A stretch of 64,000 nucleotides of DNA, taken from Draconibacterium sediminis (GTDB lineage Bacteria > Bacteroidota > Bacteroidia > Bacteroidales > Prolixibacteraceae). The stretch spans positions 62,001-126,000 of the forward strand of contig NZ_JRHC01000004.1 in NCBI RefSeq assembly GCF_000949475.1, in the 5' to 3' direction. The notes under the pieces were generated by a model. It was given only the letters and a program-made list of their open reading frames with translations. It was not told where the DNA came from and did no database searches. The position numbers were made by a program, and so were the translations under genes. This document shows positions 1 through 64,000 of the stretch, piece by piece (position 1 is the stretch's first letter; the number at the start of each line of letters is the position of its first letter).

Positions 1-532
1 CGTGAAAAAAGAGCCGGTTATTGATATAAAACGAATAGTAAAATGCTTTTTGTGGCCTAATTATATCAATTTTATCATCCCTGTAAATAAAAATATATCT
101 ATATGATTGAAATACAATCCCATACTGTGTGTTGTATATTTTCCAGATCACATCTGTTTCCGGAATATCTTCAGGCAGCTTATCGGTCAAACTCTTAAAT
201 ACCGGGCCTTCCGGTGAATTAGGATCAAAAATTCCAAAGTCCTCATCTAATCCGATATAAATAACTCCATCATCATCAATACACACCGATCGAACATTTG
301 AGGTGAAGGAGTCATTATACAAATCCCAGTTCAAACCATCGAAACGAAGCAGGCCAAGGTTGTTGGCAAAATACATAAATCCATTCGGGTCTTGCGCAAC
401 ACCCCAGTTTTGTGTGCCGGCCCGGTAATCCGCTTTGGGGTAATTCAGAATATTGGGTACACCGAATCTTTTCACCTGCGAAAAAACAAGTGAAGGGAAA
501 ACGAGAAGCAGTATGAGTAAACTCTTTTTCAA
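1..532 (-). CDS. Propeller-type sensor/regulator, N-terminal fragment
   Basis: The frame is open from 532 down to the window edge, so only the first ~177 residues are visible and the gene continues outside the window. It begins with a signal peptide (a KKSLLILLLVFPSLVFSQ-like stretch) if translation starts at the TTG at 532-530; a GTG about 36 bases upstream is the alternative. The mature part shows repeats of the two-component regulator propeller type, for example WGVAQDPNGFMYFANN and a following LLRFDG. These are typical of periplasmic sensor domains in Bacteroidota hybrid sensors or of LuxR-type regulators with a Y_Y_Y domain. The output domain is not visible, so the class of regulator is open. 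Confidence 0.6.
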   Translation of the reverse strand, partial: MKKSLLILLLVFPSLVFSQVKRFGVPNILNYPKADYRAGTQNWGVAQDPNGFMYFANNLGLLRFDGLNWDLYNDSFTSNVRSVCIDDDGVIYIGLDEDFGIFDPNSPEGPVFKSLTDKLPEDIPETDVIWKIYNTQYGIVFQSYRYIFIYRDDKIDIIRPQKAFYYSFYINNRLFFH

Positions 533-714
533 ATCGCAGGGCTGTTGGTGGATATTATCTAATAACACGTTTCTAAAATACAATATTAATATCAAGTGGT
601 GAAATTTGGCTAAAAATCTAATCTTTGTGCTCCGGTTTGAATTTTGTAACCCAAAAAGATATTGAGATTTTAGGTTAAAAAGTGAACGAAAAGAAATGTG
701 GGTTGTATTATTAA

Positions 715-1002
715 ATGGATGTGAAAGATAAGGAAATGGATAAATATAAAAATCTGCGCTACCGGCTGATGGAATCTGAAAAATGGCCGTTGAAATACAT
801 GTTTAAGTTTATTATTCCGAATGAAGAAGGGAAAGTTGATCAGGTAAAAGCTTTGCTGCCAACTGAAGGTGAAGTAAGCTTTAAACATACTGATAATCTG
901 AAACACGTATCGGTTACCTGTGTGGCGCTAATGGAATCGGCCGACCAAATTATTGTGATAACCGAGAAAGTGGATAAGATTGAGGGAGTGATTGTGCTTT
1001 AA
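715..1002 (+). CDS. DUF493 family small protein
   Basis: This is a 95-residue cytosolic protein. It resembles the DUF493/YbeD-like family: a ferredoxin-like fold with a KYMFKFIIP strand, a short helix, and a SVTCVALMESADQIIVIYE-like pair of strands. The family length is about 90 residues, so the gene is complete. A second ATG at 736 is preceded by AAGGA and could be the real start. The family is suggested to have an ACT-like regulatory role, but no substrate is known. It stands alone between a divergent sensor gene and the DUF6377 regulator. Confidence 0.65.
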   Translation: MDVKDKEMDKYKNLRYRLMESEKWPLKYMFKFIIPNEEGKVDQVKALLPTEGEVSFKHTDNLKHVSVTCVALMESADQIIVITEKVDKIEGVIVL

Positions 1003-1114
1003 TTTCCATTTGAAATTATTTAAGAATTACGAGTTCTCCAAGAATTGGAACGATGTAGAAAATGAAATGAAAAATGTTTATTTTGTGCATGTTTAGAAAA
1101 CGGAATAACCATTT

Positions 1115-2755
1115 ATGAAATTTTTCAGATTGTTCATCTGCCTTGTATTTTTATATCCCGGTGCGGTTCTGGGGCAATCGCCCCTTGATTCACTTTTGAA
1201 CCGTTTGGATGCAGCAATCGAAAATCATAAGGTTTATCAACAGCAGAAGGAAGATCGGATTCAGGCGCTGAAGAATCAATTGCGTACGGTTTCGCCCAAT
1301 ACCATTGAGGAGTACCGGCTGAATGCGAAATTGTATGATGAATACCGACCATACATTTGCGATTCGGCGATACACTACAAAAACCGGAATATAGATGTTG
1401 CCAAACACCTGGATAATACCGCTCTGTTATACGAAAGCGAGCTTAATCTGGCTTATCTGATGGCTTCTACCGGGATGTATCTTGAGGCTGTTGACTTAAT
1501 TTCTTCCATTGAAAAAGAAAAAGTTCCTGATAATTTACTGAGTGAATATTACGATACGTACCGGCATGTTTACTCTGAATTAGCTTTTTATACGCAAAAC
1601 AAAAAGGGCGCGGAACGATACTGGCAGATATCAAATCGTTATACAGATTCGTTGTATAATGTACTTTCTTCAACAAATGATTTGTATTATGCTTTAAAAG
1701 AGGAAAGACTGCGTAACGCCGGAAAGATAGAGGAAGCGCTTAGCGTAAATGATACTATATTGGCCAACAGTTCGATGGGTACCCGCGAGTTTGCAATAGC
1801 CAGTTATAACCGTTCGTTAACTTACCGAAGAATAAAAGACACCGATAGGTTAAAGTATTACCTGGCTCAGTCGGCTTTGTCCGATATATTGTCTGCAACA
1901 AAAGACCATGCCTCGTTGTGGATGCTGGCAGAAATACTGTTTCAGGAAAACGATATGGAACGTGCTTACAACTACATTCGTTTTTCGTGGAGCGAAACGG
2001 TATTTTACAACGCGCGTCTCCGGAGTTTACAAAGTGCCGGAATATTGTCGCTAATCGACAGAACTTACCAGGCAACCGTTGAAAAGAAAAATCGGCAACT
2101 ACAAAATTACCTTTTACTCTCCAGTATTTTGGGGCTTCTGCTAACTGTTGCGCTTGTTTATATTTACAGCCAGATGAGGCGTTTGTCTGAGACCCGAAAG
2201 TATTTGCAAAAGGCCAATTCGAGTTTGCAAAACCTGAATACAGAGCTTCAGAAAGTAAATGATCAGCTGCAAATCGTGAATGTAGATCTTTCGGAATCGA
2301 ACCAAATTAAAGAGGTTTATATCGCACATTTTATAAAACTTTGCTCAACCTATATTGATAAAATGGATGGTTTCCGTCGTTTGGTAAACAAAAAGATAAC
2401 CAACGGCCAGGTTGCCGAGTTGCATGCGCTTACCCGTTCGCAAGAAATGATGGATGATGAAACCGAAGAACTTTACCGGAATTTTGATAAGGCATTTTTG
2501 CGCATATTTCCCCATTTTGTCGAAAAGGTGAACGAGCTGTTGCTCGATGAAGAAAAGTTTGAGTTAAACGAAGAAGAGCTACTAAATACCGAATTGCGAA
2601 TTCTGGCATTAATCCGATTGGGAATTAATAACAGCTCGCAAATTGCCGACTTTTTACGATATTCGGTAAATACCATTTATAACTACCGGGCAAAAACAAA
2701 AAACCGCGCCAAATCCCGTAACGATTTCGAAGATATGATTATACAAATTCGATAA
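1115..2755 (+). CDS. DUF6377 membrane regulator
   Basis: The 546-residue protein has a signal peptide (residues 1-20), a helical TPR-like periplasmic region (to about 325), one membrane segment (about 330-352, a LLLSSILGLLLTVALVYIY stretch) and a coiled coil with QNLNTELQKVNDQLQ-like repeats. The C-terminal cytosolic part matches DUF6377. It ends in a LuxR-like helix-turn-helix around 495-535 (TELRILALIRLG, then SSQIADFLRYSVNTIYNYR). Proteins of this build commonly lie beside SusC/SusD loci and are thought to sense glycan or envelope state and act on transcription from the membrane. It is encoded directly upstream of the first susC on the same strand, so it is the likely regulator of that locus. 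This role is inferred from position. Confidence 0.75.
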   Translation: MKFFRLFICLVFLYPGAVLGQSPLDSLLNRLDAAIENHKVYQQQKEDRIQALKNQLRTVSPNTIEEYRLNAKLYDEYRPYICDSAIHYKNRNIDVAKHLDNTALLYESELNLAYLMASTGMYLEAVDLISSIEKEKVPDNLLSEYYDTYRHVYSELAFYTQNKKGAERYWQISNRYTDSLYNVLSSTNDLYYALKEERLRNAGKIEEALSVNDTILANSSMGTREFAIASYNRSLTYRRIKDTDRLKYYLAQSALSDILSATKDHASLWMLAEILFQENDMERAYNYIRFSWSETVFYNARLRSLQSAGILSLIDRTYQATVEKKNRQLQNYLLLSSILGLLLTVALVYIYSQMRRLSETRKYLQKANSSLQNLNTELQKVNDQLQIVNVDLSESNQIKEVYIAHFIKLCSTYIDKMDGFRRLVNKKITNGQVAELHALTRSQEMMDDETEELYRNFDKAFLRIFPHFVEKVNELLLDEEKFELNEEELLNTELRILALIRLGINNSSQIADFLRYSVNTIYNYRAKTKNRAKSRNDFEDMIIQIR

Positions 2756-3154
2756 TTGTTAGCGATCTGTTTTTAGTCATGTTTGGTGTTACTGTTTTAA
2801 AGAACGAAATCAATTTTGTTCGGTTTTACTTCCCATAACTCCCCCTTATTCGTTCACTCATCTTTCCAATTGGTCCACTTTTATTTTGCATACTAAAAGA
2901 TCCAAGAGCTTGCTATAGAGTATTTTGAATATTTTGTTGTCTCTCATTAATCCACTTTCCTGTCCCTTAAAAAAATAGCGGTCGACTCAAACCATAGATT
3001 TGTGCTTGAGAAAACAGATAAGCTTTACGATGAAGAACTACGGCAATGAAAGTTTGTCTTTCGAGCTAATTTTTATATGCAAAGTCTATGACTATTTCCC
3101 AGGTCGGGGAATAGGTTCTGTTTATAATAAATATTTAACTAATCAAATTCTTTT
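2756..3154 (+). promoter_or_regulatory. Leader region of the first susC (399 bases)
   Basis: No gene is visible here. A TAGATTTG at 2995-3002 resembles the Bacteroides -7 element, but no clear TTTG lies about 20 bases upstream, so the promoter call is weak. An imperfect hairpin (CTATTTCCC with GGGGAATAG, 3090-3112) lies about 45 bases before the start codon and could be a leader structure. Confidence 0.3.
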
Positions 3155-6130
3155 ATGAGGACAAGACTCTTAAAATTTAAAATTCCTCTCTTCTTTTTGG
3201 TGTTGTTATTGGGATTTAATCTCTCAGTGCAGGCACAAAATTCAATTGATGTTAGAGGAGTGGTAAGCGATGCATCAGGCGATCCCTTACCAGGTGTGAA
3301 TATTGTTATTAAAGGCACGTTGCAGGGAACGCTTACCGATCCAAACGGTAATTACAGGATTACGGTTCCCGGTAGTGATGCTGTTCTTGTATTTTCATTT
3401 ATCGGATATAATTCGCAGGAAGTTACTGTGGGTAACCAAAGCGAGATAAATGTATCGTTGAAAGAAGACTTAAAGCAACTGGATGAAGTGGTGGTAATCG
3501 GTTATGGTTCGGTTGCCCGAAAAGATGTTACCACAGCGGTTTCGACAGTTTCAACCAAAGAGATCGACGAACGTCCGATTGTATCGGCAGCGCAGGCCAT
3601 TCAGGGGAAAGCGGCCGGTGTTAACGTTTACCAGCCCAGCGGAGCTCCCGGTGGCGAAATGGTAATTCGTGTGCGTGGTACTACTTCGTTTAACGGAAGC
3701 AACAGCCCTTTATATGTGGTAGACGGAGTTCCGGTTGATAACCTCAACTTCCTTTCGCCAATGGATATTGCCAGTATGCAAATCCTGAAAGATGCTTCAT
3801 CGGCGGCTATTTACGGATCGAGAGCGGCAAACGGTGTAATACTTATTACCACGAAACAGGCCAGTGGCGAAGCAAAAATTTCGTTGAATACGCAGTTTGG
3901 AGTTAGTCGTGTAGCTAACCAGATTGAGTCGTTAAATGCCTCGCAGTATAAGGAGCTGATGGACGAAATTCGTCCGGGAGCAATTCCTGAAGGTACTACT
4001 GATCAAACCGACTGGTTCAATGAAGTATACGGAACCGGCATCACTCAAAACTATCAGTTACAGATTTCGGATGGTAACGATAAAACGCGCTACTTTATTT
4101 CCGGAGGTTATCTGAACGAAAAAGGGGTGCTCAGCTCTGCATTTTTCCGTAGATATAACCTGCGCAGTAACGTTGAAAGCCAGGTGCGTAGCTGGTTGAA
4201 TATCGGATTAAACCTGTCGTATTCAGATAATACCCGCAACGGAGTAACTACCGGTGCCGGATCAAACCGTGGTGGTGTAGTGCTGGCGGTAGTTAACCTG
4301 CCAACTGCTTCAAACATTATCGATCCGGAAACAGGATTGTATAACCGCACTTTTTTCGGGCAAAATATTGTAAACCCGATTGAATCGATCGAGAACGGTA
4401 AAAACAATAAGAATAACGAAAACCGCCTGATTGCTTCAGGTAGTTCTACTATTACTTTTTTACCTGAATTGACGTTAAAATCGTCGTTCACTTTAGATCG
4501 TCGTAATGGCAAAGTAACAGGTTTTAATCCTCCGGTACATGGTGCCGACAGAGATGACTGGGGAAATGCCTGGGATACCCGAAGCACCAATACTTTACTG
4601 GTTTTCGATAATGTACTGACTTACAAAAAGACTTTTGCCGATAAGCACAATTTTGAGGCAATGGCTGGTTCATCATGGACCGATTCGCAGTGGTCGCAAA
4701 GCTATATTAATGGCTCGCACTATAAAGATGACAATATCCACACCTTAAATGCGGCAAATAAAATTTCGTGGAACGGTACCGGGTCGGGTGCTTCGGCCTG
4801 GGGAATTATGTCGGTTTTCGGTCGTCTGTCATACAATTACGAAAGTAAATACCTTTTTACATTCAATATTCGTGAAGATGGTTCGTCTAAACTACATCCC
4901 GATTATCGTTGGGGAACATTCCCTTCTTTCTCGGCAGCATGGCGTATGTCGTCGGAAGAATTTATGCAGGGATTAACCTGGATCGACGACTTGAAAATCA
5001 GAGGTGGCTGGGGACAAACCGGAAACCAGTCGGGAGTTGGCGACTATGCTTATTTGCAACGTTACAACATCACCCGTCAGGCCTGGTTCGAAACCGGAAA
5101 GGAAGATGCCTTGCCATTGATTACGCAGGCTAACCTTCGTACCTCCGACCTTACATGGGAAACGACTTCGCAAATTAACCTTGGTTTGGATGCCACGCTG
5201 TTTGCTGATCGTGTGACGATTGCCATGGACTATTATTCGAAACACACTGAGGATATGCTGATGTATGTTTCGTTGCCGGCAGGTGCTGCAGCATCAAGCA
5301 ATATTGTTCGAAACGAAGGTGAAATGATGAACCGCGGTGTTGAGTTATCGGTAAGCTCACACAACTTTACAGGTGCTTTCACCTGGAACACCGACTTTAA
5401 TATTTCGCATAACACTAACGAATTGAAAAGCCTTGAATTACAGCAGATCTATTACGATGCTGAAACAACTGATGCCTTTCACCAAATTCGTGTTGTACGT
5501 AACGAACCAGGTCGTGCGTTGGGTGGATTCTACGGTTATATAAGCGATGGAGTTGACCCTGAAACAGGAGAACTGATGTACCGCGACACAAATGAAGACG
5601 GCAAAATTACAGCGTCAGACAGAACTTATATTGGCGACCCGAACCCGGCCTTTACTTTTGGGTTAACCAACTCGTTTTCGTACAAAGGTTTTAGTGTTAA
5701 CGTGTTTCTGCAGGGAGCTGTTGGAAACGACATCTTTAATGCCTCGAAAGGAGATGTGATGGGGATGTACGATTTGAAAAACCAATCTACTGAAGTGCTT
5801 CACCGCTGGCGTACTCCCGGACAAATTACCGATGTACCAAAAGCCGGTTTTGTTATGCAGCCATCTAGCTATTTTATTGAAGACGGCAGTTACCTGCGTG
5901 TAAAAGACATCACTTTCTCTTACAACTTCAGTGGCGGAATTTTAAACAAACTGGGAGTTTCGCGTTTGCAACCTTATGTTACCGCAACCAACCTATTAAC
6001 ACTTACCGACTATAGCGGAATGGATCCTGAAGTAAACCAATGGGGAAACAGTGGTGCCGTTCAGGGTATCGATTGGGGAACCTACCCACACAGTAAGACT
6101 TTTGTTTTTGGGTTGAATGTTGAATTTTAA
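3155..6130 (+). CDS. SusC-like TonB-dependent outer-membrane transporter (PUL 1)
   Basis: The 991-residue protein imports oligosaccharides through the outer membrane with energy from TonB. After a signal peptide ending near VQAQ it has a carboxypeptidase-regulatory-like domain (about 30-105, with GDPLPGVNIVIKGTLQGT and FSFIGYNSQ). A TonB-box/plug segment follows (LDEVVVIGYGSVARKD, about 110-230, with PLYVVDGVPVDN and AAIYGSRAANGVI), then the 22-strand barrel ending in Phe. There is no N-terminal STN extension, so it should not signal to an anti-sigma factor; this fits the presence of a DUF6377 regulator upstream. susD begins 95 bases downstream. Confidence 0.95.
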   Translation: MRTRLLKFKIPLFFLVLLLGFNLSVQAQNSIDVRGVVSDASGDPLPGVNIVIKGTLQGTLTDPNGNYRITVPGSDAVLVFSFIGYNSQEVTVGNQSEINVSLKEDLKQLDEVVVIGYGSVARKDVTTAVSTVSTKEIDERPIVSAAQAIQGKAAGVNVYQPSGAPGGEMVIRVRGTTSFNGSNSPLYVVDGVPVDNLNFLSPMDIASMQILKDASSAAIYGSRAANGVILITTKQASGEAKISLNTQFGVSRVANQIESLNASQYKELMDEIRPGAIPEGTTDQTDWFNEVYGTGITQNYQLQISDGNDKTRYFISGGYLNEKGVLSSAFFRRYNLRSNVESQVRSWLNIGLNLSYSDNTRNGVTTGAGSNRGGVVLAVVNLPTASNIIDPETGLYNRTFFGQNIVNPIESIENGKNNKNNENRLIASGSSTITFLPELTLKSSFTLDRRNGKVTGFNPPVHGADRDDWGNAWDTRSTNTLLVFDNVLTYKKTFADKHNFEAMAGSSWTDSQWSQSYINGSHYKDDNIHTLNAANKISWNGTGSGASAWGIMSVFGRLSYNYESKYLFTFNIREDGSSKLHPDYRWGTFPSFSAAWRMSSEEFMQGLTWIDDLKIRGGWGQTGNQSGVGDYAYLQRYNITRQAWFETGKEDALPLITQANLRTSDLTWETTSQINLGLDATLFADRVTIAMDYYSKHTEDMLMYVSLPAGAAASSNIVRNEGEMMNRGVELSVSSHNFTGAFTWNTDFNISHNTNELKSLELQQIYYDAETTDAFHQIRVVRNEPGRALGGFYGYISDGVDPETGELMYRDTNEDGKITASDRTYIGDPNPAFTFGLTNSFSYKGFSVNVFLQGAVGNDIFNASKGDVMGMYDLKNQSTEVLHRWRTPGQITDVPKAGFVMQPSSYFIEDGSYLRVKDITFSYNFSGGILNKLGVSRLQPYVTATNLLTLTDYSGMDPEVNQWGNSGAVQGIDWGTYPHSKTFVFGLNVEF

Positions 6131-6225
6131 ATCAAATGAAACGAGCATGGAAATAGTTCGCACTACAGCAGATGTTTAAACAGCGAGTTCCATGTGATAC
6201 CATATAAATAGACAATTTTAATCAC

Positions 6226-7770
6226 ATGAAAATGAAGACAAGATATATTTTATCCATTCTTATCATATCCTTGCTGGCAGCTTGCTCCATGGATTATGAT
6301 CCTTTAGATACCTATTCTGATGTTACTGAAGGAGTGAGCGAGGACAGCGTTCAGGTTGTATTTGAAGATAAAGCTGACGTTTTAGCGCACAGGCAAACAC
6401 TACTTAATTTGTACAAAAACAGCCAGGAGCATTGGTACCTCGATATGTTATTGCTGGCCGAATCGCACTCGGATAATGCTTATGCAGGTTCACCAGGCGC
6501 TGAAACTACACCTTTCGAGGTAAACTCGATTGAAGGATCGAATACCAACCTGAGAAGAGACTGGAACAGCCACATGGGAAATATTGCCCAGGCCAACCGC
6601 TTGATCAGTTTTATTGACGATGTAAATGATCCGGCCTTAACAGATGCTGAAAAGCTTCAGTATAAAGCCGAGGCGAAAATATTAAGGGCAATGATCTATT
6701 TTGACATGGTTCGCATCTGGGGAAATGTTCCTTTGGTAACAACAGTTGCCGGCGACATTACTTCAGAAACCATTGACGATGTTTACCCGGCTTATTTTCC
6801 GCCACAAACCGATGCTTTAACTATATATCAGCAAATTGAAGCCGACCTTTTGGAAGGTTTGCAATATGCACCTGATAACGATGCGCAGGATAAAACACAG
6901 TTCTCGAAATCGGTTGCCCGCGCTTTGTTGGCTAAAGTTTATGCCGAAAAACCTTTACGCGATTACGACAAAGTAATTCAATATGCCGATGAACTGGCTG
7001 CTGATGGTTATGAACTGGTTGACGATTACAGCGATTTGTTTGGTGTAATACTAACAGATCCGAACTCGCCACCTTCACAAGAGAATAAGGCAATTGATGC
7101 TAAAGCCCGTAACACAAAGGAGACCATTTATGAAGCACAATATTTCCCGGGAAATACCAACTGGGCAACCTGGATGTATGGTCGTCCGCTTAACGACTGG
7201 ACTTTCTATTTTACCTGGGCGAAATGGATCACTCCATCACGCGATCTGATTAAAGCTTTTCAAAGCGAAGTTGGCGACAAACGCTACGCCGAAACGGTTG
7301 TTTTTTACAGTTGTGGTTGGAATATCTATTATCCGGCTGATAATTATGCGTTTATGTACAAGTGTCGCAGTGCCTACAACAGTACAATTAAAATGCGTTA
7401 TGCCGATATTCTTTTGCTAAAAGCTGAGGCGCTGATCGGAAAAGGAGATTACAGTGGCGCAGCTCAGATTATCAACCAAACCCGCCAGCGCGCAGGCTTG
7501 AACAATCTACCTGCATCAGCATCAGCGAGCGAGGAGGCAATTACTGAGGCTTATCTGAAAGAACGCCGCCTGGAGCTGGCAATGGAAGGCCAGCGTTGGT
7601 TCGACCTTGTTCGTTTAGAAAAAGTTGAGGAAGTAATGAATGCAGTATACGCCAAAGACGAAGGACGTCCGGCACAGGTTTATCCGTTTACAAGCCTTTC
7701 GTATATCCTTCCTGTTCCGCAGGGTATTATTGACCAGAATCCAAACCTGGTACAAAATCCCGGATATTAG
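6226..7770 (+). CDS. SusD-like outer-membrane glycan-binding lipoprotein (PUL 1)
   Basis: The 514-residue RagB/SusD family lipoprotein has a lipobox ending at Cys20 (SLLAAC). Family signs are the N-terminal TPR helices with AKILRAMIYFDMVRIWGNVPLV, the LLKAEALIGKGDYSGAAQIIN helix and the C-terminal ERRLELAMEGQRWFDLVR motif. It forms the lid on the SusC barrel and captures the glycan at the cell surface. A second ATG two codons downstream (6232) is an alternative start. It is followed after 32 bases by a surface glycan-binding lipoprotein. Confidence 0.95.
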   Translation: MKMKTRYILSILIISLLAACSMDYDPLDTYSDVTEGVSEDSVQVVFEDKADVLAHRQTLLNLYKNSQEHWYLDMLLLAESHSDNAYAGSPGAETTPFEVNSIEGSNTNLRRDWNSHMGNIAQANRLISFIDDVNDPALTDAEKLQYKAEAKILRAMIYFDMVRIWGNVPLVTTVAGDITSETIDDVYPAYFPPQTDALTIYQQIEADLLEGLQYAPDNDAQDKTQFSKSVARALLAKVYAEKPLRDYDKVIQYADELAADGYELVDDYSDLFGVILTDPNSPPSQENKAIDAKARNTKETIYEAQYFPGNTNWATWMYGRPLNDWTFYFTWAKWITPSRDLIKAFQSEVGDKRYAETVVFYSCGWNIYYPADNYAFMYKCRSAYNSTIKMRYADILLLKAEALIGKGDYSGAAQIINQTRQRAGLNNLPASASASEEAITEAYLKERRLELAMEGQRWFDLVRLEKVEEVMNAVYAKDEGRPAQVYPFTSLSYILPVPQGIIDQNPNLVQNPGY

Positions 7771-7802
7771 TATTCAAACCGAAAAATATAAAAGAGAGAA
7801 AA

Positions 7803-9194
7803 ATGAAACCTTTATATAAAATATTTATTTTAACCGGGATAGTTGCCTTGTTATTTGCTTCGTGCGAAGACGAATACGGCCCCCGAAAAGAATCTACGCC
7901 TTTTATTGAGGCGGCCACTGTTAGCCCTTCGAGCTTTACATTTGGCGACTCAATCACCTTGTCGGCAAGAATTACCGATCCGGCTACCATGCTTACTTCG
8001 TTGGCTTACGAGCTGGTGTCGGAAGGACGAACTGTTGTAAGTGGCGAAATTCCATTAGCCGGTGATGATTATGAGGTTGAACAAGCGATTTATGTTCCCT
8101 TGTTAGCCGATCAGGCCGATAATTCTGCGGTTCAGATAAAGCTGGAAGCCCGGAATGTGCTTAAAGGTTCTGTTAGTACGGAAATTACAGAACTGACAGG
8201 GAATCGCCCGATATACAGCCGGCTGTACCTGGTTACCGACAACGGTAGCGTGGTTAGTTTAGAGTCTTCAGACAACAATCAGTTTGTTGGCAACGACTTA
8301 ACGCTGGAAACATCGGTGAATTACAAGATCGCTGAAAAGCTCAATTCAGACTATTCGATTGACTACAGTGGCGATGTGTATGGCAATTTAAATGGAAAAC
8401 TGGCCATGATCGACCAAAGTGGCGAGTCGGCTTTTGTATACACACCTGATGCCGATTACACAAAAACTTTCGTTTTCGACAATTTTGCTTTTACAGCGGC
8501 AACCACCGGAAGCCAGTTGGGTGACGATGATTTGGCTCTTTCTGCATTCGCCAATCAGGATGTTAACGGCGAAGCATTCCGCACGCTTACCCGCACACTG
8601 GAAAAGGGAAAAACCTACACCGTGTTTGGGCAGTTGGGCGATGCTGCGAATATCTACAATCCCGATTTCTTCGAGCGCACCGCCGACAGCCGTGTAACGT
8701 TCCTTGGAGAAACAGGTGAATACACCATTTACTACAACCCCGTTCGTAAAAACATTTTTGTAGGCGTTGATAATCCTGCATATCCGCAGTACCTTCTGGC
8801 TTGTGGTTACGGTTTGGGCTATCCAACAAACGTAAGCACCGATGTAATTGGCGCTGTTTATCCGGGCCATACCCGCGTTCATACCAGCTGGGGTTTCGGG
8901 AATGTGCTGAATTACGTGTTGTTCCGCCAAATCGGCGATGGCATTTACCAGGGAACATTCTTTACGCCGGGTGATCACGATCATTTTGCCGGGTTCAAAC
9001 CATTCGAAAATACCGGCTGGGCAAATGAGAAAAAAGCAGGTCAGTTTACGTTTACCGGCGAGCAAATCATTTCGGGCGATAACGACTGGACTATCCCGAA
9101 CGGTGAGAATGATCCGATTGTTGAATCAGCCAACTATCGTTTTACCATCAACCTAAACGATAACACGGTAAACATTGAAAAAGTAACGCTTTAA
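7803..9194 (+). CDS. Surface glycan-binding lipoprotein (SusE/DUF5125-like), first copy
   Basis: The 463-residue lipoprotein (Cys21, LLFASC) has an N-terminal Ig-like domain (about 35-130, starting IEAATVSPSSFTFGD). A middle beta domain introduced by SRLYLVTDNGSVVSLE follows, and the C-terminal domain binds carbohydrate in related proteins (about 290-463, beginning QYLLACGYGLGYPTN and ending in a YRFTINLNDNTVNIEKV strand). This layout is that of SusE/SusF or SGBP proteins, which retain glycan on the surface without hydrolysing it. It has the same overall architecture as the lipoprotein at 10710, with a GH30 gene between the two. The gap to the GH30 gene is only 4 bases, so they are co-transcribed. 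Confidence 0.75.
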   Translation: MKPLYKIFILTGIVALLFASCEDEYGPRKESTPFIEAATVSPSSFTFGDSITLSARITDPATMLTSLAYELVSEGRTVVSGEIPLAGDDYEVEQAIYVPLLADQADNSAVQIKLEARNVLKGSVSTEITELTGNRPIYSRLYLVTDNGSVVSLESSDNNQFVGNDLTLETSVNYKIAEKLNSDYSIDYSGDVYGNLNGKLAMIDQSGESAFVYTPDADYTKTFVFDNFAFTAATTGSQLGDDDLALSAFANQDVNGEAFRTLTRTLEKGKTYTVFGQLGDAANIYNPDFFERTADSRVTFLGETGEYTIYYNPVRKNIFVGVDNPAYPQYLLACGYGLGYPTNVSTDVIGAVYPGHTRVHTSWGFGNVLNYVLFRQIGDGIYQGTFFTPGDHDHFAGFKPFENTGWANEKKAGQFTFTGEQIISGDNDWTIPNGENDPIVESANYRFTINLNDNTVNIEKVTL

Positions 9195-9198
9195 GAAA

Positions 9199-10698
9199 AT
9201 GAGGAAATTATTCGATATAAAATTTATTCTGCTGATAACACTGCTTTGCTGTGGTTTTGTGGCCTGTAGCGACGATAGTAACAGCGACATTGAAGAGCCT
9301 GTTAAACCGGAACCGGAAACAGGAGATGTTACGCTTTATATCACTACCAATACCCGCTCGCAGGATTTTGCAACAAAAGCGGTCGACTTTAGCGATAAAA
9401 GCAATATGTCGCCATCAACCATTAATCTGGAGCCTGAAACACGGTACCAGACCATGGATGGTTTTGGAGCGGCAATTACAGGCTCAACCTGTTATAACCT
9501 GTTACAGATGACGGAAGATAACCGGGAGAAGTTTCTGAAAGAAACATTCTCTCCAACAGAGGGAATGGGCTACAGTTATGTTCGTATTTCCATCGGTTGT
9601 TCCGACTTTTCGCTTAGCGAATATACCTGTTGCGATACCGAAGGAATTGAAAACTTCGGCCTTACTTCGGAAGAAACCGATTACGTGATTCCGATCTTAC
9701 AGGAAATTCAGGCCATTAATCCTGACCTTAAAATTCTGGGATCGCCATGGACCTGCCCACGCTGGATGAAAGTGAATAATCTTACCGATTTGCAACCCTT
9801 CAACTCGTGGACAAGCGGACAGTTAAATCCGGCGTATTATGCCGATTATGCCACGTATTTTGTAAAGTGGATTCAGGTTTTAAAGGAGTACGGAATCGAG
9901 ATTTACTCGGTTACGCCACAAAACGAACCGCTTAACAGAGGTAACTCCGCTTCGTTGTACATGGGCTGGGAAGAACAACTTGAATTTGTGAAAAACAACC
10001 TGGTGCCTGCTTTTAAAGCAGCATCGTTGAACACAAAAATTTATTTGTTCGACCACAATTACAACTACGATAACATGGGCGGTCAGAACGATTATCCGGT
10101 TAAAATTTACGACGCAGGAGTTGACGAAGATATCGTGGTCGGTGCCGCTTATCACAACTACGGAGGAAACAAGGAAGAGCTTTTGGATATTCACGAAAAA
10201 GCTCCCGAAAGAGAATTGATTTTCACCGAAACATCTATCGGTACCTGGAATGATGGCCGTAACCTGCAAAATCGTTTAATTGAAGATATGCGCGAAGTGG
10301 CACTTGGAACCGTAAATAACTGGTGTAAAGGAGTAATTGTGTGGAACCTAATGCTCGACAGCGACCGGGGCCCCAACCGTGAAGGCGGATGCCAGACTTG
10401 TTATGGCGCTGTGGATATCGACAGAGCCAACTATTCATCGATTACGCGTAATTCGCACTATTACATCATCGGCCATTTGTCGTCGGTTGTTAAGCCCGGT
10501 GCAGTGCGTATCGGAACGTCAGGTTTTTCTGATGCCGGTTTTTACTACTCGGCATTCGAAAACACCGACGGAACTTATGCGGTCGTACTATTAAACAGCA
10601 ATTCGGCCTCAAAAATGATAACACTCGACGATGGCACCAATCACTTTAGTTACGAAGTGCCTGCTAAATCGGTTATTTCATACCAATGGAAAAAATAA
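9199..10698 (+). CDS. GH30 glycoside hydrolase, lipoprotein
   Basis: The 499-residue enzyme is exported as a lipoprotein (Cys23). It has the GH30 (beta/alpha)8 barrel with a C-terminal beta-sandwich. The substrate-pocket sequence YQTMDGFGAAITGS is near residue 90. The acid/base is E243 in SVTPQNEPLN and the nucleophile is E344 in LIFTETSIG. The pattern is close to the subfamily with beta-1,6-glucanases and glucosylceramidase-like enzymes (GH30_3/GH30_1). In the known Bacteroides thetaiotaomicron beta-1,6-glucan locus, a GH30_3 enzyme sits beside SusC/D and an SGBP, a similar arrangement. Beta-1,6-glucan is therefore a plausible but unproven substrate. Confidence 0.9.
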   Translation: MRKLFDIKFILLITLLCCGFVACSDDSNSDIEEPVKPEPETGDVTLYITTNTRSQDFATKAVDFSDKSNMSPSTINLEPETRYQTMDGFGAAITGSTCYNLLQMTEDNREKFLKETFSPTEGMGYSYVRISIGCSDFSLSEYTCCDTEGIENFGLTSEETDYVIPILQEIQAINPDLKILGSPWTCPRWMKVNNLTDLQPFNSWTSGQLNPAYYADYATYFVKWIQVLKEYGIEIYSVTPQNEPLNRGNSASLYMGWEEQLEFVKNNLVPAFKAASLNTKIYLFDHNYNYDNMGGQNDYPVKIYDAGVDEDIVVGAAYHNYGGNKEELLDIHEKAPERELIFTETSIGTWNDGRNLQNRLIEDMREVALGTVNNWCKGVIVWNLMLDSDRGPNREGGCQTCYGAVDIDRANYSSITRNSHYYIIGHLSSVVKPGAVRIGTSGFSDAGFYYSAFENTDGTYAVVLLNSNSASKMITLDDGTNHFSYEVPAKSVISYQWKK

Positions 10699-10709
10699 AA
10701 ACTAACGCA

Positions 10710-12044
10710 ATGAAGAACTTAAAATATTTCATATTAAGCATTTTGGGTTTGGCTGTTTTGTCGTGCTCCGATGATATCAGCGAAATCGAACCGGCGGGAA
10801 ATCCCGTTATGGAAATTGAAAACCAATTCTCCGATGTACATTTCGGCGATGTGCTTTCGTTTACTGTTTCGGTTAGCGACGAAATTTCGCTATCGACACT
10901 AACTGCCATTCTTTATTTTGGCGAAGAAGAGGTGGAAAGAACGACAATTCGCACGAAAGAAAATGGTGAATATTCAGGAACAATTGAAATTCCTTTTGAG
11001 AAAGATATTCCCGACGGAACAGCTACTCTGGAGTTTGTGTTACTGAACACAACGATGAATAGCAGTATTGAAACTTTTGATGTGCCGATTACACGAGCGC
11101 AATACCCTTACCTGATTTTGGTAAGTGAAAACGCATCGTACCCAATGTTGCCAACCGGCGAAGCAAATGAGTATGCGGCTACGGAAGCATTCCCGTCAAA
11201 CGATTTGTCGGCCTACATTAAAACGCCGGTGGTTGATGATAAAGGGACCGAAATCGTTTTTGGTTGGGAAGCCGGTGCTGTAACAAACGGGGTTTCTACA
11301 AATATCCCCTTTGTAAGCCCTGTGGGTGGAACTTACTCGGTAACATTTAATACCAAAACATACGAGGCCGGCCCATTCTTCGAAATACTGCTTAACGGAG
11401 AGAACATGAATATGGTTGATAAAGACAATTATCAGCTGGATGTTGATCTGACGCAAGGGCAGGAGGTAAGTATTCAAGGTTTGGGAAATATTGCCGACTG
11501 GTGGATCGATGCTGATTATCTGACCACGCAGGAAGCCGGGCTTTACACTTTTGTCCCTATCACAGGAAAATACCGTGTAACGGCTAATCTGGAGTTGAAC
11601 TATTTCAGAATTGAGGCTTTGGATGGCAACTCACCAGCTGGATTAAATGCTGACGGAACAGGTGCCGTTTGGGTAATTGGCGAGAATGTTGGAAAACCAT
11701 CGTTAGCTGATAAAACTGTGGGCTGGAGTCCGGACAATGCATTGTGTATGGCTCCAATTGGCGACAAAAAATACCAGTTGACTGTAGTTGGAGGTACAAA
11801 TATCAGTACCGATGGAATCAACTTTAAATTCTTCCACCAAAAAGGTTGGGGCGGAGAATTTGGAGGAGACGCCATTTCAACAACAAGCGACATCGTATTC
11901 ATTGGCGACGGCACAAATGGCCGCGACAGTGGTAACCTTGGTTTGGTTGATGGAGTGACCCTGGAAGATGGTGCTACTTATGTATTTACGGTTGATCTTT
12001 CGGCAGGAAACGATCAGGCCGTTTTAACAGTTACAAAAAAATAA
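10710..12044 (+). CDS. Surface glycan-binding lipoprotein (DUF5125/DUF5121-like), second copy
   Basis: An upstream in-frame ATG at 10686 lies inside the end of the GH30 gene. The start at 10710 gives a clean lipoprotein signal (MKNLKYFILS, Cys19 in LAVLSC) and 444 residues, so it is preferred. An N-terminal Ig-like domain (EIENQFSDVHFGDVLSFTVSV) precedes a middle beta domain. The C-terminal glycan-binding-like domain begins near GTGAVWVIGENVGKPS and ends in a DLSAGNDQAVLTVTK strand. The order of domains parallels the lipoprotein at 7803. It is expected to bind oligosaccharide at the cell surface for the GH30 enzymes and SusD. A strong terminator follows. Confidence 0.7.
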   Translation: MKNLKYFILSILGLAVLSCSDDISEIEPAGNPVMEIENQFSDVHFGDVLSFTVSVSDEISLSTLTAILYFGEEEVERTTIRTKENGEYSGTIEIPFEKDIPDGTATLEFVLLNTTMNSSIETFDVPITRAQYPYLILVSENASYPMLPTGEANEYAATEAFPSNDLSAYIKTPVVDDKGTEIVFGWEAGAVTNGVSTNIPFVSPVGGTYSVTFNTKTYEAGPFFEILLNGENMNMVDKDNYQLDVDLTQGQEVSIQGLGNIADWWIDADYLTTQEAGLYTFVPITGKYRVTANLELNYFRIEALDGNSPAGLNADGTGAVWVIGENVGKPSLADKTVGWSPDNALCMAPIGDKKYQLTVVGGTNISTDGINFKFFHQKGWGGEFGGDAISTTSDIVFIGDGTNGRDSGNLGLVDGVTLEDGATYVFTVDLSAGNDQAVLTVTKK

Positions 12045-12066
12045 GAGAGAGAAAAGGTAGATATAT

Positions 12067-12112
12067 AAAAGGTTGTGGACTTCCCGAAATGGGAGGTCTC
12101 ACAGCCTTTTTT
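12067..12112 (+). terminator. Intrinsic terminator after the second SGBP gene
   Basis: A long stem (AAAAGGTTGTG pairing with CACAGCCTTTT, extended by GAC/GTC and TTCCC/GGGAG around a short loop) ends in a run of six T. It lies between the SGBP gene and the second GH30 gene. That GH30 gene is thus either expressed by read-through or has its own promoter. Confidence 0.8.
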
Positions 12113-12157
12113 GTTAGACGTTTTTGGCATTTCAAGAAAGAATGTTGAACGAAGAAA

Positions 12158-13648
12158 ATGAAGATGATCATGAAGAATATTTTGAAAACGGTGGTTGGTG
12201 TTTTTGCTGTATCGGGTTTATTTTTTGCCGGATGCACGAACAGGGAAGTGAATAAAGAAGTGGAGCAACCACCGGTAGTTGTAAATCCCGAAAAAGTAAA
12301 CGTGTATGTAACCGCAAAAGACACCAATCTTCGCTTAGATGCAATTGGCGAATTCAGCTTGCAAACTGGGGGCCAGCCTTTGGAAACACAGCCTTTTGTT
12401 CTGATTGATCCGGCAAAAAAGTTTCAAACCATCGAAGGGATAGGAGCGGCTTTAACCGATGCTTCGGCTGAAACATTTTATAAAATGCCACGAAACGTTC
12501 GGCAGGAAATCCTTACTGCGTTCTTCGACCAGGAAAAAGGAATTGGCTATAACTTTTCACGCACAAATATTGCCAGCTGCGATTTTTCAAGCGCATCGTA
12601 CAACTACGTGGTGGAGAACGATTCGCTCCTGACTACTTTTAGTGTTCAGCACGACGAGCAATACCGTATCCCGTTTATTAAAGAAGCAATTGAAGCGGCG
12701 GGTGGAGAATTGAAAATGTTTGTTAGCCCGTGGAGCCCTCCGGCCTGGATGAAAAGCAATAATAACGTATTGCTGGGAGGAAAACTGCTGGAACAGTTTA
12801 AACCGGCATGGGCAAAGTATTACGTGAAGTTTATCGAAGAGTATGAGAAACGCGACATTCCGGTTTGGGGCCTTTCGGTACAAAACGAACCTATGGCTGT
12901 TCAGCGGTGGGAATCGTGTGTATACACTGCTGATGAGGAACGCGATTTTATAAAGAAATACCTTGGGCCAACTTTGCACAGTAATGGAATGGGCGATAAA
13001 AAACTAATCGCCTGGGATCACAACCGCGACCAGGTATATCAACGCGCTACTACTATTTTAAGCGATCCGGAAGCTGCAAAATATGTTTGGGGTATTGGCT
13101 TTCACTGGTACGAACCCTGGACTGGTGGCGATATGCAGTTTGAAAACACAAAACTGGTAAACGATGCTTTCCCTGGTACAAAACTTATTTTTACGGAAGG
13201 TTGTGTTGAATCATTTGATATTAACCGGGTTAATGACTGGGCTTTGGGCGAACGTTATGGCTATTCTATGCTGAATGATTTTAACAGCGGAACTGTTGCA
13301 TGGACCGACTGGAACATCCTCCTGGACGAAACCGGCGGTCCAAACCATGTTGGTAACTTATGTTTTGCGCCCATACACGCCAATACGCAAACCGGCGAGT
13401 TAATTTATACCAACAGCTACTATTACATAGGGCATTTTTCGAAATTTGTAAAAGAAGGAGCACGAAGAATTGCAACATCATCGAGCCGCACCGATTTGCA
13501 GGCAACTGCTTTTGTAAATCCTGATGGTACAATCGCCGTGGTTGTGCTTAACATGTCTGAAGAAAAATTCAACTACCAATTAATGGTAAACGGCAAATCA
13601 ACCGATCTGGAGAGTTTACCTCATTCCATAATGACCATTACTTTATAA
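12158..13648 (+). CDS. GH30 glycoside hydrolase, second enzyme
   Basis: The 496-residue lipoprotein (Cys26, FFAGC) has the GH30 fold. FQTIEGIGAALTDASAETF is near residue 90. The acid/base is E244 in GLSVQNEPMAVQRW and the nucleophile is E347 in KLIFTEGCVES. The VQNEPMAVQRWESC segment is typical of the glucosylceramidase-like GH30_1 group and differs from the first GH30 here, so the two probably cleave different linkages or chain lengths of one beta-glycan. ATGs at 12158, 12164 and 12170 are all possible starts. It is separated from the upstream operon by a terminator and is followed by another. Confidence 0.9.
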   Translation: MKMIMKNILKTVVGVFAVSGLFFAGCTNREVNKEVEQPPVVVNPEKVNVYVTAKDTNLRLDAIGEFSLQTGGQPLETQPFVLIDPAKKFQTIEGIGAALTDASAETFYKMPRNVRQEILTAFFDQEKGIGYNFSRTNIASCDFSSASYNYVVENDSLLTTFSVQHDEQYRIPFIKEAIEAAGGELKMFVSPWSPPAWMKSNNNVLLGGKLLEQFKPAWAKYYVKFIEEYEKRDIPVWGLSVQNEPMAVQRWESCVYTADEERDFIKKYLGPTLHSNGMGDKKLIAWDHNRDQVYQRATTILSDPEAAKYVWGIGFHWYEPWTGGDMQFENTKLVNDAFPGTKLIFTEGCVESFDINRVNDWALGERYGYSMLNDFNSGTVAWTDWNILLDETGGPNHVGNLCFAPIHANTQTGELIYTNSYYYIGHFSKFVKEGARRIATSSSRTDLQATAFVNPDGTIAVVVLNMSEEKFNYQLMVNGKSTDLESLPHSIMTITL

Positions 13649-13681
13649 AGTTTGGTTCTTTCATAAATACAATTGCAAAAT

Positions 13682-13720
13682 AAAAGCGCTTAAATTTTTG
13701 ATTTAGACGCTTTTGTTGTT
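13682..13720 (+). terminator. Terminator after the second GH30 gene
   Basis: AAAAGCG pairs with CGCTTTT (13682-13688 with 13108-equivalent positions 13708-13714), and the stem is nearly continued by AAAT/ATTT. The loop is short and TTTTGTTGTTTT follows. It marks the end of PUL 1. Confidence 0.75.
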
Positions 13721-14326
13721 TTAAAAAGTACATAAATCTACGTTTTGGATGAACCTATTCCATGTTTACAGGAAGAAAAGAAAACAGAAATTCAACAGCC
13801 AAAACTTTTTTCTAAACACCAATCTCCAGAAGAATACCATTCTGTCGAATCTATAACCCTGTAGCTACGGTATTACAGTTATTGAATTATTTACACGGAT
13901 TTTCTACCCATTAGCCCCATCGATATAGTTTAAAAGCCCAAAATGATCAATTCCTACCTTTGGCCGTCATAAACTGTGGTCGATAAAACAGTTTTTCCAA
14001 CGCGTCAATCATTCACGAAAAAGGTACCAAACAACCTTCAGTTTTACTTTATCACTCATAGAAAATTATGGATAAAGAATATCAATTTATGCATTTATCC
14101 GGCACGAATGCATAAGCGTTTTATCCTGTTGTCAAGAGAATCATTAAAATCATCATGAGATTATTATATGGTTAAAATGGTTGATATACAGGTTGATATG
14201 TTGTTGTTGTGGTCGTTTTTTTCATGCTCTGAATCATCTGTCTATGTATTTGAATTATTTATCCATAACGAAAATACAAGGGCCAGATACATTTGATGTC
14301 AGAACTGAATAATTAAATATAAGTTT
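13721..14326 (+). promoter_or_regulatory. Long leader upstream of PUL 2
   Basis: No credible gene is present. A TACCTTTG at 13955-13962 fits the Bacteroides -7 element, with only a weak TTTA about 22 bases upstream. If it is used, the susC transcript would have a leader of roughly 360 bases. I see no other clear structure in this stretch. Confidence 0.3.
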
Positions 14327-17300
14327 ATGAAAAAAATCGATTTTAAATTATTGGTGTTAGCCATATTAATTGGCATATCATTTAACACCTTCGGACAAAC
14401 ACGACAAATCACCGGAGTTGTGTTTGATGAAAGCAACACTTCTATACCGGGTGTTTCAATAGCTGAAAAAGGAACTGCAAATGGTACCGTATCTGATATT
14501 GACGGTAAATTCGTAATTAACGTTTCAGAAAGTTCAAGTATCCTTGTCTTTTCATTTATTGGTTTTGAAACTCAGGAAGTCGCTCTTGATGGACAAACCA
14601 ATTTACAGATCCATTTGGCTTCTTCTAATATAAAATTAGATGAGGTTGTTGCCATTGGATATGGTTCTGTAAAAAAAGGAGATTTAACCGGATCGGTTGC
14701 TTCTGTTGATCGCCAAAAATTGGAGAAGGCCAATAAGGTTGATGCAATTTCTGCGCTTCAGGGCCAAACCGCAGGTGTGGTTATTCAGCGTACCGACAAC
14801 AAACCGGGCGCCGGAGGTTTTAATATCCGTATTCGCGGAGCGAGCACCATTAACTCCAACCAAACAGCCAATCAGGGAGGTTTCAATCCAGGGCAAAACC
14901 CGCTTTTTATTGTCGATGGAGTTTTTCTGGATGATATTTCATTCCTGAACCCCGGAGATATTGAAAGAATGGATATTCTTAAAGATGCTTCGGCTACTGC
15001 TGTATACGGATCGCGAGGTAGTAACGGTGTAATCCTTATTGAAACCAAACAGGGGAAAAAAGGCGAAATGAAAGTTAATTACAGCAATTACTTTGGTTTT
15101 AAACAGGCTTACCACTTACCTCCAATGCAAGATGCTCCGGGATTTGTAGAGTATATTAAAGACGATGTGGTAGGAAACCAGTTTGCTGCCGGAAACCTCG
15201 ACTACTCAAGAGATGAAGTTGTGTTATCAGATTACCTGGATGCAGAAGAGCTACAAAATATTGCCGATGGAGTAAATACCGACTGGGTTGATCTACTATT
15301 GGTTAACGGTTTTCAAACCAACCATTCATTAAATTTAAGTGGGGGAAGCGAAAGTACAGTTTACTCTATCGGATTGGCGTATACAAAAGATAACGGAACA
15401 CTGGAAGGTGAAGACTATACCAGATACAACGTGAGAGGTGATTTGTCATCCGACTTGTCGGATTGGTTGAATATCAGTGTAGGTAACTATATGACTTACG
15501 CTATACAAAACACCGGAAGCTGGGAAGGTTTCAGAAGCGCTTATCGTTTAAAACCATACGGACGTCCTTATAATGAAGACGGAACGCCACGCTTTTATGC
15601 GTTGGACAAAGAAACTCAGATAACAAACCCATTGTTTGAGGCTGATAACATTACCAAAGAAACAAAATACCTGCAATGGATTGGTGATATTGCACTAAAA
15701 GTGACTCCTGCAAAAGGACTAACCTTAACGTCTAAGTTTTCGCCAAATATCAAATTTTCTCGTTACGGCGAATACCGTGGATTGTATTCGAAAAGCGTTA
15801 GTGGAAATGCTGCCAACAGAAGAGCGCAGGTAAACAACCACAATTATTTGTCATATGCCTGGGATAATATCCTTAATTATAAATACACCACCGGTGTGCA
15901 TGCATTTGATGTTACAGCAGTAATGTCAAGGTTTATGGAACGTTCAGAGGGGTATTACAACCAGGTTAGAAACTTCACAACCGACGATTTCCTGTTTTAC
16001 AATATGGGAGCAGGCCTCGACATCAGGGAATTAACAAGTGGTTTCTCAAAACAAACGCTTGAATCTTACACCGGAAGGATCAATTATAATCTGATGGACA
16101 AATACCTGTTGACCTTAACCGGACGTTACGATGGGTCGTCAGTTCTGTCTGCAAAAAATAAATGGGCTTTCTTCCCTTCGGCTGCACTTGCATGGAAACT
16201 TATGCAAGAAGGCTTTATGCAGGAACAGAATGTTCTTTCGAATGCTAAACTGAGACTGAGTTACGGACAAACCGGGAACAATGGTCAGGGTGGAGGACTT
16301 GTTCCGCTTGGATCGCAATCTTTATTAGGAAGTAGTGCAACCAACCTGGGAGGTTCTTCTGTTTCAACCGCGTTCATTACAGGTTTAGCCAACGAAGACC
16401 TTACCTGGGAAAAAACAACAGAAGTTAACCTCGGATTCGACTTTGGCTTTTTAGAAAACAGAGTATTTGGTTCTATAGATGTTTATAACAGAAAAAATAC
16501 CAATATTATTTTCTACACTCCTCTGCCGGCAGTAAGTGGCTATGGTGGAACGTATGATAATGTGGGAGAGTCAACCAACAAGGGGATTGAAATTACGTTG
16601 AACACGGTGAATTTTGACCGGGGTGATTTTAAATGGACCACCAATTTTAACTTTGCCAGCAACAAAAATACCATCGATAAACTTTACGGCGACCTGGAAG
16701 AAATCATTTTCAATGTATCAGGTACCAACCTTATTCATCAGGTTGGTGAATCAATCGGATCTGTTTACGATTATGTATTTGATGGAATCTGGCAACTTGA
16801 CGAAGCAACCGAAGCAGCTAAATATGGCCAAACTCCGGGACAGGTACGCGTTAAAGATTTAAATAACGACGGCGAAATCACACCTGATAAGGACAGACAG
16901 GTAGTAGGCCAGATTACCCCGAAATGGACAGGAGGTATAACAAGTACCATGAACTACAAAAATTTCGATTTTACGTTCTTCATCAGTACCAGCCAGGGAA
17001 ATATGATACAAAGTAATTTCCATGGTAATACTTCGTTCCCCTGGGATGGCGATCCATCAAGGCTTTTCAACGCCTATGATGTAGATTACTGGACACCTAC
17101 AAATCCTACCAATGGCTGGTATCAGCCAGGTAACGGAGGATCTTATCAACATGTAATTAAATACCAGGATATTTCATTTACAAAAGTTGGATATATCACT
17201 CTGGGTTACAATGTGCCATCTCAGGTGCTGAATAAGTTTAAAGTTGATGGTTTAAGAATATACACTACGGTTCAAAATCCTTTCATCTTTACAGATTACG

Positions 17301-17392
17301 ATGGTTGGGATCCTGAAAATGCAGGTAGAAACTCGTGGGGTGCAGCTTTTATGTCGAGAACATATTTAGCCGGAATTAATTTGAACTTTTAA
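14327..17392 (+). CDS. SusC-like TonB-dependent transporter (PUL 2)
   Basis: The 1021-residue outer-membrane transporter has a signal peptide ending FNTFGQ and a carboxypeptidase-regulatory-like domain (about 25-105, with TSIPGVSIAEKGTANGT). The plug begins LDEVVAIGYGSVKKGDLTGSVAS and includes AVYGSRGSNGVILIETK; the barrel ends in NLNF. It has no STN domain, which agrees with control by the hybrid two-component sensor at the end of this locus. susD follows after 20 bases. The substrate is unknown; the neighbouring GH89 gene suggests a glycan with terminal alpha-GlcNAc. Confidence 0.95.
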   Translation: MKKIDFKLLVLAILIGISFNTFGQTRQITGVVFDESNTSIPGVSIAEKGTANGTVSDIDGKFVINVSESSSILVFSFIGFETQEVALDGQTNLQIHLASSNIKLDEVVAIGYGSVKKGDLTGSVASVDRQKLEKANKVDAISALQGQTAGVVIQRTDNKPGAGGFNIRIRGASTINSNQTANQGGFNPGQNPLFIVDGVFLDDISFLNPGDIERMDILKDASATAVYGSRGSNGVILIETKQGKKGEMKVNYSNYFGFKQAYHLPPMQDAPGFVEYIKDDVVGNQFAAGNLDYSRDEVVLSDYLDAEELQNIADGVNTDWVDLLLVNGFQTNHSLNLSGGSESTVYSIGLAYTKDNGTLEGEDYTRYNVRGDLSSDLSDWLNISVGNYMTYAIQNTGSWEGFRSAYRLKPYGRPYNEDGTPRFYALDKETQITNPLFEADNITKETKYLQWIGDIALKVTPAKGLTLTSKFSPNIKFSRYGEYRGLYSKSVSGNAANRRAQVNNHNYLSYAWDNILNYKYTTGVHAFDVTAVMSRFMERSEGYYNQVRNFTTDDFLFYNMGAGLDIRELTSGFSKQTLESYTGRINYNLMDKYLLTLTGRYDGSSVLSAKNKWAFFPSAALAWKLMQEGFMQEQNVLSNAKLRLSYGQTGNNGQGGGLVPLGSQSLLGSSATNLGGSSVSTAFITGLANEDLTWEKTTEVNLGFDFGFLENRVFGSIDVYNRKNTNIIFYTPLPAVSGYGGTYDNVGESTNKGIEITLNTVNFDRGDFKWTTNFNFASNKNTIDKLYGDLEEIIFNVSGTNLIHQVGESIGSVYDYVFDGIWQLDEATEAAKYGQTPGQVRVKDLNNDGEITPDKDRQVVGQITPKWTGGITSTMNYKNFDFTFFISTSQGNMIQSNFHGNTSFPWDGDPSRLFNAYDVDYWTPTNPTNGWYQPGNGGSYQHVIKYQDISFTKVGYITLGYNVPSQVLNKFKVDGLRIYTTVQNPFIFTDYDGWDPENAGRNSWGAAFMSRTYLAGINLNF

Positions 17393-17412
17393 ACACTTAT
17401 CAATAAAATATT

Positions 17413-19053
17413 ATGAAGATGAAATATATAAACAATAAAATAGTAGTGCTACTGCTTGCATTGAGCTTCTTTGCAACGAGCTGCGACAGTTTCCTTGAGG
17501 AAGACAACTATACTTCGTTAAGTATTGAAACTGCTAAAACCGATCCTGAAACTTTTGACCAGTTGGTGGCTTCTGTTTATGAAATATCAAGGGAATATAC
17601 AACACATTATACTTCTGACATGTATTATCAGTTGGAAGATCTGGGAACTGATATTGTAACACGAGGATCGTTGGTAACAGGAACCAACGACTTAAATGAT
17701 TACGTGAATTTTAACTCAACAAACTGGACTATTAGTGTATATTGGACAGACCAATACAAAATAATTTCTGCGGCCAATATTGCGATAGATAATGCCGACG
17801 AAATTGAAGGAGTTGATGCCAACACAAAAGCAACAGGCATAGGCGAAGCCAAATTTTTCAGGGCAATGTCGTACTTTAACTTGGTTGAAAATTTTGGTGG
17901 AGTTCCTTTGGTTTTGAATCAGGTTACCAGCGCCGAAACAGATTATGTGCGTGCCACGGAACAGGAAGTATATTCTCAAATTGTTATGGATTTGGAAGAT
18001 GCTTTAGCTGCCGTACCTGATAATCCGGCAGAATATGGAAGAGTTTCAAAAGACGCCGTAAGACATCTTTTATCAAAAGTGTTGTTAACCCGAGGCTACA
18101 AATCATTTGCCGCCAGTACCGATTTTACTCAAGCTGCATCATTGGCAGAAACAGTAATTTCAAACCACACACTGGTGTCTTCTTTTGAAGATCTGGTTAG
18201 CATCGAAAACCAACGCAATTCAGAAGTAGTGTTTGCTTACCTGTTTGGAAACAACCCGGTTAGCCGGGGCTGGGGAAACTCAAGACACATGAAGTACAAA
18301 TTCAGGTTTTACGATTATCCCGGATTATCACGTACAGTTCAGGGCCTTGGACCAATGCCTACGCCGTTTTATTTCTCGCTTTTTCAGGACGATGATCAAC
18401 GTGCGGCTGCTACATTTAAAAGAGTACTTTACGCTACCGAAGAATATTCTGCTACGGTAAACGGAGAAACTGTATACATGGCAATCGGCGATACAGCAAT
18501 GTATTTCCCGAAAGTAGCCTGGACAGACGCTCAAAAAGCAGCGGTTGCCTATAAGGTAATCAATCCCGACTCATACATAAAAAGTGATGGAGTTACACCG
18601 GTTCATTATCCGTTGTTTAGAAAATTTGACGATCCGGATGTGCCTTTTACACAACCCGACCAATCTTCGCAGGGAGAAAGAGATATGGTTATGATGAGAA
18701 GCGGCGAAGCATACCTGATTGCCGCAGAAGCTTATCTAAAACAAGCGAACGCAACAAAAGCAGCAGAATTACTTACCGACTTGCGCAGCCGTGCAGGAAT
18801 ATCAACTGCGGTAACTACCGAAGATGCAACACTCGACTTTATTCTTGATGAAAGAGCCCGGGAATTAGCCGGAGAGGTAAACCGTTGGATGGACCTGAAA
18901 AGAACAGGCAAGTTGATTGAAAGAACTTTGATGCACAATCCACACGCTGCATTTAATAACGCCCTGCAAGAAAAACACTTGTTACGACCAATTCCACAAA
19001 CTGAAATCGACAACAGTGGTGGAAGTATTACTCAGAATCCAAATTATTCGTAA
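17413..19053 (+). CDS. SusD-like outer-membrane lipoprotein (PUL 2)
   Basis: The 546-residue RagB/SusD lipoprotein has its lipidated residue at Cys24 (FFATSC). The family helices are clear: GEAKFFRAMSYFNLVENFGGVPLVLNQV near 140-165, GEAYLIAAEAYLKQAN, and the C-terminal DERARELAGEVNRWMDLKRTG and LRPIPQTEI motifs. It is the surface partner of the SusC at 14327. A hairpin about 35 bases after the stop separates it from the enzyme genes. Confidence 0.95.
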   Translation: MKMKYINNKIVVLLLALSFFATSCDSFLEEDNYTSLSIETAKTDPETFDQLVASVYEISREYTTHYTSDMYYQLEDLGTDIVTRGSLVTGTNDLNDYVNFNSTNWTISVYWTDQYKIISAANIAIDNADEIEGVDANTKATGIGEAKFFRAMSYFNLVENFGGVPLVLNQVTSAETDYVRATEQEVYSQIVMDLEDALAAVPDNPAEYGRVSKDAVRHLLSKVLLTRGYKSFAASTDFTQAASLAETVISNHTLVSSFEDLVSIENQRNSEVVFAYLFGNNPVSRGWGNSRHMKYKFRFYDYPGLSRTVQGLGPMPTPFYFSLFQDDDQRAAATFKRVLYATEEYSATVNGETVYMAIGDTAMYFPKVAWTDAQKAAVAYKVINPDSYIKSDGVTPVHYPLFRKFDDPDVPFTQPDQSSQGERDMVMMRSGEAYLIAAEAYLKQANATKAAELLTDLRSRAGISTAVTTEDATLDFILDERARELAGEVNRWMDLKRTGKLIERTLMHNPHAAFNNALQEKHLLRPIPQTEIDNSGGSITQNPNYS

Positions 19054-19086
19054 GAATAATTTAAATATTGTGTTTAGTTAGTTTAT

Positions 19087-19124
19087 AAAATATAGGCAGG
19101 TGAGCAATTACCTGCTTATATTTT
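19087..19124 (+). terminator. Hairpin between susD and GH89 gene (attenuator-like)
   Basis: AAAATATA-GGCAGGT pairs almost perfectly with ACCTGC-TTATATTTT around the loop GAGCAATT. The 3' arm ends in a T-rich run. It could partly terminate transcription after susD and so lower the enzyme transcript relative to susCD. Confidence 0.6.
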
Positions 19125-19294
19125 GATAACACAAACCGATATGGCTTGATAGAAATTAAACCTAATACCATTAAAACCAGCTGCGTTTCAATCCCGGAAG
19201 CTTCTCAAAAAAGGCAATCATGAAAAATTTAGCAGATGAAATTTCAGACCAGGAAGCGTTAAAAATTAACAACATTACAAATCCCGGAAAAAGA

Positions 19295-21529
19295 ATGATG
19301 ATCAAGAGAACATATCTTTTACTGCTCCTGCCAATACTTTGCGGTTTTATGGCTTGTACCAACAGCACAAGTACCTCTCAAACCACATCGCCGGAAGAAA
19401 CATTAATTCGGCGTGTATTGCCCGAATATGCTTCCAATTTCGTTGTAGAAATTGATAGTACTGGCGAAAAAGACTGGTTTGAAATTGAGTCAGTTAACAA
19501 CAAAATTGTTTTGCGTGGCAACAACGGGGTTTCCATTGCATCGGCCTTGTATTACTACTTAAAAGAATATGCCAATTGCCAGGTTACATGGAACGGCACC
19601 AATTTGAATCTGCCGGAACAACTTCCAACTGTTTCGGAAAAGATACATAAAGATAGTCCGTACGAATACCGCTACTACTTAAATTACTGCACCTTTAATT
19701 ACAGCATGAGCTGGTGGGACTGGAAGCGCTGGGAAAAGGAAATCGACTGGATGGCTTTACACGGCATAAATATGCCACTGGCCATTACCGGCGAAGAATA
19801 CATTTGGGATGAGGTGTATCGATCGTACGGTTTTACCGACGAAGATTTTGATCCGTTTTTTAGCGGACCCTCCTATTTTTCGTGGTTTTGGATGGGTAAC
19901 CTCGATGGTTGGGGTGGGCCTTTACCAATGAGCTGGAAAGAGACTCACCGCGATTTGCAGCAAAAAATAGTACAGCGCCAGCGCGAACTGGGAATGAAAC
20001 CGGTTCTCCCGGCGTTTACAGGCCACGTACCCGCATCGTTTAAAAAACATTTCCCCAATGCCAATCTCAAACAAACCAACTGGGGCAACGATTTTGAAGA
20101 TACTTTTATTCTGGATGCCGACGATCCGCTTTTTGCTGAAATCGGAAAAAAATTCCTGGAAATCCAGAAGAAAATATACGGAACCGATCACCTGTATTCT
20201 GCCGATACTTTTAACGAAAACGAACCGCCTTCCGATGATCCTGAATATTTATCGGAACTCAGTAGTAAAGTTTTTGAGGGGATGAAGGCTGCCGACCCGG
20301 ATGCTGTTTGGGTGATGCAGGGCTGGCTGTTTTACAGTCACCGCGACTTCTGGAAAGAACCACAGATAAAAGGTTTACTTGGCGCTGTACCCGACGACCG
20401 GATGATTATTCTGGATCTGGCATCGGAGATTGAGCCTGTTTGGAAACGTACCGAAGCATTTTACGGCAAACAGTGGATTTGGAATATGCTCCACAACTTT
20501 GGTGGAAACATTAGCATGTTTGGCCGTATCGAAAATGTGGCTGCACACCCTGCCGAAGCACTAAATGACACCACCTCGGGGAAAATGAAAGGAATCGGGT
20601 TAACCATGGAAGGCATTGAACAGAATCCGGTTTTGTACGAATTAATGACCGACAATACCTGGCGAAATACTCCAATTGACCTAAAGGAATGGTTAAAAAG
20701 CTACATTGAAAACCGCTACGGAAAAACAAACACCGAGCTTGAAAAAGGCTGGGATATTTTAGTTGAAACAGCATACAACGGCAAAACAATACGCGATGGA
20801 GCCGAATCCATCATCGTGTCGCGACCCACTTTTGAAGGTTACCGCCGCTGGGCGCGCACCAAACTAAATTATGCACCTGAGGATTTGTTGCCAGCCTGGG
20901 ATTTATTTGTAAAGCAAATTCCGGGATGTGCCCAGTCTGATGGTTTTCAATACGATTTGGTTGACCTTACCCGGCAGGTTCTGGCCAACTATGCGATGCC
21001 GGTTCAACAACAAATAACACTGGCTTACAATCGCAACGACAAAGAAAGTTTTGAAAAATACAGCGCCGAATTCATCGAATTAATTGACGACATGGACAGG
21101 CTGCTGGCAACCCGAAAAGATTTTTTACTTGGCCCCTGGATTGCCGATGCCAGAAACTGGGGACAAAACGAACAAGAAAAAGCACTGTACGAACAGAATG
21201 CCCGCAACCTGATTACACTTTGGGGCGGAGCCAATAACCGTTTGCACGAATACAGCAACCGCCAGTGGAGCGGCCTGTTCAGCGACTTTTACAAACCGCG
21301 TTGGGAACAATTTTTTGCCAATGTAAAAGACAACTGGGGACAATTTGATCAAATTGAATTCGACGAAAATATCAAACAGTGGGAGTGGAACTGGGTACTC
21401 GAACGTAAAGACTTTCCGGTGAATGCCAGCGGAAGCCCTACTGAATTTGCCGCCGAATTACACCGGAAATACCGCGAACGAATTGTTCCGTTAACTGAAA
21501 TTCAACCCGATATAAAATACAATTACTAG
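19295..21529 (+). CDS. GH89 alpha-N-acetylglucosaminidase (NAGLU-like)
   Basis: The frame is open from 19220, but the lipoprotein signal starts at the ATG at 19295 (MMIKRTYLLL, Cys21 in FMAC), giving 744 residues. The GH89 architecture is complete: an N-terminal domain, a barrel with YLNYCTFNYSMSWWDWKRWEKEIDWMALHGIN-type sequence (strings here split), and a helical C-terminal domain. The two catalytic glutamates match human NAGLU: E308 in ADTFNENEPP (E316 in NAGLU) and E439 in LTMEGIEQNP (E446 in NAGLU). It removes terminal alpha-linked GlcNAc from glycans such as heparan-type or mucin-type chains. The acetyltransferase gene begins 2 bases after its stop. Confidence 0.92.
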   Translation: MMIKRTYLLLLLPILCGFMACTNSTSTSQTTSPEETLIRRVLPEYASNFVVEIDSTGEKDWFEIESVNNKIVLRGNNGVSIASALYYYLKEYANCQVTWNGTNLNLPEQLPTVSEKIHKDSPYEYRYYLNYCTFNYSMSWWDWKRWEKEIDWMALHGINMPLAITGEEYIWDEVYRSYGFTDEDFDPFFSGPSYFSWFWMGNLDGWGGPLPMSWKETHRDLQQKIVQRQRELGMKPVLPAFTGHVPASFKKHFPNANLKQTNWGNDFEDTFILDADDPLFAEIGKKFLEIQKKIYGTDHLYSADTFNENEPPSDDPEYLSELSSKVFEGMKAADPDAVWVMQGWLFYSHRDFWKEPQIKGLLGAVPDDRMIILDLASEIEPVWKRTEAFYGKQWIWNMLHNFGGNISMFGRIENVAAHPAEALNDTTSGKMKGIGLTMEGIEQNPVLYELMTDNTWRNTPIDLKEWLKSYIENRYGKTNTELEKGWDILVETAYNGKTIRDGAESIIVSRPTFEGYRRWARTKLNYAPEDLLPAWDLFVKQIPGCAQSDGFQYDLVDLTRQVLANYAMPVQQQITLAYNRNDKESFEKYSAEFIELIDDMDRLLATRKDFLLGPWIADARNWGQNEQEKALYEQNARNLITLWGGANNRLHEYSNRQWSGLFSDFYKPRWEQFFANVKDNWGQFDQIEFDENIKQWEWNWVLERKDFPVNASGSPTEFAAELHRKYRERIVPLTEIQPDIKYNY

Positions 21530-21531
21530 TT

Positions 21532-22674
21532 ATGGAAAATAGCATTCAAAAAAAGCCGGAGCGCTTTCTTTCGCTTGATGTTTTCAGAGGCCTGACCATT
21601 GCCCTGATGATTGTGGTTAACACGCCGGGAACGGGTGCACATCTTTATCCTTACCTGGTTCATGCAAAGTGGTTTGGATTTACACTGGCCGATTTGGTGT
21701 TTCCATCTTTCTTGTTTGCCATGGGAAATGCCATGAGTTTTTCGATGCTGAAAATGAAGAACATGCCGGCAGGAAAAGTCTGGGCAAAAATTATAAAACG
21801 TACCACTATTATTTTTCTTTTGGGCTACCTGATGTACTGGTATCCTTTTTTCGAGTTTGGCACCGACGGGAACTTTCTATGGAAACCCATTGCCGAAACG
21901 CGTATTATGGGTGTTTTGCAACGAATAGCCTTGTGTTATTTCTTTGCTTCAGCCATTTTCTATTACCTCTCTGAAAAAGTGGCGCTTATTATTTCAGGCG
22001 CTATTTTGCTGGCTTACTGGGGTATTTTATATGTTTTTGGCGAGCAGGGTGCGTGGCTCGAAATGGCAAACAATGCGGCATCAAAATTCGATTTGGCAGT
22101 TTTGGGGCAAGGACATATTTATAAGAAAGACAGCATTCCCTTTGATCCGGAAGGACTACTCAGCACGTTGCCTGCCGTTGTAAATGTGCTGTGGGGTTAT
22201 ATGGCCGGTATATTTATTCAGAAAAAAGGAAAATCATTCGAGGGTATTGCCAAACTTTTAATGCTTGCTGTTGGAATGATTGCACTGGCACATTGGTGGA
22301 ACCTGGTTTTCCCCCTGTCGAAAAAATTATGGACAAGCTCTTTTGTGCTTTACACCGTTGGCTGGGATTTGGCAATAATGGCCGTTTTAGTGTATGCAAT
22401 TGAATTGCGTAAGCTAAAATTCGGCGTTCAGTTTTTTAATATCTTCGGAAAAAATCCGCTGTTTATTTACTTATTCTCAGAGCTGTTTTATATTACACTC
22501 CGCATGATTCCGGTAAACAAACATCAGGATGCGTTTGAATGGTTTAGTGAACAGATCTTTCAGCAAATTTTTCCCGGAGCTTTTGGTTCGTTTGCAACAG
22601 CCATTGCTTACGTTATGCTGTGCTGGGCGCTGGGATGGTGGTTAAATAAAAAGCGTATTTATATAAAAATTTAG
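21532..22674 (+). CDS. HGSNAT-like / DUF5009 membrane acetyltransferase
   Basis: The 380-residue integral membrane protein has about 10-11 hydrophobic segments. The conserved start is RFLSLDVFRGLTIALMIVVN, then HLYPYLVHAKWFGFTLADLV and FPSFLFAMGNAMSFS. This is the DUF5009/HGSNAT (YeiB-related) family. Human HGSNAT moves acetyl groups from cytosolic acetyl-CoA across the membrane to terminal alpha-glucosamine, and NAGLU then removes the resulting GlcNAc. The gene lies 2 bases after the GH89 gene and is surely co-translated, which makes an analogous two-step job likely here. This function is inferred, since bacterial members are poorly tested. Confidence 0.82.
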   Translation: MENSIQKKPERFLSLDVFRGLTIALMIVVNTPGTGAHLYPYLVHAKWFGFTLADLVFPSFLFAMGNAMSFSMLKMKNMPAGKVWAKIIKRTTIIFLLGYLMYWYPFFEFGTDGNFLWKPIAETRIMGVLQRIALCYFFASAIFYYLSEKVALIISGAILLAYWGILYVFGEQGAWLEMANNAASKFDLAVLGQGHIYKKDSIPFDPEGLLSTLPAVVNVLWGYMAGIFIQKKGKSFEGIAKLLMLAVGMIALAHWWNLVFPLSKKLWTSSFVLYTVGWDLAIMAVLVYAIELRKLKFGVQFFNIFGKNPLFIYLFSELFYITLRMIPVNKHQDAFEWFSEQIFQQIFPGAFGSFATAIAYVMLCWALGWWLNKKRIYIKI

Positions 22675-22731
22675 TTTCAGTACGGTGATCTTGCTGAAAA
22701 CAGCAAAAGCTTCATCACTAAAAAATGTAAT

Positions 22732-24387
22732 ATGGGAATGATGAAAAAGTTCAGTTTAAACACCTCTGCCTTGCTCTTGGTTTTGCTTTTTTCGATACAA
22801 ATTAATGCGCAGGTTACGGAGCGGCAAAAGCCTGAAGAATGGAACCGCCTAGTTAAAGGCGGACGTTTTTTAGACCGTTTTATGCCCATTTCTCCGCTCG
22901 GGAAGTTAACAACTGAAACATGGGGTGCTGAAGGCGTTATTCCGCGCTATACCGATAACGGAATTGAAGACCCGGACTGGTCGTATTGGGGTGGAAACAT
23001 TTTAAAGGGCGACGACGGAAAATTCCATTTGTTTGTTTGTCGCTGGCCCGAAAATTCGCCCAAAGGACACATGGAATGGCCGAAATCGGAAGTAGTTCAT
23101 GCAGTAGCCGACAATACAATGGGGCCTTTTAAAGTACAGTCGGTAATAGGGAAAGGACACAATCCCGAAGCCTACCGCATGAAAGATGGTCGTTATATTA
23201 TTTATGTAATTGATGGTTATTACCTTGCCGAAAGTATTGACGGCCCCTGGAAAGCCGGAAAGTTTGAATTCAATCCGCGTGACAGGGAAATTATTGAAGG
23301 ACTTTCGAACCTGTCGTTCGTTCAGCGCGAAGATGGGTCGTTTGTGATGGTTTGCCGTGGTGGCGGAATCTGGCTGAGCAAAGATGGCCTTTCGCCCTGG
23401 CAGCAGGTAACTTCAAAACGGGTTTACCCCGATGTTGACGGCCGCTTTGAAGACCCGGTTATCTGGCGCGACAATGTACAATACAACCTGATTGTAAATG
23501 ACTGGTTGGGGCGCATTGCTTTCTACCTGCGCTCGAAAGACGGCGTTCACTGGAAAGTTGATCCGGGCGAGGCATATATTCCCGGCATTACAGTTTATAC
23601 CGACGGAACAAATGAAGACTGGTTTAAATACGAACGCATCAAAATTTTTCAGGATGAATACCGCCGCGCTGTTCAGGCCAATTTTGCGGTAATCGATACC
23701 ATAAAATGGGATGACAAAACCAACGACAGACACAGCTCAAAAAATATTGGTATTCCCTTAAACAAAGGGGTTTTGATGACCATTCTTGATGAAGAGAAGA
23801 TTGATGACAATACAAAAACTATCCGCGTAAAAATTGAGGCAGAACCCAGCTTCAATCCGCTAACGGATATCGATGTTAATTCGCTGCATTTTGGCGCTCC
23901 CGAAGTGGTCAATTTTGGTGGCGGCTGCACGGTTTCAGGCACCGAACCGGATGGCAACGATTTGATTGTGACTTTTAAGGGTTCAAACAATGGATTCAGA
24001 GACGATAGTTTTGCCGCCAAATTATTGGGAAAAGACAAGAACGGTAAATTACTTCTGGGATATGCACGTTTGCCGTGGGTTGAATACATCGAGCCCATAT
24101 TATCGGCACGTTTGCCGGTATTAAATGCCAACGGAAACCTTGAGGTGGAAGTAGAGAACTTTGGGCAAATTGCTTCGAAAAACGCCAGCTTGAAAATTGA
24201 ACTGGTAAACGAACAGGAAACAATTGAAATTGCTTCAGCTAAAATTCCCGGCTTAAACCCATTCGAAAAAACGAAGATTAGCATGAAGTGCTCAAAAATA
24301 CCGTCGGAGGACGCACAATTAAAAGTAAGCATTACGTACAACAGAAAAATGATGGAGTCCTTAACAGGGACATTAAGGATAGACTAA
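22732..24387 (+). CDS. Putative beta-propeller glycoside hydrolase, family unassigned
   Basis: The 551-residue secreted protein has a signal peptide (about 1-25, ending INAQ). The first ~360 residues look like a five-bladed propeller of the GH43/GH117/GH-F kind: repeated DGKFHLFVCRW, DGRYIIYVIDGYYLAESIDGPW, DGSFVMVCRGGGIWLSKDG and FEDPVIWRDNVQYNLIV segments. Acidic residues in PRYTDNGIEDPDWSYWGGN and FEDPV are candidate catalytic ones. The last ~180 residues form beta-sandwich domains, probably carbohydrate-binding or structural. I cannot place it in a CAZy family with confidence. It is the last enzyme of PUL 2, 57 bases after the acetyltransferase. Confidence 0.55.
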   Translation: MGMMKKFSLNTSALLLVLLFSIQINAQVTERQKPEEWNRLVKGGRFLDRFMPISPLGKLTTETWGAEGVIPRYTDNGIEDPDWSYWGGNILKGDDGKFHLFVCRWPENSPKGHMEWPKSEVVHAVADNTMGPFKVQSVIGKGHNPEAYRMKDGRYIIYVIDGYYLAESIDGPWKAGKFEFNPRDREIIEGLSNLSFVQREDGSFVMVCRGGGIWLSKDGLSPWQQVTSKRVYPDVDGRFEDPVIWRDNVQYNLIVNDWLGRIAFYLRSKDGVHWKVDPGEAYIPGITVYTDGTNEDWFKYERIKIFQDEYRRAVQANFAVIDTIKWDDKTNDRHSSKNIGIPLNKGVLMTILDEEKIDDNTKTIRVKIEAEPSFNPLTDIDVNSLHFGAPEVVNFGGGCTVSGTEPDGNDLIVTFKGSNNGFRDDSFAAKLLGKDKNGKLLLGYARLPWVEYIEPILSARLPVLNANGNLEVEVENFGQIASKNASLKIELVNEQETIEIASAKIPGLNPFEKTKISMKCSKIPSEDAQLKVSITYNRKMMESLTGTLRID

Positions 24388-24535
24388 GAGGGATTGGACA
24401 GTTAGACGAAGCACCAGGAAAAGCATTTAATCTTTTGGGATCTGCAAATAAACTATTGCCTTTATTTCTGAAAAGTAAGTGTTGCAGGTGTTTCTTCATT
24501 TGCAAATTACATCAACTAAACAAATATTAATCAGC

Positions 24536-24713
24536 ATGATAAGAACTACAAATGCCGCTGTTAAGTCGGCACAACAAAAGATTAACAACCCCGGAAAGCA
24601 CAAACTGAAAATTTGAATGGTTGATCCCGGTGTAATGCTCGATCAGATTTTAATCGATTTGGGCGGCAGGAAGGGGAGTCATGCTCTCCAGAAGGAAACC
24701 AAATTTAGAAAAT
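24536..24713 (+). pseudogene. Remnant of a glycosidase C-terminal tail (GH115-like) with internal UGA
   Basis: Two short in-frame segments separated by one TGA read as the end of a glycosidase: NPGKHKLKI, stop, then MVDPGVMLDQILIDLGGRKGS. Enzymes with a GH115_C-type tail end in a similar order, with Gly-Lys-His, then Leu-Lys-x-Trp-Met-x-Asp-Pro-Gly-Val and a final Gly-Gly-Leu-Lys-Pro-Ser. The TGA falls exactly where a Trp (TGG) is expected. No catalytic part remains upstream; the 150 bases between the propeller hydrolase and this piece hold nothing recognisable. It is most likely a decayed gene end. The family name is from memory of the motif. Confidence 0.5.
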
Positions 24714-24776
24714 GAAGTACAGCAGAATAAAAGCTTTATATTAGTATTTGTAAGAAAACGATCAAACTGGTTTAAA

Positions 24777-27700
24777 ATGCTCATCAGGTATGTATTGATA
24801 ATTTGTTTGTTAGTCTCCACAGAAGCGTTTAGTCAGGGAATAAAATTCGAACATTATTCCGATGACCAGGGACTTTCGCATAACTCGGTCAGGCATATCA
24901 CACAAGACAATACCGGTTTGTTGTGGCTCGGCACTTTTGATGGGCTAAACAGTTTCGATGGCAACAACTTTACGGTTTACAAAAGCAAGTCGAAAACGCG
25001 GAAGAGCATAAACAACGACGACATTACCGCACTTGCATTCAACAACAGTTCCGACCAAATGTGGATTGGAACAAGAAACGGGCTTACCCAACTTGATTTA
25101 AGAACATCTGAGTTTAAAACCTTTTTACCCGAGGAAGACAATCCGCAAAGTTTACCCGATCCTGAGATAAGAGCCTTGTTCATCGACAAACTCGACCGTG
25201 TTTGGGTGGGCACAAAAGACCAGGGACTATACATTTACAATGCAATAACCAACGACTTTACTAAGGTTGAAATCAACGGTTTTAACTACATCAAATCGAT
25301 ATACGAAGATGCGGATGGTTCGATCTGGATAGGAAGCAACGGAAGAGGTGGCATTGCAAAGATTAATCTGAACAGCGCCGGTGCCGTTGTAACGATAAAA
25401 ACCTACGAATTGTTTGTTCCCGGTTCGGAAGAAGTAAACCCTTATACTTACTTTATATATCAGGATAATAAATCGGATATTTTTGTGGGAACAAGAGAAG
25501 GCTTGTATAAACTCGATAAAGCTGAAGATACTTTTAAGTTACTTCCGATTGCCAATACATCGGTCCGGAATTTATTAGGTCCCTATTTTATTTGTGTTGC
25601 ACAGGCTCCTAACGGAAAATACTGGGTTGGAACGCTTGGCGGACTGCTTGTTTGCGATCAGTTAGAAGACATAAGTACCGGAAATTATGAGTGGTATTAT
25701 TCGGTATTGTCAGATCAATCGTCGCTGGTAGATAACTCCGTTTCGGCTTTATATTTCGATCATTCAGGGGTATTATGGATAGGTACCGAGAATGGACTGG
25801 ACAAATACGACGCGTACAAGAACCAGTTTAAAAGCATAAAGGATATTTCGCTTTTTATCAACGATAAGATTCCAAGGATCAGCGGTTTTGCTCAAACTTA
25901 TGACGATAAGCTTATTGTATCAACCCATGACAATGGCCTGTTTTTAGGAGAGAACAATAAATTCTCGGTACTTTCAAACAAATTCAAAAAAATAACCAGC
26001 ATTTATACCTACGATGGGAAAACCTTTTTCTGCGGATTATGGAATGGCGATATTCTGGTGTTTAATTACATTACCCGGACTTTTACCACGGTTGATGTTG
26101 GCTTTGGCGAAACACCAACTTTTGCTTTCACACGGATGGAAAACGGCGGTTTATTTATCGGATCGCACGGTAATGGAGCTGTAGTGCTTAACACAGAAAC
26201 GAATACTTATAACCCGCTTCTTCCTGATTTTTTCTACGATATTTCTACTAACCAGGCATTTTCGGATGCCGATGGCAAACTTTGGCTGGCCACCGAAACA
26301 GGTGTAATACGCTACAATCCGCTTACAAATGAGGCTAAAATGTACCATAGCTACCTGCGCTTACCGGGAGATTCTTTGGCTATGTGTGCAAAAGATATCG
26401 GGATTGACAGCCAGGGAAAAATTTGGGTAGCAACAACAGAAGGACTGGTATATTACTCCAGAATTGAAGATGAATTTACGCTGGTTGATACAACGGGCGA
26501 ACTTCGCGAAGACTGGATTACGGATATTCGGTTTGAGAAGGACGGAAAAATGTGGTTAAACTTTAACAACAACAGGGTTGGAAGTTATAATCCATCAACA
26601 GAGCAATTAAATGTTTATCATATCAATAACGGAATCCGACTCGATATTTTCAGTAACAGGGGGTTCTTACTTCTCAATGATTCAATTGTTTATGTGCCGG
26701 GAAAAGAAGGGATTATATACTTTCCCACAACTATTGTAAACGACAATACAGTTTCGGAACCGCCATTTATTACCGAAGTAAAAGTTCAGAACGAAAAAGT
26801 TTTCCCGGGCGATATTATTAACGGGCAGGTAATTCTTAACGAGGATATTAACTACTCCAAAAGAATGACATTAAAATATGCCAACCGCAACTTTTCTCTT
26901 TCATTCTCGTCGCCATCGTATGTTAACGTAAGGTTGAACAAATACCAGTACATGCTCGAAGGTTTTGATGAAGAATGGATTACAAGCGATAACAATTCAC
27001 GCAATATTCAATATACCAATTTATACCCGGGAACTTATGTTTTTAAGGTTAAAGTGCAAAATAGCAGTGGATTTTGGAGCGATGTGTCGGCTTATACAAT
27101 CGATATTGAGCCTCCTTTCTGGCTTACTTATAAAAGCATCATATTGTTTATCCTTCTTATTTCTTTAATTATCTACTTAGTACATACACAAATAAGAAAA
27201 AGTATGTTGCTTAAGCAGGAATTGGTTCTTGAGAAAGTAAAGCACGAAAAAGATGAAAAGCTGAACGACGAAAAACTGCGGTTTTTTACCAATATTTCGC
27301 ACGAATTGCGTACACCGATTTCATTAATTCTTGGACCTGCCAAACAACTTATTGAAGAAGGACGTGTAACTGATTACCAAAAAAGCCGGGTGGAGTTAAT
27401 TCTTAATAATTCGGGCAGGCTGTTGCATTTGGTTAACCAATTGCTTGATTTCAGAAAAGCACAAACCGGGGAGTTAAAACTGAAAGTTTCGGATACCGAT
27501 ATTTTAGAGCTAACAAAAAATGCATTTAATTCTTTTAAAAGTTTTGCATCAGAAAAAAGTATAAATTTCAATTTAACGACTGAACACGATCAGATTCTGG
27601 GCTGGATTGATCGCGATAAATACGATAAGGTGCTTTACAACCTTTTATCGAATGCTATAAAATTTACGCCTAAATATGGCAATGTTGATTTATATGTGGG

Positions 27701-28799
27701 AGTGATAAACGATGGAACACAAAAACTGCATGTTGAAGTTAGCGACAACGGCATCGGTATTCCTCCCGAAAGTATCGATAAAATTTTTAAGCGTTTTTAC
27801 CAGGCCGAGAATAGTAAAACCGAAAACACCGGATCGGGAATTGGTTTGTCGTTGGTGGATTCGTTGCTTAAAATACATAAGGCAACGATAAATGTTCAAA
27901 GCGAACAGGGAAAAGGGAGTGTTTTTACCGTTAAAATCCCTATTGAAAGAAAAAGCTATAAAGAACATGAAATTTTTGATGTAAACACAACATTTTACGA
28001 CGACGAGGTTCAACCGAAATTGCAACCCAAACAGGTGCTTCAGTCAACCTCGTTAAAAGAAAAAATTCTGGTGATCGAAGACAACATCGAATTAAGAAAG
28101 TTTATTGTTGATTATTTATCGGACACCTACAAGGTTTATGAAGCTGAAGACGGACTTAAAGGACTGTTGCTGTGCAGGCAGATAAAACCAATGCTTTGTA
28201 TATCAGATATAAAAATGCCGGTTAAAGATGGTTTTGAGTTTTGTATGGAACTAAAAAAGGACGATCTCATTAGTCATATCCCGGTTATTTTGCTAACGGC
28301 ATTATCCGATAACGAAAACCAAATTAAAGGCTACAAACTGGGTGCCGACGGGTATGTTGCAAAACCCTTCGATCCGTTGTTGCTAAAAATACAGATTCAG
28401 AATATCATTAAGTCAAGGATCGATTTAAAAGCAAAATTCTCGGGAGAAGTTGAAAGTAAAATAAACATTTTATCGCACTCTCCGGTCGACGAAGTGTTTA
28501 TCAATAAGCTTAGCCAATTAATCGAAGAAAATATACAAAACCCAGATCTAAATATTGATTTCCTGTGTAAAGAAATGGGGATTAGTTCATCGAAACTATA
28601 TCGTAAAATAAAGGAATTAACAAACCTTTCGCCCAACGAATTTGTAAGGACTTTACGCCTGAAGAAATCGGCTCAATTGTTAAAAAGCAAAGAGTACAAT
28701 GTCTCGGAAGTATCGGATATTGTTGGCTTTAACGACCCGCTATACTTTAGCCGTTGTTTTAAAAAGCAGTTTGGTTTTTCGCCAAGTACTTTGTTGTAG
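24777..28799 (+). CDS. Hybrid two-component system sensor/regulator (HTCS) of PUL 2
   Basis: The frame is open from 24681, but the ATG at 24777 starts a proper signal peptide (MLIRYVLIICLLVSTEAFSQ) and gives 1340 residues. In order: periplasmic propeller repeats (about 25-700, many LWIGTENGLDKYD-type motifs), a Y_Y_Y domain (about 715-775), a membrane segment (about 782-805), HisKA with the phospho-acceptor H842 in NISHELRTP, HATPase with SDNGIGIP and GSGIGLSLV, a receiver domain (from about 1096) with the phospho-acceptor D1144 in CISDIKMPVKDG, and a C-terminal AraC-type DNA-binding domain. HTCS proteins bind an oligosaccharide in the periplasm and switch on their PUL. It is encoded at the end of PUL 2 and is its likely activator. 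Confidence 0.93.
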   Translation: MLIRYVLIICLLVSTEAFSQGIKFEHYSDDQGLSHNSVRHITQDNTGLLWLGTFDGLNSFDGNNFTVYKSKSKTRKSINNDDITALAFNNSSDQMWIGTRNGLTQLDLRTSEFKTFLPEEDNPQSLPDPEIRALFIDKLDRVWVGTKDQGLYIYNAITNDFTKVEINGFNYIKSIYEDADGSIWIGSNGRGGIAKINLNSAGAVVTIKTYELFVPGSEEVNPYTYFIYQDNKSDIFVGTREGLYKLDKAEDTFKLLPIANTSVRNLLGPYFICVAQAPNGKYWVGTLGGLLVCDQLEDISTGNYEWYYSVLSDQSSLVDNSVSALYFDHSGVLWIGTENGLDKYDAYKNQFKSIKDISLFINDKIPRISGFAQTYDDKLIVSTHDNGLFLGENNKFSVLSNKFKKITSIYTYDGKTFFCGLWNGDILVFNYITRTFTTVDVGFGETPTFAFTRMENGGLFIGSHGNGAVVLNTETNTYNPLLPDFFYDISTNQAFSDADGKLWLATETGVIRYNPLTNEAKMYHSYLRLPGDSLAMCAKDIGIDSQGKIWVATTEGLVYYSRIEDEFTLVDTTGELREDWITDIRFEKDGKMWLNFNNNRVGSYNPSTEQLNVYHINNGIRLDIFSNRGFLLLNDSIVYVPGKEGIIYFPTTIVNDNTVSEPPFITEVKVQNEKVFPGDIINGQVILNEDINYSKRMTLKYANRNFSLSFSSPSYVNVRLNKYQYMLEGFDEEWITSDNNSRNIQYTNLYPGTYVFKVKVQNSSGFWSDVSAYTIDIEPPFWLTYKSIILFILLISLIIYLVHTQIRKSMLLKQELVLEKVKHEKDEKLNDEKLRFFTNISHELRTPISLILGPAKQLIEEGRVTDYQKSRVELILNNSGRLLHLVNQLLDFRKAQTGELKLKVSDTDILELTKNAFNSFKSFASEKSINFNLTTEHDQILGWIDRDKYDKVLYNLLSNAIKFTPKYGNVDLYVGVINDGTQKLHVEVSDNGIGIPPESIDKIFKRFYQAENSKTENTGSGIGLSLVDSLLKIHKATINVQSEQGKGSVFTVKIPIERKSYKEHEIFDVNTTFYDDEVQPKLQPKQVLQSTSLKEKILVIEDNIELRKFIVDYLSDTYKVYEAEDGLKGLLLCRQIKPMLCISDIKMPVKDGFEFCMELKKDDLISHIPVILLTALSDNENQIKGYKLGADGYVAKPFDPLLLKIQIQNIIKSRIDLKAKFSGEVESKINILSHSPVDEVFINKLSQLIEENIQNPDLNIDFLCKEMGISSSKLYRKIKELTNLSPNEFVRTLRLKKSAQLLKSKEYNVSEVSDIVGFNDPLYFSRCFKKQFGFSPSTLL

Positions 28800-28860
28800 A
28801 TATTCCGTTGCGGGAATTAGTCGTTTTAAGGAAATTCCTTTCAGGAAATAAAACAACTAT

Positions 28861-29526
28861 TCATTTTTCAAGATCAGAAGAAATTATTTCAGCCCATTTC
28901 AAATAACCTTTTGCTGTTAAATGAAGGCCATCGTTGGTGAAATTAGGATTTAAATAGTTGGTATTATCCTCTGTAAACGAAGAAAACAAATCAACAAATT
29001 CAACATTGTTATTATTGCACCAGCGATTTAGTTTTTCGTTTATGTCCATTACTTCATTGGTTTTACTCACATGGTTTGAAAATTTACGGAACGATGGATT
29101 CACAGGTAAAATACTTTGCACATAAACCAGTGTTGAGGGAGAACTCTCGCGAATGCTACTTGCAATTTTGCAAATGTTTTGAAAAACGGTATCTGCCGGA
29201 ATGTTCCGGGCCAAATCATTAATCCCGATTAACAAAAATACTTTTGCGGGTTTTGATCGTGTTACTTCATCAAGCCGGTAAAGAACACCTTCAGTGATAT
29301 CTCCGCTTATTCCCCGGTTCTTAATATTGGGATTTTGAAATAGTTCACTCCATTCACATCCATCAGTTATACTATTGCCCAGCATGATGATTTCATTCGG
29401 GGTGTCCGGAAGCTTTTCAAATAACGTTAGCCGCTGATTGTAATAGGTGCTAAAAGTATTGTCTTGTGCCGTGAGCTGTGCAACGCTTATCAAAAGCAAT
29501 AGGAGCGCAAAGAAAATTTGTTTCAT
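28861..29526 (-). CDS. SGNH/GDSL esterase, probable sialate O-acetylesterase
   Basis: The 221-residue secreted protein has a signal peptide (ending LTAQ). SGNH blocks are visible: block I IIMLGNSITDGCEW (Ser nucleophile), block II Gly in NRGISGDITEG, block III GINDL (Asn), and block V NDGLHLTAKGY (Asp/His). The family hydrolyses acetyl or other esters on sugars. As the last gene of a sialic acid operon it probably de-O-acetylates sialic acid before lysis, as the NanS-type esterases do; this is inferred from position. It is 63 bases downstream of the transporter gene and could have its own promoter. Confidence 0.8.
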   Translation of the reverse strand: MKQIFFALLLLLISVAQLTAQDNTFSTYYNQRLTLFEKLPDTPNEIIMLGNSITDGCEWSELFQNPNIKNRGISGDITEGVLYRLDEVTRSKPAKVFLLIGINDLARNIPADTVFQNICKIASSIRESSPSTLVYVQSILPVNPSFRKFSNHVSKTNEVMDINEKLNRWCNNNNVEFVDLFSSFTEDNTNYLNPNFTNDGLHLTAKGYLKWAEIISSDLEK

Positions 29527-29545
29527 AATTTTACTAAGGTAAATT

Positions 29546-29555
29546 GTAACGTTAC
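29546..29555. promoter_or_regulatory. Perfect 10-bp palindrome before the esterase gene
   Basis: GTAACGTTAC lies in the 63-base gap between the transporter and esterase genes, about 20 bases before the esterase start. It could be an operator, but nothing else supports it. Confidence 0.25.
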
Positions 29556-29589
29556 TATTTTCATAAACGGATACTTAAAAACCTGAATC

Positions 29590-30849
29590 TTAATCATGCT
29601 CCTTATTCGCCGTGGTTGGTTTGAGCGTAAGTAACTGAACCAGGACTGCTGCCGCTACTGGTATGGAAAGTAATGCCATATCTCTACCCAAATGTCCTGA
29701 ATCTGTTGATTTTCCGAGCAATTCTGTAACAAAGGCTCCGGCAAAAACACCTGTTAAGTTCATCAAACCATAACCTGCTGCCCGGTGTTTGGGAGATACA
29801 AACTGACAAAGGATGGGCATATTGTTGGCGTCGAACATTCCATAGCCAATTCCGAATATCACGCCACCTCCAACAATGCCTATGAATCCATTTCCATATC
29901 CAAGTAAAAGTAGCGATGGAATCATCAGGCTTAATCCGATTGCTCCGGTATAAATTCTACCACGTAAATTTCTTGAAATCCAGCGGTCAGCGATTATTCC
30001 ACCTGAAATTACCCCAATGAAAGACGAAGCTGCAATAGTAATAGTAGCCAGTGGTCCGGCTTTTGACATGTCCATTCCTAAACTTTCAGAGAATAAGGTG
30101 GGTAACCAGTTTTTTGTCGCCCATCCCGGAAAACTGGGAGCGGCAAAATAAAACAGAATTACCCAAAAGCTCACAGTCCCGAGTAACATTCCAAGACTTT
30201 TTGAGATGGATGAAAATCCACTGGTTTTTGCTGAATTGGTTGCTGATTCTTGTTCTGAAACAAAACGGTCTTTTTTCTCGCGAAGAAAGAAAATAAGAAT
30301 TACGCTGTATGCAATCCCCACTAATCCAAAAGAATGAAAAGTAGTTTGCCATGAAAACTGGTGCGCAACCGTTGCCCCGAATCCGCCGATCGCCTGACCA
30401 AAGTACAATCCGGTCATGTGTATTCCTACTGCAAGAGAGCGCGTACCCTCTTTGTGATAGTCGGCAATAAGAGCAAGTGCAGCAGGGATATAAAGTGCTT
30501 CACTGATCCCCATCAAAGCCCGAAGAACATATAAAACCTGGAAGTTATTTGAATAACCCATTGAAAGCGTAACGCCTGACCATACTGCCAAGCTTCCAAC
30601 GATTAACCATTTTCGGTTAACGCGGTCGGCAATTAAACCTGCAACGGGGCTCATCAAGGCGTATATCCACAAAAAAACAGCCATGAGTCGACCAAAATTC
30701 TCCGCAGTTTCAAGCTCTTTAATATCAATCATCATCGATACTTTCATGGTGGATAGCATCTGGCGATCCATGTAATTGAGCAGAGCAACCACCCATAAAA
30801 GTGCAACTACAATCCAGGAGTATATCGATTTATTTCTAAGTTGATTCAT
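29590..30849 (-). CDS. MFS transporter, probable sialic acid permease (NanT-type)
   Basis: The 419-residue inner-membrane protein has 12 predicted membrane segments in two halves. The MFS loop signatures are VALLNYMDRQMLSTMK in segment 1 and LIADRVNRKWLI between segments 2 and 3. It resembles the hexuronate/sugar-acid (ACS) branch. Its place downstream of sialidase, lyase, mutarotase and epimerase genes makes Neu5Ac the expected cargo, as with the MFS NanT in the Bacteroides fragilis nanLET cluster. Substrate assignment rests on context, not on residues. Confidence 0.8.
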   Translation of the reverse strand: MNQLRNKSIYSWIVVALLWVVALLNYMDRQMLSTMKVSMMIDIKELETAENFGRLMAVFLWIYALMSPVAGLIADRVNRKWLIVGSLAVWSGVTLSMGYSNNFQVLYVLRALMGISEALYIPAALALIADYHKEGTRSLAVGIHMTGLYFGQAIGGFGATVAHQFSWQTTFHSFGLVGIAYSVILIFFLREKKDRFVSEQESATNSAKTSGFSSISKSLGMLLGTVSFWVILFYFAAPSFPGWATKNWLPTLFSESLGMDMSKAGPLATITIAASSFIGVISGGIIADRWISRNLRGRIYTGAIGLSLMIPSLLLLGYGNGFIGIVGGGVIFGIGYGMFDANNMPILCQFVSPKHRAAGYGLMNLTGVFAGAFVTELLGKSTDSGHLGRDMALLSIPVAAAVLVQLLTLKPTTANKEHD

Positions 30850-30873
30850 TCGTTCAAGTTATTTGATGTCTGT

Positions 30874-32046
30874 TTATGTTTTGTCATTTATTTTTTCCAA
30901 TGTTTTCCAAACCTGGAATAATCCTCGCGGTACATGGAAACAGCCTTTCCATTTACCCCCTTTTAAAGGTAATAATACATCTCCGCTTCGGTTCAGGTAT
31001 CCAAACCATTCACCATAATTCGGGTCTGCAAAATGCGACCAGGTGTAATCGTGTACTTTTTCAAACCAGTTTAAACATTCCCGGTTCCCGGTAAGCTCAT
31101 AACCTTTAATAAGCGTGATTAAGGTTTCGATGTGTACCCACCAAAGTTTCTGGTTCCATTCGAGTTGTTGCGGTGGATTTCCTTTAATATCGAGGAAATA
31201 GAAAATACCGCCATATTCTTCATCCCATCCGTATTTTAAGGTTCGTAAAGCAATATCAACTGCTTTTTGTGAGAGGTCAGGTCTTTTTAGCCTTTCCGAT
31301 AAATTCATGATAAACCACATGGCTTCAATGGCATGTCCGGGATTTAGCAGGCGTCCTTCGAAGGAATCCGAAAAGCTACCGTCGGGATTTACATTTTCCA
31401 GAATCAATCCGGAATCCGGCTGGTAGAAGATTTCCATAACCTCATATAGCACTTGGATAATGGTGCTATCCACCAAATCGGGCTCCAACAGGTGTTCGAT
31501 TTCCAGCGACAGGTTACAGAGAATCATCGGAAGCGAAAAGCCTTTTAACGGACGAGTACCGGATACAAGTTTATTGTAACTTCCTTTTGGATTGTCTTTT
31601 CGTTTTAAGATATTTTGGAAGGTATCTTTTGCAATTGAAGCAAATTCTTCATTGCCGGTAGCTTTGCCAAGCTGACCAAATGCCATGGTCGCAAAACAGT
31701 CAGAAAATATATTGTATGGCTGCACAAGCGGCTTGCCTTCGCGAGTTAATGAAAAGTACCAGTTTAGATTTCCGTCGTGCCCGTATTTTTGAAGAAATGC
31801 AGCACCATCCAAGGCAATTTGCAGCCATTCCTGTCTTTGTTCTACTTCGTTGTAGAGTTTCGCAAACATCCAAACCTGGCGGGCTTGCAGCCAGATAAAT
31901 TTGTCAGTATCAAACACTTTTCCCTCACGGTCTAAACAGGTAAAATAACCGCCAAATTGTTTGTCGATTGAGTTGTTCTCCCAAAAAGGAATCACATTCG
32001 TTAACAACTCATTTTTATATTTTTTCGATAAGGCTTTAAGATCCAT
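30874..32046 (-). CDS. AGE-family N-acylglucosamine 2-epimerase
   Basis: The 390-residue cytosolic (alpha/alpha)6-barrel protein contains AGE-family features: WENNSIDKQFGGYFTCLDREG at the start, DKFIWLQARQVWMFAKLYN, NPGHAIEAMWFI and KLWWVHIETLITLIKGYE. The active-site histidines are in NPGHAIEA and WVHIE. It interconverts ManNAc and GlcNAc. Bacteroides fragilis uses this AGE-type epimerase, rather than the ManNAc-6-P enzyme, after Neu5Ac lyase. The gene is 24 bases from the transporter gene and 22 bases from the mutarotase gene, so it is part of the same operon. No GlcNAc/hexose kinase is in the window. Confidence 0.9.
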   Translation of the reverse strand: MDLKALSKKYKNELLTNVIPFWENNSIDKQFGGYFTCLDREGKVFDTDKFIWLQARQVWMFAKLYNEVEQRQEWLQIALDGAAFLQKYGHDGNLNWYFSLTREGKPLVQPYNIFSDCFATMAFGQLGKATGNEEFASIAKDTFQNILKRKDNPKGSYNKLVSGTRPLKGFSLPMILCNLSLEIEHLLEPDLVDSTIIQVLYEVMEIFYQPDSGLILENVNPDGSFSDSFEGRLLNPGHAIEAMWFIMNLSERLKRPDLSQKAVDIALRTLKYGWDEEYGGIFYFLDIKGNPPQQLEWNQKLWWVHIETLITLIKGYELTGNRECLNWFEKVHDYTWSHFADPNYGEWFGYLNRSGDVLLPLKGGKWKGCFHVPRGLFQVWKTLEKINDKT

Positions 32047-32068
32047 TTTTCTGTTTTACTGCTTAAAA

Positions 32069-33292
32069 TTATTTCTTATTGTCCACTGAAAATTCGGCAA
32101 ACGTAACTTTCGGAGTGCGCACACCAGGTCTGATTTCTCCGTTGGGAATGTAAATCCGGTTACCGTCTTTTACCGCCAGGGTTGTTACCTGAGTCGGAAA
32201 AGGCAGTTCATCTATTTCAATACATTTCCCGGTTAATGTGTTGTATAGAAATACCTGCCTGCTAAATCCCGGATGGTTTTCCAGGTGTTTAATTTTCTGA
32301 TCTATGATTTGCTGTTTTTGCTCCTGATTTTCAGCAGCTGCCGTAGCATTGATAAATTCCTCCGTTTTATTGTAGAGAAAACCGTTATCGCCACCCAGTA
32401 AAATAATGTGATTTTTTCCTAAGGCTGCACCTGTTCCGGCAGCAAGCGTTATCGAATTCATTTCATCACTGTTTATTTCTCCATCAATCTGCCATTTGTT
32501 TTTCGATGGTGAATATTTCCAGATTGAAGTATAGAAAGTTGTTAGTTCACCCGTTTTGTCGCGACCACCAAGTACATAAATGCAGTTTTCCGTACCATCC
32601 CACTGGGCTGCCACAACTGCATTCGAAACCGGTTTTGGTAAATCGGGAAGCTGTTTCCACTCTACTTTTTGGGTCGACATATCGGCACAATAGAACCTTG
32701 CCAGGGTTCCCTCAACCGCTGAACCTCCGGCAACATACACTACCGATCCTATAGTTGCAGCACCGCTATTTGAGATGGCCTCTGGAAAATCCGTAAGCGC
32801 ACTGATTTCAACTTCTGTCTTGTTCAACTTCAGTTTAAAAACTTTCGAAAGTGGCCCGTCCTGATTTTCGCCTCCTATGCATATGATTTCTCCGTTTAAT
32901 GATACACATGCTGAGTAGGCCAACGAAATAGGTAATTTTGCATTGGCGACTTTCCAAACGGCTTCATTCTCTTTTAGATTGAAGAAAAAAATATCATCGT
33001 AATAGGTTTTTGTTCCACCCTTCCAAGGTAGGGAATCCGGGAAATTCGAACCTCCTGCAACAATTAAAGTTTCTGAAGATATGCCAGCCAAAGGACCTGC
33101 AAGCCCTTTTTGTTCCTGCTGATCGGTGGCTGGCGGTATATCTGGTAAACTTCCCCAATTGATCTTCATAGCTGTTTCTTTATCACCCGGGGTACATTGT
33201 AAAAAAATAATCCCCAGAAAGAGTAATACAAATAGGTTTACGATTGACTTAAAGCTTGCTGAACAGATCCTGCATTTGTAATCCCTGAACAT
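32069..33292 (-). CDS. nanM: Kelch-type sialic acid mutarotase (NanM-like), lipoprotein
   Basis: The frame is open to 33319; the ATG at 33292 gives a 407-residue protein with a hydrophobic leader and a lipobox ending at Cys33 (FLQC). Either start lies inside the end of the lyase gene, so the genes overlap by at least 44 bases. Kelch repeats are clear: LIVAGGSNFPD, EIICIGGENQDG, VVYVAGGSAVEG, CIYVLGGRDKTGE and HIILLGGDNG. This is the cyclically permuted mutarotase family, which speeds alpha/beta conversion of released Neu5Ac in the periplasm so that transport is not limiting. Confidence 0.85.
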   Translation of the reverse strand: MFRDYKCRICSASFKSIVNLFVLLFLGIIFLQCTPGDKETAMKINWGSLPDIPPATDQQEQKGLAGPLAGISSETLIVAGGSNFPDSLPWKGGTKTYYDDIFFFNLKENEAVWKVANAKLPISLAYSACVSLNGEIICIGGENQDGPLSKVFKLKLNKTEVEISALTDFPEAISNSGAATIGSVVYVAGGSAVEGTLARFYCADMSTQKVEWKQLPDLPKPVSNAVVAAQWDGTENCIYVLGGRDKTGELTTFYTSIWKYSPSKNKWQIDGEINSDEMNSITLAAGTGAALGKNHIILLGGDNGFLYNKTEEFINATAAAENQEQKQQIIDQKIKHLENHPGFSRQVFLYNTLTGKCIEIDELPFPTQVTTLAVKDGNRIYIPNGEIRPGVRTPKVTFAEFSVDNKK

Positions 33293-34166
33293 CTTTTTCA
33301 AATTCCTGGTATGCTTCATTGCTCATATTTTTTACCGGCAAACGAAATTCCCCGCATTCAAAACCAATATACCGCATGTAGGCTTTTCCGGTTGCGATTC
33401 CTCCGTATTTTCCCAACAGGCGAATCATGTCGATTGATTGTTGCTGTAACTTACGTGCCATTTCAAAGTCTCCGTTATCAAAGGCATCAATAAGCTGGTA
33501 GTAGAGTGGGGCGGCATAGTTAAATGTACTTCCAACTCCTCCACGTGCTCCCAAAATCAATGCCGATAAAAGGTTCTCATCACGCCCCCATAGCATATCA
33601 TATTTACCGTTTTCAAAGTTGATACAACTCTGAAAATCCATAAAATCCTCGTGGGTGTATTTAATCCCGGCAAGGTTTGGAATGGCAGTTGAAGCTTCTT
33701 TCAAAAAGTCGTACATGGAAATGTTGCATCCTGTAAGCACCGGAATATGATAAAAGTAAACCGGCATTTGTGGAACTGCCTCCGCCACCTTAGCACAAAA
33801 TTCAACCAGCGCTTTGGCATTTGCAGGTTTAAAATAATAGGGTGCGAGTAGTGCTATGGCATCCATCCCAATTTCTTCCGAGTGCCGGGCATTCTCGATG
33901 CATTCGGCATAACTGGTTCCGCCAACAAGGTTGATTATTTTTAGCTTGCTTTGTTTTGCTGCCAGAGCCCAATATTCAGCAGTTTTCATCCTTTCTTTTT
34001 GAGTCAGAGAAACTCCTTCGCCGGTTGAGCCATTAATGAATGCGCCGCTTACCTCATTTTTTTCGAGAAGATCGTGATACAGAGGAATCCGGTCATAAAG
34101 AATATTTCCTTGTTTATCCTGTGTGGAAAATGGCGCTGCTATAAGTCCTTCAATTTTAGTAATCAT
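33249..34166 (-). CDS. nanA: N-acetylneuraminate lyase
   Basis: The 305-residue cytosolic aldolase is of the DHDPS/NAL superfamily. The pyruvate-binding GSTGEG motif is at 46-51, the active Tyr is Y139 in YFYHIP, and the Schiff-base lysine is K169 in LAGIKYTHEDF. It splits Neu5Ac to ManNAc and pyruvate. The position between sialidase/hexosaminidase genes and mutarotase, epimerase and transporter genes strongly supports the Neu5Ac role over dihydrodipicolinate synthase. Only 3 bases separate it from the GH20 gene. Confidence 0.93.
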   Translation of the reverse strand: MITKIEGLIAAPFSTQDKQGNILYDRIPLYHDLLEKNEVSGAFINGSTGEGVSLTQKERMKTAEYWALAAKQSKLKIINLVGGTSYAECIENARHSEEIGMDAIALLAPYYFKPANAKALVEFCAKVAEAVPQMPVYFYHIPVLTGCNISMYDFLKEASTAIPNLAGIKYTHEDFMDFQSCINFENGKYDMLWGRDENLLSALILGARGGVGSTFNYAAPLYYQLIDAFDNGDFEMARKLQQQSIDMIRLLGKYGGIATGKAYMRYIGFECGEFRLPVKNMSNEAYQEFEKDVQGLQMQDLFSKL

Positions 34167-34169
34167 GCT

Positions 34170-36149
34170 TTATTTGTTGGTTTTTAATGTGATTTCTGAA
34201 TTGTATTTTAGTTGTTCTACCTCCTGAAAATTGCCATTACTTCCAGCAAGCGGAACGAACGAGAACATGCGTTTCCATGTATTTTCAGTTAATGGAATCT
34301 TCAATAGAACTTCATTCCACCCCTTTTCAAAATTGATGTATGTGGGTTCTCTGAAATAATAATTTTCATCTGTAAAAGGTATTTCTTCAGAGTTGGATTC
34401 GAGGCCGGGTTGTTGCCAGGTTGGGGCATTAATTTGTTGTTTATTTACCCATACTTTTGGATCAGTATTATGCCACTTCTCTTGTTCGGGGAATGGCCCT
34501 CCGCGTCTTCCCCCGGAACGTGACCAGTCGTGAAAACCAATCCAGACACTTAATTTTTGGGCTTTTGGAGACCAAATGCGTGTGAAGGCATAATAAGATC
34601 CATTGGCCTTTGGGAAATAGGACGGATATCCGAAGAAATGTTGCAAATGAATTGTTCCGCCGGTAATTCCTTCTGTCCAGTTATATTCAACCGAATCCAC
34701 TTCATATTTTTCACGGATTGAATCTTCCACTGCAAATTTTTGAGTCACGTTTCCTTTATGATCAAACGGACCAATTATACTCCACTCCATGTTGGTTTGT
34801 CGAACGTAGGGGAAAGGTTTTTCCCTGAAATATTTATCACGATGCTCAATCAACCGGTTTTCAAATTCACGAAATTCGTTGAAAAGTGAATCTTCCTCGG
34901 GAGGTAATTTTGCCAAATATTTATCATCTGTTTTTTGTTGCTGTCCTTTCCAGGATGTTTCGCTATAAGTAAGAATACCCGGGTAAACTGGGTTCTGTTT
35001 TAGGATATCGTATTCGTTATTAACGTTGTTGTCGTTCCAGCGACAAAGAATTCCACCTAACCGCAGCGAGTCTCCGTGAGCAGCTCCACAAATTCTGTCG
35101 AAATACAGTTGTGGTACTCCGGCCAGCGGATCGAGATGATTTAGATAGTTCAACCGCGAATCGAGATAAGGGTGCCCGGGTTTAGGAGTTCCGGCAGAAG
35201 ACCAAAGTTGTGTAATGGAACTCGTATCATTTTTTATTGCGATTCCGGGTCTCCAAACAATGACTTTTCTTCCTTGACTCTCAACCTTATTAATCAGCCT
35301 TGATAATAAGTCTGGATCCGGACGCTCGTATTCATGCCAAACTTCATCGGTGCCCAAATGGATGTAAGGCATCTGTTCTGCAGGAACCAGGCTGCATAGT
35401 TCATCGATAAGGTCAGTTAAAACCTTCTCCATCAGTGGATCTCGCATCGATTCAATCCGGAGTGCTTCGCGAAAGGCCTGACTATGTCCCGGCACATCAA
35501 ATTCGGGTATAAGCGTAATGTTCTTCTGATTACAATAGTTCGCCAGATCGATAAACTCTTCCTGTGTATAATACTTCCCGGGCTTCCGACTCATTGACTG
35601 GGGACTGTTCAGCTGAGGATAGATTTTACTTTCCAACCTCCATCCCGGATTGTCGGTAAGGTGGAGATGGAATACATTCATTTTGTACGCAGCCAATACA
35701 TCAATCTGATCTTTTAACATGTTGATCGATTGATAATTTCTGCCCACATCCTGCATAAAACCTCGTACTTTAAACGCGGGCCAGTCAACAATAGAACACC
35801 CGGTTAAATACCTGCCGTTCGTTTTGGTGTAGCTTAGTTGTTTTATCGTTTGTTGTCCCCAAAAAAGTCCTTTTGCGGTGGTTGCTTCAAGTAGCACTGA
35901 ATCATTAGTGATAATGAGTTTATAGGCCTCTTCTTCGTTAAAAGGAACCTCTTCGATTTGAGGTACTAATCGTTGAATGAATGATGTATTGCTGTCCGCT
36001 AAATAGAAATTCTGCTTATTCCATTCCAGCTTTTGTGGCAGAGGAATTAATGCCGGATCTTTACTTTCTTTCGTACCGCAGGATATAAGCTGCAATACAA
36101 TTAAAATAGCGGCGAGATTAAAAAGCAGATATTTTATTGAAGTCGTCAA
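34170..36149 (-). CDS. GH20 beta-N-acetylhexosaminidase, lipoprotein
   Basis: The 659-residue lipoprotein (Cys24, LISC) has a GH20 N-terminal alpha/beta domain (about 35-130). The TIM barrel shows FMQDVGRNYQSINMLKDQID and YKMNVFHLHLTDNPGWRLE, and the catalytic Asp-Glu pair is in IHLGTDEVWHE. GH20 uses the substrate's N-acetyl group as nucleophile with this Asp-Glu pair. The last ~200 residues form an extra beta domain with no clear name (ITGGTIHLQHFFGYP). It removes terminal beta-GlcNAc or GalNAc, exposing or following sialylated ends. It is 10 bases from the sialidase gene. Confidence 0.92.
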   Translation of the reverse strand: MTTSIKYLLFNLAAILIVLQLISCGTKESKDPALIPLPQKLEWNKQNFYLADSNTSFIQRLVPQIEEVPFNEEEAYKLIITNDSVLLEATTAKGLFWGQQTIKQLSYTKTNGRYLTGCSIVDWPAFKVRGFMQDVGRNYQSINMLKDQIDVLAAYKMNVFHLHLTDNPGWRLESKIYPQLNSPQSMSRKPGKYYTQEEFIDLANYCNQKNITLIPEFDVPGHSQAFREALRIESMRDPLMEKVLTDLIDELCSLVPAEQMPYIHLGTDEVWHEYERPDPDLLSRLINKVESQGRKVIVWRPGIAIKNDTSSITQLWSSAGTPKPGHPYLDSRLNYLNHLDPLAGVPQLYFDRICGAAHGDSLRLGGILCRWNDNNVNNEYDILKQNPVYPGILTYSETSWKGQQQKTDDKYLAKLPPEEDSLFNEFREFENRLIEHRDKYFREKPFPYVRQTNMEWSIIGPFDHKGNVTQKFAVEDSIREKYEVDSVEYNWTEGITGGTIHLQHFFGYPSYFPKANGSYYAFTRIWSPKAQKLSVWIGFHDWSRSGGRRGGPFPEQEKWHNTDPKVWVNKQQINAPTWQQPGLESNSEEIPFTDENYYFREPTYINFEKGWNEVLLKIPLTENTWKRMFSFVPLAGSNGNFQEVEQLKYNSEITLKTNK

Positions 36150-36159
36150 TTTCTTCTGA

Positions 36160-37800
36160 TTATTTATTTTTTAGAATATCAGCAATTGCAATTTTTTGGA
36201 AATAGAGCTCTTTAACTCCTTCGTATAGTATTCCTATTGTTTCGTCGTCGACCATGGTTAGACATGAATACCCGTAACCGCCTTGTTCGTTAAGTTCTAC
36301 CTGAAGTTCTTCAGGCCACGTTAGCCCGTTATCAAGACTGGCTTTTATTGTCATATTCTTCCTTTCATTTTTGTTGTTGGGATTTGAAAAGAACAGAACA
36401 TTCTTTTTGCTGCCATTTAAAGTCACTTCGGTCCCAATGATACTGGCCATACAATTTGATTCCGGAAGGGCATGATTTGAAGAAGGATGAACTTCCCATG
36501 TTTTCCCCCAATCGTTGCTTACAGAAACGGCACGTCCATTGGTATCTCCCTTGTCTTTGCGATTCCTGTCGTCTCGCATGTTAAGCATCAGACTACCATC
36601 GGGTAATTCTACCACTTGTGCTTCGGTAGTGTTTGTTTTTGCCCCGGTTCCAATTTCCCATGTTTCGCCCTGGTCTTTGCTGTAAACAATAGTTGAGTGG
36701 CAGGTGAATTGTCCTCCATCCAAGGCTTTGTCACCGGTATCGGATTTAAACTGTGCCGGGAATACCAGTGTTCCGTCATCCGTGCAAATTCCTCTGCCGG
36801 GACCTTGTAAAAGCAGTTGCCAAGCCGGATCTTTTATCTGTTCTGTAATGTTTATTGGTTCCGACCAGGTTAATCCATCATCGGTACTCTTTGCCAAAAT
36901 AAACTGCCCCGTTTCTTCAGGGGATATTCCCGGTTTTGATGCCCACCACAGCATGTCTTTTTCAGTAGCCCCGCTTATCCAGAGGGCAGCTACCCAGATA
37001 GTATTTGTATTGTTGTCGTATAACACACAAGGATCGCCAATGCCATTTAGTCTTTGCGAGCGGCCTCCCCATTCACCCATGTCCATAATAATTTTCATGG
37101 GTTCCCATGTTTGTCCTCCATCAGTGCTGCGGCTCATACCGATATCAATATCTTCCTGCAAATCTTTGCTGTTATTATAACGAGCATCATATACGGCAAT
37201 TAAAGTTCCCTTATTGGTAGTTACCATTCCCGGAATTCGATAGGTATCGCAATTGTCCTGACCTTGTTGCCGAACAATGTGGCCAATCCGGATGGTGTTT
37301 TTTTCAAGCTGAATGGACTGTTTTGTATTGTGGTCGAATTCAAGAATAACCGTTTCAAGTTGAATCTGATTCTCAATATTGGTGTTTTCCTGTGCCTCAA
37401 ATGAAAATGAGAATGAGTTGTTGGGATCAGATACAGGCAGATCTACTGTAATAGTAGTTTCTTTTCCAATACTGGAAGTTTCACCGATTTGCAATGATTC
37501 CTGAGCATTGTTTGCAGCTCTTCCAAGAAGCTGTATTTTTTTTAATGTATTTTTTACATCGTCGTTCGAGAACCGTAAAGTTGCAGACGTTAATCTTTCA
37601 TATTGTGTATTCTCTGTTTTGGGAATATTTACTACTGCAATCTCGTTGACAGATTTTTGTAAAAATACCGGTACCTTCTTCATGTGAATGGTAATTTCCG
37701 GTTCAGACAATACATCGTCATTGGTGGCAAATCCCTGGTTACAGCTTCCGAATGAAGTTATTTGTACCAGAAAAAGAAGTAGGAAGATTAGTTTTCTCAT
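36160..37800 (-). CDS. GH33 exo-alpha-sialidase, lipoprotein
   Basis: The 546-residue lipoprotein (Cys20, FGSC) has an N-terminal beta-sandwich (about 30-185), then a six-bladed sialidase propeller. Visible signatures are the YRIP motif (DTYRIPGMV) and five Asp boxes: STDGGQTW, STDDGLTW, SKDQGETW, SNDWGKTW and SLDNGLTW. The nucleophile/base candidates are the Tyr in GGYGYSCLT and the Glu in TTEAQVVEL. It releases terminal sialic acid from glycoconjugates for the rest of the operon. A hairpin separates it from susD. Confidence 0.95.
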   Translation of the reverse strand: MRKLIFLLLFLVQITSFGSCNQGFATNDDVLSEPEITIHMKKVPVFLQKSVNEIAVVNIPKTENTQYERLTSATLRFSNDDVKNTLKKIQLLGRAANNAQESLQIGETSSIGKETTITVDLPVSDPNNSFSFSFEAQENTNIENQIQLETVILEFDHNTKQSIQLEKNTIRIGHIVRQQGQDNCDTYRIPGMVTTNKGTLIAVYDARYNNSKDLQEDIDIGMSRSTDGGQTWEPMKIIMDMGEWGGRSQRLNGIGDPCVLYDNNTNTIWVAALWISGATEKDMLWWASKPGISPEETGQFILAKSTDDGLTWSEPINITEQIKDPAWQLLLQGPGRGICTDDGTLVFPAQFKSDTGDKALDGGQFTCHSTIVYSKDQGETWEIGTGAKTNTTEAQVVELPDGSLMLNMRDDRNRKDKGDTNGRAVSVSNDWGKTWEVHPSSNHALPESNCMASIIGTEVTLNGSKKNVLFFSNPNNKNERKNMTIKASLDNGLTWPEELQVELNEQGGYGYSCLTMVDDETIGILYEGVKELYFQKIAIADILKNK

Positions 37801-37836
37801 AATATTATAATTTGCTCAATTATCAGGTTTTTTAGG

Positions 37837-37864
37837 AGGAGAGCCTAATTTTTTAGGCCCTCCT
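37837..37864. terminator. Hairpin between susD and sialidase gene
   Basis: AGGAGAGCCTAA pairs with TTAGGCCCTCCT around TTTT. Only on the plus strand is the stem followed by a T run; in the operon direction (minus) it is followed by A-rich sequence. It may therefore stabilise or process the susCD mRNA rather than terminate it, or stop antisense transcription. Confidence 0.55.
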
Positions 37865-37903
37865 TTTTTCCTAACCAAACTAAATCTATGCAAAAATCGC
37901 TAC

Positions 37904-39388
37904 TTAATAGCCATCTGTTTGTGTTAATTCCGAATCATTTGCAAGCATACTCTCCGAAATTGAGTAGTAAATCTTATAAGCTTCGGAAGCATCAATAGAA
38001 GCTACTTCGTCAAAAACGTAAGATTCTCCGGCTCTAACCAGATCCCACCATCTTTTACCTTCACCAATGAACTCTTTATAGCGTTCATCAAGAATGGCTT
38101 GTGCATTTTGATCTTGGGAACCACTCGTAAATTCATGTCCTGAGAAGTTATCTCCATAGGCACGGGATCTTACGGCATTTATTTCTTCTGTAGGATCTTC
38201 TCCAAGATTATTCTTGGCTTCAGCAAGTAAAAGCAGTACATCGGCATAGCGATATAGTGGCACGTTGTTGTAGCTCCAGCGCGTACCGTCATCTCCAACG
38301 ACCCCTAGAAATTTATTTAATATCGCTCCCTGATAATTCGGATTGCTTGCCTCGAATGGAATATGGTTGTTTCCATCGTCGTAAATACGTATAAATGTGC
38401 TACGTCGCTGATCCTCCGGATCATCTAATAGAAGCAAGGTTTTTTCAGATGCGCCATAACGGCTTAATCCATTCACTACAAAGTCACTCATTGAGTTTCC
38501 TTCTTCATCAAACAAGCTTACCAGGTCTACTGCACGAGTAGTAAACAAACTTCCGTAAAAGTTTCCTGCCTGATCCTTCTGATAGTCAATAGTAAAAATA
38601 AACTCAGAGTTGTTTTCGTTACCTTGTCCCCAAAGGTTACTGTAGTCGACAAGGTTAAAACCATCAATTTGCTGAAGGGCTGCTTTGGCTTCTGTAAAAT
38701 CACTGTTACCTCCACCAAGAACTTTGCCTGACCAGATATAAGCATCGCCTTTAAGCGCCAATGTTGCTGCTTTCGACCAGTATGTTTGTTTTCCCAACCA
38801 TAAGCTGTTATCGCTACCAAAGTATTCCAGTGATCTTTCTATATCGCTTTTAATTTGTTGCATAACCTCTGTTTTTGGCGAGCGTGGTTTTTTCAATGCC
38901 AAAAGGTCAACCTCCAAAAGCGGTTCTGTGTTTATCGGTACGTCACCCCAGGCTTTCACCATGGTATAATAGATCTGAGCACGTAATCCATAGGCTTGTC
39001 CCAGCATATGGTTTAGCTCTGCTTCATTACTAAATTCCACATCCGGTGCACTTTTTATAAAGTCGTTGATGTAATGCAACAAACCATAAAAGTTTGCCCA
39101 ATTGCCAAAATAAACCAGTGTAGAACTGATGTTGTTAGCCATCAGGTCCACATCATTTGGCGAGTTGGCAAAGGTATTCCCTCCCCAAATATCAGAGCGA
39201 ACCTCCCCCATTTGCCATTGCGTGAAGGTATAGTTCCGGTAATTGGCATAGATTCCTACATGAGCAGCTTTTACTGCTTCTTCTGTATCCCAAAATCCGT
39301 TGTAAGTTAAATCACTCTCCGGTTTCATGTCCAGGTCGCAGGACATCAGGAATACAATTGATATAAATAATAGAATATATTTCTTCAT
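37904..39388 (-). CDS. SusD-like sialic acid-glycan binding lipoprotein (PUL 3)
   Basis: The 494-residue RagB/SusD lipoprotein has Cys17 in FLMSC. Family helices include LGQAYGLRAQIYYTMVKAWGDVPI, YADVLLLLAEAKNNLGED and LDERYKEFIGEGKRWWDLVRAG. It is the counterpart of NanU of the Tannerella/Bacteroides sialic acid loci, which binds free or bound sialic acid at the surface. The equivalence is inferred from the operon. The gap to susC is 12 bases. Confidence 0.93.
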   Translation of the reverse strand: MKKYILLFISIVFLMSCDLDMKPESDLTYNGFWDTEEAVKAAHVGIYANYRNYTFTQWQMGEVRSDIWGGNTFANSPNDVDLMANNISSTLVYFGNWANFYGLLHYINDFIKSAPDVEFSNEAELNHMLGQAYGLRAQIYYTMVKAWGDVPINTEPLLEVDLLALKKPRSPKTEVMQQIKSDIERSLEYFGSDNSLWLGKQTYWSKAATLALKGDAYIWSGKVLGGGNSDFTEAKAALQQIDGFNLVDYSNLWGQGNENNSEFIFTIDYQKDQAGNFYGSLFTTRAVDLVSLFDEEGNSMSDFVVNGLSRYGASEKTLLLLDDPEDQRRSTFIRIYDDGNNHIPFEASNPNYQGAILNKFLGVVGDDGTRWSYNNVPLYRYADVLLLLAEAKNNLGEDPTEEINAVRSRAYGDNFSGHEFTSGSQDQNAQAILDERYKEFIGEGKRWWDLVRAGESYVFDEVASIDASEAYKIYYSISESMLANDSELTQTDGY

Positions 39389-39400
39389 GATTGAAATTTC

Positions 39401-42400
39401 TTAAAATGTTACATTTAGACCAAGCGTATAAGTTCGTGGAAGAGGGAATCTTCCGGTATCAAGGCCAGACGATGATTCTTCGGGAGAACTGCCTGAGAAT
39501 CCATTAAAGTAGGCTAAATTCGAGCCACTCAGATATAGTCTGACATTTTGAAAAACATTGTTTGCAATTTTTCCGTCAAGATCATAGCTAAGCGTTACTT
39601 CGCGTAATGCCAGGTAATCGCCTTTTTCCCACATGCGAGAGCTGCTGCTGGTCATTGAACCCTGGTCACCTCCTGCTGCCATGTGATTTCTTTGGCGGTC
39701 AACCAACGTAAAAACAGGCACATTTGAAGTTGGGTTTTCCGGAGTCCAGGAATCCGCAATTTCTGCCGGTCCGTTTTGGTTACCCTGGGTTTGTGCAATT
39801 CCTTTTACCCTACGGCCATTGATAATGTAATGTCCGATGGCAAAGTCTGATTTCATGAATAAGCTAAAATTCTTATAATTCAACTCAGTTGTTAAACCAC
39901 CGGTAAAATCAGGTGTTCTGCGTCCGATAACAACGCGGTCGAGATAGTTGATTACATTATCGCCATTTAAATCTTTCCAACGCGTATCACCCAGGAACCT
40001 AACATCTTTTTTAGTTGCAAATTCAACTATTCTACCGGCATCTGCATCAATATCTGCCTGAGTCTGGTATACGCCATCAAAAACATAAGCTGTAATTACA
40101 TCCAAACCAACTCTTTCGCCTTCCTGTAAGCCTCCAACATATTTTGTGTCTCCGGTTTTCGGATCATAAATCTCAGTACCGCCCTGGCGATTGTTTTCAA
40201 CGCCATTCTCAGGCAGTGATTTTGCATAGTTTTTTACCGAATAATAAGTCAGGCCAACATTCCATTTGAAGTCGTTAGTTTTAATAACATCTGCGTTTAC
40301 CTGCAACTCTAATCCTTTGTTCTGAAGCGTACCGTTGTTAGTTGTAATTGATGAGAAACCTGTCCATAAGGGCAAAGTAAGTCCGGCCAGTTTGTCTTTA
40401 ACATCGCGAATGAAGTAGTCTGCGATTAAAGTTACACGATCGTTATAGAATCCAACATCAACACCCATATTGAAGGTTGTTGAACGTTCCCACTTCAAAT
40501 CGAGCAAAGGCAATTGTGTGTTGGCATAACCTGATTGAGTATCGTAAACAGCTGTTTTTGCATAAGTTCCGAATACCCCAAAATTGCTTAAAACGTCGAT
40601 ATTTCCGTTAACACCGTAGCTTAAACGAGGTTTAATTTTGCTAACCACATTTTTAACTTTTGATGTAGCAAAGAAGTCTTCGTTATGAATGTTCCATCCT
40701 GCTGACACGCCCGGGAAAAAATCATATTTGTTATTCCCTAAACGAGACGTTCCATCATGCCGGAAAGTAAAACCAAGTAAGTATTTGTAATCAAAATCGT
40801 AGTTTACCTGGCCAAAAACGGAAGCAATTTCGTATCCGGTTTTGTACGAATAAGGTACACCACTTGCTTCTGAACCAACATTCATGGTGTAAATAAGATC
40901 AGTTGGCGAAAGACGAGTAGCCGCATTAAATGTAAAATAGTTCTCTTTGAAATATTCAGTACCAACAAGAGCACTCACATTGTGTTGGTTAAACGATTTT
41001 TTGTAATTCAACATTGCTGTTACCTGGTCGCGCAAAGTACGGGTGTGCGAGGCCGATGCCTGTCTTTCTGTTCGCAAACTACCCGAACTCAGATAAGCTT
41101 TATTAAAAGATTCGTTTGAATTATTTACCGAGAAATGACTTCCGCGAACCGTTAAATTAAAATCGTTCAGAAATTTGTAATCAAACTGAACTGATCCGGT
41201 AAGTCTTTCTTCCAGGTTATTTCTGATGAACTTATCCTGGTAATACAATGGGTTACCAAATCCCAAATATGTTCCGGGTTGGTATTCTGATGATAAACTT
41301 CCGTCAGGATTGTTGTTATAAATTCTGGAAGTTGGAGCCAATCCTGCAGTACGCTGGAACAGGTTATAATCGCTGTCGTAAGGAAGATCTCTTTTTGAAT
41401 GCGAATAGATCAAATTTGATGAGACCTTCAGGTTATCTGTGATTTTGTATGAAGCATTAAAAGTTCCGGAAACTCTTTCGAAAGAGGATCCAAAAACCAA
41501 ACCATTATCATCCATGTAACCGAGTCCCAGATAATAGGTCCCTCTATCGTTACCACCATCAAATGACAAACTGTAATCCTGCGAATAGCTATCCTGATAG
41601 AATAATTCATTCATCTGGTTATCCATAAAAATCAGTTGAGTTCCCGGATTAACAGGATCTTCAATGGATTGCCATCCTTCATAATTTAATAGATACCTGT
41701 TTTCATCGGTAAGTACCATTGTGGTGTAAATGGAATTCGTGGTATTATTACCCGTTGCTGCAGCATGACCACCGGTTAAGAACACATCTAACCAGTTGTA
41801 CCCCATCACTTCCTGTGCAGCACGAACACCCAGACGATTGAACTTCACGTAATCGGCTGCATTCAAATATTCCATTGGATCTTCACGACGTTGATTTGAA
41901 GTGAATTTTGCCCTGAAGTTGATATTCGATTTTCCAACTTTACCTTTTTTAGTGGTTACCAAAATTACGCCGTTTGCGGCACGCGCTCCATAAATTGCTG
42001 TTGAAGCAGCATCTTTAAGTACCTCCATCGATTCAATATCGTCGGAGTTTAATGCATAAAAAGATCCGGGTACACCATCAATTAAGATTAGAGGGCTTCC
42101 GGTACCTTCGAAACTTGTACCTCCCCGAACTACCAGACTTGGAGTAGAACCCGGTTGCCCTGTTGTTTGGGTAACCTTTAAACCTGCAATTGTACCTTGA
42201 AGTGCAGTAGCAGCATTTGAGCGAGGAACACTTTCCAACACTTTTGTGTCGAGCTTTGCAATTGATGTAGTCATCTCTGCACGGGATTGAGTGGTATATC
42301 CTGTTACAACAACTTCATCAAGTGCTGTCGTTTCAGTTTCCATAACTACATTCAAAAATTGTGACCCTGAAGTTTGGATTCTTTGTGATTTAAATCCAAT

Positions 42401-42637
42401 CATCGAGAACATCAATTCTGTTTCCGGAGAAGAGATATCAATGCTAAACTCTCCGTCCATGTTAGTAATTGTTCCTGTTGTTGTACCAACAATAACAACA
42501 TTAACTCCGGGTAGAGGTAAATTTTGAGAATCATCTACAACCTTTCCCCGGATTTCAACCTGTGCCATGCTGTTTACAACTCCTACAAACAGAAAGAGTA
42601 GTAAAAGAATGGATTTTTTAGTTAGAACATTTTTCAT
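39401..42637 (-). CDS. SusC-like TonB-dependent transporter, NanO-type (PUL 3)
   Basis: An in-frame ATG exists at 42679, but it lies across the promoter and operator; the ATG at 42637 gives a proper signal peptide (MKNVLTKKSILLLLFLFVGV, ending SMAQ) and 1078 residues. A carboxypeptidase-regulatory-like domain (NLPLPGVNVVIVGTTTGT), a TonB box/plug (LDEVVVTGYTTQSRAEMTTS, AIYGARAANGVILVTTKKG) and a barrel ending NVTF follow. It is the first gene of the sialic acid operon and probably imports sialic acid or sialylated oligosaccharides, like NanO. No STN domain is present, in line with control by a GntR repressor. Confidence 0.94.
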   Translation of the reverse strand: MKNVLTKKSILLLLFLFVGVVNSMAQVEIRGKVVDDSQNLPLPGVNVVIVGTTTGTITNMDGEFSIDISSPETELMFSMIGFKSQRIQTSGSQFLNVVMETETTALDEVVVTGYTTQSRAEMTTSIAKLDTKVLESVPRSNAATALQGTIAGLKVTQTTGQPGSTPSLVVRGGTSFEGTGSPLILIDGVPGSFYALNSDDIESMEVLKDAASTAIYGARAANGVILVTTKKGKVGKSNINFRAKFTSNQRREDPMEYLNAADYVKFNRLGVRAAQEVMGYNWLDVFLTGGHAAATGNNTTNSIYTTMVLTDENRYLLNYEGWQSIEDPVNPGTQLIFMDNQMNELFYQDSYSQDYSLSFDGGNDRGTYYLGLGYMDDNGLVFGSSFERVSGTFNASYKITDNLKVSSNLIYSHSKRDLPYDSDYNLFQRTAGLAPTSRIYNNNPDGSLSSEYQPGTYLGFGNPLYYQDKFIRNNLEERLTGSVQFDYKFLNDFNLTVRGSHFSVNNSNESFNKAYLSSGSLRTERQASASHTRTLRDQVTAMLNYKKSFNQHNVSALVGTEYFKENYFTFNAATRLSPTDLIYTMNVGSEASGVPYSYKTGYEIASVFGQVNYDFDYKYLLGFTFRHDGTSRLGNNKYDFFPGVSAGWNIHNEDFFATSKVKNVVSKIKPRLSYGVNGNIDVLSNFGVFGTYAKTAVYDTQSGYANTQLPLLDLKWERSTTFNMGVDVGFYNDRVTLIADYFIRDVKDKLAGLTLPLWTGFSSITTNNGTLQNKGLELQVNADVIKTNDFKWNVGLTYYSVKNYAKSLPENGVENNRQGGTEIYDPKTGDTKYVGGLQEGERVGLDVITAYVFDGVYQTQADIDADAGRIVEFATKKDVRFLGDTRWKDLNGDNVINYLDRVVIGRRTPDFTGGLTTELNYKNFSLFMKSDFAIGHYIINGRRVKGIAQTQGNQNGPAEIADSWTPENPTSNVPVFTLVDRQRNHMAAGGDQGSMTSSSSRMWEKGDYLALREVTLSYDLDGKIANNVFQNVRLYLSGSNLAYFNGFSGSSPEESSSGLDTGRFPLPRTYTLGLNVTF

Positions 42638-42659
42638 AAATTTGATTTTAATTATTGCT

Positions 42660-42674
42660 TTATGTATGACATAA
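42660..42674. promoter_or_regulatory. FadR-family operator candidate (TTATGT-ATG-ACATAA)
   Basis: A perfect inverted repeat with 6-base arms and a 3-base centre fits the FadR-subfamily consensus TnGTnnnACnA. It lies in the gap between the divergent SusC and GntR genes, directly after the predicted -7 box of the sialic acid operon, where bound repressor would block initiation. The GntR gene next to it encodes the likely binder. Confidence 0.65.
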
Positions 42675-42680
42675 TGCATG

Positions 42681-42710
42681 CAAATATAGAGATTAGTTTT
42701 TTATTTCAAA
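42681..42710 (-). promoter_or_regulatory. Bacteroides-type promoter of the sialic acid operon
   Basis: On the minus strand TTTG (42710-42707) is followed after 18 bases by TATATTTG (42688-42681), a full match to the -7 element TAnnTTTG. Predicted start of transcription is near 42674, within the operator palindrome, about 37 bases before the SusC ATG at 42637. Confidence 0.6.
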
Positions 42711-42723
42711 ATGATTTTTAAAA

Positions 42724-42752
42724 TTTGTATGTTTTTAAAATTGATATCTTTA
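42724..42752 (+). promoter_or_regulatory. Possible promoter of the GntR gene
   Basis: TTTG at 42724-42727 and TATCTTTA at 42745-42752 are 17 bases apart; the -7 element lacks only the final G. The gene start is at 42760, so the leader would be almost absent. Confidence 0.35.
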
Positions 42753-42759
42753 TCGCATC

Positions 42760-43467
42760 ATGACAGATCAAAATTTGATAAATCAAATACCATTAATCGA
42801 TACCAGTAGTTTAGTCGACAAGGTTGAAATGCAATTGCTGGAGATCTTTATTACTAAAGGATTGAAGACCGGAGATAAGATTCCGAAGGAACTTGAATTA
42901 GCCAGTGCAATGGGGGTTAGCCGTACAGTAATTCGGGAGTCGTTAACCCGGTTGAAAGCCATGGGACTAGTGGATTCGATTAAGCATAAGGGGACAATTT
43001 TAACAAGCCCCAATCTTGCACAGATTCTTCAAAAATCGATGATTCCGAAAGTTTTGGATGATGAAACACTAAAAAATATTTTTGAGATTAGACTGATTCT
43101 TGAGATTGGAATGGCAGATTCGATTTTCAAAAATATCACCGAAGCTGATATATTGGAACTGGAACAAATAACAAACTCCGAGCCTGAGTCAACAGGCGAT
43201 GTATTATTTGATATCGATCATGAGATCATGTTTCACGGAAAGCTCTATGAAATAACCAACAATTATACTTTGAAGAGTTTTCAGACAATTTTATTGCCGG
43301 TATTTAATTTTGTATATGATAGTGGTTTAATAAATCGGCCGATAAAAAAGAAAAAACATGTTTCGCATAAGGAGTTGGTTGAAATACTAAAAAACGGGAA
43401 TCCTAAAAAATTCAGGGAGGGTATGCGAAAGCATTTGGATAATCACTTTAACAGATTGTTTGAATAG
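42760..43467 (+). CDS. GntR/FadR-family transcriptional regulator of the sialic acid operon
   Basis: The 235-residue DNA-binding protein has an N-terminal winged helix (about 25-90: GDKIPKELELASAMGVSRTVIRESLTRL, given here in two parts: GDKIPKELELASAMG and VSRTVIRESLTRLKAMG). The all-helical FCD effector domain (about 100-235) has metal/ligand residues in DIDHEIMFHGKLYEITNN, SHKELVEIL and MRKHLDNHF. GntR regulators of this branch repress sugar-acid genes until an effector binds. It is transcribed away from the sialic acid operon with a FadR-type palindrome in between, so it probably represses that operon with Neu5Ac or ManNAc as inducer. The inducer is an inference. Confidence 0.88.
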   Translation: MTDQNLINQIPLIDTSSLVDKVEMQLLEIFITKGLKTGDKIPKELELASAMGVSRTVIRESLTRLKAMGLVDSIKHKGTILTSPNLAQILQKSMIPKVLDDETLKNIFEIRLILEIGMADSIFKNITEADILELEQITNSEPESTGDVLFDIDHEIMFHGKLYEITNNYTLKSFQTILLPVFNFVYDSGLINRPIKKKKHVSHKELVEILKNGNPKKFREGMRKHLDNHFNRLFE

Positions 43468-43883
43468 GTAGTATTATAGAAAATGATTCGTTTGGAGTCA
43501 TCGAAAATTTAGATTTATTCTCCATATAACGTTTGATGGTTAAAGAGTTGCATCGGGAATAATTGAACTGAAAATGCAAAATACTCTGCTGTTGTTTGAG
43601 AATTCAAAGATACAGTCAAATATAAAATCACTATTTACAAGATCTTTACCACTCCATGTGCAGTCAGGAAACTTCCCAATTTTAACAAGTTGAAGTTTTA
43701 ATGATTTCAGATTACAAATTCATTATAACAAGGCTCTTCTTTCCTGATAATTGACCTACTAATAACATCCTTCACAACAGAATTGATCCCAACGAAACAT
43801 GTCTTTTGGAGGAGTTAAGAGAAGGCTTTGAAATTCACTTTTTTATATAACATTAAATTCATATTTTGCGTGTGCCTAAATGA
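43468..43883. other. Intergenic stretch, nothing recognised
   Basis: I see no gene, clear hairpin or well-spaced promoter in these 416 bases. The segment before 43884 should hold the sigma-factor promoter, but the only -7-like sequence (TATTTTG near 43861) is one base short of the consensus. Confidence 0.4.
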
Positions 43884-44468
43884 ATGAAAACTAATAAAAC
43901 CAATACTGAACTGTTGTTGCGACTTAAACAGGACGATAAAGTTGCATTCTATAATCTTTATGAACGTTATAGTAAACGCTTGTACAGTTTTGTTTTCCGT
44001 TTTATAAAACAAGAGTCGGATACTGAAGAAATCGTTCAGGAAGTCTTTGTTAAAATATGGGAAAAAAGGAGAACAATTGATGCCTATTCATCATTTGAAT
44101 CCTTCTTGTTTACTATCGCTTATAATTCAACAATCAGTTTATTCCGAAAGCGTATAAATGAAAAAAAGTACCTCGAACATCTTTTTGCTGTACAAAAGGA
44201 GCAAAAGAAACCGGAATTGATTGATGAAATTCAGTTTAACGATTTGACAGAGCAGATTGGCTGTTTAATTGAAGGTTTGACCCCGCGACAAAAAGAGATC
44301 TATCGGTTAAGTCGTGAATCAGGATTGACGTACCAGGAGATTGGTGAAAAATTAAATATATCGGCTACTACAGTAAAAAAACATATGGCAAACACATTGT
44401 CATATTTGAAAACGAATATGCAAAACAACATGTTTGCAGCCCTCCTGTTTATGCACCTTTTTTTATAA
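43884..44468 (+). CDS. ECF RNA polymerase sigma factor (PUL 4)
   Basis: The 194-residue sigma-70 protein has region 2 (about 15-85: FYNLYERYSKRLYSFVFRFI, DTEEIVQEVFVKIWE) and region 4 (about 125-180: LTPRQKEIYRLSRESGLTYQ, then EIGEKLNISATTVKKHM). This is the Bacteroidota ECF type that pairs with FecR-like anti-sigma factors and STN-containing SusC transporters. The next gene is such an anti-sigma factor and the SusC after it has an STN domain, so the trans-envelope signalling chain is complete. It ends in a hydrophobic tail (FAALLFMHLFL). Confidence 0.93.
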   Translation: MKTNKTNTELLLRLKQDDKVAFYNLYERYSKRLYSFVFRFIKQESDTEEIVQEVFVKIWEKRRTIDAYSSFESFLFTIAYNSTISLFRKRINEKKYLEHLFAVQKEQKKPELIDEIQFNDLTEQIGCLIEGLTPRQKEIYRLSRESGLTYQEIGEKLNISATTVKKHMANTLSYLKTNMQNNMFAALLFMHLFL

Positions 44469-44593
44469 TTCTTTTGCCAAAGCATACTCCCTTCCACAAG
44501 TTTAAACGTATTACATAGTAAACAAGCATAAAATGGTTGTTCAGTAAATATCTACTTGTTGAATAAAAGAAAGAGTTTTAGCAATTGAAAAAG

Positions 44594-45649
44594 ATGAATA
44601 AAGAGCTAATAGTTAAATATTTAAATAATCAATGTTCTCCTGCTGAATTGGAAGAAGTAATCCGTTGGGTGAAAAATAAGCAATGGAGTGAAGATGCAAA
44701 AGATGAGGTTATCGAGTGTTGGAAATCTGCATGTGATAATGTTGAGATTGATGATCAAAGAATAGATTCAATATTTGATAATATTCTAAATGAGATTGAA
44801 ACGGATAACACAAGATATTTGCAAACACACAACGAAAAGTGGAATTATTCAAAGGTTATTAGATTGATTTCCAGGGTTGCAGTGATTCTGTTGATTCCGG
44901 TTCTATTACTTTTTTCTTACACCATTTCTGTGCGAAACAAAATAGCACAAAATAGTTTTCAGAATTTAACTGATTCTTTGGAAGTGATAGCACCCCTGGG
45001 ATCAAGGACAGTTGTTCAGCTTTCTGATAGTACCGTAATACATTTAAATTCGGGAAGTAAGATTAAATACCCACAGATTTTTAATGGTGATAGCAGAGAG
45101 GTTACTTTAACCGGTGAAGCCTTTTTCGAAGTAACGCATAAAAAAGATATGCCTTTCATTGTAAAAACGGAGTTTTTAAACGTGGCTGTTCTGGGAACAT
45201 CCTTTAATGTATCAGCGTATACCAACCAAAATATTATTGAGACAACATTAGTAAAAGGCAAAGTGCGAATTGAAAATGCTAAAACCAATGAGGAATTAGG
45301 TGTCATGATTCCCGGACAACATACCAACTTTAATATAAGTGATGGCACAATAAAAACCTCAACAGGTGAAGTAGATAAGTTTATTGCCTGGATTGATGGA
45401 GTAATAATATTTGAGGAAACACCTATAATAGAAGTAGCTGATAAATTGAGCCGAATGTTTAACGTGGAGATAGTCGTGAAAGAATCGATTATGGATTACA
45501 ATTATACGGTAACCTTAATTGATGAGCCTCTTTATCAGATTCTGGACTTAATGACACTTGCCAGCCCTATTAAATATTCCATTCTGAAAAGAGAGAAAAA
45601 TCCGGATGGAACTTATTCAAAACAAAGGATAATATTAGATAAGAAATAA
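44594..45649 (+). CDS. FecR-family anti-sigma factor
   Basis: A TTG start at 44585 is possible, but the ATG at 44594 is preferred (351 residues). The cytosolic N-terminal part binds sigma (KYLNNQCSPAELEEVIRWVK), one membrane segment lies near 95-115 (VAVILLIPVLLLFSYTI), and the periplasmic FecR domain shows VIAPLGSRTVVQLSDSTVIHLN and LTGEAFFEVTHKKDMPFIVK. The C-terminal DUF4974 segment has VADKLSRMFNVEIVV. It holds the sigma factor until the STN domain of the SusC at 45799 signals substrate. Confidence 0.93.
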   Translation: MNKELIVKYLNNQCSPAELEEVIRWVKNKQWSEDAKDEVIECWKSACDNVEIDDQRIDSIFDNILNEIETDNTRYLQTHNEKWNYSKVIRLISRVAVILLIPVLLLFSYTISVRNKIAQNSFQNLTDSLEVIAPLGSRTVVQLSDSTVIHLNSGSKIKYPQIFNGDSREVTLTGEAFFEVTHKKDMPFIVKTEFLNVAVLGTSFNVSAYTNQNIIETTLVKGKVRIENAKTNEELGVMIPGQHTNFNISDGTIKTSTGEVDKFIAWIDGVIIFEETPIIEVADKLSRMFNVEIVVKESIMDYNYTVTLIDEPLYQILDLMTLASPIKYSILKREKNPDGTYSKQRIILDKK

Positions 45650-45707
45650 TAACTAATTAAATCTAACTAAAAGAACATTTTGCCTATGGAAAACCTAAAT
45701 TAAAAAA

Positions 45708-45735
45708 ACAGGGAAATGCGCCAACACTTCCCTGT
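45708..45735. promoter_or_regulatory. Leader hairpin 1 before the STN-SusC gene
   Basis: ACAGGGAA pairs perfectly with TTCCCTGT around a 12-base loop. It has no T run after it on the plus strand. It lies 59 bases after the anti-sigma stop and about 60 before susC. Confidence 0.5.
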
Positions 45736-45750
45736 CGAGATTAAATTTTA

Positions 45751-45772
45751 ACCCTATATGACGGTATAGGGT
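45751..45772. promoter_or_regulatory. Leader hairpin 2 before the STN-SusC gene
   Basis: ACCCTATA pairs perfectly with TATAGGGT around TGACGG. It ends 26 bases before the susC ATG. It could be an operator or an mRNA leader element. Confidence 0.5.
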
Positions 45773-45798
45773 AGTTACAAACTAATCAACGCAAATTT

Positions 45799-48700
45799 AT
45801 GAAAAATATCACGTGTACGTTCAGGAATGGAATATCTCCTGGATTTAAGAAACTTATGATGATAATGAAACTAACTAACTTACTCATCCTAATTTCAGTG
45901 GTTACTGCCTTTGCCGGCAGAACCTATTCCCAAACTAAAAAGCTAAGCCTGTCAATTGAAAATTCAACAGTTAAAGAAGTTCTTGGAGCAATCGAAGATC
46001 AGAGCGAATTCTACTTTATGTACAGCAGCAAAGTTATTGATGCAGACAGAGTAGTATCTGTGAACGTTGATGATAAAAAGATAGATGATGTATTAAACTC
46101 TATTTTTTATGGTACTGATGTGGAGTACACTATCAAAGACCGGATAATTGTTTTGGCAACACCGGAGCTTTTATCCGAAGAGACCTTTATAGCTCCCCAA
46201 CAAGGATCTGTAAGCGGAAAAGTAATAGATAGATCCGGAAGCCCACTACCGGGGGTAACAGTAATTATTAAAGGAACCACTTTGGGAACGATTACTGATA
46301 TTGATGGTGTGTATTTAATTCCTGAAGTCCCGGATGATGCGGTATTGAAATTCTCGTTTGTAGGAATGAAAATGCAGGAAATTACCGTAGATAATCAATC
46401 CCAGATCAATGTAACCATGGAAGAAGATGCCATAGGAATCGACGAAGTGGTAGCGATTGGTTATGGAACCATAAAAAAGAGTGATTTAACCGGATCTGTA
46501 ACGTCGGTAAAAACGGAAGATCTTGAAAACGTGAAAATGCAATCGATAGATCAGGCTCTGGCCGGACGGGCAGCGGGAGTCCAGGTAACTCAGTCATCTG
46601 GAGTTCCCGGATCGGCACCTGCCGTTAGGGTTCGTGGTACAACATCGTTGCAAGGTGCTAACGAACCGCTGTATGTTGTTGATGGTTTCCCAATTTATGC
46701 TGGAGCAGGAAGTGGAAATGCAGGTACGGCAGCCGGTTCGTCAAATATTAGTGGTATCGCGAATATCAATCCAAACGATATTGAAAGCATTGAAATATTA
46801 AAAGATGCATCCGCAACATCAATTTACGGAGCAAGAGCTGCAAATGGTGTAATTCTTATCACAACAAAATCAGGTACTATTGGAAATGACAAAATTTCAT
46901 TCTCTGCCAATTACGGATTTCAGAGTGTTACTAAAAAGATGGATGTAATGGATGCATACCAATATGCCGTATTAAAAAATGAGGCCTATACCAATGAGGG
47001 TAGTGCTCCGATTTATTCTTCAGCCGATTTGGAAGAAATAAAAAACAATCCGGAATTAGGAACAAATTGGCAAGACGAAGTTTTCGAGGTGGCCCCTACG
47101 CAAGAATACAATATATCGTTTACTGGTGGTGACAGAAAAACGAGTTATGCAATTACTGGTGGTTATACCAAACAAGACGGAATTATAAAAAGCACAGATT
47201 TTGAACGCTTTTCATCCAGAATTAATCTTACCCGCCAAATGAATAGCTGGCTTAAAGCAGGTACTCATATTTCTGCATTCAGGATTTTTTCCAATCAACA
47301 AAACGTTGATGGATTAGGTGTTGTAAACGGTGCCACTCAATTTAGTCCAATACTGCCAATATATTCGGGGCAGGGGTACTCTTTCCTTCCGAGTTCAAGT
47401 GCCAGTGAATACACTTTGGTAAACGATGGTATTATTATCAACAACCCGGTCGCGACAATGAATGAAGTTGTTCGTCAAACACAACGAAACGGGATACTAG
47501 GAGATATATTTTTGGAATTTAAACTTACGCCAAACTTAACGGCAAAGATTAAAGGAGGAGCAGACATCTCAAATGTTAAAAACGACACCTATCTACCGAG
47601 TAATACAAACGAAGGTCAGGGATCAAACGGAAGAGGTAATATCAGATATAACTTAAACCAAAACTGGTTAAACGAAAATACTCTAAGTTATATAAATGAA
47701 TTTGGAGACCATTCTGTTAGTGCAGTAGTTGGTGCTACTTTCCAGGAAAATATTTTTGAATACGTTTCCGGTTCTTCTCAGGGATTTACCAATGATATTT
47801 TACAAGAAAACAGCCTTCAGGGTGCAGAAACATACAATAGTCCACAATCCGGAAAAACAAGGTGGGGCCTGATATCTTACCTTGCCCGTGTAAACTATTC
47901 GTACAAAGGCAAATACCTTGCTTCTATTGCTGGGCGTACAGATGGTTCTTCCAGATTTGGAGAAAATAACAAATATGCTTTTTTCCCTTCCGGATCTGTA
48001 GCCTGGCGGGCCAGCGAAGAACAATTTATTAAAGATCTTAACCTGTTTTCATACCTGAAATTACGTGCAAGTTTTGGTTATACAGGTAATCAGGAAATTG
48101 GGTTATACAATTCTTTGCCAACAACCGGAACCCAAACCTATACGTTCGGAGATGGATCGTTGGCTACAGGTGTTAGCCCGAACAAAATTGCAAACGCCGA
48201 TCTTCAGTGGGAAAAAACAGCCCAGTTCGATGCCGGAATAGACATCGCATTCTTTGATAACCGATTGGGATTAACGCTCGATTATTACTACAAGAAAACT
48301 ACAGAAATGCTGTACAGCGAGCAGGTTCCATATACCACCGGTTTTACAACTTACCTGAACAATATTGGAAGTATGCAAAACCAGGGTTTCGAACTTGAAA
48401 TTAGAGGAGATATCCTGAAAGGAGAGCTAAAATGGGATACAGACTTCAATTTCTCTCTTAACCGGAACAAGGTTCTTAGCCTCGCAGGTGTTCTGTATAA
48501 AGATGTTGGAGTAAACCAGGGACACTTAAAAATCGATCCTTGGTCGAGACGAATATTTGTAGGAGAATCCATCGGTGCTTTCTACGGATGGCAATTTGAT
48601 GGTATCATTCAGGAAGGAGAAACATTAAACCAAACAATTAGTCAGGTAGGACCGGGTAGAAGAAAGTATAAAGACGTTTCAAGTGAAGATGATAATCCTG

Positions 48701-49260
48701 ACGACGGAAAATACACCGGAGCACCAGATGGCGTGGTAGATAATGCCGACAGACAGGTTATTGGAAATGCTTTACCCGATTTTATTGGAGGTATGAATAA
48801 TAATTTTTCATATAAAAATTTCAAGCTCAGCATATTTATGCAATGGTCGGTTGGAAACGATATCCTGAATTTTGATAAAACACAATTAACCCTGCCTACC
48901 GGAGGGCAAAATGTTTATGCAGAAATGGTGAACCGATGGACTCCTGAAAATCCAAGCAATGAACTTCCGCTGGCCAGTACCAACCGCCAGATCGTTTTCA
49001 ATGACTATTACATCGAAGATGGCTCATATCTGAAAATAAAGAACATTGTGCTTGGATATACTTTCCCAAAAAGTATGGTGAAATTTGCTGACCGACTATA
49101 CTTGTACTCCTCGCTGAACAACTTTATTACGTTCACTAACTACTCAGGCTTCGATCCTGAAGTTAGTTTGCATGGTGCTTCGAATCTTACTATGGGTGAA
49201 GATTACAGTACTTATCCGCAATCCAAAACAGTAATGTTTGGAGTACAAATTGATTTTTAA
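45799..49260 (+). CDS. STN-containing SusC-like transporter (PUL 4)
   Basis: The 1153-residue transporter is about 130 residues longer than its three relatives here because of an N-terminal signalling (STN/secretin) domain (about 50-120: LSLSIENSTVKEVLGAIEDQ, VSVNVDDKKIDDVLNSIF). After it come the carboxypeptidase-regulatory-like domain (GSPLPGVTVIIKGTTLGT), a plug (IDEVVAIGYGTIKKSDLTGS, SIYGARAANGVILITTKSG) and a barrel ending QIDF. The STN domain contacts the FecR anti-sigma factor to report substrate binding. The signal peptide ends near GRTYSQ; the ATG at 45799 gives a long leader, and those at 45856/45859 are possible. Confidence 0.95.
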   Translation: MKNITCTFRNGISPGFKKLMMIMKLTNLLILISVVTAFAGRTYSQTKKLSLSIENSTVKEVLGAIEDQSEFYFMYSSKVIDADRVVSVNVDDKKIDDVLNSIFYGTDVEYTIKDRIIVLATPELLSEETFIAPQQGSVSGKVIDRSGSPLPGVTVIIKGTTLGTITDIDGVYLIPEVPDDAVLKFSFVGMKMQEITVDNQSQINVTMEEDAIGIDEVVAIGYGTIKKSDLTGSVTSVKTEDLENVKMQSIDQALAGRAAGVQVTQSSGVPGSAPAVRVRGTTSLQGANEPLYVVDGFPIYAGAGSGNAGTAAGSSNISGIANINPNDIESIEILKDASATSIYGARAANGVILITTKSGTIGNDKISFSANYGFQSVTKKMDVMDAYQYAVLKNEAYTNEGSAPIYSSADLEEIKNNPELGTNWQDEVFEVAPTQEYNISFTGGDRKTSYAITGGYTKQDGIIKSTDFERFSSRINLTRQMNSWLKAGTHISAFRIFSNQQNVDGLGVVNGATQFSPILPIYSGQGYSFLPSSSASEYTLVNDGIIINNPVATMNEVVRQTQRNGILGDIFLEFKLTPNLTAKIKGGADISNVKNDTYLPSNTNEGQGSNGRGNIRYNLNQNWLNENTLSYINEFGDHSVSAVVGATFQENIFEYVSGSSQGFTNDILQENSLQGAETYNSPQSGKTRWGLISYLARVNYSYKGKYLASIAGRTDGSSRFGENNKYAFFPSGSVAWRASEEQFIKDLNLFSYLKLRASFGYTGNQEIGLYNSLPTTGTQTYTFGDGSLATGVSPNKIANADLQWEKTAQFDAGIDIAFFDNRLGLTLDYYYKKTTEMLYSEQVPYTTGFTTYLNNIGSMQNQGFELEIRGDILKGELKWDTDFNFSLNRNKVLSLAGVLYKDVGVNQGHLKIDPWSRRIFVGESIGAFYGWQFDGIIQEGETLNQTISQVGPGRRKYKDVSSEDDNPDDGKYTGAPDGVVDNADRQVIGNALPDFIGGMNNNFSYKNFKLSIFMQWSVGNDILNFDKTQLTLPTGGQNVYAEMVNRWTPENPSNELPLASTNRQIVFNDYYIEDGSYLKIKNIVLGYTFPKSMVKFADRLYLYSSLNNFITFTNYSGFDPEVSLHGASNLTMGEDYSTYPQSKTVMFGVQIDF

Positions 49261-49277
49261 CATTTAAAACTTGAAAA

Positions 49278-50792
49278 ATGAAAAAAATTATATGCATCCT
49301 ATTAATACTTATACCTGCAACTCTTTTCAATTCATGTAGCGATTTTCTCGAAGAGAATCCTGTTGACAGGTATGTAGTTAGCAATGTATACACCGACGAG
49401 TCGGGTGCAGTTGCTTCAGTTACCTCAATTTATAATGGCTTATACAGTTTGTATGAAAGACTAATGTTTTTGGTTTTCGACCTCCCGGTTGATGATGAAA
49501 AAAATGGCCGTGGCATGCCTAACCAATATTTACAAAATCTTGAATACATGAGATACACGCCAAACAATACATTTGTTCGAAACTTTTGGAGAGATAGTTA
49601 CGCCGGAATTTTCAGGGCAAATAATGCATTGGAACAAGTTCCGAACATTGAAATGGATGAAACCTTGAAAACCAGGTTAATCAATGAGGCTAAATTTTTA
49701 AGGGCATTGTACTATTTCAATCTTGTACGCGCATTTGGCGATGTTCCTTTACCATTATCCACATCGGTTGACGAAACGGTTACTGCCCGTATGCCGCTTG
49801 CTGATGTTTATGCACAAATTATTTCCGACCTTAACGATGCAAAAGCTTTACCTAAAAGCTATAGTGGGTCAGATGTTGGCAGAGCAACTTCGGGTGCTGC
49901 CTCAGTACTGCTAGGATATGTTTACGTAACCATGAAGAACTGGAACGCAGCCGTAACCGAGCTCGGCGCAGTCGTGAATAACGAGGGAAGTTATGGTTAC
50001 GGTTTGTGGGACGATGTAAAAGACAATTACAGGGTTGCCACAGAAAATGGTAAAGAGTGTGTTTTTTCAGTACAGTTTGATTCGCCTCCATCAAATGGAA
50101 ATGGTGATATGCAGCTATCAGGTCCTAAATATGCACTTCAGGCTACGTATAAAACACAGCAAATACCCGGGCGAAACCAAATGAACGAGGCTGATATACC
50201 TATTGAAGAACTATATGCTCAGTATAGTGATAAAGATCAACGAAAATTTGTTTTCTTCAGTAAAGAGTTTACCAGTCCTATTGATCCAACAATTTACTAT
50301 GTAGACTTGCCAATTTTTACAAAAGCATGGGATGAGAATGAGTTTAATGCGCCAAATTCAGCAGTAAACATGTTTGTTCTGCGATACGTAGATGCACTTT
50401 TACTTTATGCCGAAGCTTTAAATGAAAGTGGCGATCCTGATGCGGCATATACCCATCTTCAACGCGTACGCAGCAGGGCATATCAAGACGATCTGGAGGG
50501 AATTTTAACCGGAGATAAAACGAAAGAGAACCTTACTGAATGGATCAGGAGAGAACGCTGGATGGAACTCGTGCATGAAGGCAAACGTTGGTTTGACCTG
50601 GTTCGTTGGGATATTCTAAAAGAAAGAATGTTTGAACATGCTGAAAATGAAAGTCAATTCACGAATTCGTTTGAAGCAGCACAGAAATTACAAATAAAAG
50701 ATAATTTCAAGGATGCTATGAATTTAATGCCAATTCCACAGACAGAATTGGATGCGAATCCTTTATTGGTGCAAAATCCCGGATGGGAATAG
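49278..50792 (+). CDS. SusD-like outer-membrane lipoprotein (PUL 4)
   Basis: The 504-residue RagB/SusD lipoprotein has Cys20 in LFNSC. Typical segments are NEAKFLRALYYFNLVRAFGD, VDALLLYAEALNESGDPDAA, RRERWMELVHEGKRWFDLVR and LMPIPQTELDANP. It is the surface partner of the SusC at 45799, 17 bases upstream. A terminator-like hairpin follows before the sulfatases. Confidence 0.95.
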   Translation: MKKIICILLILIPATLFNSCSDFLEENPVDRYVVSNVYTDESGAVASVTSIYNGLYSLYERLMFLVFDLPVDDEKNGRGMPNQYLQNLEYMRYTPNNTFVRNFWRDSYAGIFRANNALEQVPNIEMDETLKTRLINEAKFLRALYYFNLVRAFGDVPLPLSTSVDETVTARMPLADVYAQIISDLNDAKALPKSYSGSDVGRATSGAASVLLGYVYVTMKNWNAAVTELGAVVNNEGSYGYGLWDDVKDNYRVATENGKECVFSVQFDSPPSNGNGDMQLSGPKYALQATYKTQQIPGRNQMNEADIPIEELYAQYSDKDQRKFVFFSKEFTSPIDPTIYYVDLPIFTKAWDENEFNAPNSAVNMFVLRYVDALLLYAEALNESGDPDAAYTHLQRVRSRAYQDDLEGILTGDKTKENLTEWIRRERWMELVHEGKRWFDLVRWDILKERMFEHAENESQFTNSFEAAQKLQIKDNFKDAMNLMPIPQTELDANPLLVQNPGWE

Positions 50793-50817
50793 TATAGTTT
50801 AGTTAGTTTAAAATTAG

Positions 50818-50851
50818 AGGGTAGCTTTCGGTTTATCTGAAAGCTATCCCT
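50818..50851 (+). terminator. Hairpin between susD and first sulfatase
   Basis: AGGGTAGCTTTC pairs with GAAAGCTATCCCT with one G-U pair; the loop is about 9 bases. Only TTTAT follows, so termination would be partial. It can set sulfatase expression below susCD. Confidence 0.65.
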
Positions 50852-50902
50852 TTATAGCTTGAAATATCGGCTTATATTACCGAATACTTTAAAATATATG
50901 TT

Positions 50903-52513
50903 ATGATCAGAGAATTTCAATTGTTTATTGCCTTTTTAGTGTTGGGAACGGCAGTTCTCTCATGTGCACCCTCTAAGAGTGAGGAATCTTCGCAGCCTCC
51001 CAATATTATCTACATCATGAGCGATGACCATGCTTATCAGGCTATTAGTGCTTATGGGTATGGATTAAATGAAACACCAAACATTGACCGACTAGCCAAG
51101 GAAGGGGCCATTTTTACCAGGGCATGTGTTACCAACTCAATCTGTGCTCCGAGCCGTGCGGTATTGCTTACAGGCAAACACAGTTTTATAAATGGAAAAG
51201 TGGACAATGTTCAGCCTTTTAACTGGGATCAGCCTAATTTCCCAAAATTGCTTCAGGCAAACGGCTACCAAACAGCCATGATAGGGAAAATCCATTTGGA
51301 CGGAATTCCGCAGGGATTTGATTTTTCAATGGTACTTCCCGGGCAGGGCAATTACTACAATCCTGATTTTTTGATTGACGGCGAAAGGGTACGAAAAGAA
51401 GGTTACTGTACCGATATTATTACGGAAACCACACTCGACTGGTTAAAAAATAAACGTGATCCCAATAAACCTTTCTGTGTACTTTACCACCAGAAAGCAC
51501 CTCATCGCAACTGGAAATCAGCTCCGGAATACCTTAATTTATATGATGACGTAACATTCGATCCTCCATCAAATTATTTCGATGATTACAGTGGCATGGG
51601 GACAGCTGCCAAAGAGCAGGAAATGCAAATTGACGGACATGCTGGCTGGGGACACGATTTTAAAATGATTGTTGATCCGAATGGAGACAGTACCCGTTTT
51701 CATCGTGAACTGGCACGATTCAACGAAAAGCAGTTAGAGGATTGGCTAGCGGCTTATACTCCAAAGAATGAGGCTTTTAAAGCGGAGTATCCAAATATGA
51801 CTAAAAAAGAAATTGCCCTTTGGAAATATAACCGCTACATCAAAGATTATTTACGTACCATCAAATCGGTGGACGACGGAGTGGGAGAAGTACTCGACTA
51901 TCTTGAAGAATCCGGACTGGCAGAAAACACCATCGTAATTTATACCTCTGACCAGGGATTTTACCTTGGTGAGCATGGCTGGTTTGATAAACGTTTTATG
52001 TACGAAGAATCTTTCCGCACACCACTTTTGGTGCGTTACCCCAAAGAAATTGAAGCAGGAACGAAGATTGAAAAACTGGTACAAAATCTCGATTTTGCAC
52101 CAACCATTCTTGACTATGCCGGCGTTGAGGCTCCTGATGAGATGCAGGGAGAATCTTTCCGCAAGCTGGTAAGTGGTCAAACAGGTGAGTGGCGAGATGC
52201 TGTTTACTACACTTACTACGAATATCCATCGGTACATATGGTAAAACGGCATTACGGAGTGGCCACAGATCGTTACAAACTCATGCACTTTTATTACGAT
52301 ATTGATGAATGGGAAATGTACGATTTGAAAACGGATCCGAATGAAATGCACAATATTTACAATAACCCGGAGTATGCCGAGGTTCAGCAAGATCTTCATA
52401 AAAGGCTCGAAGAATTGCGCGTTTATTATGGCGACAGCGATGAGTTGAACCAAGAATACCTAAAAGCATATCTCGACCATCAGGAACAACGAAGAAACCG
52501 CAACAATAATTAA
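50903..52513 (+). CDS. S1-family sulfatase, GlcNAc-6-sulfatase-like, lipoprotein
   Basis: The 536-residue lipoprotein (Cys21, AVLSC) is a formylglycine sulfatase. The modified residue is C81 in SICAPSRAVLLTG (C-x-P-S-R). Metal ligands are the Asp pair in YIMSDDHAYQ and DQGFYLGEHGWFDKR near residue 350. The HQKAPHRNW and FDDYSGMG segments recall the S1_11 subfamily, which includes N-acetylglucosamine-6-O-sulfatases; the subfamily is a judgement from similarity. The enzyme needs an anaerobic maturase that is not in the window. It lies 5 bases from the next sulfatase gene. Confidence 0.88.
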   Translation: MIREFQLFIAFLVLGTAVLSCAPSKSEESSQPPNIIYIMSDDHAYQAISAYGYGLNETPNIDRLAKEGAIFTRACVTNSICAPSRAVLLTGKHSFINGKVDNVQPFNWDQPNFPKLLQANGYQTAMIGKIHLDGIPQGFDFSMVLPGQGNYYNPDFLIDGERVRKEGYCTDIITETTLDWLKNKRDPNKPFCVLYHQKAPHRNWKSAPEYLNLYDDVTFDPPSNYFDDYSGMGTAAKEQEMQIDGHAGWGHDFKMIVDPNGDSTRFHRELARFNEKQLEDWLAAYTPKNEAFKAEYPNMTKKEIALWKYNRYIKDYLRTIKSVDDGVGEVLDYLEESGLAENTIVIYTSDQGFYLGEHGWFDKRFMYEESFRTPLLVRYPKEIEAGTKIEKLVQNLDFAPTILDYAGVEAPDEMQGESFRKLVSGQTGEWRDAVYYTYYEYPSVHMVKRHYGVATDRYKLMHFYYDIDEWEMYDLKTDPNEMHNIYNNPEYAEVQQDLHKRLEELRVYYGDSDELNQEYLKAYLDHQEQRRNRNNN

Positions 52514-52518
52514 AGACA

Positions 52519-54042
52519 ATGACCTTATTTAATCTAAACCAGTTATATCAAAAAGGGAATACCTCGTTTTCGAGGTATTTCTTTTTACTACTATTGATTT
52601 TGGCTCCAATGTTTATAAATGCTCAGCCCAATATCCTACTGATTTTTTCAGATGATTTAAACACAAGGATTGGTCCGTATTTGGGGATTGATGAGCACAC
52701 GCCAAATCTCGACAGGCTGGCAAAAGAAGGAGTGATGTTCACTCGTGCCTATTGCCAGTATCCTCTTTGCGGACCTTCGCGGGCTTCAATTATGAGTGGT
52801 TTGTATCCGGCTACCAATGGTGTTTTGGGTAATGATGACACTCCCGGGAGTTATAAAGAAATCAATCCGGCACTAAAAGATCATCCTTCAATGGCTGGTT
52901 TCTTCAGGGAACAAGGCTATTTTACTGCACGTGTTTCAAAGATATTTCATATGGGTGTGCCTGGCGGAATTGAACGTGGTGAACCCGGAGGAGACGAGCC
53001 CGAATCCTGGGACTACGCCTTTAATGTTATGGGGCCCGAAACGCTCAGTCCCGGAGAGTTGGAATTACTTTCACCCAAAAACCTACATTACGGATCAAAT
53101 TTTGCACGTTTGATATTACCGGATTCCCTGCAATACTATCAAACCGATTATATTGCCGCGAATCAGGCAATTGCGATCCTTGAAAGTCGTGCAAAAGCGG
53201 TTGCAGAAGGAGCTACAAACAAGGTAAAGATAAAACCTGATGCACCATTTTTCCTGGCTGTAGGATTTGTGAGACCGCATGTCCCTTTGATTTCTACTGA
53301 AAGCTGTTTTGCAAATTATCCCGACGAAGAGAGTGTCCTTCCATCGGTTGAAGTTGGGGATAATGTTCCAAAAGAGGCGCTGGTACGACAAAATGACAAA
53401 ATCTGGGGAATGGACGAACTTCAAAAGAAGAAAACCATAAGTGCTTACATGGCTAGTGTTAAGTTTATGGACGAACAGATCGGGCGGCTTTTAAATACAA
53501 TGGATCAGCTGGATTTGCGTAAAAATACCATTGTCGTTTTTCTCTCCGACCATGGATACAACCTGGGAGAACATGATTGCTGGGCAAAAACCAGTTTGTG
53601 GGAAGGAACCGTAAGGGTGCCACTCGTTATTTCAGTTCCTGGAATGGAAAAAACGTATGGAGTAAAATGTGAATCGATAGCCGAGTTGATCGATTTGTAT
53701 CCAACACTGGTTGAATTGGGGGGTTATGCTGATGAAACCCCGGAAATTCTGCAGGGAGAAAGTCTTGTTAAATACATTGAAACAGAGAATCTGGTTGATA
53801 ATGATGCCGAAGCATTCACAATTACCAACAGGGGAAATGCAGGTACATTGGTTTTTGGTAAGTACAGGTATACGCGTTGGGGAGAGGATATCAATAGCGG
53901 TAACGAAGAATTATACAACCATGAATCAGATCCTGAAGAACTTGAAAATTTAGTAGGACACCCGGATCAGAATAAACTCATAGAAGAAATGCGGAAACGC
54001 TTTAATTTAGCAAAGAAACGGTCACTAAAATCAATACAATAA
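52519..54042 (+). CDS. S1-family sulfatase, iduronate-2-sulfatase-like
   Basis: The 507-residue secreted sulfatase has a formylglycine site at C84 in YPLCGPSRASIMSG. Metal ligands are in LLIFSDDLNTRIG and FLSDHGYNLGEHDCW. It resembles iduronate-2-sulfatase-type S1_7 enzymes (GPYLGIDEHTPNLDRLAKEG, AVGFVRPHVPL). The signal peptide runs over about residues 18-36 and ends INAQ. Codons 14-23 form a perfect terminator-like hairpin (52558-52579), so translation could start downstream of it at an internal TTG. Hydrolysed sulfate ester is not identified. No GH or lyase accompanies the two sulfatases. Confidence 0.87.
   Translation: MTLFNLNQLYQKGNTSFSRYFFLLLLILAPMFINAQPNILLIFSDDLNTRIGPYLGIDEHTPNLDRLAKEGVMFTRAYCQYPLCGPSRASIMSGLYPATNGVLGNDDTPGSYKEINPALKDHPSMAGFFREQGYFTARVSKIFHMGVPGGIERGEPGGDEPESWDYAFNVMGPETLSPGELELLSPKNLHYGSNFARLILPDSLQYYQTDYIAANQAIAILESRAKAVAEGATNKVKIKPDAPFFLAVGFVRPHVPLISTESCFANYPDEESVLPSVEVGDNVPKEALVRQNDKIWGMDELQKKKTISAYMASVKFMDEQIGRLLNTMDQLDLRKNTIVVFLSDHGYNLGEHDCWAKTSLWEGTVRVPLVISVPGMEKTYGVKCESIAELIDLYPTLVELGGYADETPEILQGESLVKYIETENLVDNDAEAFTITNRGNAGTLVFGKYRYTRWGEDINSGNEELYNHESDPEELENLVGHPDQNKLIEEMRKRFNLAKKRSLKSIQ
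52557..52586 (+). terminator. Perfect terminator hairpin inside the second sulfatase's leader codons
   Basis: AATACCTCG pairs with CGAGGTATT around TTTT, and TTTCTTTTT follows. It has all marks of an intrinsic terminator but lies 39-68 bases after the sulfatase start codon, in frame with the signal-peptide codons. Confidence 0.75.
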
Positions 54043-54152
54043 TATAGATGGGAAGAGGTAGTAAATTTCATATTGCTTAACTTCAATGGTTGTTATTCAT
54101 TAGTGTGTTCAAGAAAACACTGCCGAGCTGAGTTTTGCAACCAGGCATATAC

Positions 54153-54190
54153 AAAAAACACTCGTTATCATTGATAACGAGTGTTTTTTT
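54153..54190. terminator. Bidirectional terminator after the sulfatases
   Basis: AAAAAACACTCGTTATC pairs perfectly with GATAACGAGTGTTTTTT around ATT; T runs on both strands. It closes PUL 4 and ends 3 bases before the left repeat of the integrated element. Confidence 0.9.
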
Positions 54191-54193
54191 ATA

Positions 54194-54206
54194 GTGGGCC
54201 CACCTG
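54194..54206. repeat. Left attachment-site repeat
   Basis: GTGGGCCCACCTG matches the tRNA 3' end exactly over 13 bases and then diverges. It starts 4 bases after the sulfatase terminator. Confidence 0.85.
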
Positions 54207-54543
54207 TCCTCCATAATAGTCAAATAGGAACTGTATATCAGTATGATATAAATTCAAATGGAACCCAAAGGGATCTTTCTGTTCCCCAAAAGAGTTCCAC
54301 TTCAATACTGAGGGTTCCACATATCGTAGATATGATTCTGTAATTAAACTTAACATTTTTCATCAAATTCTTTACGTTTCCACATTTCTCTAATATTTAT
54401 ATGTAGATGTTGGAAATTCCACCAACACGTTCCTATGAGAGTAGGTAAAAGGTATAATAATACATATCGGATACTAAAAGTAAAGATTCAATCCCTACTT
54501 ATTATCTATCGTATGTTTAATTACTAATACTAACTAATATAAT
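54207..54543. other. Left-end noncoding region of the element
   Basis: No gene of note. The stretch holds GGAACCC (54260-54266), GTTCCCC (54281-54287), GTTCC (54294-54298) and GGGTTCC (54312-54318), which resemble arm-type recombinase sites. It also holds an inverted repeat TGTTGG-8-CCAACA (54408-54427). Confidence 0.45.
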
Positions 54544-54945
54544 ATGAATAGAATAGGTGTTCTCATAAGAAAATGGAATTATGGTACCAATGGGAGGAAA
54601 CATAATCCATCACGTAAAAACCTGAATAAACAGATATTGACTTTACATAGAAAGTTAAAAAAGAAAGATAATGTTTATACTGAATATTCAATTGAAAAAG
54701 ATACGGATATAGATATCAATAGATACCACGTACACCTCATTATTCATTTCAACGATGAGAACCACCTGAATAATCGATTATCCAACTTCATCGGTGGTAC
54801 AGAATGGAAGATACGTACAAATAACAAAGGTTCATTCAATGAATGTAACGGTAAATATGGATTTGTACATACAGACAATCTGAGAGATGAATTGAAATAT
54901 AGAAACTACTTAAACAAATATGAATTGACAACAACACTTATATAA
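54544..54945 (+). CDS. Small HUH-like endonuclease candidate
   Basis: The 133-residue basic protein has an HVH at 62-64 flanked by hydrophobic residues (RYHVHLIIHF), the HUH metal site of rolling-circle Rep/relaxase enzymes. At 122-126 it has YLNKY, the Tyr-x-x-x-Tyr with an internal Lys seen in Rep proteins. The order and spacing of the two motifs fit a minimal single-domain HUH enzyme that nicks one DNA strand. It is the first gene of a rightward cluster of overlapping genes. I could not name a family, and a transposase of the IS200 type seems less likely because of the YxxxY. Confidence 0.5.
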   Translation: MNRIGVLIRKWNYGTNGRKHNPSRKNLNKQILTLHRKLKKKDNVYTEYSIEKDTDIDINRYHVHLIIHFNDENHLNNRLSNFIGGTEWKIRTNNKGSFNECNGKYGFVHTDNLRDELKYRNYLNKYELTTTLI

Positions 54946-55113
54946 ATGAAAACAGGAAAAATTACAGTACTAGATTATCAAGAAGAAACGGGGAAGTTTA
55001 ATGATATCATATTTCGTTCACAAGATGGAACGACAGAATTATCATTTGAAGAATGGTTTAATGAATTAGAAATAGATTTTATAATCCATAGAGGAAGAAT
55101 AAATGAAGAATAA
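54946..55113 (+). CDS. Small hypothetical protein, 55 residues
   Basis: It starts at the base after the stop of the HUH-like gene and overlaps the next gene by 11 bases. The acidic product begins MKTGKITVLDYQEETGKF and has a LSFEEWFNELEIDFIIHRG end. No family is recognised. The tight spacing argues that it is real. Confidence 0.55.
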   Translation: MKTGKITVLDYQEETGKFNDIIFRSQDGTTELSFEEWFNELEIDFIIHRGRINEE

Positions 55114-55312
55114 AGAGTTTACTGAGTTCATCAATGGACTTACACCACGAGAACGAACAGATTACATAAAATCACTCTCAGATGGTTTATTAGAGTACAC
55201 TACAGAGATTGACAAACACAGAGAATACTTAGAAAATTTACCAACGAAAGAATTAAGAATTAAAGAAATTGAAAGAATTGTAAATGAATACACTAAAAGA
55301 ACGAATCAGTAA
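55103..55312 (+). CDS. Small hypothetical protein, 69 residues
   Basis: It is a charged, probably all-helical protein (EFINGLTPRERTDYIKSLSD, IKEIERIVNEYTKRTNQ). It overlaps the gene before by 11 bases and the HTH gene after by 29 bases. No domain is recognised; the helical make-up would suit a DNA- or partner-binding protein. Confidence 0.5.
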   Translation: MKNKEFTEFINGLTPRERTDYIKSLSDGLLEYTTEIDKHREYLENLPTKELRIKEIERIVNEYTKRTNQ

Positions 55313-55478
55313 AAAAGAGTTGATGAAGATGTACAACGTGGACAGGTCCACAATCGAATCTTGGATTAAAGAAAGAGGACTACCAATGATTGAAATTTCA
55401 TCTCATAAAAAGTACGTCAGACGAGAAGATTTAATCGAGTTTGAAAACAAGATGATGAAGAACAAAATTGAATTATGA
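55284..55478 (+). CDS. Excisionase-like HTH protein (MerR/HTH_17 fold)
   Basis: The 64-residue protein is a single winged-helix unit: KKELMKMYNVDRSTIESWI, then a wing (GLPMIEISSHKKYVRREDLIEF). This fits the HTH_17/Xis family of Bacteroidota excisionases and element regulators. With a tyrosine integrase at the other end of the element, a role in directing excision is likely. It overlaps both neighbours (ATGA junction with the next). Confidence 0.7.
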   Translation: MNTLKERISKKELMKMYNVDRSTIESWIKERGLPMIEISSHKKYVRREDLIEFENKMMKNKIEL

Positions 55479-55639
55479 AATCCGATAGAATCACTAAGAT
55501 TCAAAATATCATTTCTGAATTGGATGTCTTAATTTCAGAGTTAAAAGAGAAAGGAGATGAAGTAAGTGTTCAACGTTGTTCAGAAGTAAGGTCTGGATAT
55601 ATCAATGATTTGAAGAAAATGAATATCACAGATTATTAA
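55475..55639 (+). CDS. Small hypothetical protein, 54 residues
   Basis: It starts in the ATGA stop overlap of the HTH gene and encodes a helical, coiled-coil-like protein (TKIQNIISELDVLISELKEK, ending KKMNITDY). No family is recognised. The ATGA junction supports translation. Confidence 0.5.
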   Translation: MKSDRITKIQNIISELDVLISELKEKGDEVSVQRCSEVRSGYINDLKKMNITDY

Positions 55640-55701
55640 TAGTTCAATTCTACCAATCTGTCAGAACTCAAAAATGATATTTCAATCAATTGAAAATTAA
55701 A

Positions 55702-55872
55702 CTATTCCAATGTGTCAAAATTCGTACTTCCAAACTCATCATTGAGTTCAAAATACTCCATTAATCCCACAACACGTTCATCCTCCGGATTTGAAGAAGT
55801 TTTCTCACTCATCCTCTTATACCATAAATCTCTATCCCTATTCTTGATTTTATGAGAATTAGTAGATTTCAT
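55702..55872 (-). CDS. Small hypothetical protein after the serine recombinase, 56 residues
   Basis: The ATG overlaps the recombinase stop in ATGA, so it is translationally coupled to it. The product (MKSTNSHKIKNRDRDLWYKR, then an acidic part with ERVVGLMEYFELNDEFG) has no known family. It could be a recombinase-associated accessory factor. Confidence 0.5.
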   Translation of the reverse strand: MKSTNSHKIKNRDRDLWYKRMSEKTSSNPEDERVVGLMEYFELNDEFGSTNFDTLE

Positions 55873-56489
55873 ATTTCTATATTTTGAGGTTTATAATATT
55901 GTTTAACCTTATAAATGGTAGAAGTTGAAACACCCAAACGAAAGGAAATATCCCTCGTGGATTTACCCATCTTCAGATACTTGATAATGGATTGGGATTT
56001 TGGTTTATTTAGGAATGTTTGGATATTTTCATTAGTTCCTTTTTTCCTACCTAATTTACCTCCATTCATCACAAACATTTTTCTTCCCATTTGAGTTCGT
56101 TCAAGTATGTTTTCACGTTCCATCTCGTAAAGTGAACTCATAACACTTGTAATTAAATTCCAAATGGGATTCTTCTTCCCAGATACTTTGGATTGAAGAT
56201 TACCCATGTTACGAACCACTACGTTTACATCATGTTCATCAAGATATTGAAGTGTAGAAAGAACATCGATGGTATTCCTACCCAATTTTGACAAATCTTC
56301 ACAAACCAATTCTTTTACTTTACCTTGTTCAACGAGTTGAATTAGTTCTTTTCCTTTCTCTCTTTCAATGAATGGTATTTTACCACTCACTCCTTTATCA
56401 AACAAAATCAAATCGTAGTTACTCTTATCCAATTTGAATCTTTCACCACTCTGGTTAATCGTTGAAGTTCTTCGGTAGGATATTCTCAT
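55869..56489 (-). CDS. Serine recombinase (resolvase/invertase family)
   Basis: The frame is open to 56546, but the ATG at 56489 starts the conserved domain (MRISYRRTSTINQ) and gives 206 residues. The catalytic Ser9 is in RTSTxxQ and the fold continues with LVCEDLSKLGRNTIDVLSTL and SVMSSLYEMERENILERT. The C-terminal HTH has KSTRDISFRLGVSTSTIYKV. The normal Asp-Arg pair before LGR is Ser-Lys here, so the Arg matching R68 of gamma-delta resolvase is a Lys. It could resolve dimers or invert a segment of the element. Confidence 0.85.
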   Translation of the reverse strand: MRISYRRTSTINQSGERFKLDKSNYDLILFDKGVSGKIPFIEREKGKELIQLVEQGKVKELVCEDLSKLGRNTIDVLSTLQYLDEHDVNVVVRNMGNLQSKVSGKKNPIWNLITSVMSSLYEMERENILERTQMGRKMFVMNGGKLGRKKGTNENIQTFLNKPKSQSIIKYLKMGKSTRDISFRLGVSTSTIYKVKQYYKPQNIEI

Positions 56490-56736
56490 GAAGTGTATCG
56501 TTTTAATTCTCTTAATAAATCTACCAAAAAAACGGAAGACGTCCAAGTCTAAACGTTTGTTATTCTGTCTATTAATGTATCGTTTTTATTTATGAATAAT
56601 ATCGAAACAACTTCTGTAGATTTCAAATAATGTTCCCAAAATATTTGGAGATTCAAAATAGAGTATTCCGGTTTTATTGTTAAATTTATGAACCAAAAAT
56701 AACTAATGATAAACCGTTATTCTAAATACTAATTCT

Positions 56737-57375
56737 ATGAATTTAATTTTTGTGATTGTAATAGTTGTGGTGTTGTTAATTATAGGATTCAGAATCTTCG
56801 TTAAGAGGATGATGAAAGAATCACCATATTATCATACAAAAAGAATGTTGGAAAAGAAGTTAAGTTCATTAGATGATACTGATTGGAAAGGTAAACAAGA
56901 GGTTAATCTGAAATTGTGTTGGATAAATTCTCTGAAATCATACCATATGAGTGTTACTCATGGTGATAATAAGGAAGAAACTGTAAGGTATACCTTAAAC
57001 AATCTAACAGAAGATGATATAGAATTCCCAGAAGAACTAGATTTGGAAGATTTCTCTCACTTTGATTTCACTTATAAGATTGGACAGGATTTTAAAAAAG
57101 TAATTGATGAGTGTGGATATGAATTAATGAAACCATATTACATATTACCTTATCCATTTGATTACATTGATAAATCGTTTGGATTCTTAATTAGATTTTT
57201 CAAAAATGATAATGAAATCTTTTCTTCAAAAGAGAAAGAAATTTATCTAGATGATCTAGATAGAGTATCAAGTAATCTGACGTTTTTCGTAGATACTGGA
57301 AGTGATGATATTTCAAAAGATGGAAATACAAGTATAAAAGATAGTAGAAAATATAAATCGTGGATGAATGAATAG
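56737..57375 (+). CDS. Membrane-anchored protein, partner of AbiH
   Basis: The 212-residue protein has one N-terminal membrane segment (about 2-20: LIFVIVIVVVLLIIGF) followed by basic residues, so the rest is probably cytosolic. The remainder is an acidic alpha/beta domain (DDTDWKGKQEVNLKLCW, LPYPFDYIDKSFGFLIRFF) with no recognised family. Its end overlaps the AbiH gene by 8 bases, so both are expressed together. It may place AbiH at the membrane or act as a sensor or toxin-regulating partner; this is inference. Confidence 0.6.
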   Translation: MNLIFVIVIVVVLLIIGFRIFVKRMMKESPYYHTKRMLEKKLSSLDDTDWKGKQEVNLKLCWINSLKSYHMSVTHGDNKEETVRYTLNNLTEDDIEFPEELDLEDFSHFDFTYKIGQDFKKVIDECGYELMKPYYILPYPFDYIDKSFGFLIRFFKNDNEIFSSKEKEIYLDDLDRVSSNLTFFVDTGSDDISKDGNTSIKDSRKYKSWMNE

Positions 57376-58471
57376 ATTAATAATTATTGGGAATGGATTT
57401 GATTTATCACACGGTATCCAATCAAGACTCGTTGATTACCTTAACTACTATAAAAAACAATTTCTCAAGGTTTTTGTGGAGAAACATGAATCAAATCCTC
57501 ACAAATTAACATCTGGAACGGTTCATAGTGATTCTCTGATCACTTTTAAATATATAACAAACGATCAATCGATTTTAGAACATTTAATAGAGGTTTCAAC
57601 GTTCTCTGAATTTATTCGAATTTCTCAGAAAGAAAGGTTGATCGAAATTAAATCAATTCTTTTAAATCAGTATATAAGAAAAGTTGATGGGGGAGATAAT
57701 TGGGTTGATATAGAATCATTATACTTTAAAACGTTGTTTAATTATACCAAGAATGTTAATTCAGATAGGAATAACATAAAACGATTTAATGAACAGTTTG
57801 AGTTTATTAAAAATGGTTTTATTGAATATCTAAAACATCAATTGGTGGAGTTTAAAGATAATGTTGGTACTCAGGAATTTGAAAATTTTGTTCATGATTA
57901 CCAAAAAATATTTCATCAAGATTTTAATTTAAAACATGATTTCCGTTTAATGTATCTAAACTTCAATTATTCTGATATATTAAGAACTCATATTCAGTAT
58001 CATGATGATTATGTAAATAGAAAAATAAACTATATTCATGGTGAAATTGATGATGTTAAAAATCCAGTAGTAATGGGGTTTGGTGATGAACACGATGAAA
58101 AATTTAAAACATGGGATTCAAATGAAAATCATGAATTATTTCGAAATATAAAATCAATCAATTATTTTAAAACTACTAAATATCAAGAGTTAAATAGTTT
58201 TTTGAATTCAGGTAGTTCATTTGAAGTTTATGTACTCGGTCACTCTTGTGGATTATCTGATAGAACACTTTTACGTGAAATATTTGAACATCAAAAATGT
58301 AACCGTATAAAACTATTTTACTACGAAGATTCCCAAGGGAATTCAGATTTTTTTGAAAAATCAGTGGAGGTTATGAGACATTTTGAGAACAAAAACCTTG
58401 TTCGTAAACGTGTTGTTTTTAATGAAAATAACAAGATGTTACAATTGTCAGAATATTTGAACAAACAATAG
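57368..58471 (+). CDS. AbiH-family abortive infection protein
   Basis: The 367-residue cytosolic protein has the family signatures of phage abortive infection protein AbiH (PF14253): LIIIGNGFDLSHG at the start (4-16, a nucleotide-fold-like loop), NWVDIE at 111-116, LNFNYSDIL near 198-205, YIHGEIDD (223-229), NPVVMGFGDEHDE and VYVLGHSCGLSDRTLLREI (288-304). AbiH blocks phage development by an unknown mechanism. It is encoded within the integrated element, and the partner gene overlaps its start. It has no enzyme activity assigned. Confidence 0.8.
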   Translation: MNRLIIIGNGFDLSHGIQSRLVDYLNYYKKQFLKVFVEKHESNPHKLTSGTVHSDSLITFKYITNDQSILEHLIEVSTFSEFIRISQKERLIEIKSILLNQYIRKVDGGDNWVDIESLYFKTLFNYTKNVNSDRNNIKRFNEQFEFIKNGFIEYLKHQLVEFKDNVGTQEFENFVHDYQKIFHQDFNLKHDFRLMYLNFNYSDILRTHIQYHDDYVNRKINYIHGEIDDVKNPVVMGFGDEHDEKFKTWDSNENHELFRNIKSINYFKTTKYQELNSFLNSGSSFEVYVLGHSCGLSDRTLLREIFEHQKCNRIKLFYYEDSQGNSDFFEKSVEVMRHFENKNLVRKRVVFNENNKMLQLSEYLNKQ

Positions 58472-58502
58472 TTTTTAAAATAAAACTGATGAACGATTTG
58501 AA

Positions 58503-58775
58503 TTATATCTGTTTTAGAATAAATTCATCGTTTTTATAGTTTACCTCAACTATATTAGATTCAAATATCTGACCTAGATAAATATATCCACTATCTATCA
58601 ATAGTTTACCCATTTCAGAAACATGTATTATTGTTTCGGAATTAATTAATGGTTTACCATCTACATAAGAAGTTATAGTAGTTTTATATCCAAACTCAAA
58701 TTTCCAAATTTTACTATTCTTATCTAACCACTTATGTGTAACTAAGTATCTACCCTTTTTCTGATTTTCTGTCAT
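58503..58775 (-). CDS. Small hypothetical protein, 90 residues
   Basis: It is a mainly beta protein (GRYLVTHKWLDKNSKIWKFE, TIIHVSEMGKLLIDSGYIYL) without a known family. A TATCTTTG promoter element lies on its own strand 27 bases before the start. It faces the AbiH gene end to end, with 31 bases between, and is the only gene between the cargo and the integrase. Confidence 0.5.
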   Translation of the reverse strand: MTENQKKGRYLVTHKWLDKNSKIWKFEFGYKTTITSYVDGKPLINSETIIHVSEMGKLLIDSGYIYLGQIFESNIVEVNYKNDEFILKQI

Positions 58776-58801
58776 TTTTTCAAATTTATTTTAACATAAC
58801 A

Positions 58802-58809
58802 CAAAGATA
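58802..58809 (-). promoter_or_regulatory. -7-like element of the 90-residue gene
   Basis: TATCTTTG on the minus strand fits TAnnTTTG; a TTTT about 20 bases upstream replaces the usual TTTG. Confidence 0.35.
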
Positions 58810-58977
58810 CTCATAAAAAAAGTGGGAGTAAAAAAAGGGTATTGTGGTGGGTTAATGTATTGGTAAGTAGTGGTTTTGTAGGTTTCTTGTAACTGTGAAA
58901 GAACTTTTTCCTCAAATCCCTAAATAGGTGGGTTTTATATCGGGAGTGACTTTTTAGTGAGGGGATTTATAGATTGG

Positions 58978-60606
58978 TTATAAACCCATCAACTGTCTTA
59001 CCTTTTCAGTATAAATTTCATCAGGTAAAACACCTTTCTCATTTAATTGTTGGAGTGTTTTAAGTTGTTCCTCCGTTTCGGGGGATGTGATATTTACCTC
59101 TTTAGTTTTCTTTGGTTTATTCTCTTTGTTGTTGTATTTCTTCTTTAAGTTGTCCGAGAATAAATCATCATTCACTTTCATGATATCCTTATCCAAAACA
59201 TTGTAATACCCATCAAATACTTTCTGAGAACTATGTCCTGTCATTTTCATGATGGTTCTGATAGGAGTTCCTTTCTCAATGTGTTCACGAATAAATGTTC
59301 TTCTTCCGATATGAGATACCATAACGTTATGAAGTGGGACGATATCATTAGTACGTTCAACTATTTTACCAGTCAAATCAAACTCAGGTAACTTAACAGG
59401 TCGGTTCAGTTCCAAAATCTCTCCCAAATGTTTGGTGTGTTTGTTGAATTTCTGATTACTGAATGGATTACCGAAATTTGTTCTTGGGAACAGATAATGA
59501 TGACTATTCTTGTCGTGTGAATACTTCCTAAAAATCCTATCCGTCATTTGGTTAATCTTAACCTTAACTTCGGTTCTTTTTCTACTTTTTTCCATGTAGA
59601 AACGAAAATATCCGGTTCTATTACCTTTGATTCCGGTATCATCAAATACAAAATCACCGACTTTCATCTTAACCATATCACCGAATCTACATCCAACGTT
59701 ACAAAGGAAGATTAACATGTCCCTATATACTTCATAGGTGGTGAATGTTCTTGAAATTTCTTTCTCTCTGTTATTGGTGAATTTTTCCTCAATGTAGAAC
59801 AGACATTTATGTTTAGTTAAGAGTTCAACATGTTTAGGATTACCAATCTCAATGTCGTTGAAATAGAAGATTTTAAGAACTTCTTCTCGTTTCAGGAATA
59901 TTACCTCTCTTTCTCCATCAGGTGTGAATGAAGATGGTTTTTTTATCCTAAAATCAGTTCCATGATTGTCTTTACACCAATTAGAGAAGTTTACCAATGT
60001 TTTAACCCTTTTTTTAATGGTTATGGGTTGTAGTCCTTTCTTGTAACTCCATTTGATTAATCCCATAACCCATTCCTCTGTCAAATCACTTGGGAGAAGA
60101 TATACCTTGTTTTTCAACTGATAATCCAATGTGTATGTTTTGATATCCTTAATTGATGGATTTATCGTTTTTACGTAGGATTTTCTGTTGGGGAATAAAT
60201 CCGAATTTATCCACTTCTCGTACAATTCAAATAAGGTAAGGAAATGAACTTCTTTCAATGATTCTCTTACTTTCGTAACGTTCATCTCTCGTAAGTGAGA
60301 TTTTACCAAATCAATAGATGGAACTTTGTCCTCTTTTTCAAGTTGGAATACTAAGTTGTTTACCTCTGAGAGTTTTTGTTTTATTTGAATGTTTTTCTCT
60401 TTTGATAATTCATCCGTATTCTTAATTGGGTTTTTAGTTTGACGAGTTTTCCAATCATCATCCCAATCCTTAATCATACATGAAATACCCGTTGGAATTT
60501 TCAGTTTCCTTTTATCGTAGTAGTAAACCACCACCACCGAAACTGAATCGTTTTTTGAGTAACTACTTTTACTTTTCTTGTAATCCAACTTACATATTAG
60601 TCCCAT
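58978..60606 (-). CDS. Tyrosine recombinase (integrase) of the element
   Basis: The 542-residue integrase has an N-terminal arm-binding domain (about 1-115), a core-binding domain (about 120-225) and a catalytic domain (about 235-480). The active residues are R307 in GCRFGDM, H432 and R435 in SHIGRRTF, H458 in TGHSSQ, and Y467/Y468 in DGYYNV. The C-terminal ~65 residues are Lys-rich. The gene lies with its 5' end toward the tRNA target, the usual layout for integrases using a tRNA att site. A noncoding stretch of ~200 bases follows. Confidence 0.93.
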   Translation of the reverse strand: MGLICKLDYKKSKSSYSKNDSVSVVVVYYYDKRKLKIPTGISCMIKDWDDDWKTRQTKNPIKNTDELSKEKNIQIKQKLSEVNNLVFQLEKEDKVPSIDLVKSHLREMNVTKVRESLKEVHFLTLFELYEKWINSDLFPNRKSYVKTINPSIKDIKTYTLDYQLKNKVYLLPSDLTEEWVMGLIKWSYKKGLQPITIKKRVKTLVNFSNWCKDNHGTDFRIKKPSSFTPDGEREVIFLKREEVLKIFYFNDIEIGNPKHVELLTKHKCLFYIEEKFTNNREKEISRTFTTYEVYRDMLIFLCNVGCRFGDMVKMKVGDFVFDDTGIKGNRTGYFRFYMEKSRKRTEVKVKINQMTDRIFRKYSHDKNSHHYLFPRTNFGNPFSNQKFNKHTKHLGEILELNRPVKLPEFDLTGKIVERTNDIVPLHNVMVSHIGRRTFIREHIEKGTPIRTIMKMTGHSSQKVFDGYYNVLDKDIMKVNDDLFSDNLKKKYNNKENKPKKTKEVNITSPETEEQLKTLQQLNEKGVLPDEIYTEKVRQLMGL

Positions 60607-60653
60607 CTTTCTGTATTTAAGTCAGTTAAATGTATTGAAAAATATTGAAGAAT

Positions 60654-60673
60654 GGAACCCTAAATGGAACCCC
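60654..60673 (+). repeat. GGAACCC repeats at the right end of the element
   Basis: GGAACCC (60654-60660) and GGAACCCC (60666-60673) lie between the integrase start and the tRNA, 12 bases apart. The same hexamer occurs at the left end in both orientations. They look like arm-type integrase or Xis sites. Confidence 0.45.
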
Positions 60674-60739
60674 AGAGTGATTTTTGGGAATAAAAAAATC
60701 CCAACTAATTGATAAACAATCTGTTGAGATTTGATGTTC

Positions 60740-60820
<81 letters not shown>

Positions 60821-60904
60821 AAAATGTATTGTTACATACGATTTTCGGGGTGCAAGTTTACGAATTTGCACGAATATAAGCAAGCATTTCTTAAAAATTA
60901 GATA

Positions 60905-60937
60905 AACAAAAAGGTGCCCGCTTTCGCAGACACCTTT
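60905..60937 (-). terminator. Terminator of the Gfo/Idh/MocA gene
   Basis: AAAGGTG pairs with CACCTTT, with partial pairing inside; on the minus strand TTTTTGTTT follows. It lies 22 bases after the gene's end. Confidence 0.7.
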
Positions 60938-60959
60938 CGCATATCTTCTAAAACTGAAA

Positions 60960-62468
60960 TTATGCAGGCATATCAGGTAAGCTCCAAGGCTTACGGTAAG
61001 TATGCTTGATCAATTCAGCTGCAAAGTCTTTTGCAGGAACAGGATCAGTCCATGTTTTCTTAAACGATGGGTGACCATCATGAATTTCGAAACCATCTTT
61101 GATAACAACTTTGATTTCTTCACTGTCGGTAAGGTTGGTGAACTGCATGTTTTCGCCATCCCAATCCAGTTCTTTGTTCAGCGACTGTAAACGAACGCCA
61201 AGAACACCCATAACAACCATTTCGTTGAATGGACCTGCTTCTTTAAAGTCAGATGCAGTTGGAACACGGTTCTCAGGACTTTCTTTACATGCACGTACCC
61301 AATCCATTTCGTGACTGGTTTCTACACGGCGACGGAATTTAGGAGCATCAGGTTTGCGACCCGACAATAGCCATGGGTTTACACCATAACATCCGCAAAT
61401 CAGTTTGTCTTTTGTTCCGTGGAAAATTACACCACCACCCTGGTCGTTCGGATTTTTACCATCTGGCCATCCTTCAGGAAGCATTGGCTTAATTCCACCA
61501 TCGTACCAATGTACATCAACCTGAGGAAGCGTGTTTTTCTTCAAACCTTTCCATGGTTTGTCGGCACTTGCCTTACGCTCTGGGTAAGTCAGTTTTACCG
61601 ATTGAGCAGAAGGAGCACAGTCTTGTAATAACAATGTTGAGTTTCCTTGAGTATGAATAGGATAACCTAAATCAAGACCAACGAATACCGGGTGAAGAAT
61701 ATGGCAAGCCATATCGCCAAGAGCACCAGTACCGTAATCCCACCAGCCACGCCAGTTCCATGGGTGATAAACCTGGTTGAACGGACGCATTTTTGCAGGT
61801 CCTGTAAACAGATCCCAATCCAAAGTATCCGGAACCCAGTCACCTCTTTCAGGAGTGTTTAAACCCTGAGGCCAGATAGGACGGTCGGTAAAAGCTTCAA
61901 CTTTTGTTACTTCACCAATTTCGCCGTTAGCTAACCATTCCGAGGTAAGGTTTACACCTTCGCCCGACGATCCCTGGTTACCCATCGATGTGGCTACTTT
62001 GTACTTGTCGGCCAGTTTTGTAAGCAGGCGAGATTCGTAAACCGAGTGAGTTAATGGCTTTTGCACATAAACGTGTTTACCCATTGTAATGGCATGAGCT
62101 GCAACAATTGCGTGTGTGTGGTCGGCAGTTGCAACTACTACACCGTCAATGCTGTCACCCAACTCGTCATACATTTCTCTCCAGTCTTTGTACTTTTTGG
62201 CGCCTGAGTATCTTTTAAATACAGGTGCTGAGTACTTCCAGTCAACATCACATAAACCAACGATGTTTTCCGACTCCAGGTTTTTCAAGTTAGCAAAACC
62301 CATACCTCCAACACCAACACCGGCAATATTTAGCTTGTCGCTTGGTGCTTTATGACCAAGGCCTGCTACTGCGTGGCGCGGAACAATTGTAAATCCTGCA
62401 GCTGCAGCTGCTGTTGTACCAAGAAATGCTCTTCTTGATACAGATGTCATTTTTGATTTTTCCTCCAT
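60960..62468 (-). CDS. Gfo/Idh/MocA-family oxidoreductase, Tat-exported
   Basis: The frame is open to 62522, but the ATG at 62468 places the twin-arginine signal correctly (SRRAFLGTTAAAAAGF, residues 11-26) and gives 502 residues. The Rossmann domain has NIAGVGVGGMGFANL, VGLCDVDW and YVQKPLTHS (the conserved EKP/QKP lysine). The C-terminal domain has GGVIFHGTKDKLICG. Such Bacteroidota proteins bind NAD(P) tightly before export and act on sugars in the periplasm. The substrate is unknown. It is monocistronic by its own terminator. Confidence 0.9.
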   Translation of the reverse strand: MEEKSKMTSVSRRAFLGTTAAAAAGFTIVPRHAVAGLGHKAPSDKLNIAGVGVGGMGFANLKNLESENIVGLCDVDWKYSAPVFKRYSGAKKYKDWREMYDELGDSIDGVVVATADHTHAIVAAHAITMGKHVYVQKPLTHSVYESRLLTKLADKYKVATSMGNQGSSGEGVNLTSEWLANGEIGEVTKVEAFTDRPIWPQGLNTPERGDWVPDTLDWDLFTGPAKMRPFNQVYHPWNWRGWWDYGTGALGDMACHILHPVFVGLDLGYPIHTQGNSTLLLQDCAPSAQSVKLTYPERKASADKPWKGLKKNTLPQVDVHWYDGGIKPMLPEGWPDGKNPNDQGGGVIFHGTKDKLICGCYGVNPWLLSGRKPDAPKFRRRVETSHEMDWVRACKESPENRVPTASDFKEAGPFNEMVVMGVLGVRLQSLNKELDWDGENMQFTNLTDSEEIKVVIKDGFEIHDGHPSFKKTWTDPVPAKDFAAELIKHTYRKPWSLPDMPA

Positions 62469-62710
62469 AACAATATTAAATTTAATCGGATAGGTATTAA
62501 ATATTCTTGAAATATATTCCAAAAAAACGGTTAAATATAGTGATAGTTAAGTGCTTTTCAATAAAGAATGTTGAGAAACAAGTGTAAAAACGAAAATAAA
62601 CCGACACCCGGACGAGCGGTATTTTTAGTTCGCGGAAACGAATAATCTTCAACATCAGCGGTTTACTGCTTCTTGTATAGCTTTTGTCTATTTCGCTTAA
62701 AAAAAATCAA

Positions 62711-62742
62711 TTTGACACGAGCTGTATTTCAATTTACATTTG
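62711..62742 (+). promoter_or_regulatory. Bacteroides-type promoter of the peroxiredoxin gene
   Basis: TTTG (62711-62714) and TACATTTG (62735-62742) are 20 bases apart, a full match to the Bacteroidota sigma consensus. Transcription should start near 62749, about 30 bases before the ATG at 62778. Confidence 0.75.
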
Positions 62743-62777
62743 CATGTAATCTTTAAAAAATAAAAAACGAAAAAATC

Positions 62778-63302
62778 ATGAAATCAGTAGGAGATAAATT
62801 TCCAAAGTTTAAAAAAACTGCAGTATTAGCAGATAACCAATTCGGAGAAGTAACATCAGAGGATCATAAAAAAGCAGGCAAGTGGATGGTAATCTACTTC
62901 TACCCGAAAGACTTTACTTTTGTATGCCCAACCGAAATTGTGGAGTTTAACAACAACCACGCAAAATTTGAAGAGTTAAATGCTGAGTTATATGGTGTAT
63001 CAACCGATACTGCCGAGGTTCACCTGGCATGGAAATCGAACGACCCGCGTTTGGCCAATCTTACCTATCCGTTAATTGAAGATACTTCTAAGTCATTGTC
63101 CAAAAAATTGGGTATCTTACAACCTGGAAGCGTTGCTTACCGTGCTACGTTTATTGTTGATCCTGAAGGAATAATTCAGTGGGTAAACTGTAACAACGAT
63201 GCTACAGGCCGTAACGTTGCCGAGGTATTAAGAGCTTTGGAAGCTACTCAAAATCCTGGTTTAACCGGTTGTAACTGGCAACCAGGAGACAATACACTAT
63301 AG
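62778..63302 (+). CDS. Peroxiredoxin, AhpC/Prx family
   Basis: The 174-residue cytosolic thioredoxin-fold enzyme reduces peroxides. The peroxidatic cysteine is C50 in FTFVCPTEI, with the conserved Pro-x-x-x-Thr/Ser-x-x-Cys motif. A second Cys at about 165 (TGCNWQPGD) is the likely resolving residue. It is followed 26 bases later by an OsmC-family gene, so the two form an oxidative-stress pair. Confidence 0.93.
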   Translation: MKSVGDKFPKFKKTAVLADNQFGEVTSEDHKKAGKWMVIYFYPKDFTFVCPTEIVEFNNNHAKFEELNAELYGVSTDTAEVHLAWKSNDPRLANLTYPLIEDTSKSLSKKLGILQPGSVAYRATFIVDPEGIIQWVNCNNDATGRNVAEVLRALEATQNPGLTGCNWQPGDNTL

Positions 63303-63328
63303 AAAGTAAAACTTAAAAGCTAGAAATT

Positions 63329-63754
63329 ATGTCAGTAAGAAAAGTAAACTCAGTTTGGAACGGAACTCTTAAAGAGGGAAAAGGAAATATGAACATCACC
63401 GGTTATAGCGGGCCGTTTACTTTTGCATCGCGTTTTGAAGATGGAAAAGGAACCAACCCCGAAGAACTGGTAGGTGCAGCACACTCAGGTTGTTACTCAA
63501 TGTTTTTAGCAGCTCTTATCAGCGGCGAAGGATTAACACCTGAAAGCGTTGAAACAGAAGCAGCCGTTACGCTTGGTCAGGTAGATGGCGGACCAGCCAT
63601 AACCAACATTAAATTAACCAACGTAACAAAATGCGAAGGTTTGTCGCAAGAGAAATTTGACGAACTTGCAGCTGCGGCTAAAGCAAAATGCCCGATTTCG
63701 CGTTTGTATGCCGGCGGTACTGCCGAAATTGAATTAGACGCAAAATTGGTTTAA
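63329..63754 (+). CDS. OsmC-family peroxidase
   Basis: The 141-residue protein shows the OsmC/Ohr fold: NPEELVGAAHSGCYSMFLAA with the first catalytic Cys, then AAAAKAKCPISRLY with the second. It reduces organic hydroperoxides in the cytosol. It is the second gene of the unit started by the peroxiredoxin and is closed by a strong terminator. OsmC rather than Ohr is favoured because of the KAKCPISR motif. Confidence 0.9.
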   Translation: MSVRKVNSVWNGTLKEGKGNMNITGYSGPFTFASRFEDGKGTNPEELVGAAHSGCYSMFLAALISGEGLTPESVETEAAVTLGQVDGGPAITNIKLTNVTKCEGLSQEKFDELAAAAKAKCPISRLYAGGTAEIELDAKLV

Positions 63755-63781
63755 AAGAGAAAGTTATAATTGCATATATAG

Positions 63782-63808
63782 AAGGAGTCAGAAATGACTC
63801 CTTTTTTT
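63782..63808 (+). terminator. Terminator after the OsmC gene
   Basis: AAGGAGTCA pairs perfectly with TGACTCCTT around GAAA, followed by a T run. It ends the peroxiredoxin-OsmC unit. Confidence 0.9.
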
Positions 63809-63839
63809 ATGGAAATTATCGAGCAGACAGCATTTCATT

Positions 63840-63875
63840 ACCCATCCTCTTACCCATCCTCTTACCCATCCTCTT
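63840..63875. repeat. Three tandem copies of a 12-bp unit
   Basis: ACCCATCCTCTT is repeated three times without interruption, followed by a partial ATCC. The rest of the window to 64000 shows no certain gene; an open frame starting near 63943 runs off the end and cannot be judged. Confidence 0.7.
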
Positions 63876-64000
63876 ATCCTTCCCCGCAAGCAAGGAAGGA
63901 CGATTGGTCGGTCGATTTTTGAGCGTTCAGATCAATTAATGAGCCAATTGTTGTTTGAAATGGAGGCTGATCGTCTCTCCATTTTAGAAGGGAGAGACAG

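Follow-up and report, generated by a model that had tools for sequence, protein, structure and literature searches.

An AbiH gene overlapping a membrane protein gene within a small tRNA-Met-integrated element of Draconibacterium sediminis

Introduction

In Draconibacterium sediminis, an AbiH gene overlaps the gene before it, which encodes a membrane protein, raising the question of whether the two form a defense module or merely travel together. Both genes lie in the window, meaning the whole 64,000-nucleotide stretch of DNA analyzed here. AbiH of Lactococcus lactis was reportedly described by Prevots in 1996. In the passages of the literature that deal with it, AbiH is described as a single-gene system (PMC11084316) acting alone (PMC12322248, PMC11084316), and the relevant part of a 2025 paper lists its mechanism as unknown (PMC12322248). 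The window AbiH departs from the single-gene description by its overlap with a membrane protein gene, and a first-pass annotation had proposed a two-component abortive-infection module.

Results

The two genes lie in an element seated in a tRNA-Met gene

The element spans 6.5 kb (54194-60752) and is seated in the 3′ end of a tRNA-Met gene (60740-60814, minus strand). It is bounded by exact 13-bp direct repeats. The left copy, the attachment site GTGGGCCCACCTG, lies at 54194-54206, and the right copy (60740-60752) is the 3′ end of the tRNA-Met gene, which bears out the mobile-element setting assigned in the first-pass annotation. Same-genus homology restarted at 60740 or within 9 bases of it in 18 of 19 foreign loci, with split pieces counted for two loci, and exactly there in 14. 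The left flank gave short or weak matches only in relatives, and the empty site is therefore shown for the right side only.

Besides the two genes under study, the element carries a tentative replication-protein-like ORF of 133 aa (54544-54945, plus strand; Pfam REP_ORF2-G2P, E 0.0052, 17.5 bits against a cut-off of 27.8), a 64-aa helix-turn-helix, excisionase-like protein (55284-55478, plus strand; Pfam HTH_17 over the cut-off, E 1.6e-7; phrog_66 excisionase, E 3.9e-6), a serine recombinase (55869-56546, minus strand; Pfam Resolvase, E 5.2e-19; phrog_125 DNA invertase, E 7e-31), a 90-aa ORF with no family found in Pfam, PHROG or NCBIfam (58503-58775, minus strand), and a 542-aa tyrosine integrase (58978-60606, minus strand; Pfam Phage_integrase, E 1.7e-12). 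No integrase relative with the same cargo slot was found; the matches were distant integrases, with a best foreign identity of 32% over part of the protein. The G+C content was 0.26-0.28 in the partner gene, the AbiH gene and the 90-aa ORF, 0.30-0.33 in the other element genes, and 0.42 and 0.44 in the flanking genes. With a G+C content lower than that of both the other element genes and the flanks, the partner and AbiH genes resemble a block of cargo.

Inversion of a promoter by the serine recombinase was considered and rejected, because the inverted repeats around the promoter were at best 22 nt at 82%, which is unconvincing. A promoter scan gave fewer sites than were found in shuffled sequences. 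Left of the element, two sulfatase-like ORFs (50903-54042; family assigned by eye) end at a perfect 18-bp inverted repeat (54153-54189).

The partner is a rare membrane protein whose stop codon lies in the AbiH start

The partner gene (56737-57375, plus strand; 212 aa) and the AbiH gene (57368-58471, plus strand; 367 aa) were recovered exactly at these ORF coordinates, so the 8-base overlap claimed earlier is correct; its letters are ATGAATAG. The AbiH start ATGAATAGA contains the TAG that is the stop codon of the partner gene. Such an overlap points to co-translation of the two proteins.

The partner has a single hydrophobic stretch from residue 4 (19-residue Kyte-Doolittle mean 3.3), and its soluble part, from residue 28 on, is acidic with a pI of 4.77. 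Pfam, NCBIfam, PADLOC and PHROG scans returned no family over the cut-off, in agreement with its first description as one N-terminal helix followed by an acidic domain of no known family. The sub-cut-off Pfam matches were DUF4083 at residues 5-42, which is the membrane segment (E 5e-4, 20.3 versus 25.4 bits), and RH1 (E 0.086); PHROG gave one match (E 0.083), and NCBIfam and PADLOC none. The structure model was of low confidence (pLDDT 61.5) and too weak for a fold search.

A protein search of about 5.8 billion sequences returned two outside homologues, both metagenomic: P0002 (72% identity, residues 1-208) and P0003 (67% identity, residues 1-212). Their alignment from residue 1 indicates that the partner is a real gene. 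P0003 equals the window partner in length and in its final eight residues, and ends in WMNE, as an overlapping ATGAATAG would impose. Repeating the search with the partner profile yielded no further homologue. No match was found in plasmids, phages or solved structures, nor in viral contigs or genome contigs scanned by short exact peptide patterns, which reach close relatives only. The contigs of P0003 and P0002, 7,567 and 950 nt respectively, had no size match among the four nearest AbiH (P0005-P0008; longest contig only, P0005 with two, the longest of 88,309 nt), and the 7,567-nt contig was matched by none of the 120 listed AbiH out of 3874. This mismatch argues against linkage of the partner homologues to AbiH, although such short contigs may simply not reach the gene.

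AbiH is predicted to adopt a SIR2-type fold

The window protein is a firm member of the AbiH family. It matched Pfam AbiH PF14253 with E 5.1e-28 (99.3 bits against a cut-off of 30.9) over profile positions 1-258 of 260, and all four motifs quoted in the first-pass annotation were found: GNGFDLSHG at 8-16, NWVDIE at 111-116, YIHGEIDD at 222-229 and VLGHSCGLSD at 289-298. PADLOC and NCBIfam models did not report it as AbiH. The same protein search returned 3874 AbiH homologues. Against the 120 of these that were listed, the conserved GNGFD, NY, HG and GHSxGxSD residues are present in the window protein, and the candidate catalytic residues N200 and H224 are invariant in 120/120. In the AbiH tree, the window protein and its four nearest relatives (P0005-P0008, 51-54% identity) form a supported group of five.

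The AlphaFold2 model of AbiH was confident (pLDDT 85.9) and showed a sirtuin-type Rossmann fold matching SIR2 NADases, SIR2-HerA best. The Foldseek superpositions were poor overall, with TM-scores of 0.31-0.41 for 11 matches and an rmsd of 11.9-16.9 Å, and a helical insert at about residues 97-183 precedes the N200 motif. Sequence comparison gave no signal linking AbiH to SIR2: with small profiles, hhalign of AbiH to six SIR2 fragments taken from related genomes gave a probability of 0.4% with reversed controls no worse, and a sequence search of the PDB gave no match below E 0.2. The SIR2 fold is a strong prediction from the model and, because the confident model matches SIR2 NADases, destruction of NAD+ would be the likeliest action of AbiH. 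AbiH is well supported as a candidate defense effector on a mobile element, for which the predicted SIR2-type fold supplies a possible mechanism.

The partner is not conserved beside other AbiH genes

Upstream genes were surveyed in 141 loci (L002-L014, L016-L115, L160-L187); removal of repeats, of ORFs below 150 aa and of AbiH lying at the edge of a locus left 116 AbiH with a readable upstream gene. An upstream gene was called tight when co-directional and within 30 nt. Nine AbiH, the window counted, had a tight upstream gene with a membrane segment, 25 a tight one without, 51 a loose one and 31 a divergent one; the corresponding numbers for 573 other genes in the same loci were 22, 186, 217 and 148. 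A tight upstream membrane gene was therefore found for 9/116 AbiH versus 22/573 other genes (one-sided p 0.060; with the window excluded, 0.11). A smaller set analyzed before had given 9/102 versus 23/568 (two-sided p 0.045), and among the tight upstream genes of that set, membrane proteins were commoner beside AbiH (9/31 versus 23/211, p 0.010, window included). The nine membrane-preceded AbiH were scattered over the AbiH tree without clustering (9 changes versus a shuffled mean of 8.8). Membrane neighbors of AbiH thus recur, but are not clearly commoner than beside other genes.

The partner profile matched only the window's own gene across the 116 AbiH loci, besides one chance-level frame (E 0.026). 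A conserved pair of AbiH and an upstream membrane gene is thus not supported in these loci, the partner being present at 1 of 116 AbiH. Absence of the partner beside AbiH elsewhere was a refuting condition named in the first-pass annotation, and the survey largely bears it out for the two-component claim. In favor of that claim are the overlap, the common unusual base composition and the enrichment among tight genes (p 0.010).

A Pfam scan covered 30 of the 34 tight upstream genes (L085, L094, L164 and L167 were outside it), some of which are closely related to one another. Of the 30, 14 belonged to restriction-modification, Abi or TIR/SEFIR families: putAbiC (L017, L022, L032), Abi_alpha (L106), MmeI (L026, L040), DNA methylase (L063, L075), Methylase_S (L067), type I R subunit (L071, L072, L092, L168) and TIR/SEFIR (L064). 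A dCMP deaminase domain was present in two more (L037, L039), other families were found in L024, L030, L050, L100 and L166, and no Pfam family over the cut-off in the window, L016, L036, L038, L068, L074, L102, L111 and L178. The position of AbiH behind many different defense genes suggests an add-on effector.

A distant partner homologue occurs in a genome where AbiH was not found

Among 140 genomes of the window's family, one further real partner match was detected, in genome G504 (E 1.6e-27). This homologue (L188 1501-2448, 315 aa) is 30% identical to the partner over the common part and runs about 110 residues past its end as a C-terminal tail. No AbiH was found in the G504 genome with the profile that detected AbiH in 22 of 395 class genomes, and a plasmid search with the G504 homologue gave no match. 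Samples drawn from the order (393 and 208 genomes), the phylum (395) and the class (203) returned the window gene and two chance-level matches only. Weak partner matches, each with E about 1e-3, in G431, G158 and G134 were discarded, as by eye their frames are unrelated proteins and such values are expected by chance for the number of genomes. With AbiH occurring elsewhere without the partner and the G504 partner without a detected AbiH, the two genes appear separable in both directions.

The G504 homologue lies between three near-identical units (L190 923-12396), each with a 457-aa transposase-like and a 234-aa recombinase-like protein. Integron cassettes around it were rejected, GTTRRRY sites being at chance level.

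Discussion

Our preferred reading, with a probability of roughly 0.5, is that a SIR2-type AbiH effector is co-translated with a rarely found membrane protein, which may anchor or control it, the enzyme and its neighbor forming a local functional pair. The locus is carried as cargo by a small mobile element integrated at tRNA-Met, and AbiH would be a cytosolic SIR2-fold enzyme which, upon phage infection, most likely destroys NAD+, so that phage growth would stop and the cell would be lost. The partner would be an inner-membrane protein with one helix, its acidic part facing the cytosol. Its gene, whose stop codon lies within the AbiH start, would be translated first; most likely both proteins are made together, and the partner may tether, sense for or restrain AbiH, but it would be an optional feature of this element rather than a regular part of AbiH systems. 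Support for a two-component system is weak: the pairing is real in this element, yet no other AbiH surveyed had the partner beside it, so that a new two-part immune system cannot yet be claimed.

The genes may instead be independent cargo sharing only a transcript, with AbiH a self-sufficient effector and the membrane gene an unrelated passenger or a separate defense or exclusion gene. This is a serious possibility, nearly as likely as the local functional pair. No co-directional gene lies within 30 nt upstream in 82 of the 116 AbiH (51 loose, 31 divergent), nearly half of the scanned tight upstream genes (14/30) belong to restriction, Abi or TIR families, the 8-nt overlap in L016 involves a 221-aa gene unmatched by the partner profile, the G504 homologue comes from a genome with no AbiH found, and the review passages on AbiH call it single-gene (PMC11084316). 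Against this, the gene overlap gives co-translation, and P0003, at 67% identity, retains the WMNE ending that an AbiH start would impose. A bolder version of the local functional pair appears unlikely. It takes the partner as a modular membrane-anchored sensor or scaffold whose G504-type tail was, as it were, exchanged for a SIR2-type effector in trans, the pair being a membrane-localized, translation-coupled NADase immune system and a new AbiH variant. The window partner frame does end at the AbiH start codon, where the G504 homologue continues into its tail.

The gene order, with the possible antidote first, the overlap and the acidic partner would also suit a toxin-antitoxin pair in which the membrane protein holds AbiH inactive until infection. 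However, this is improbable given that AbiH occurs elsewhere without the partner gene, that the sources which treat it describe it as acting alone (PMC12322248, PMC11084316), and that the distant partner homologue lies in a genome without a detected AbiH. Least probable is that no phage defense is involved, AbiH serving another nucleotide-linked process or being inactive here; PADLOC models do not recognize it, but the family and fold matches, the intact conserved residues and the mobile-element setting all speak for defense.

Compared with known systems, the window protein belongs to the same family as AbiH (PF14253), covering nearly the whole profile with the candidate catalytic residues intact. 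SIR2-HerA (Nezha, Gao19), the closest solved fold to the model, is likewise a two-gene system, but its partner is the HerA ATPase, whereas the window partner is a 212-aa single-helix membrane protein of no known family. In one SIR2-HerA homologue, Gao19-ST109, the SIR2 protein begins with a membrane segment (PMC12322248). The SIR2 NADase effectors DSR2, ThsA and KomC carry or pair with known sensors; unlike them, the window AbiH has the helical insert at about 97-183 before the N200 motif. The confident model on SIR2 NADases turns a 2012 prediction (PMC3506569) into a testable question, and control of AbiH by the partner, if real, would add a new mode of regulation for SIR2-type effectors.

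Other arrangements around AbiH

Three Sphingobacterium species have a gene for a multi-helix putAbiC (PF16872) protein that shares 1 or 4 nt with AbiH (L017 4763-7203, L022 4673-7212, L032 4637-7230), which makes the two a candidate two-gene unit of their own. As in the window, a membrane gene lies directly upstream; putAbiC differs in having several membrane helices and has no sequence match to the window partner profile. No paper on putAbiC was found in the literature collection searched. In Flavobacterium lacisediminis (L016 5343-7053), AbiH has an identical 8-nt overlap with the 221-aa upstream gene, which had no Pfam or NCBIfam match over the cut-off and no partner-profile match. In three loci of gut Bacteroidota (L068 5186-6784, L074 4747-6357, L094 5536-7137), the genes that end 15 nt ahead of AbiH are related to each other and encode proteins of 148-149 aa, which probably start with a membrane helix. 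Two Flavobacterium species encode a large dCMP deaminase-domain protein 2 nt upstream of AbiH (L037 3995-7131, L039 4139-7089). Tandem AbiH copies in one genome were observed in L008, L012 and L057, where stop codons interrupt the second copy.
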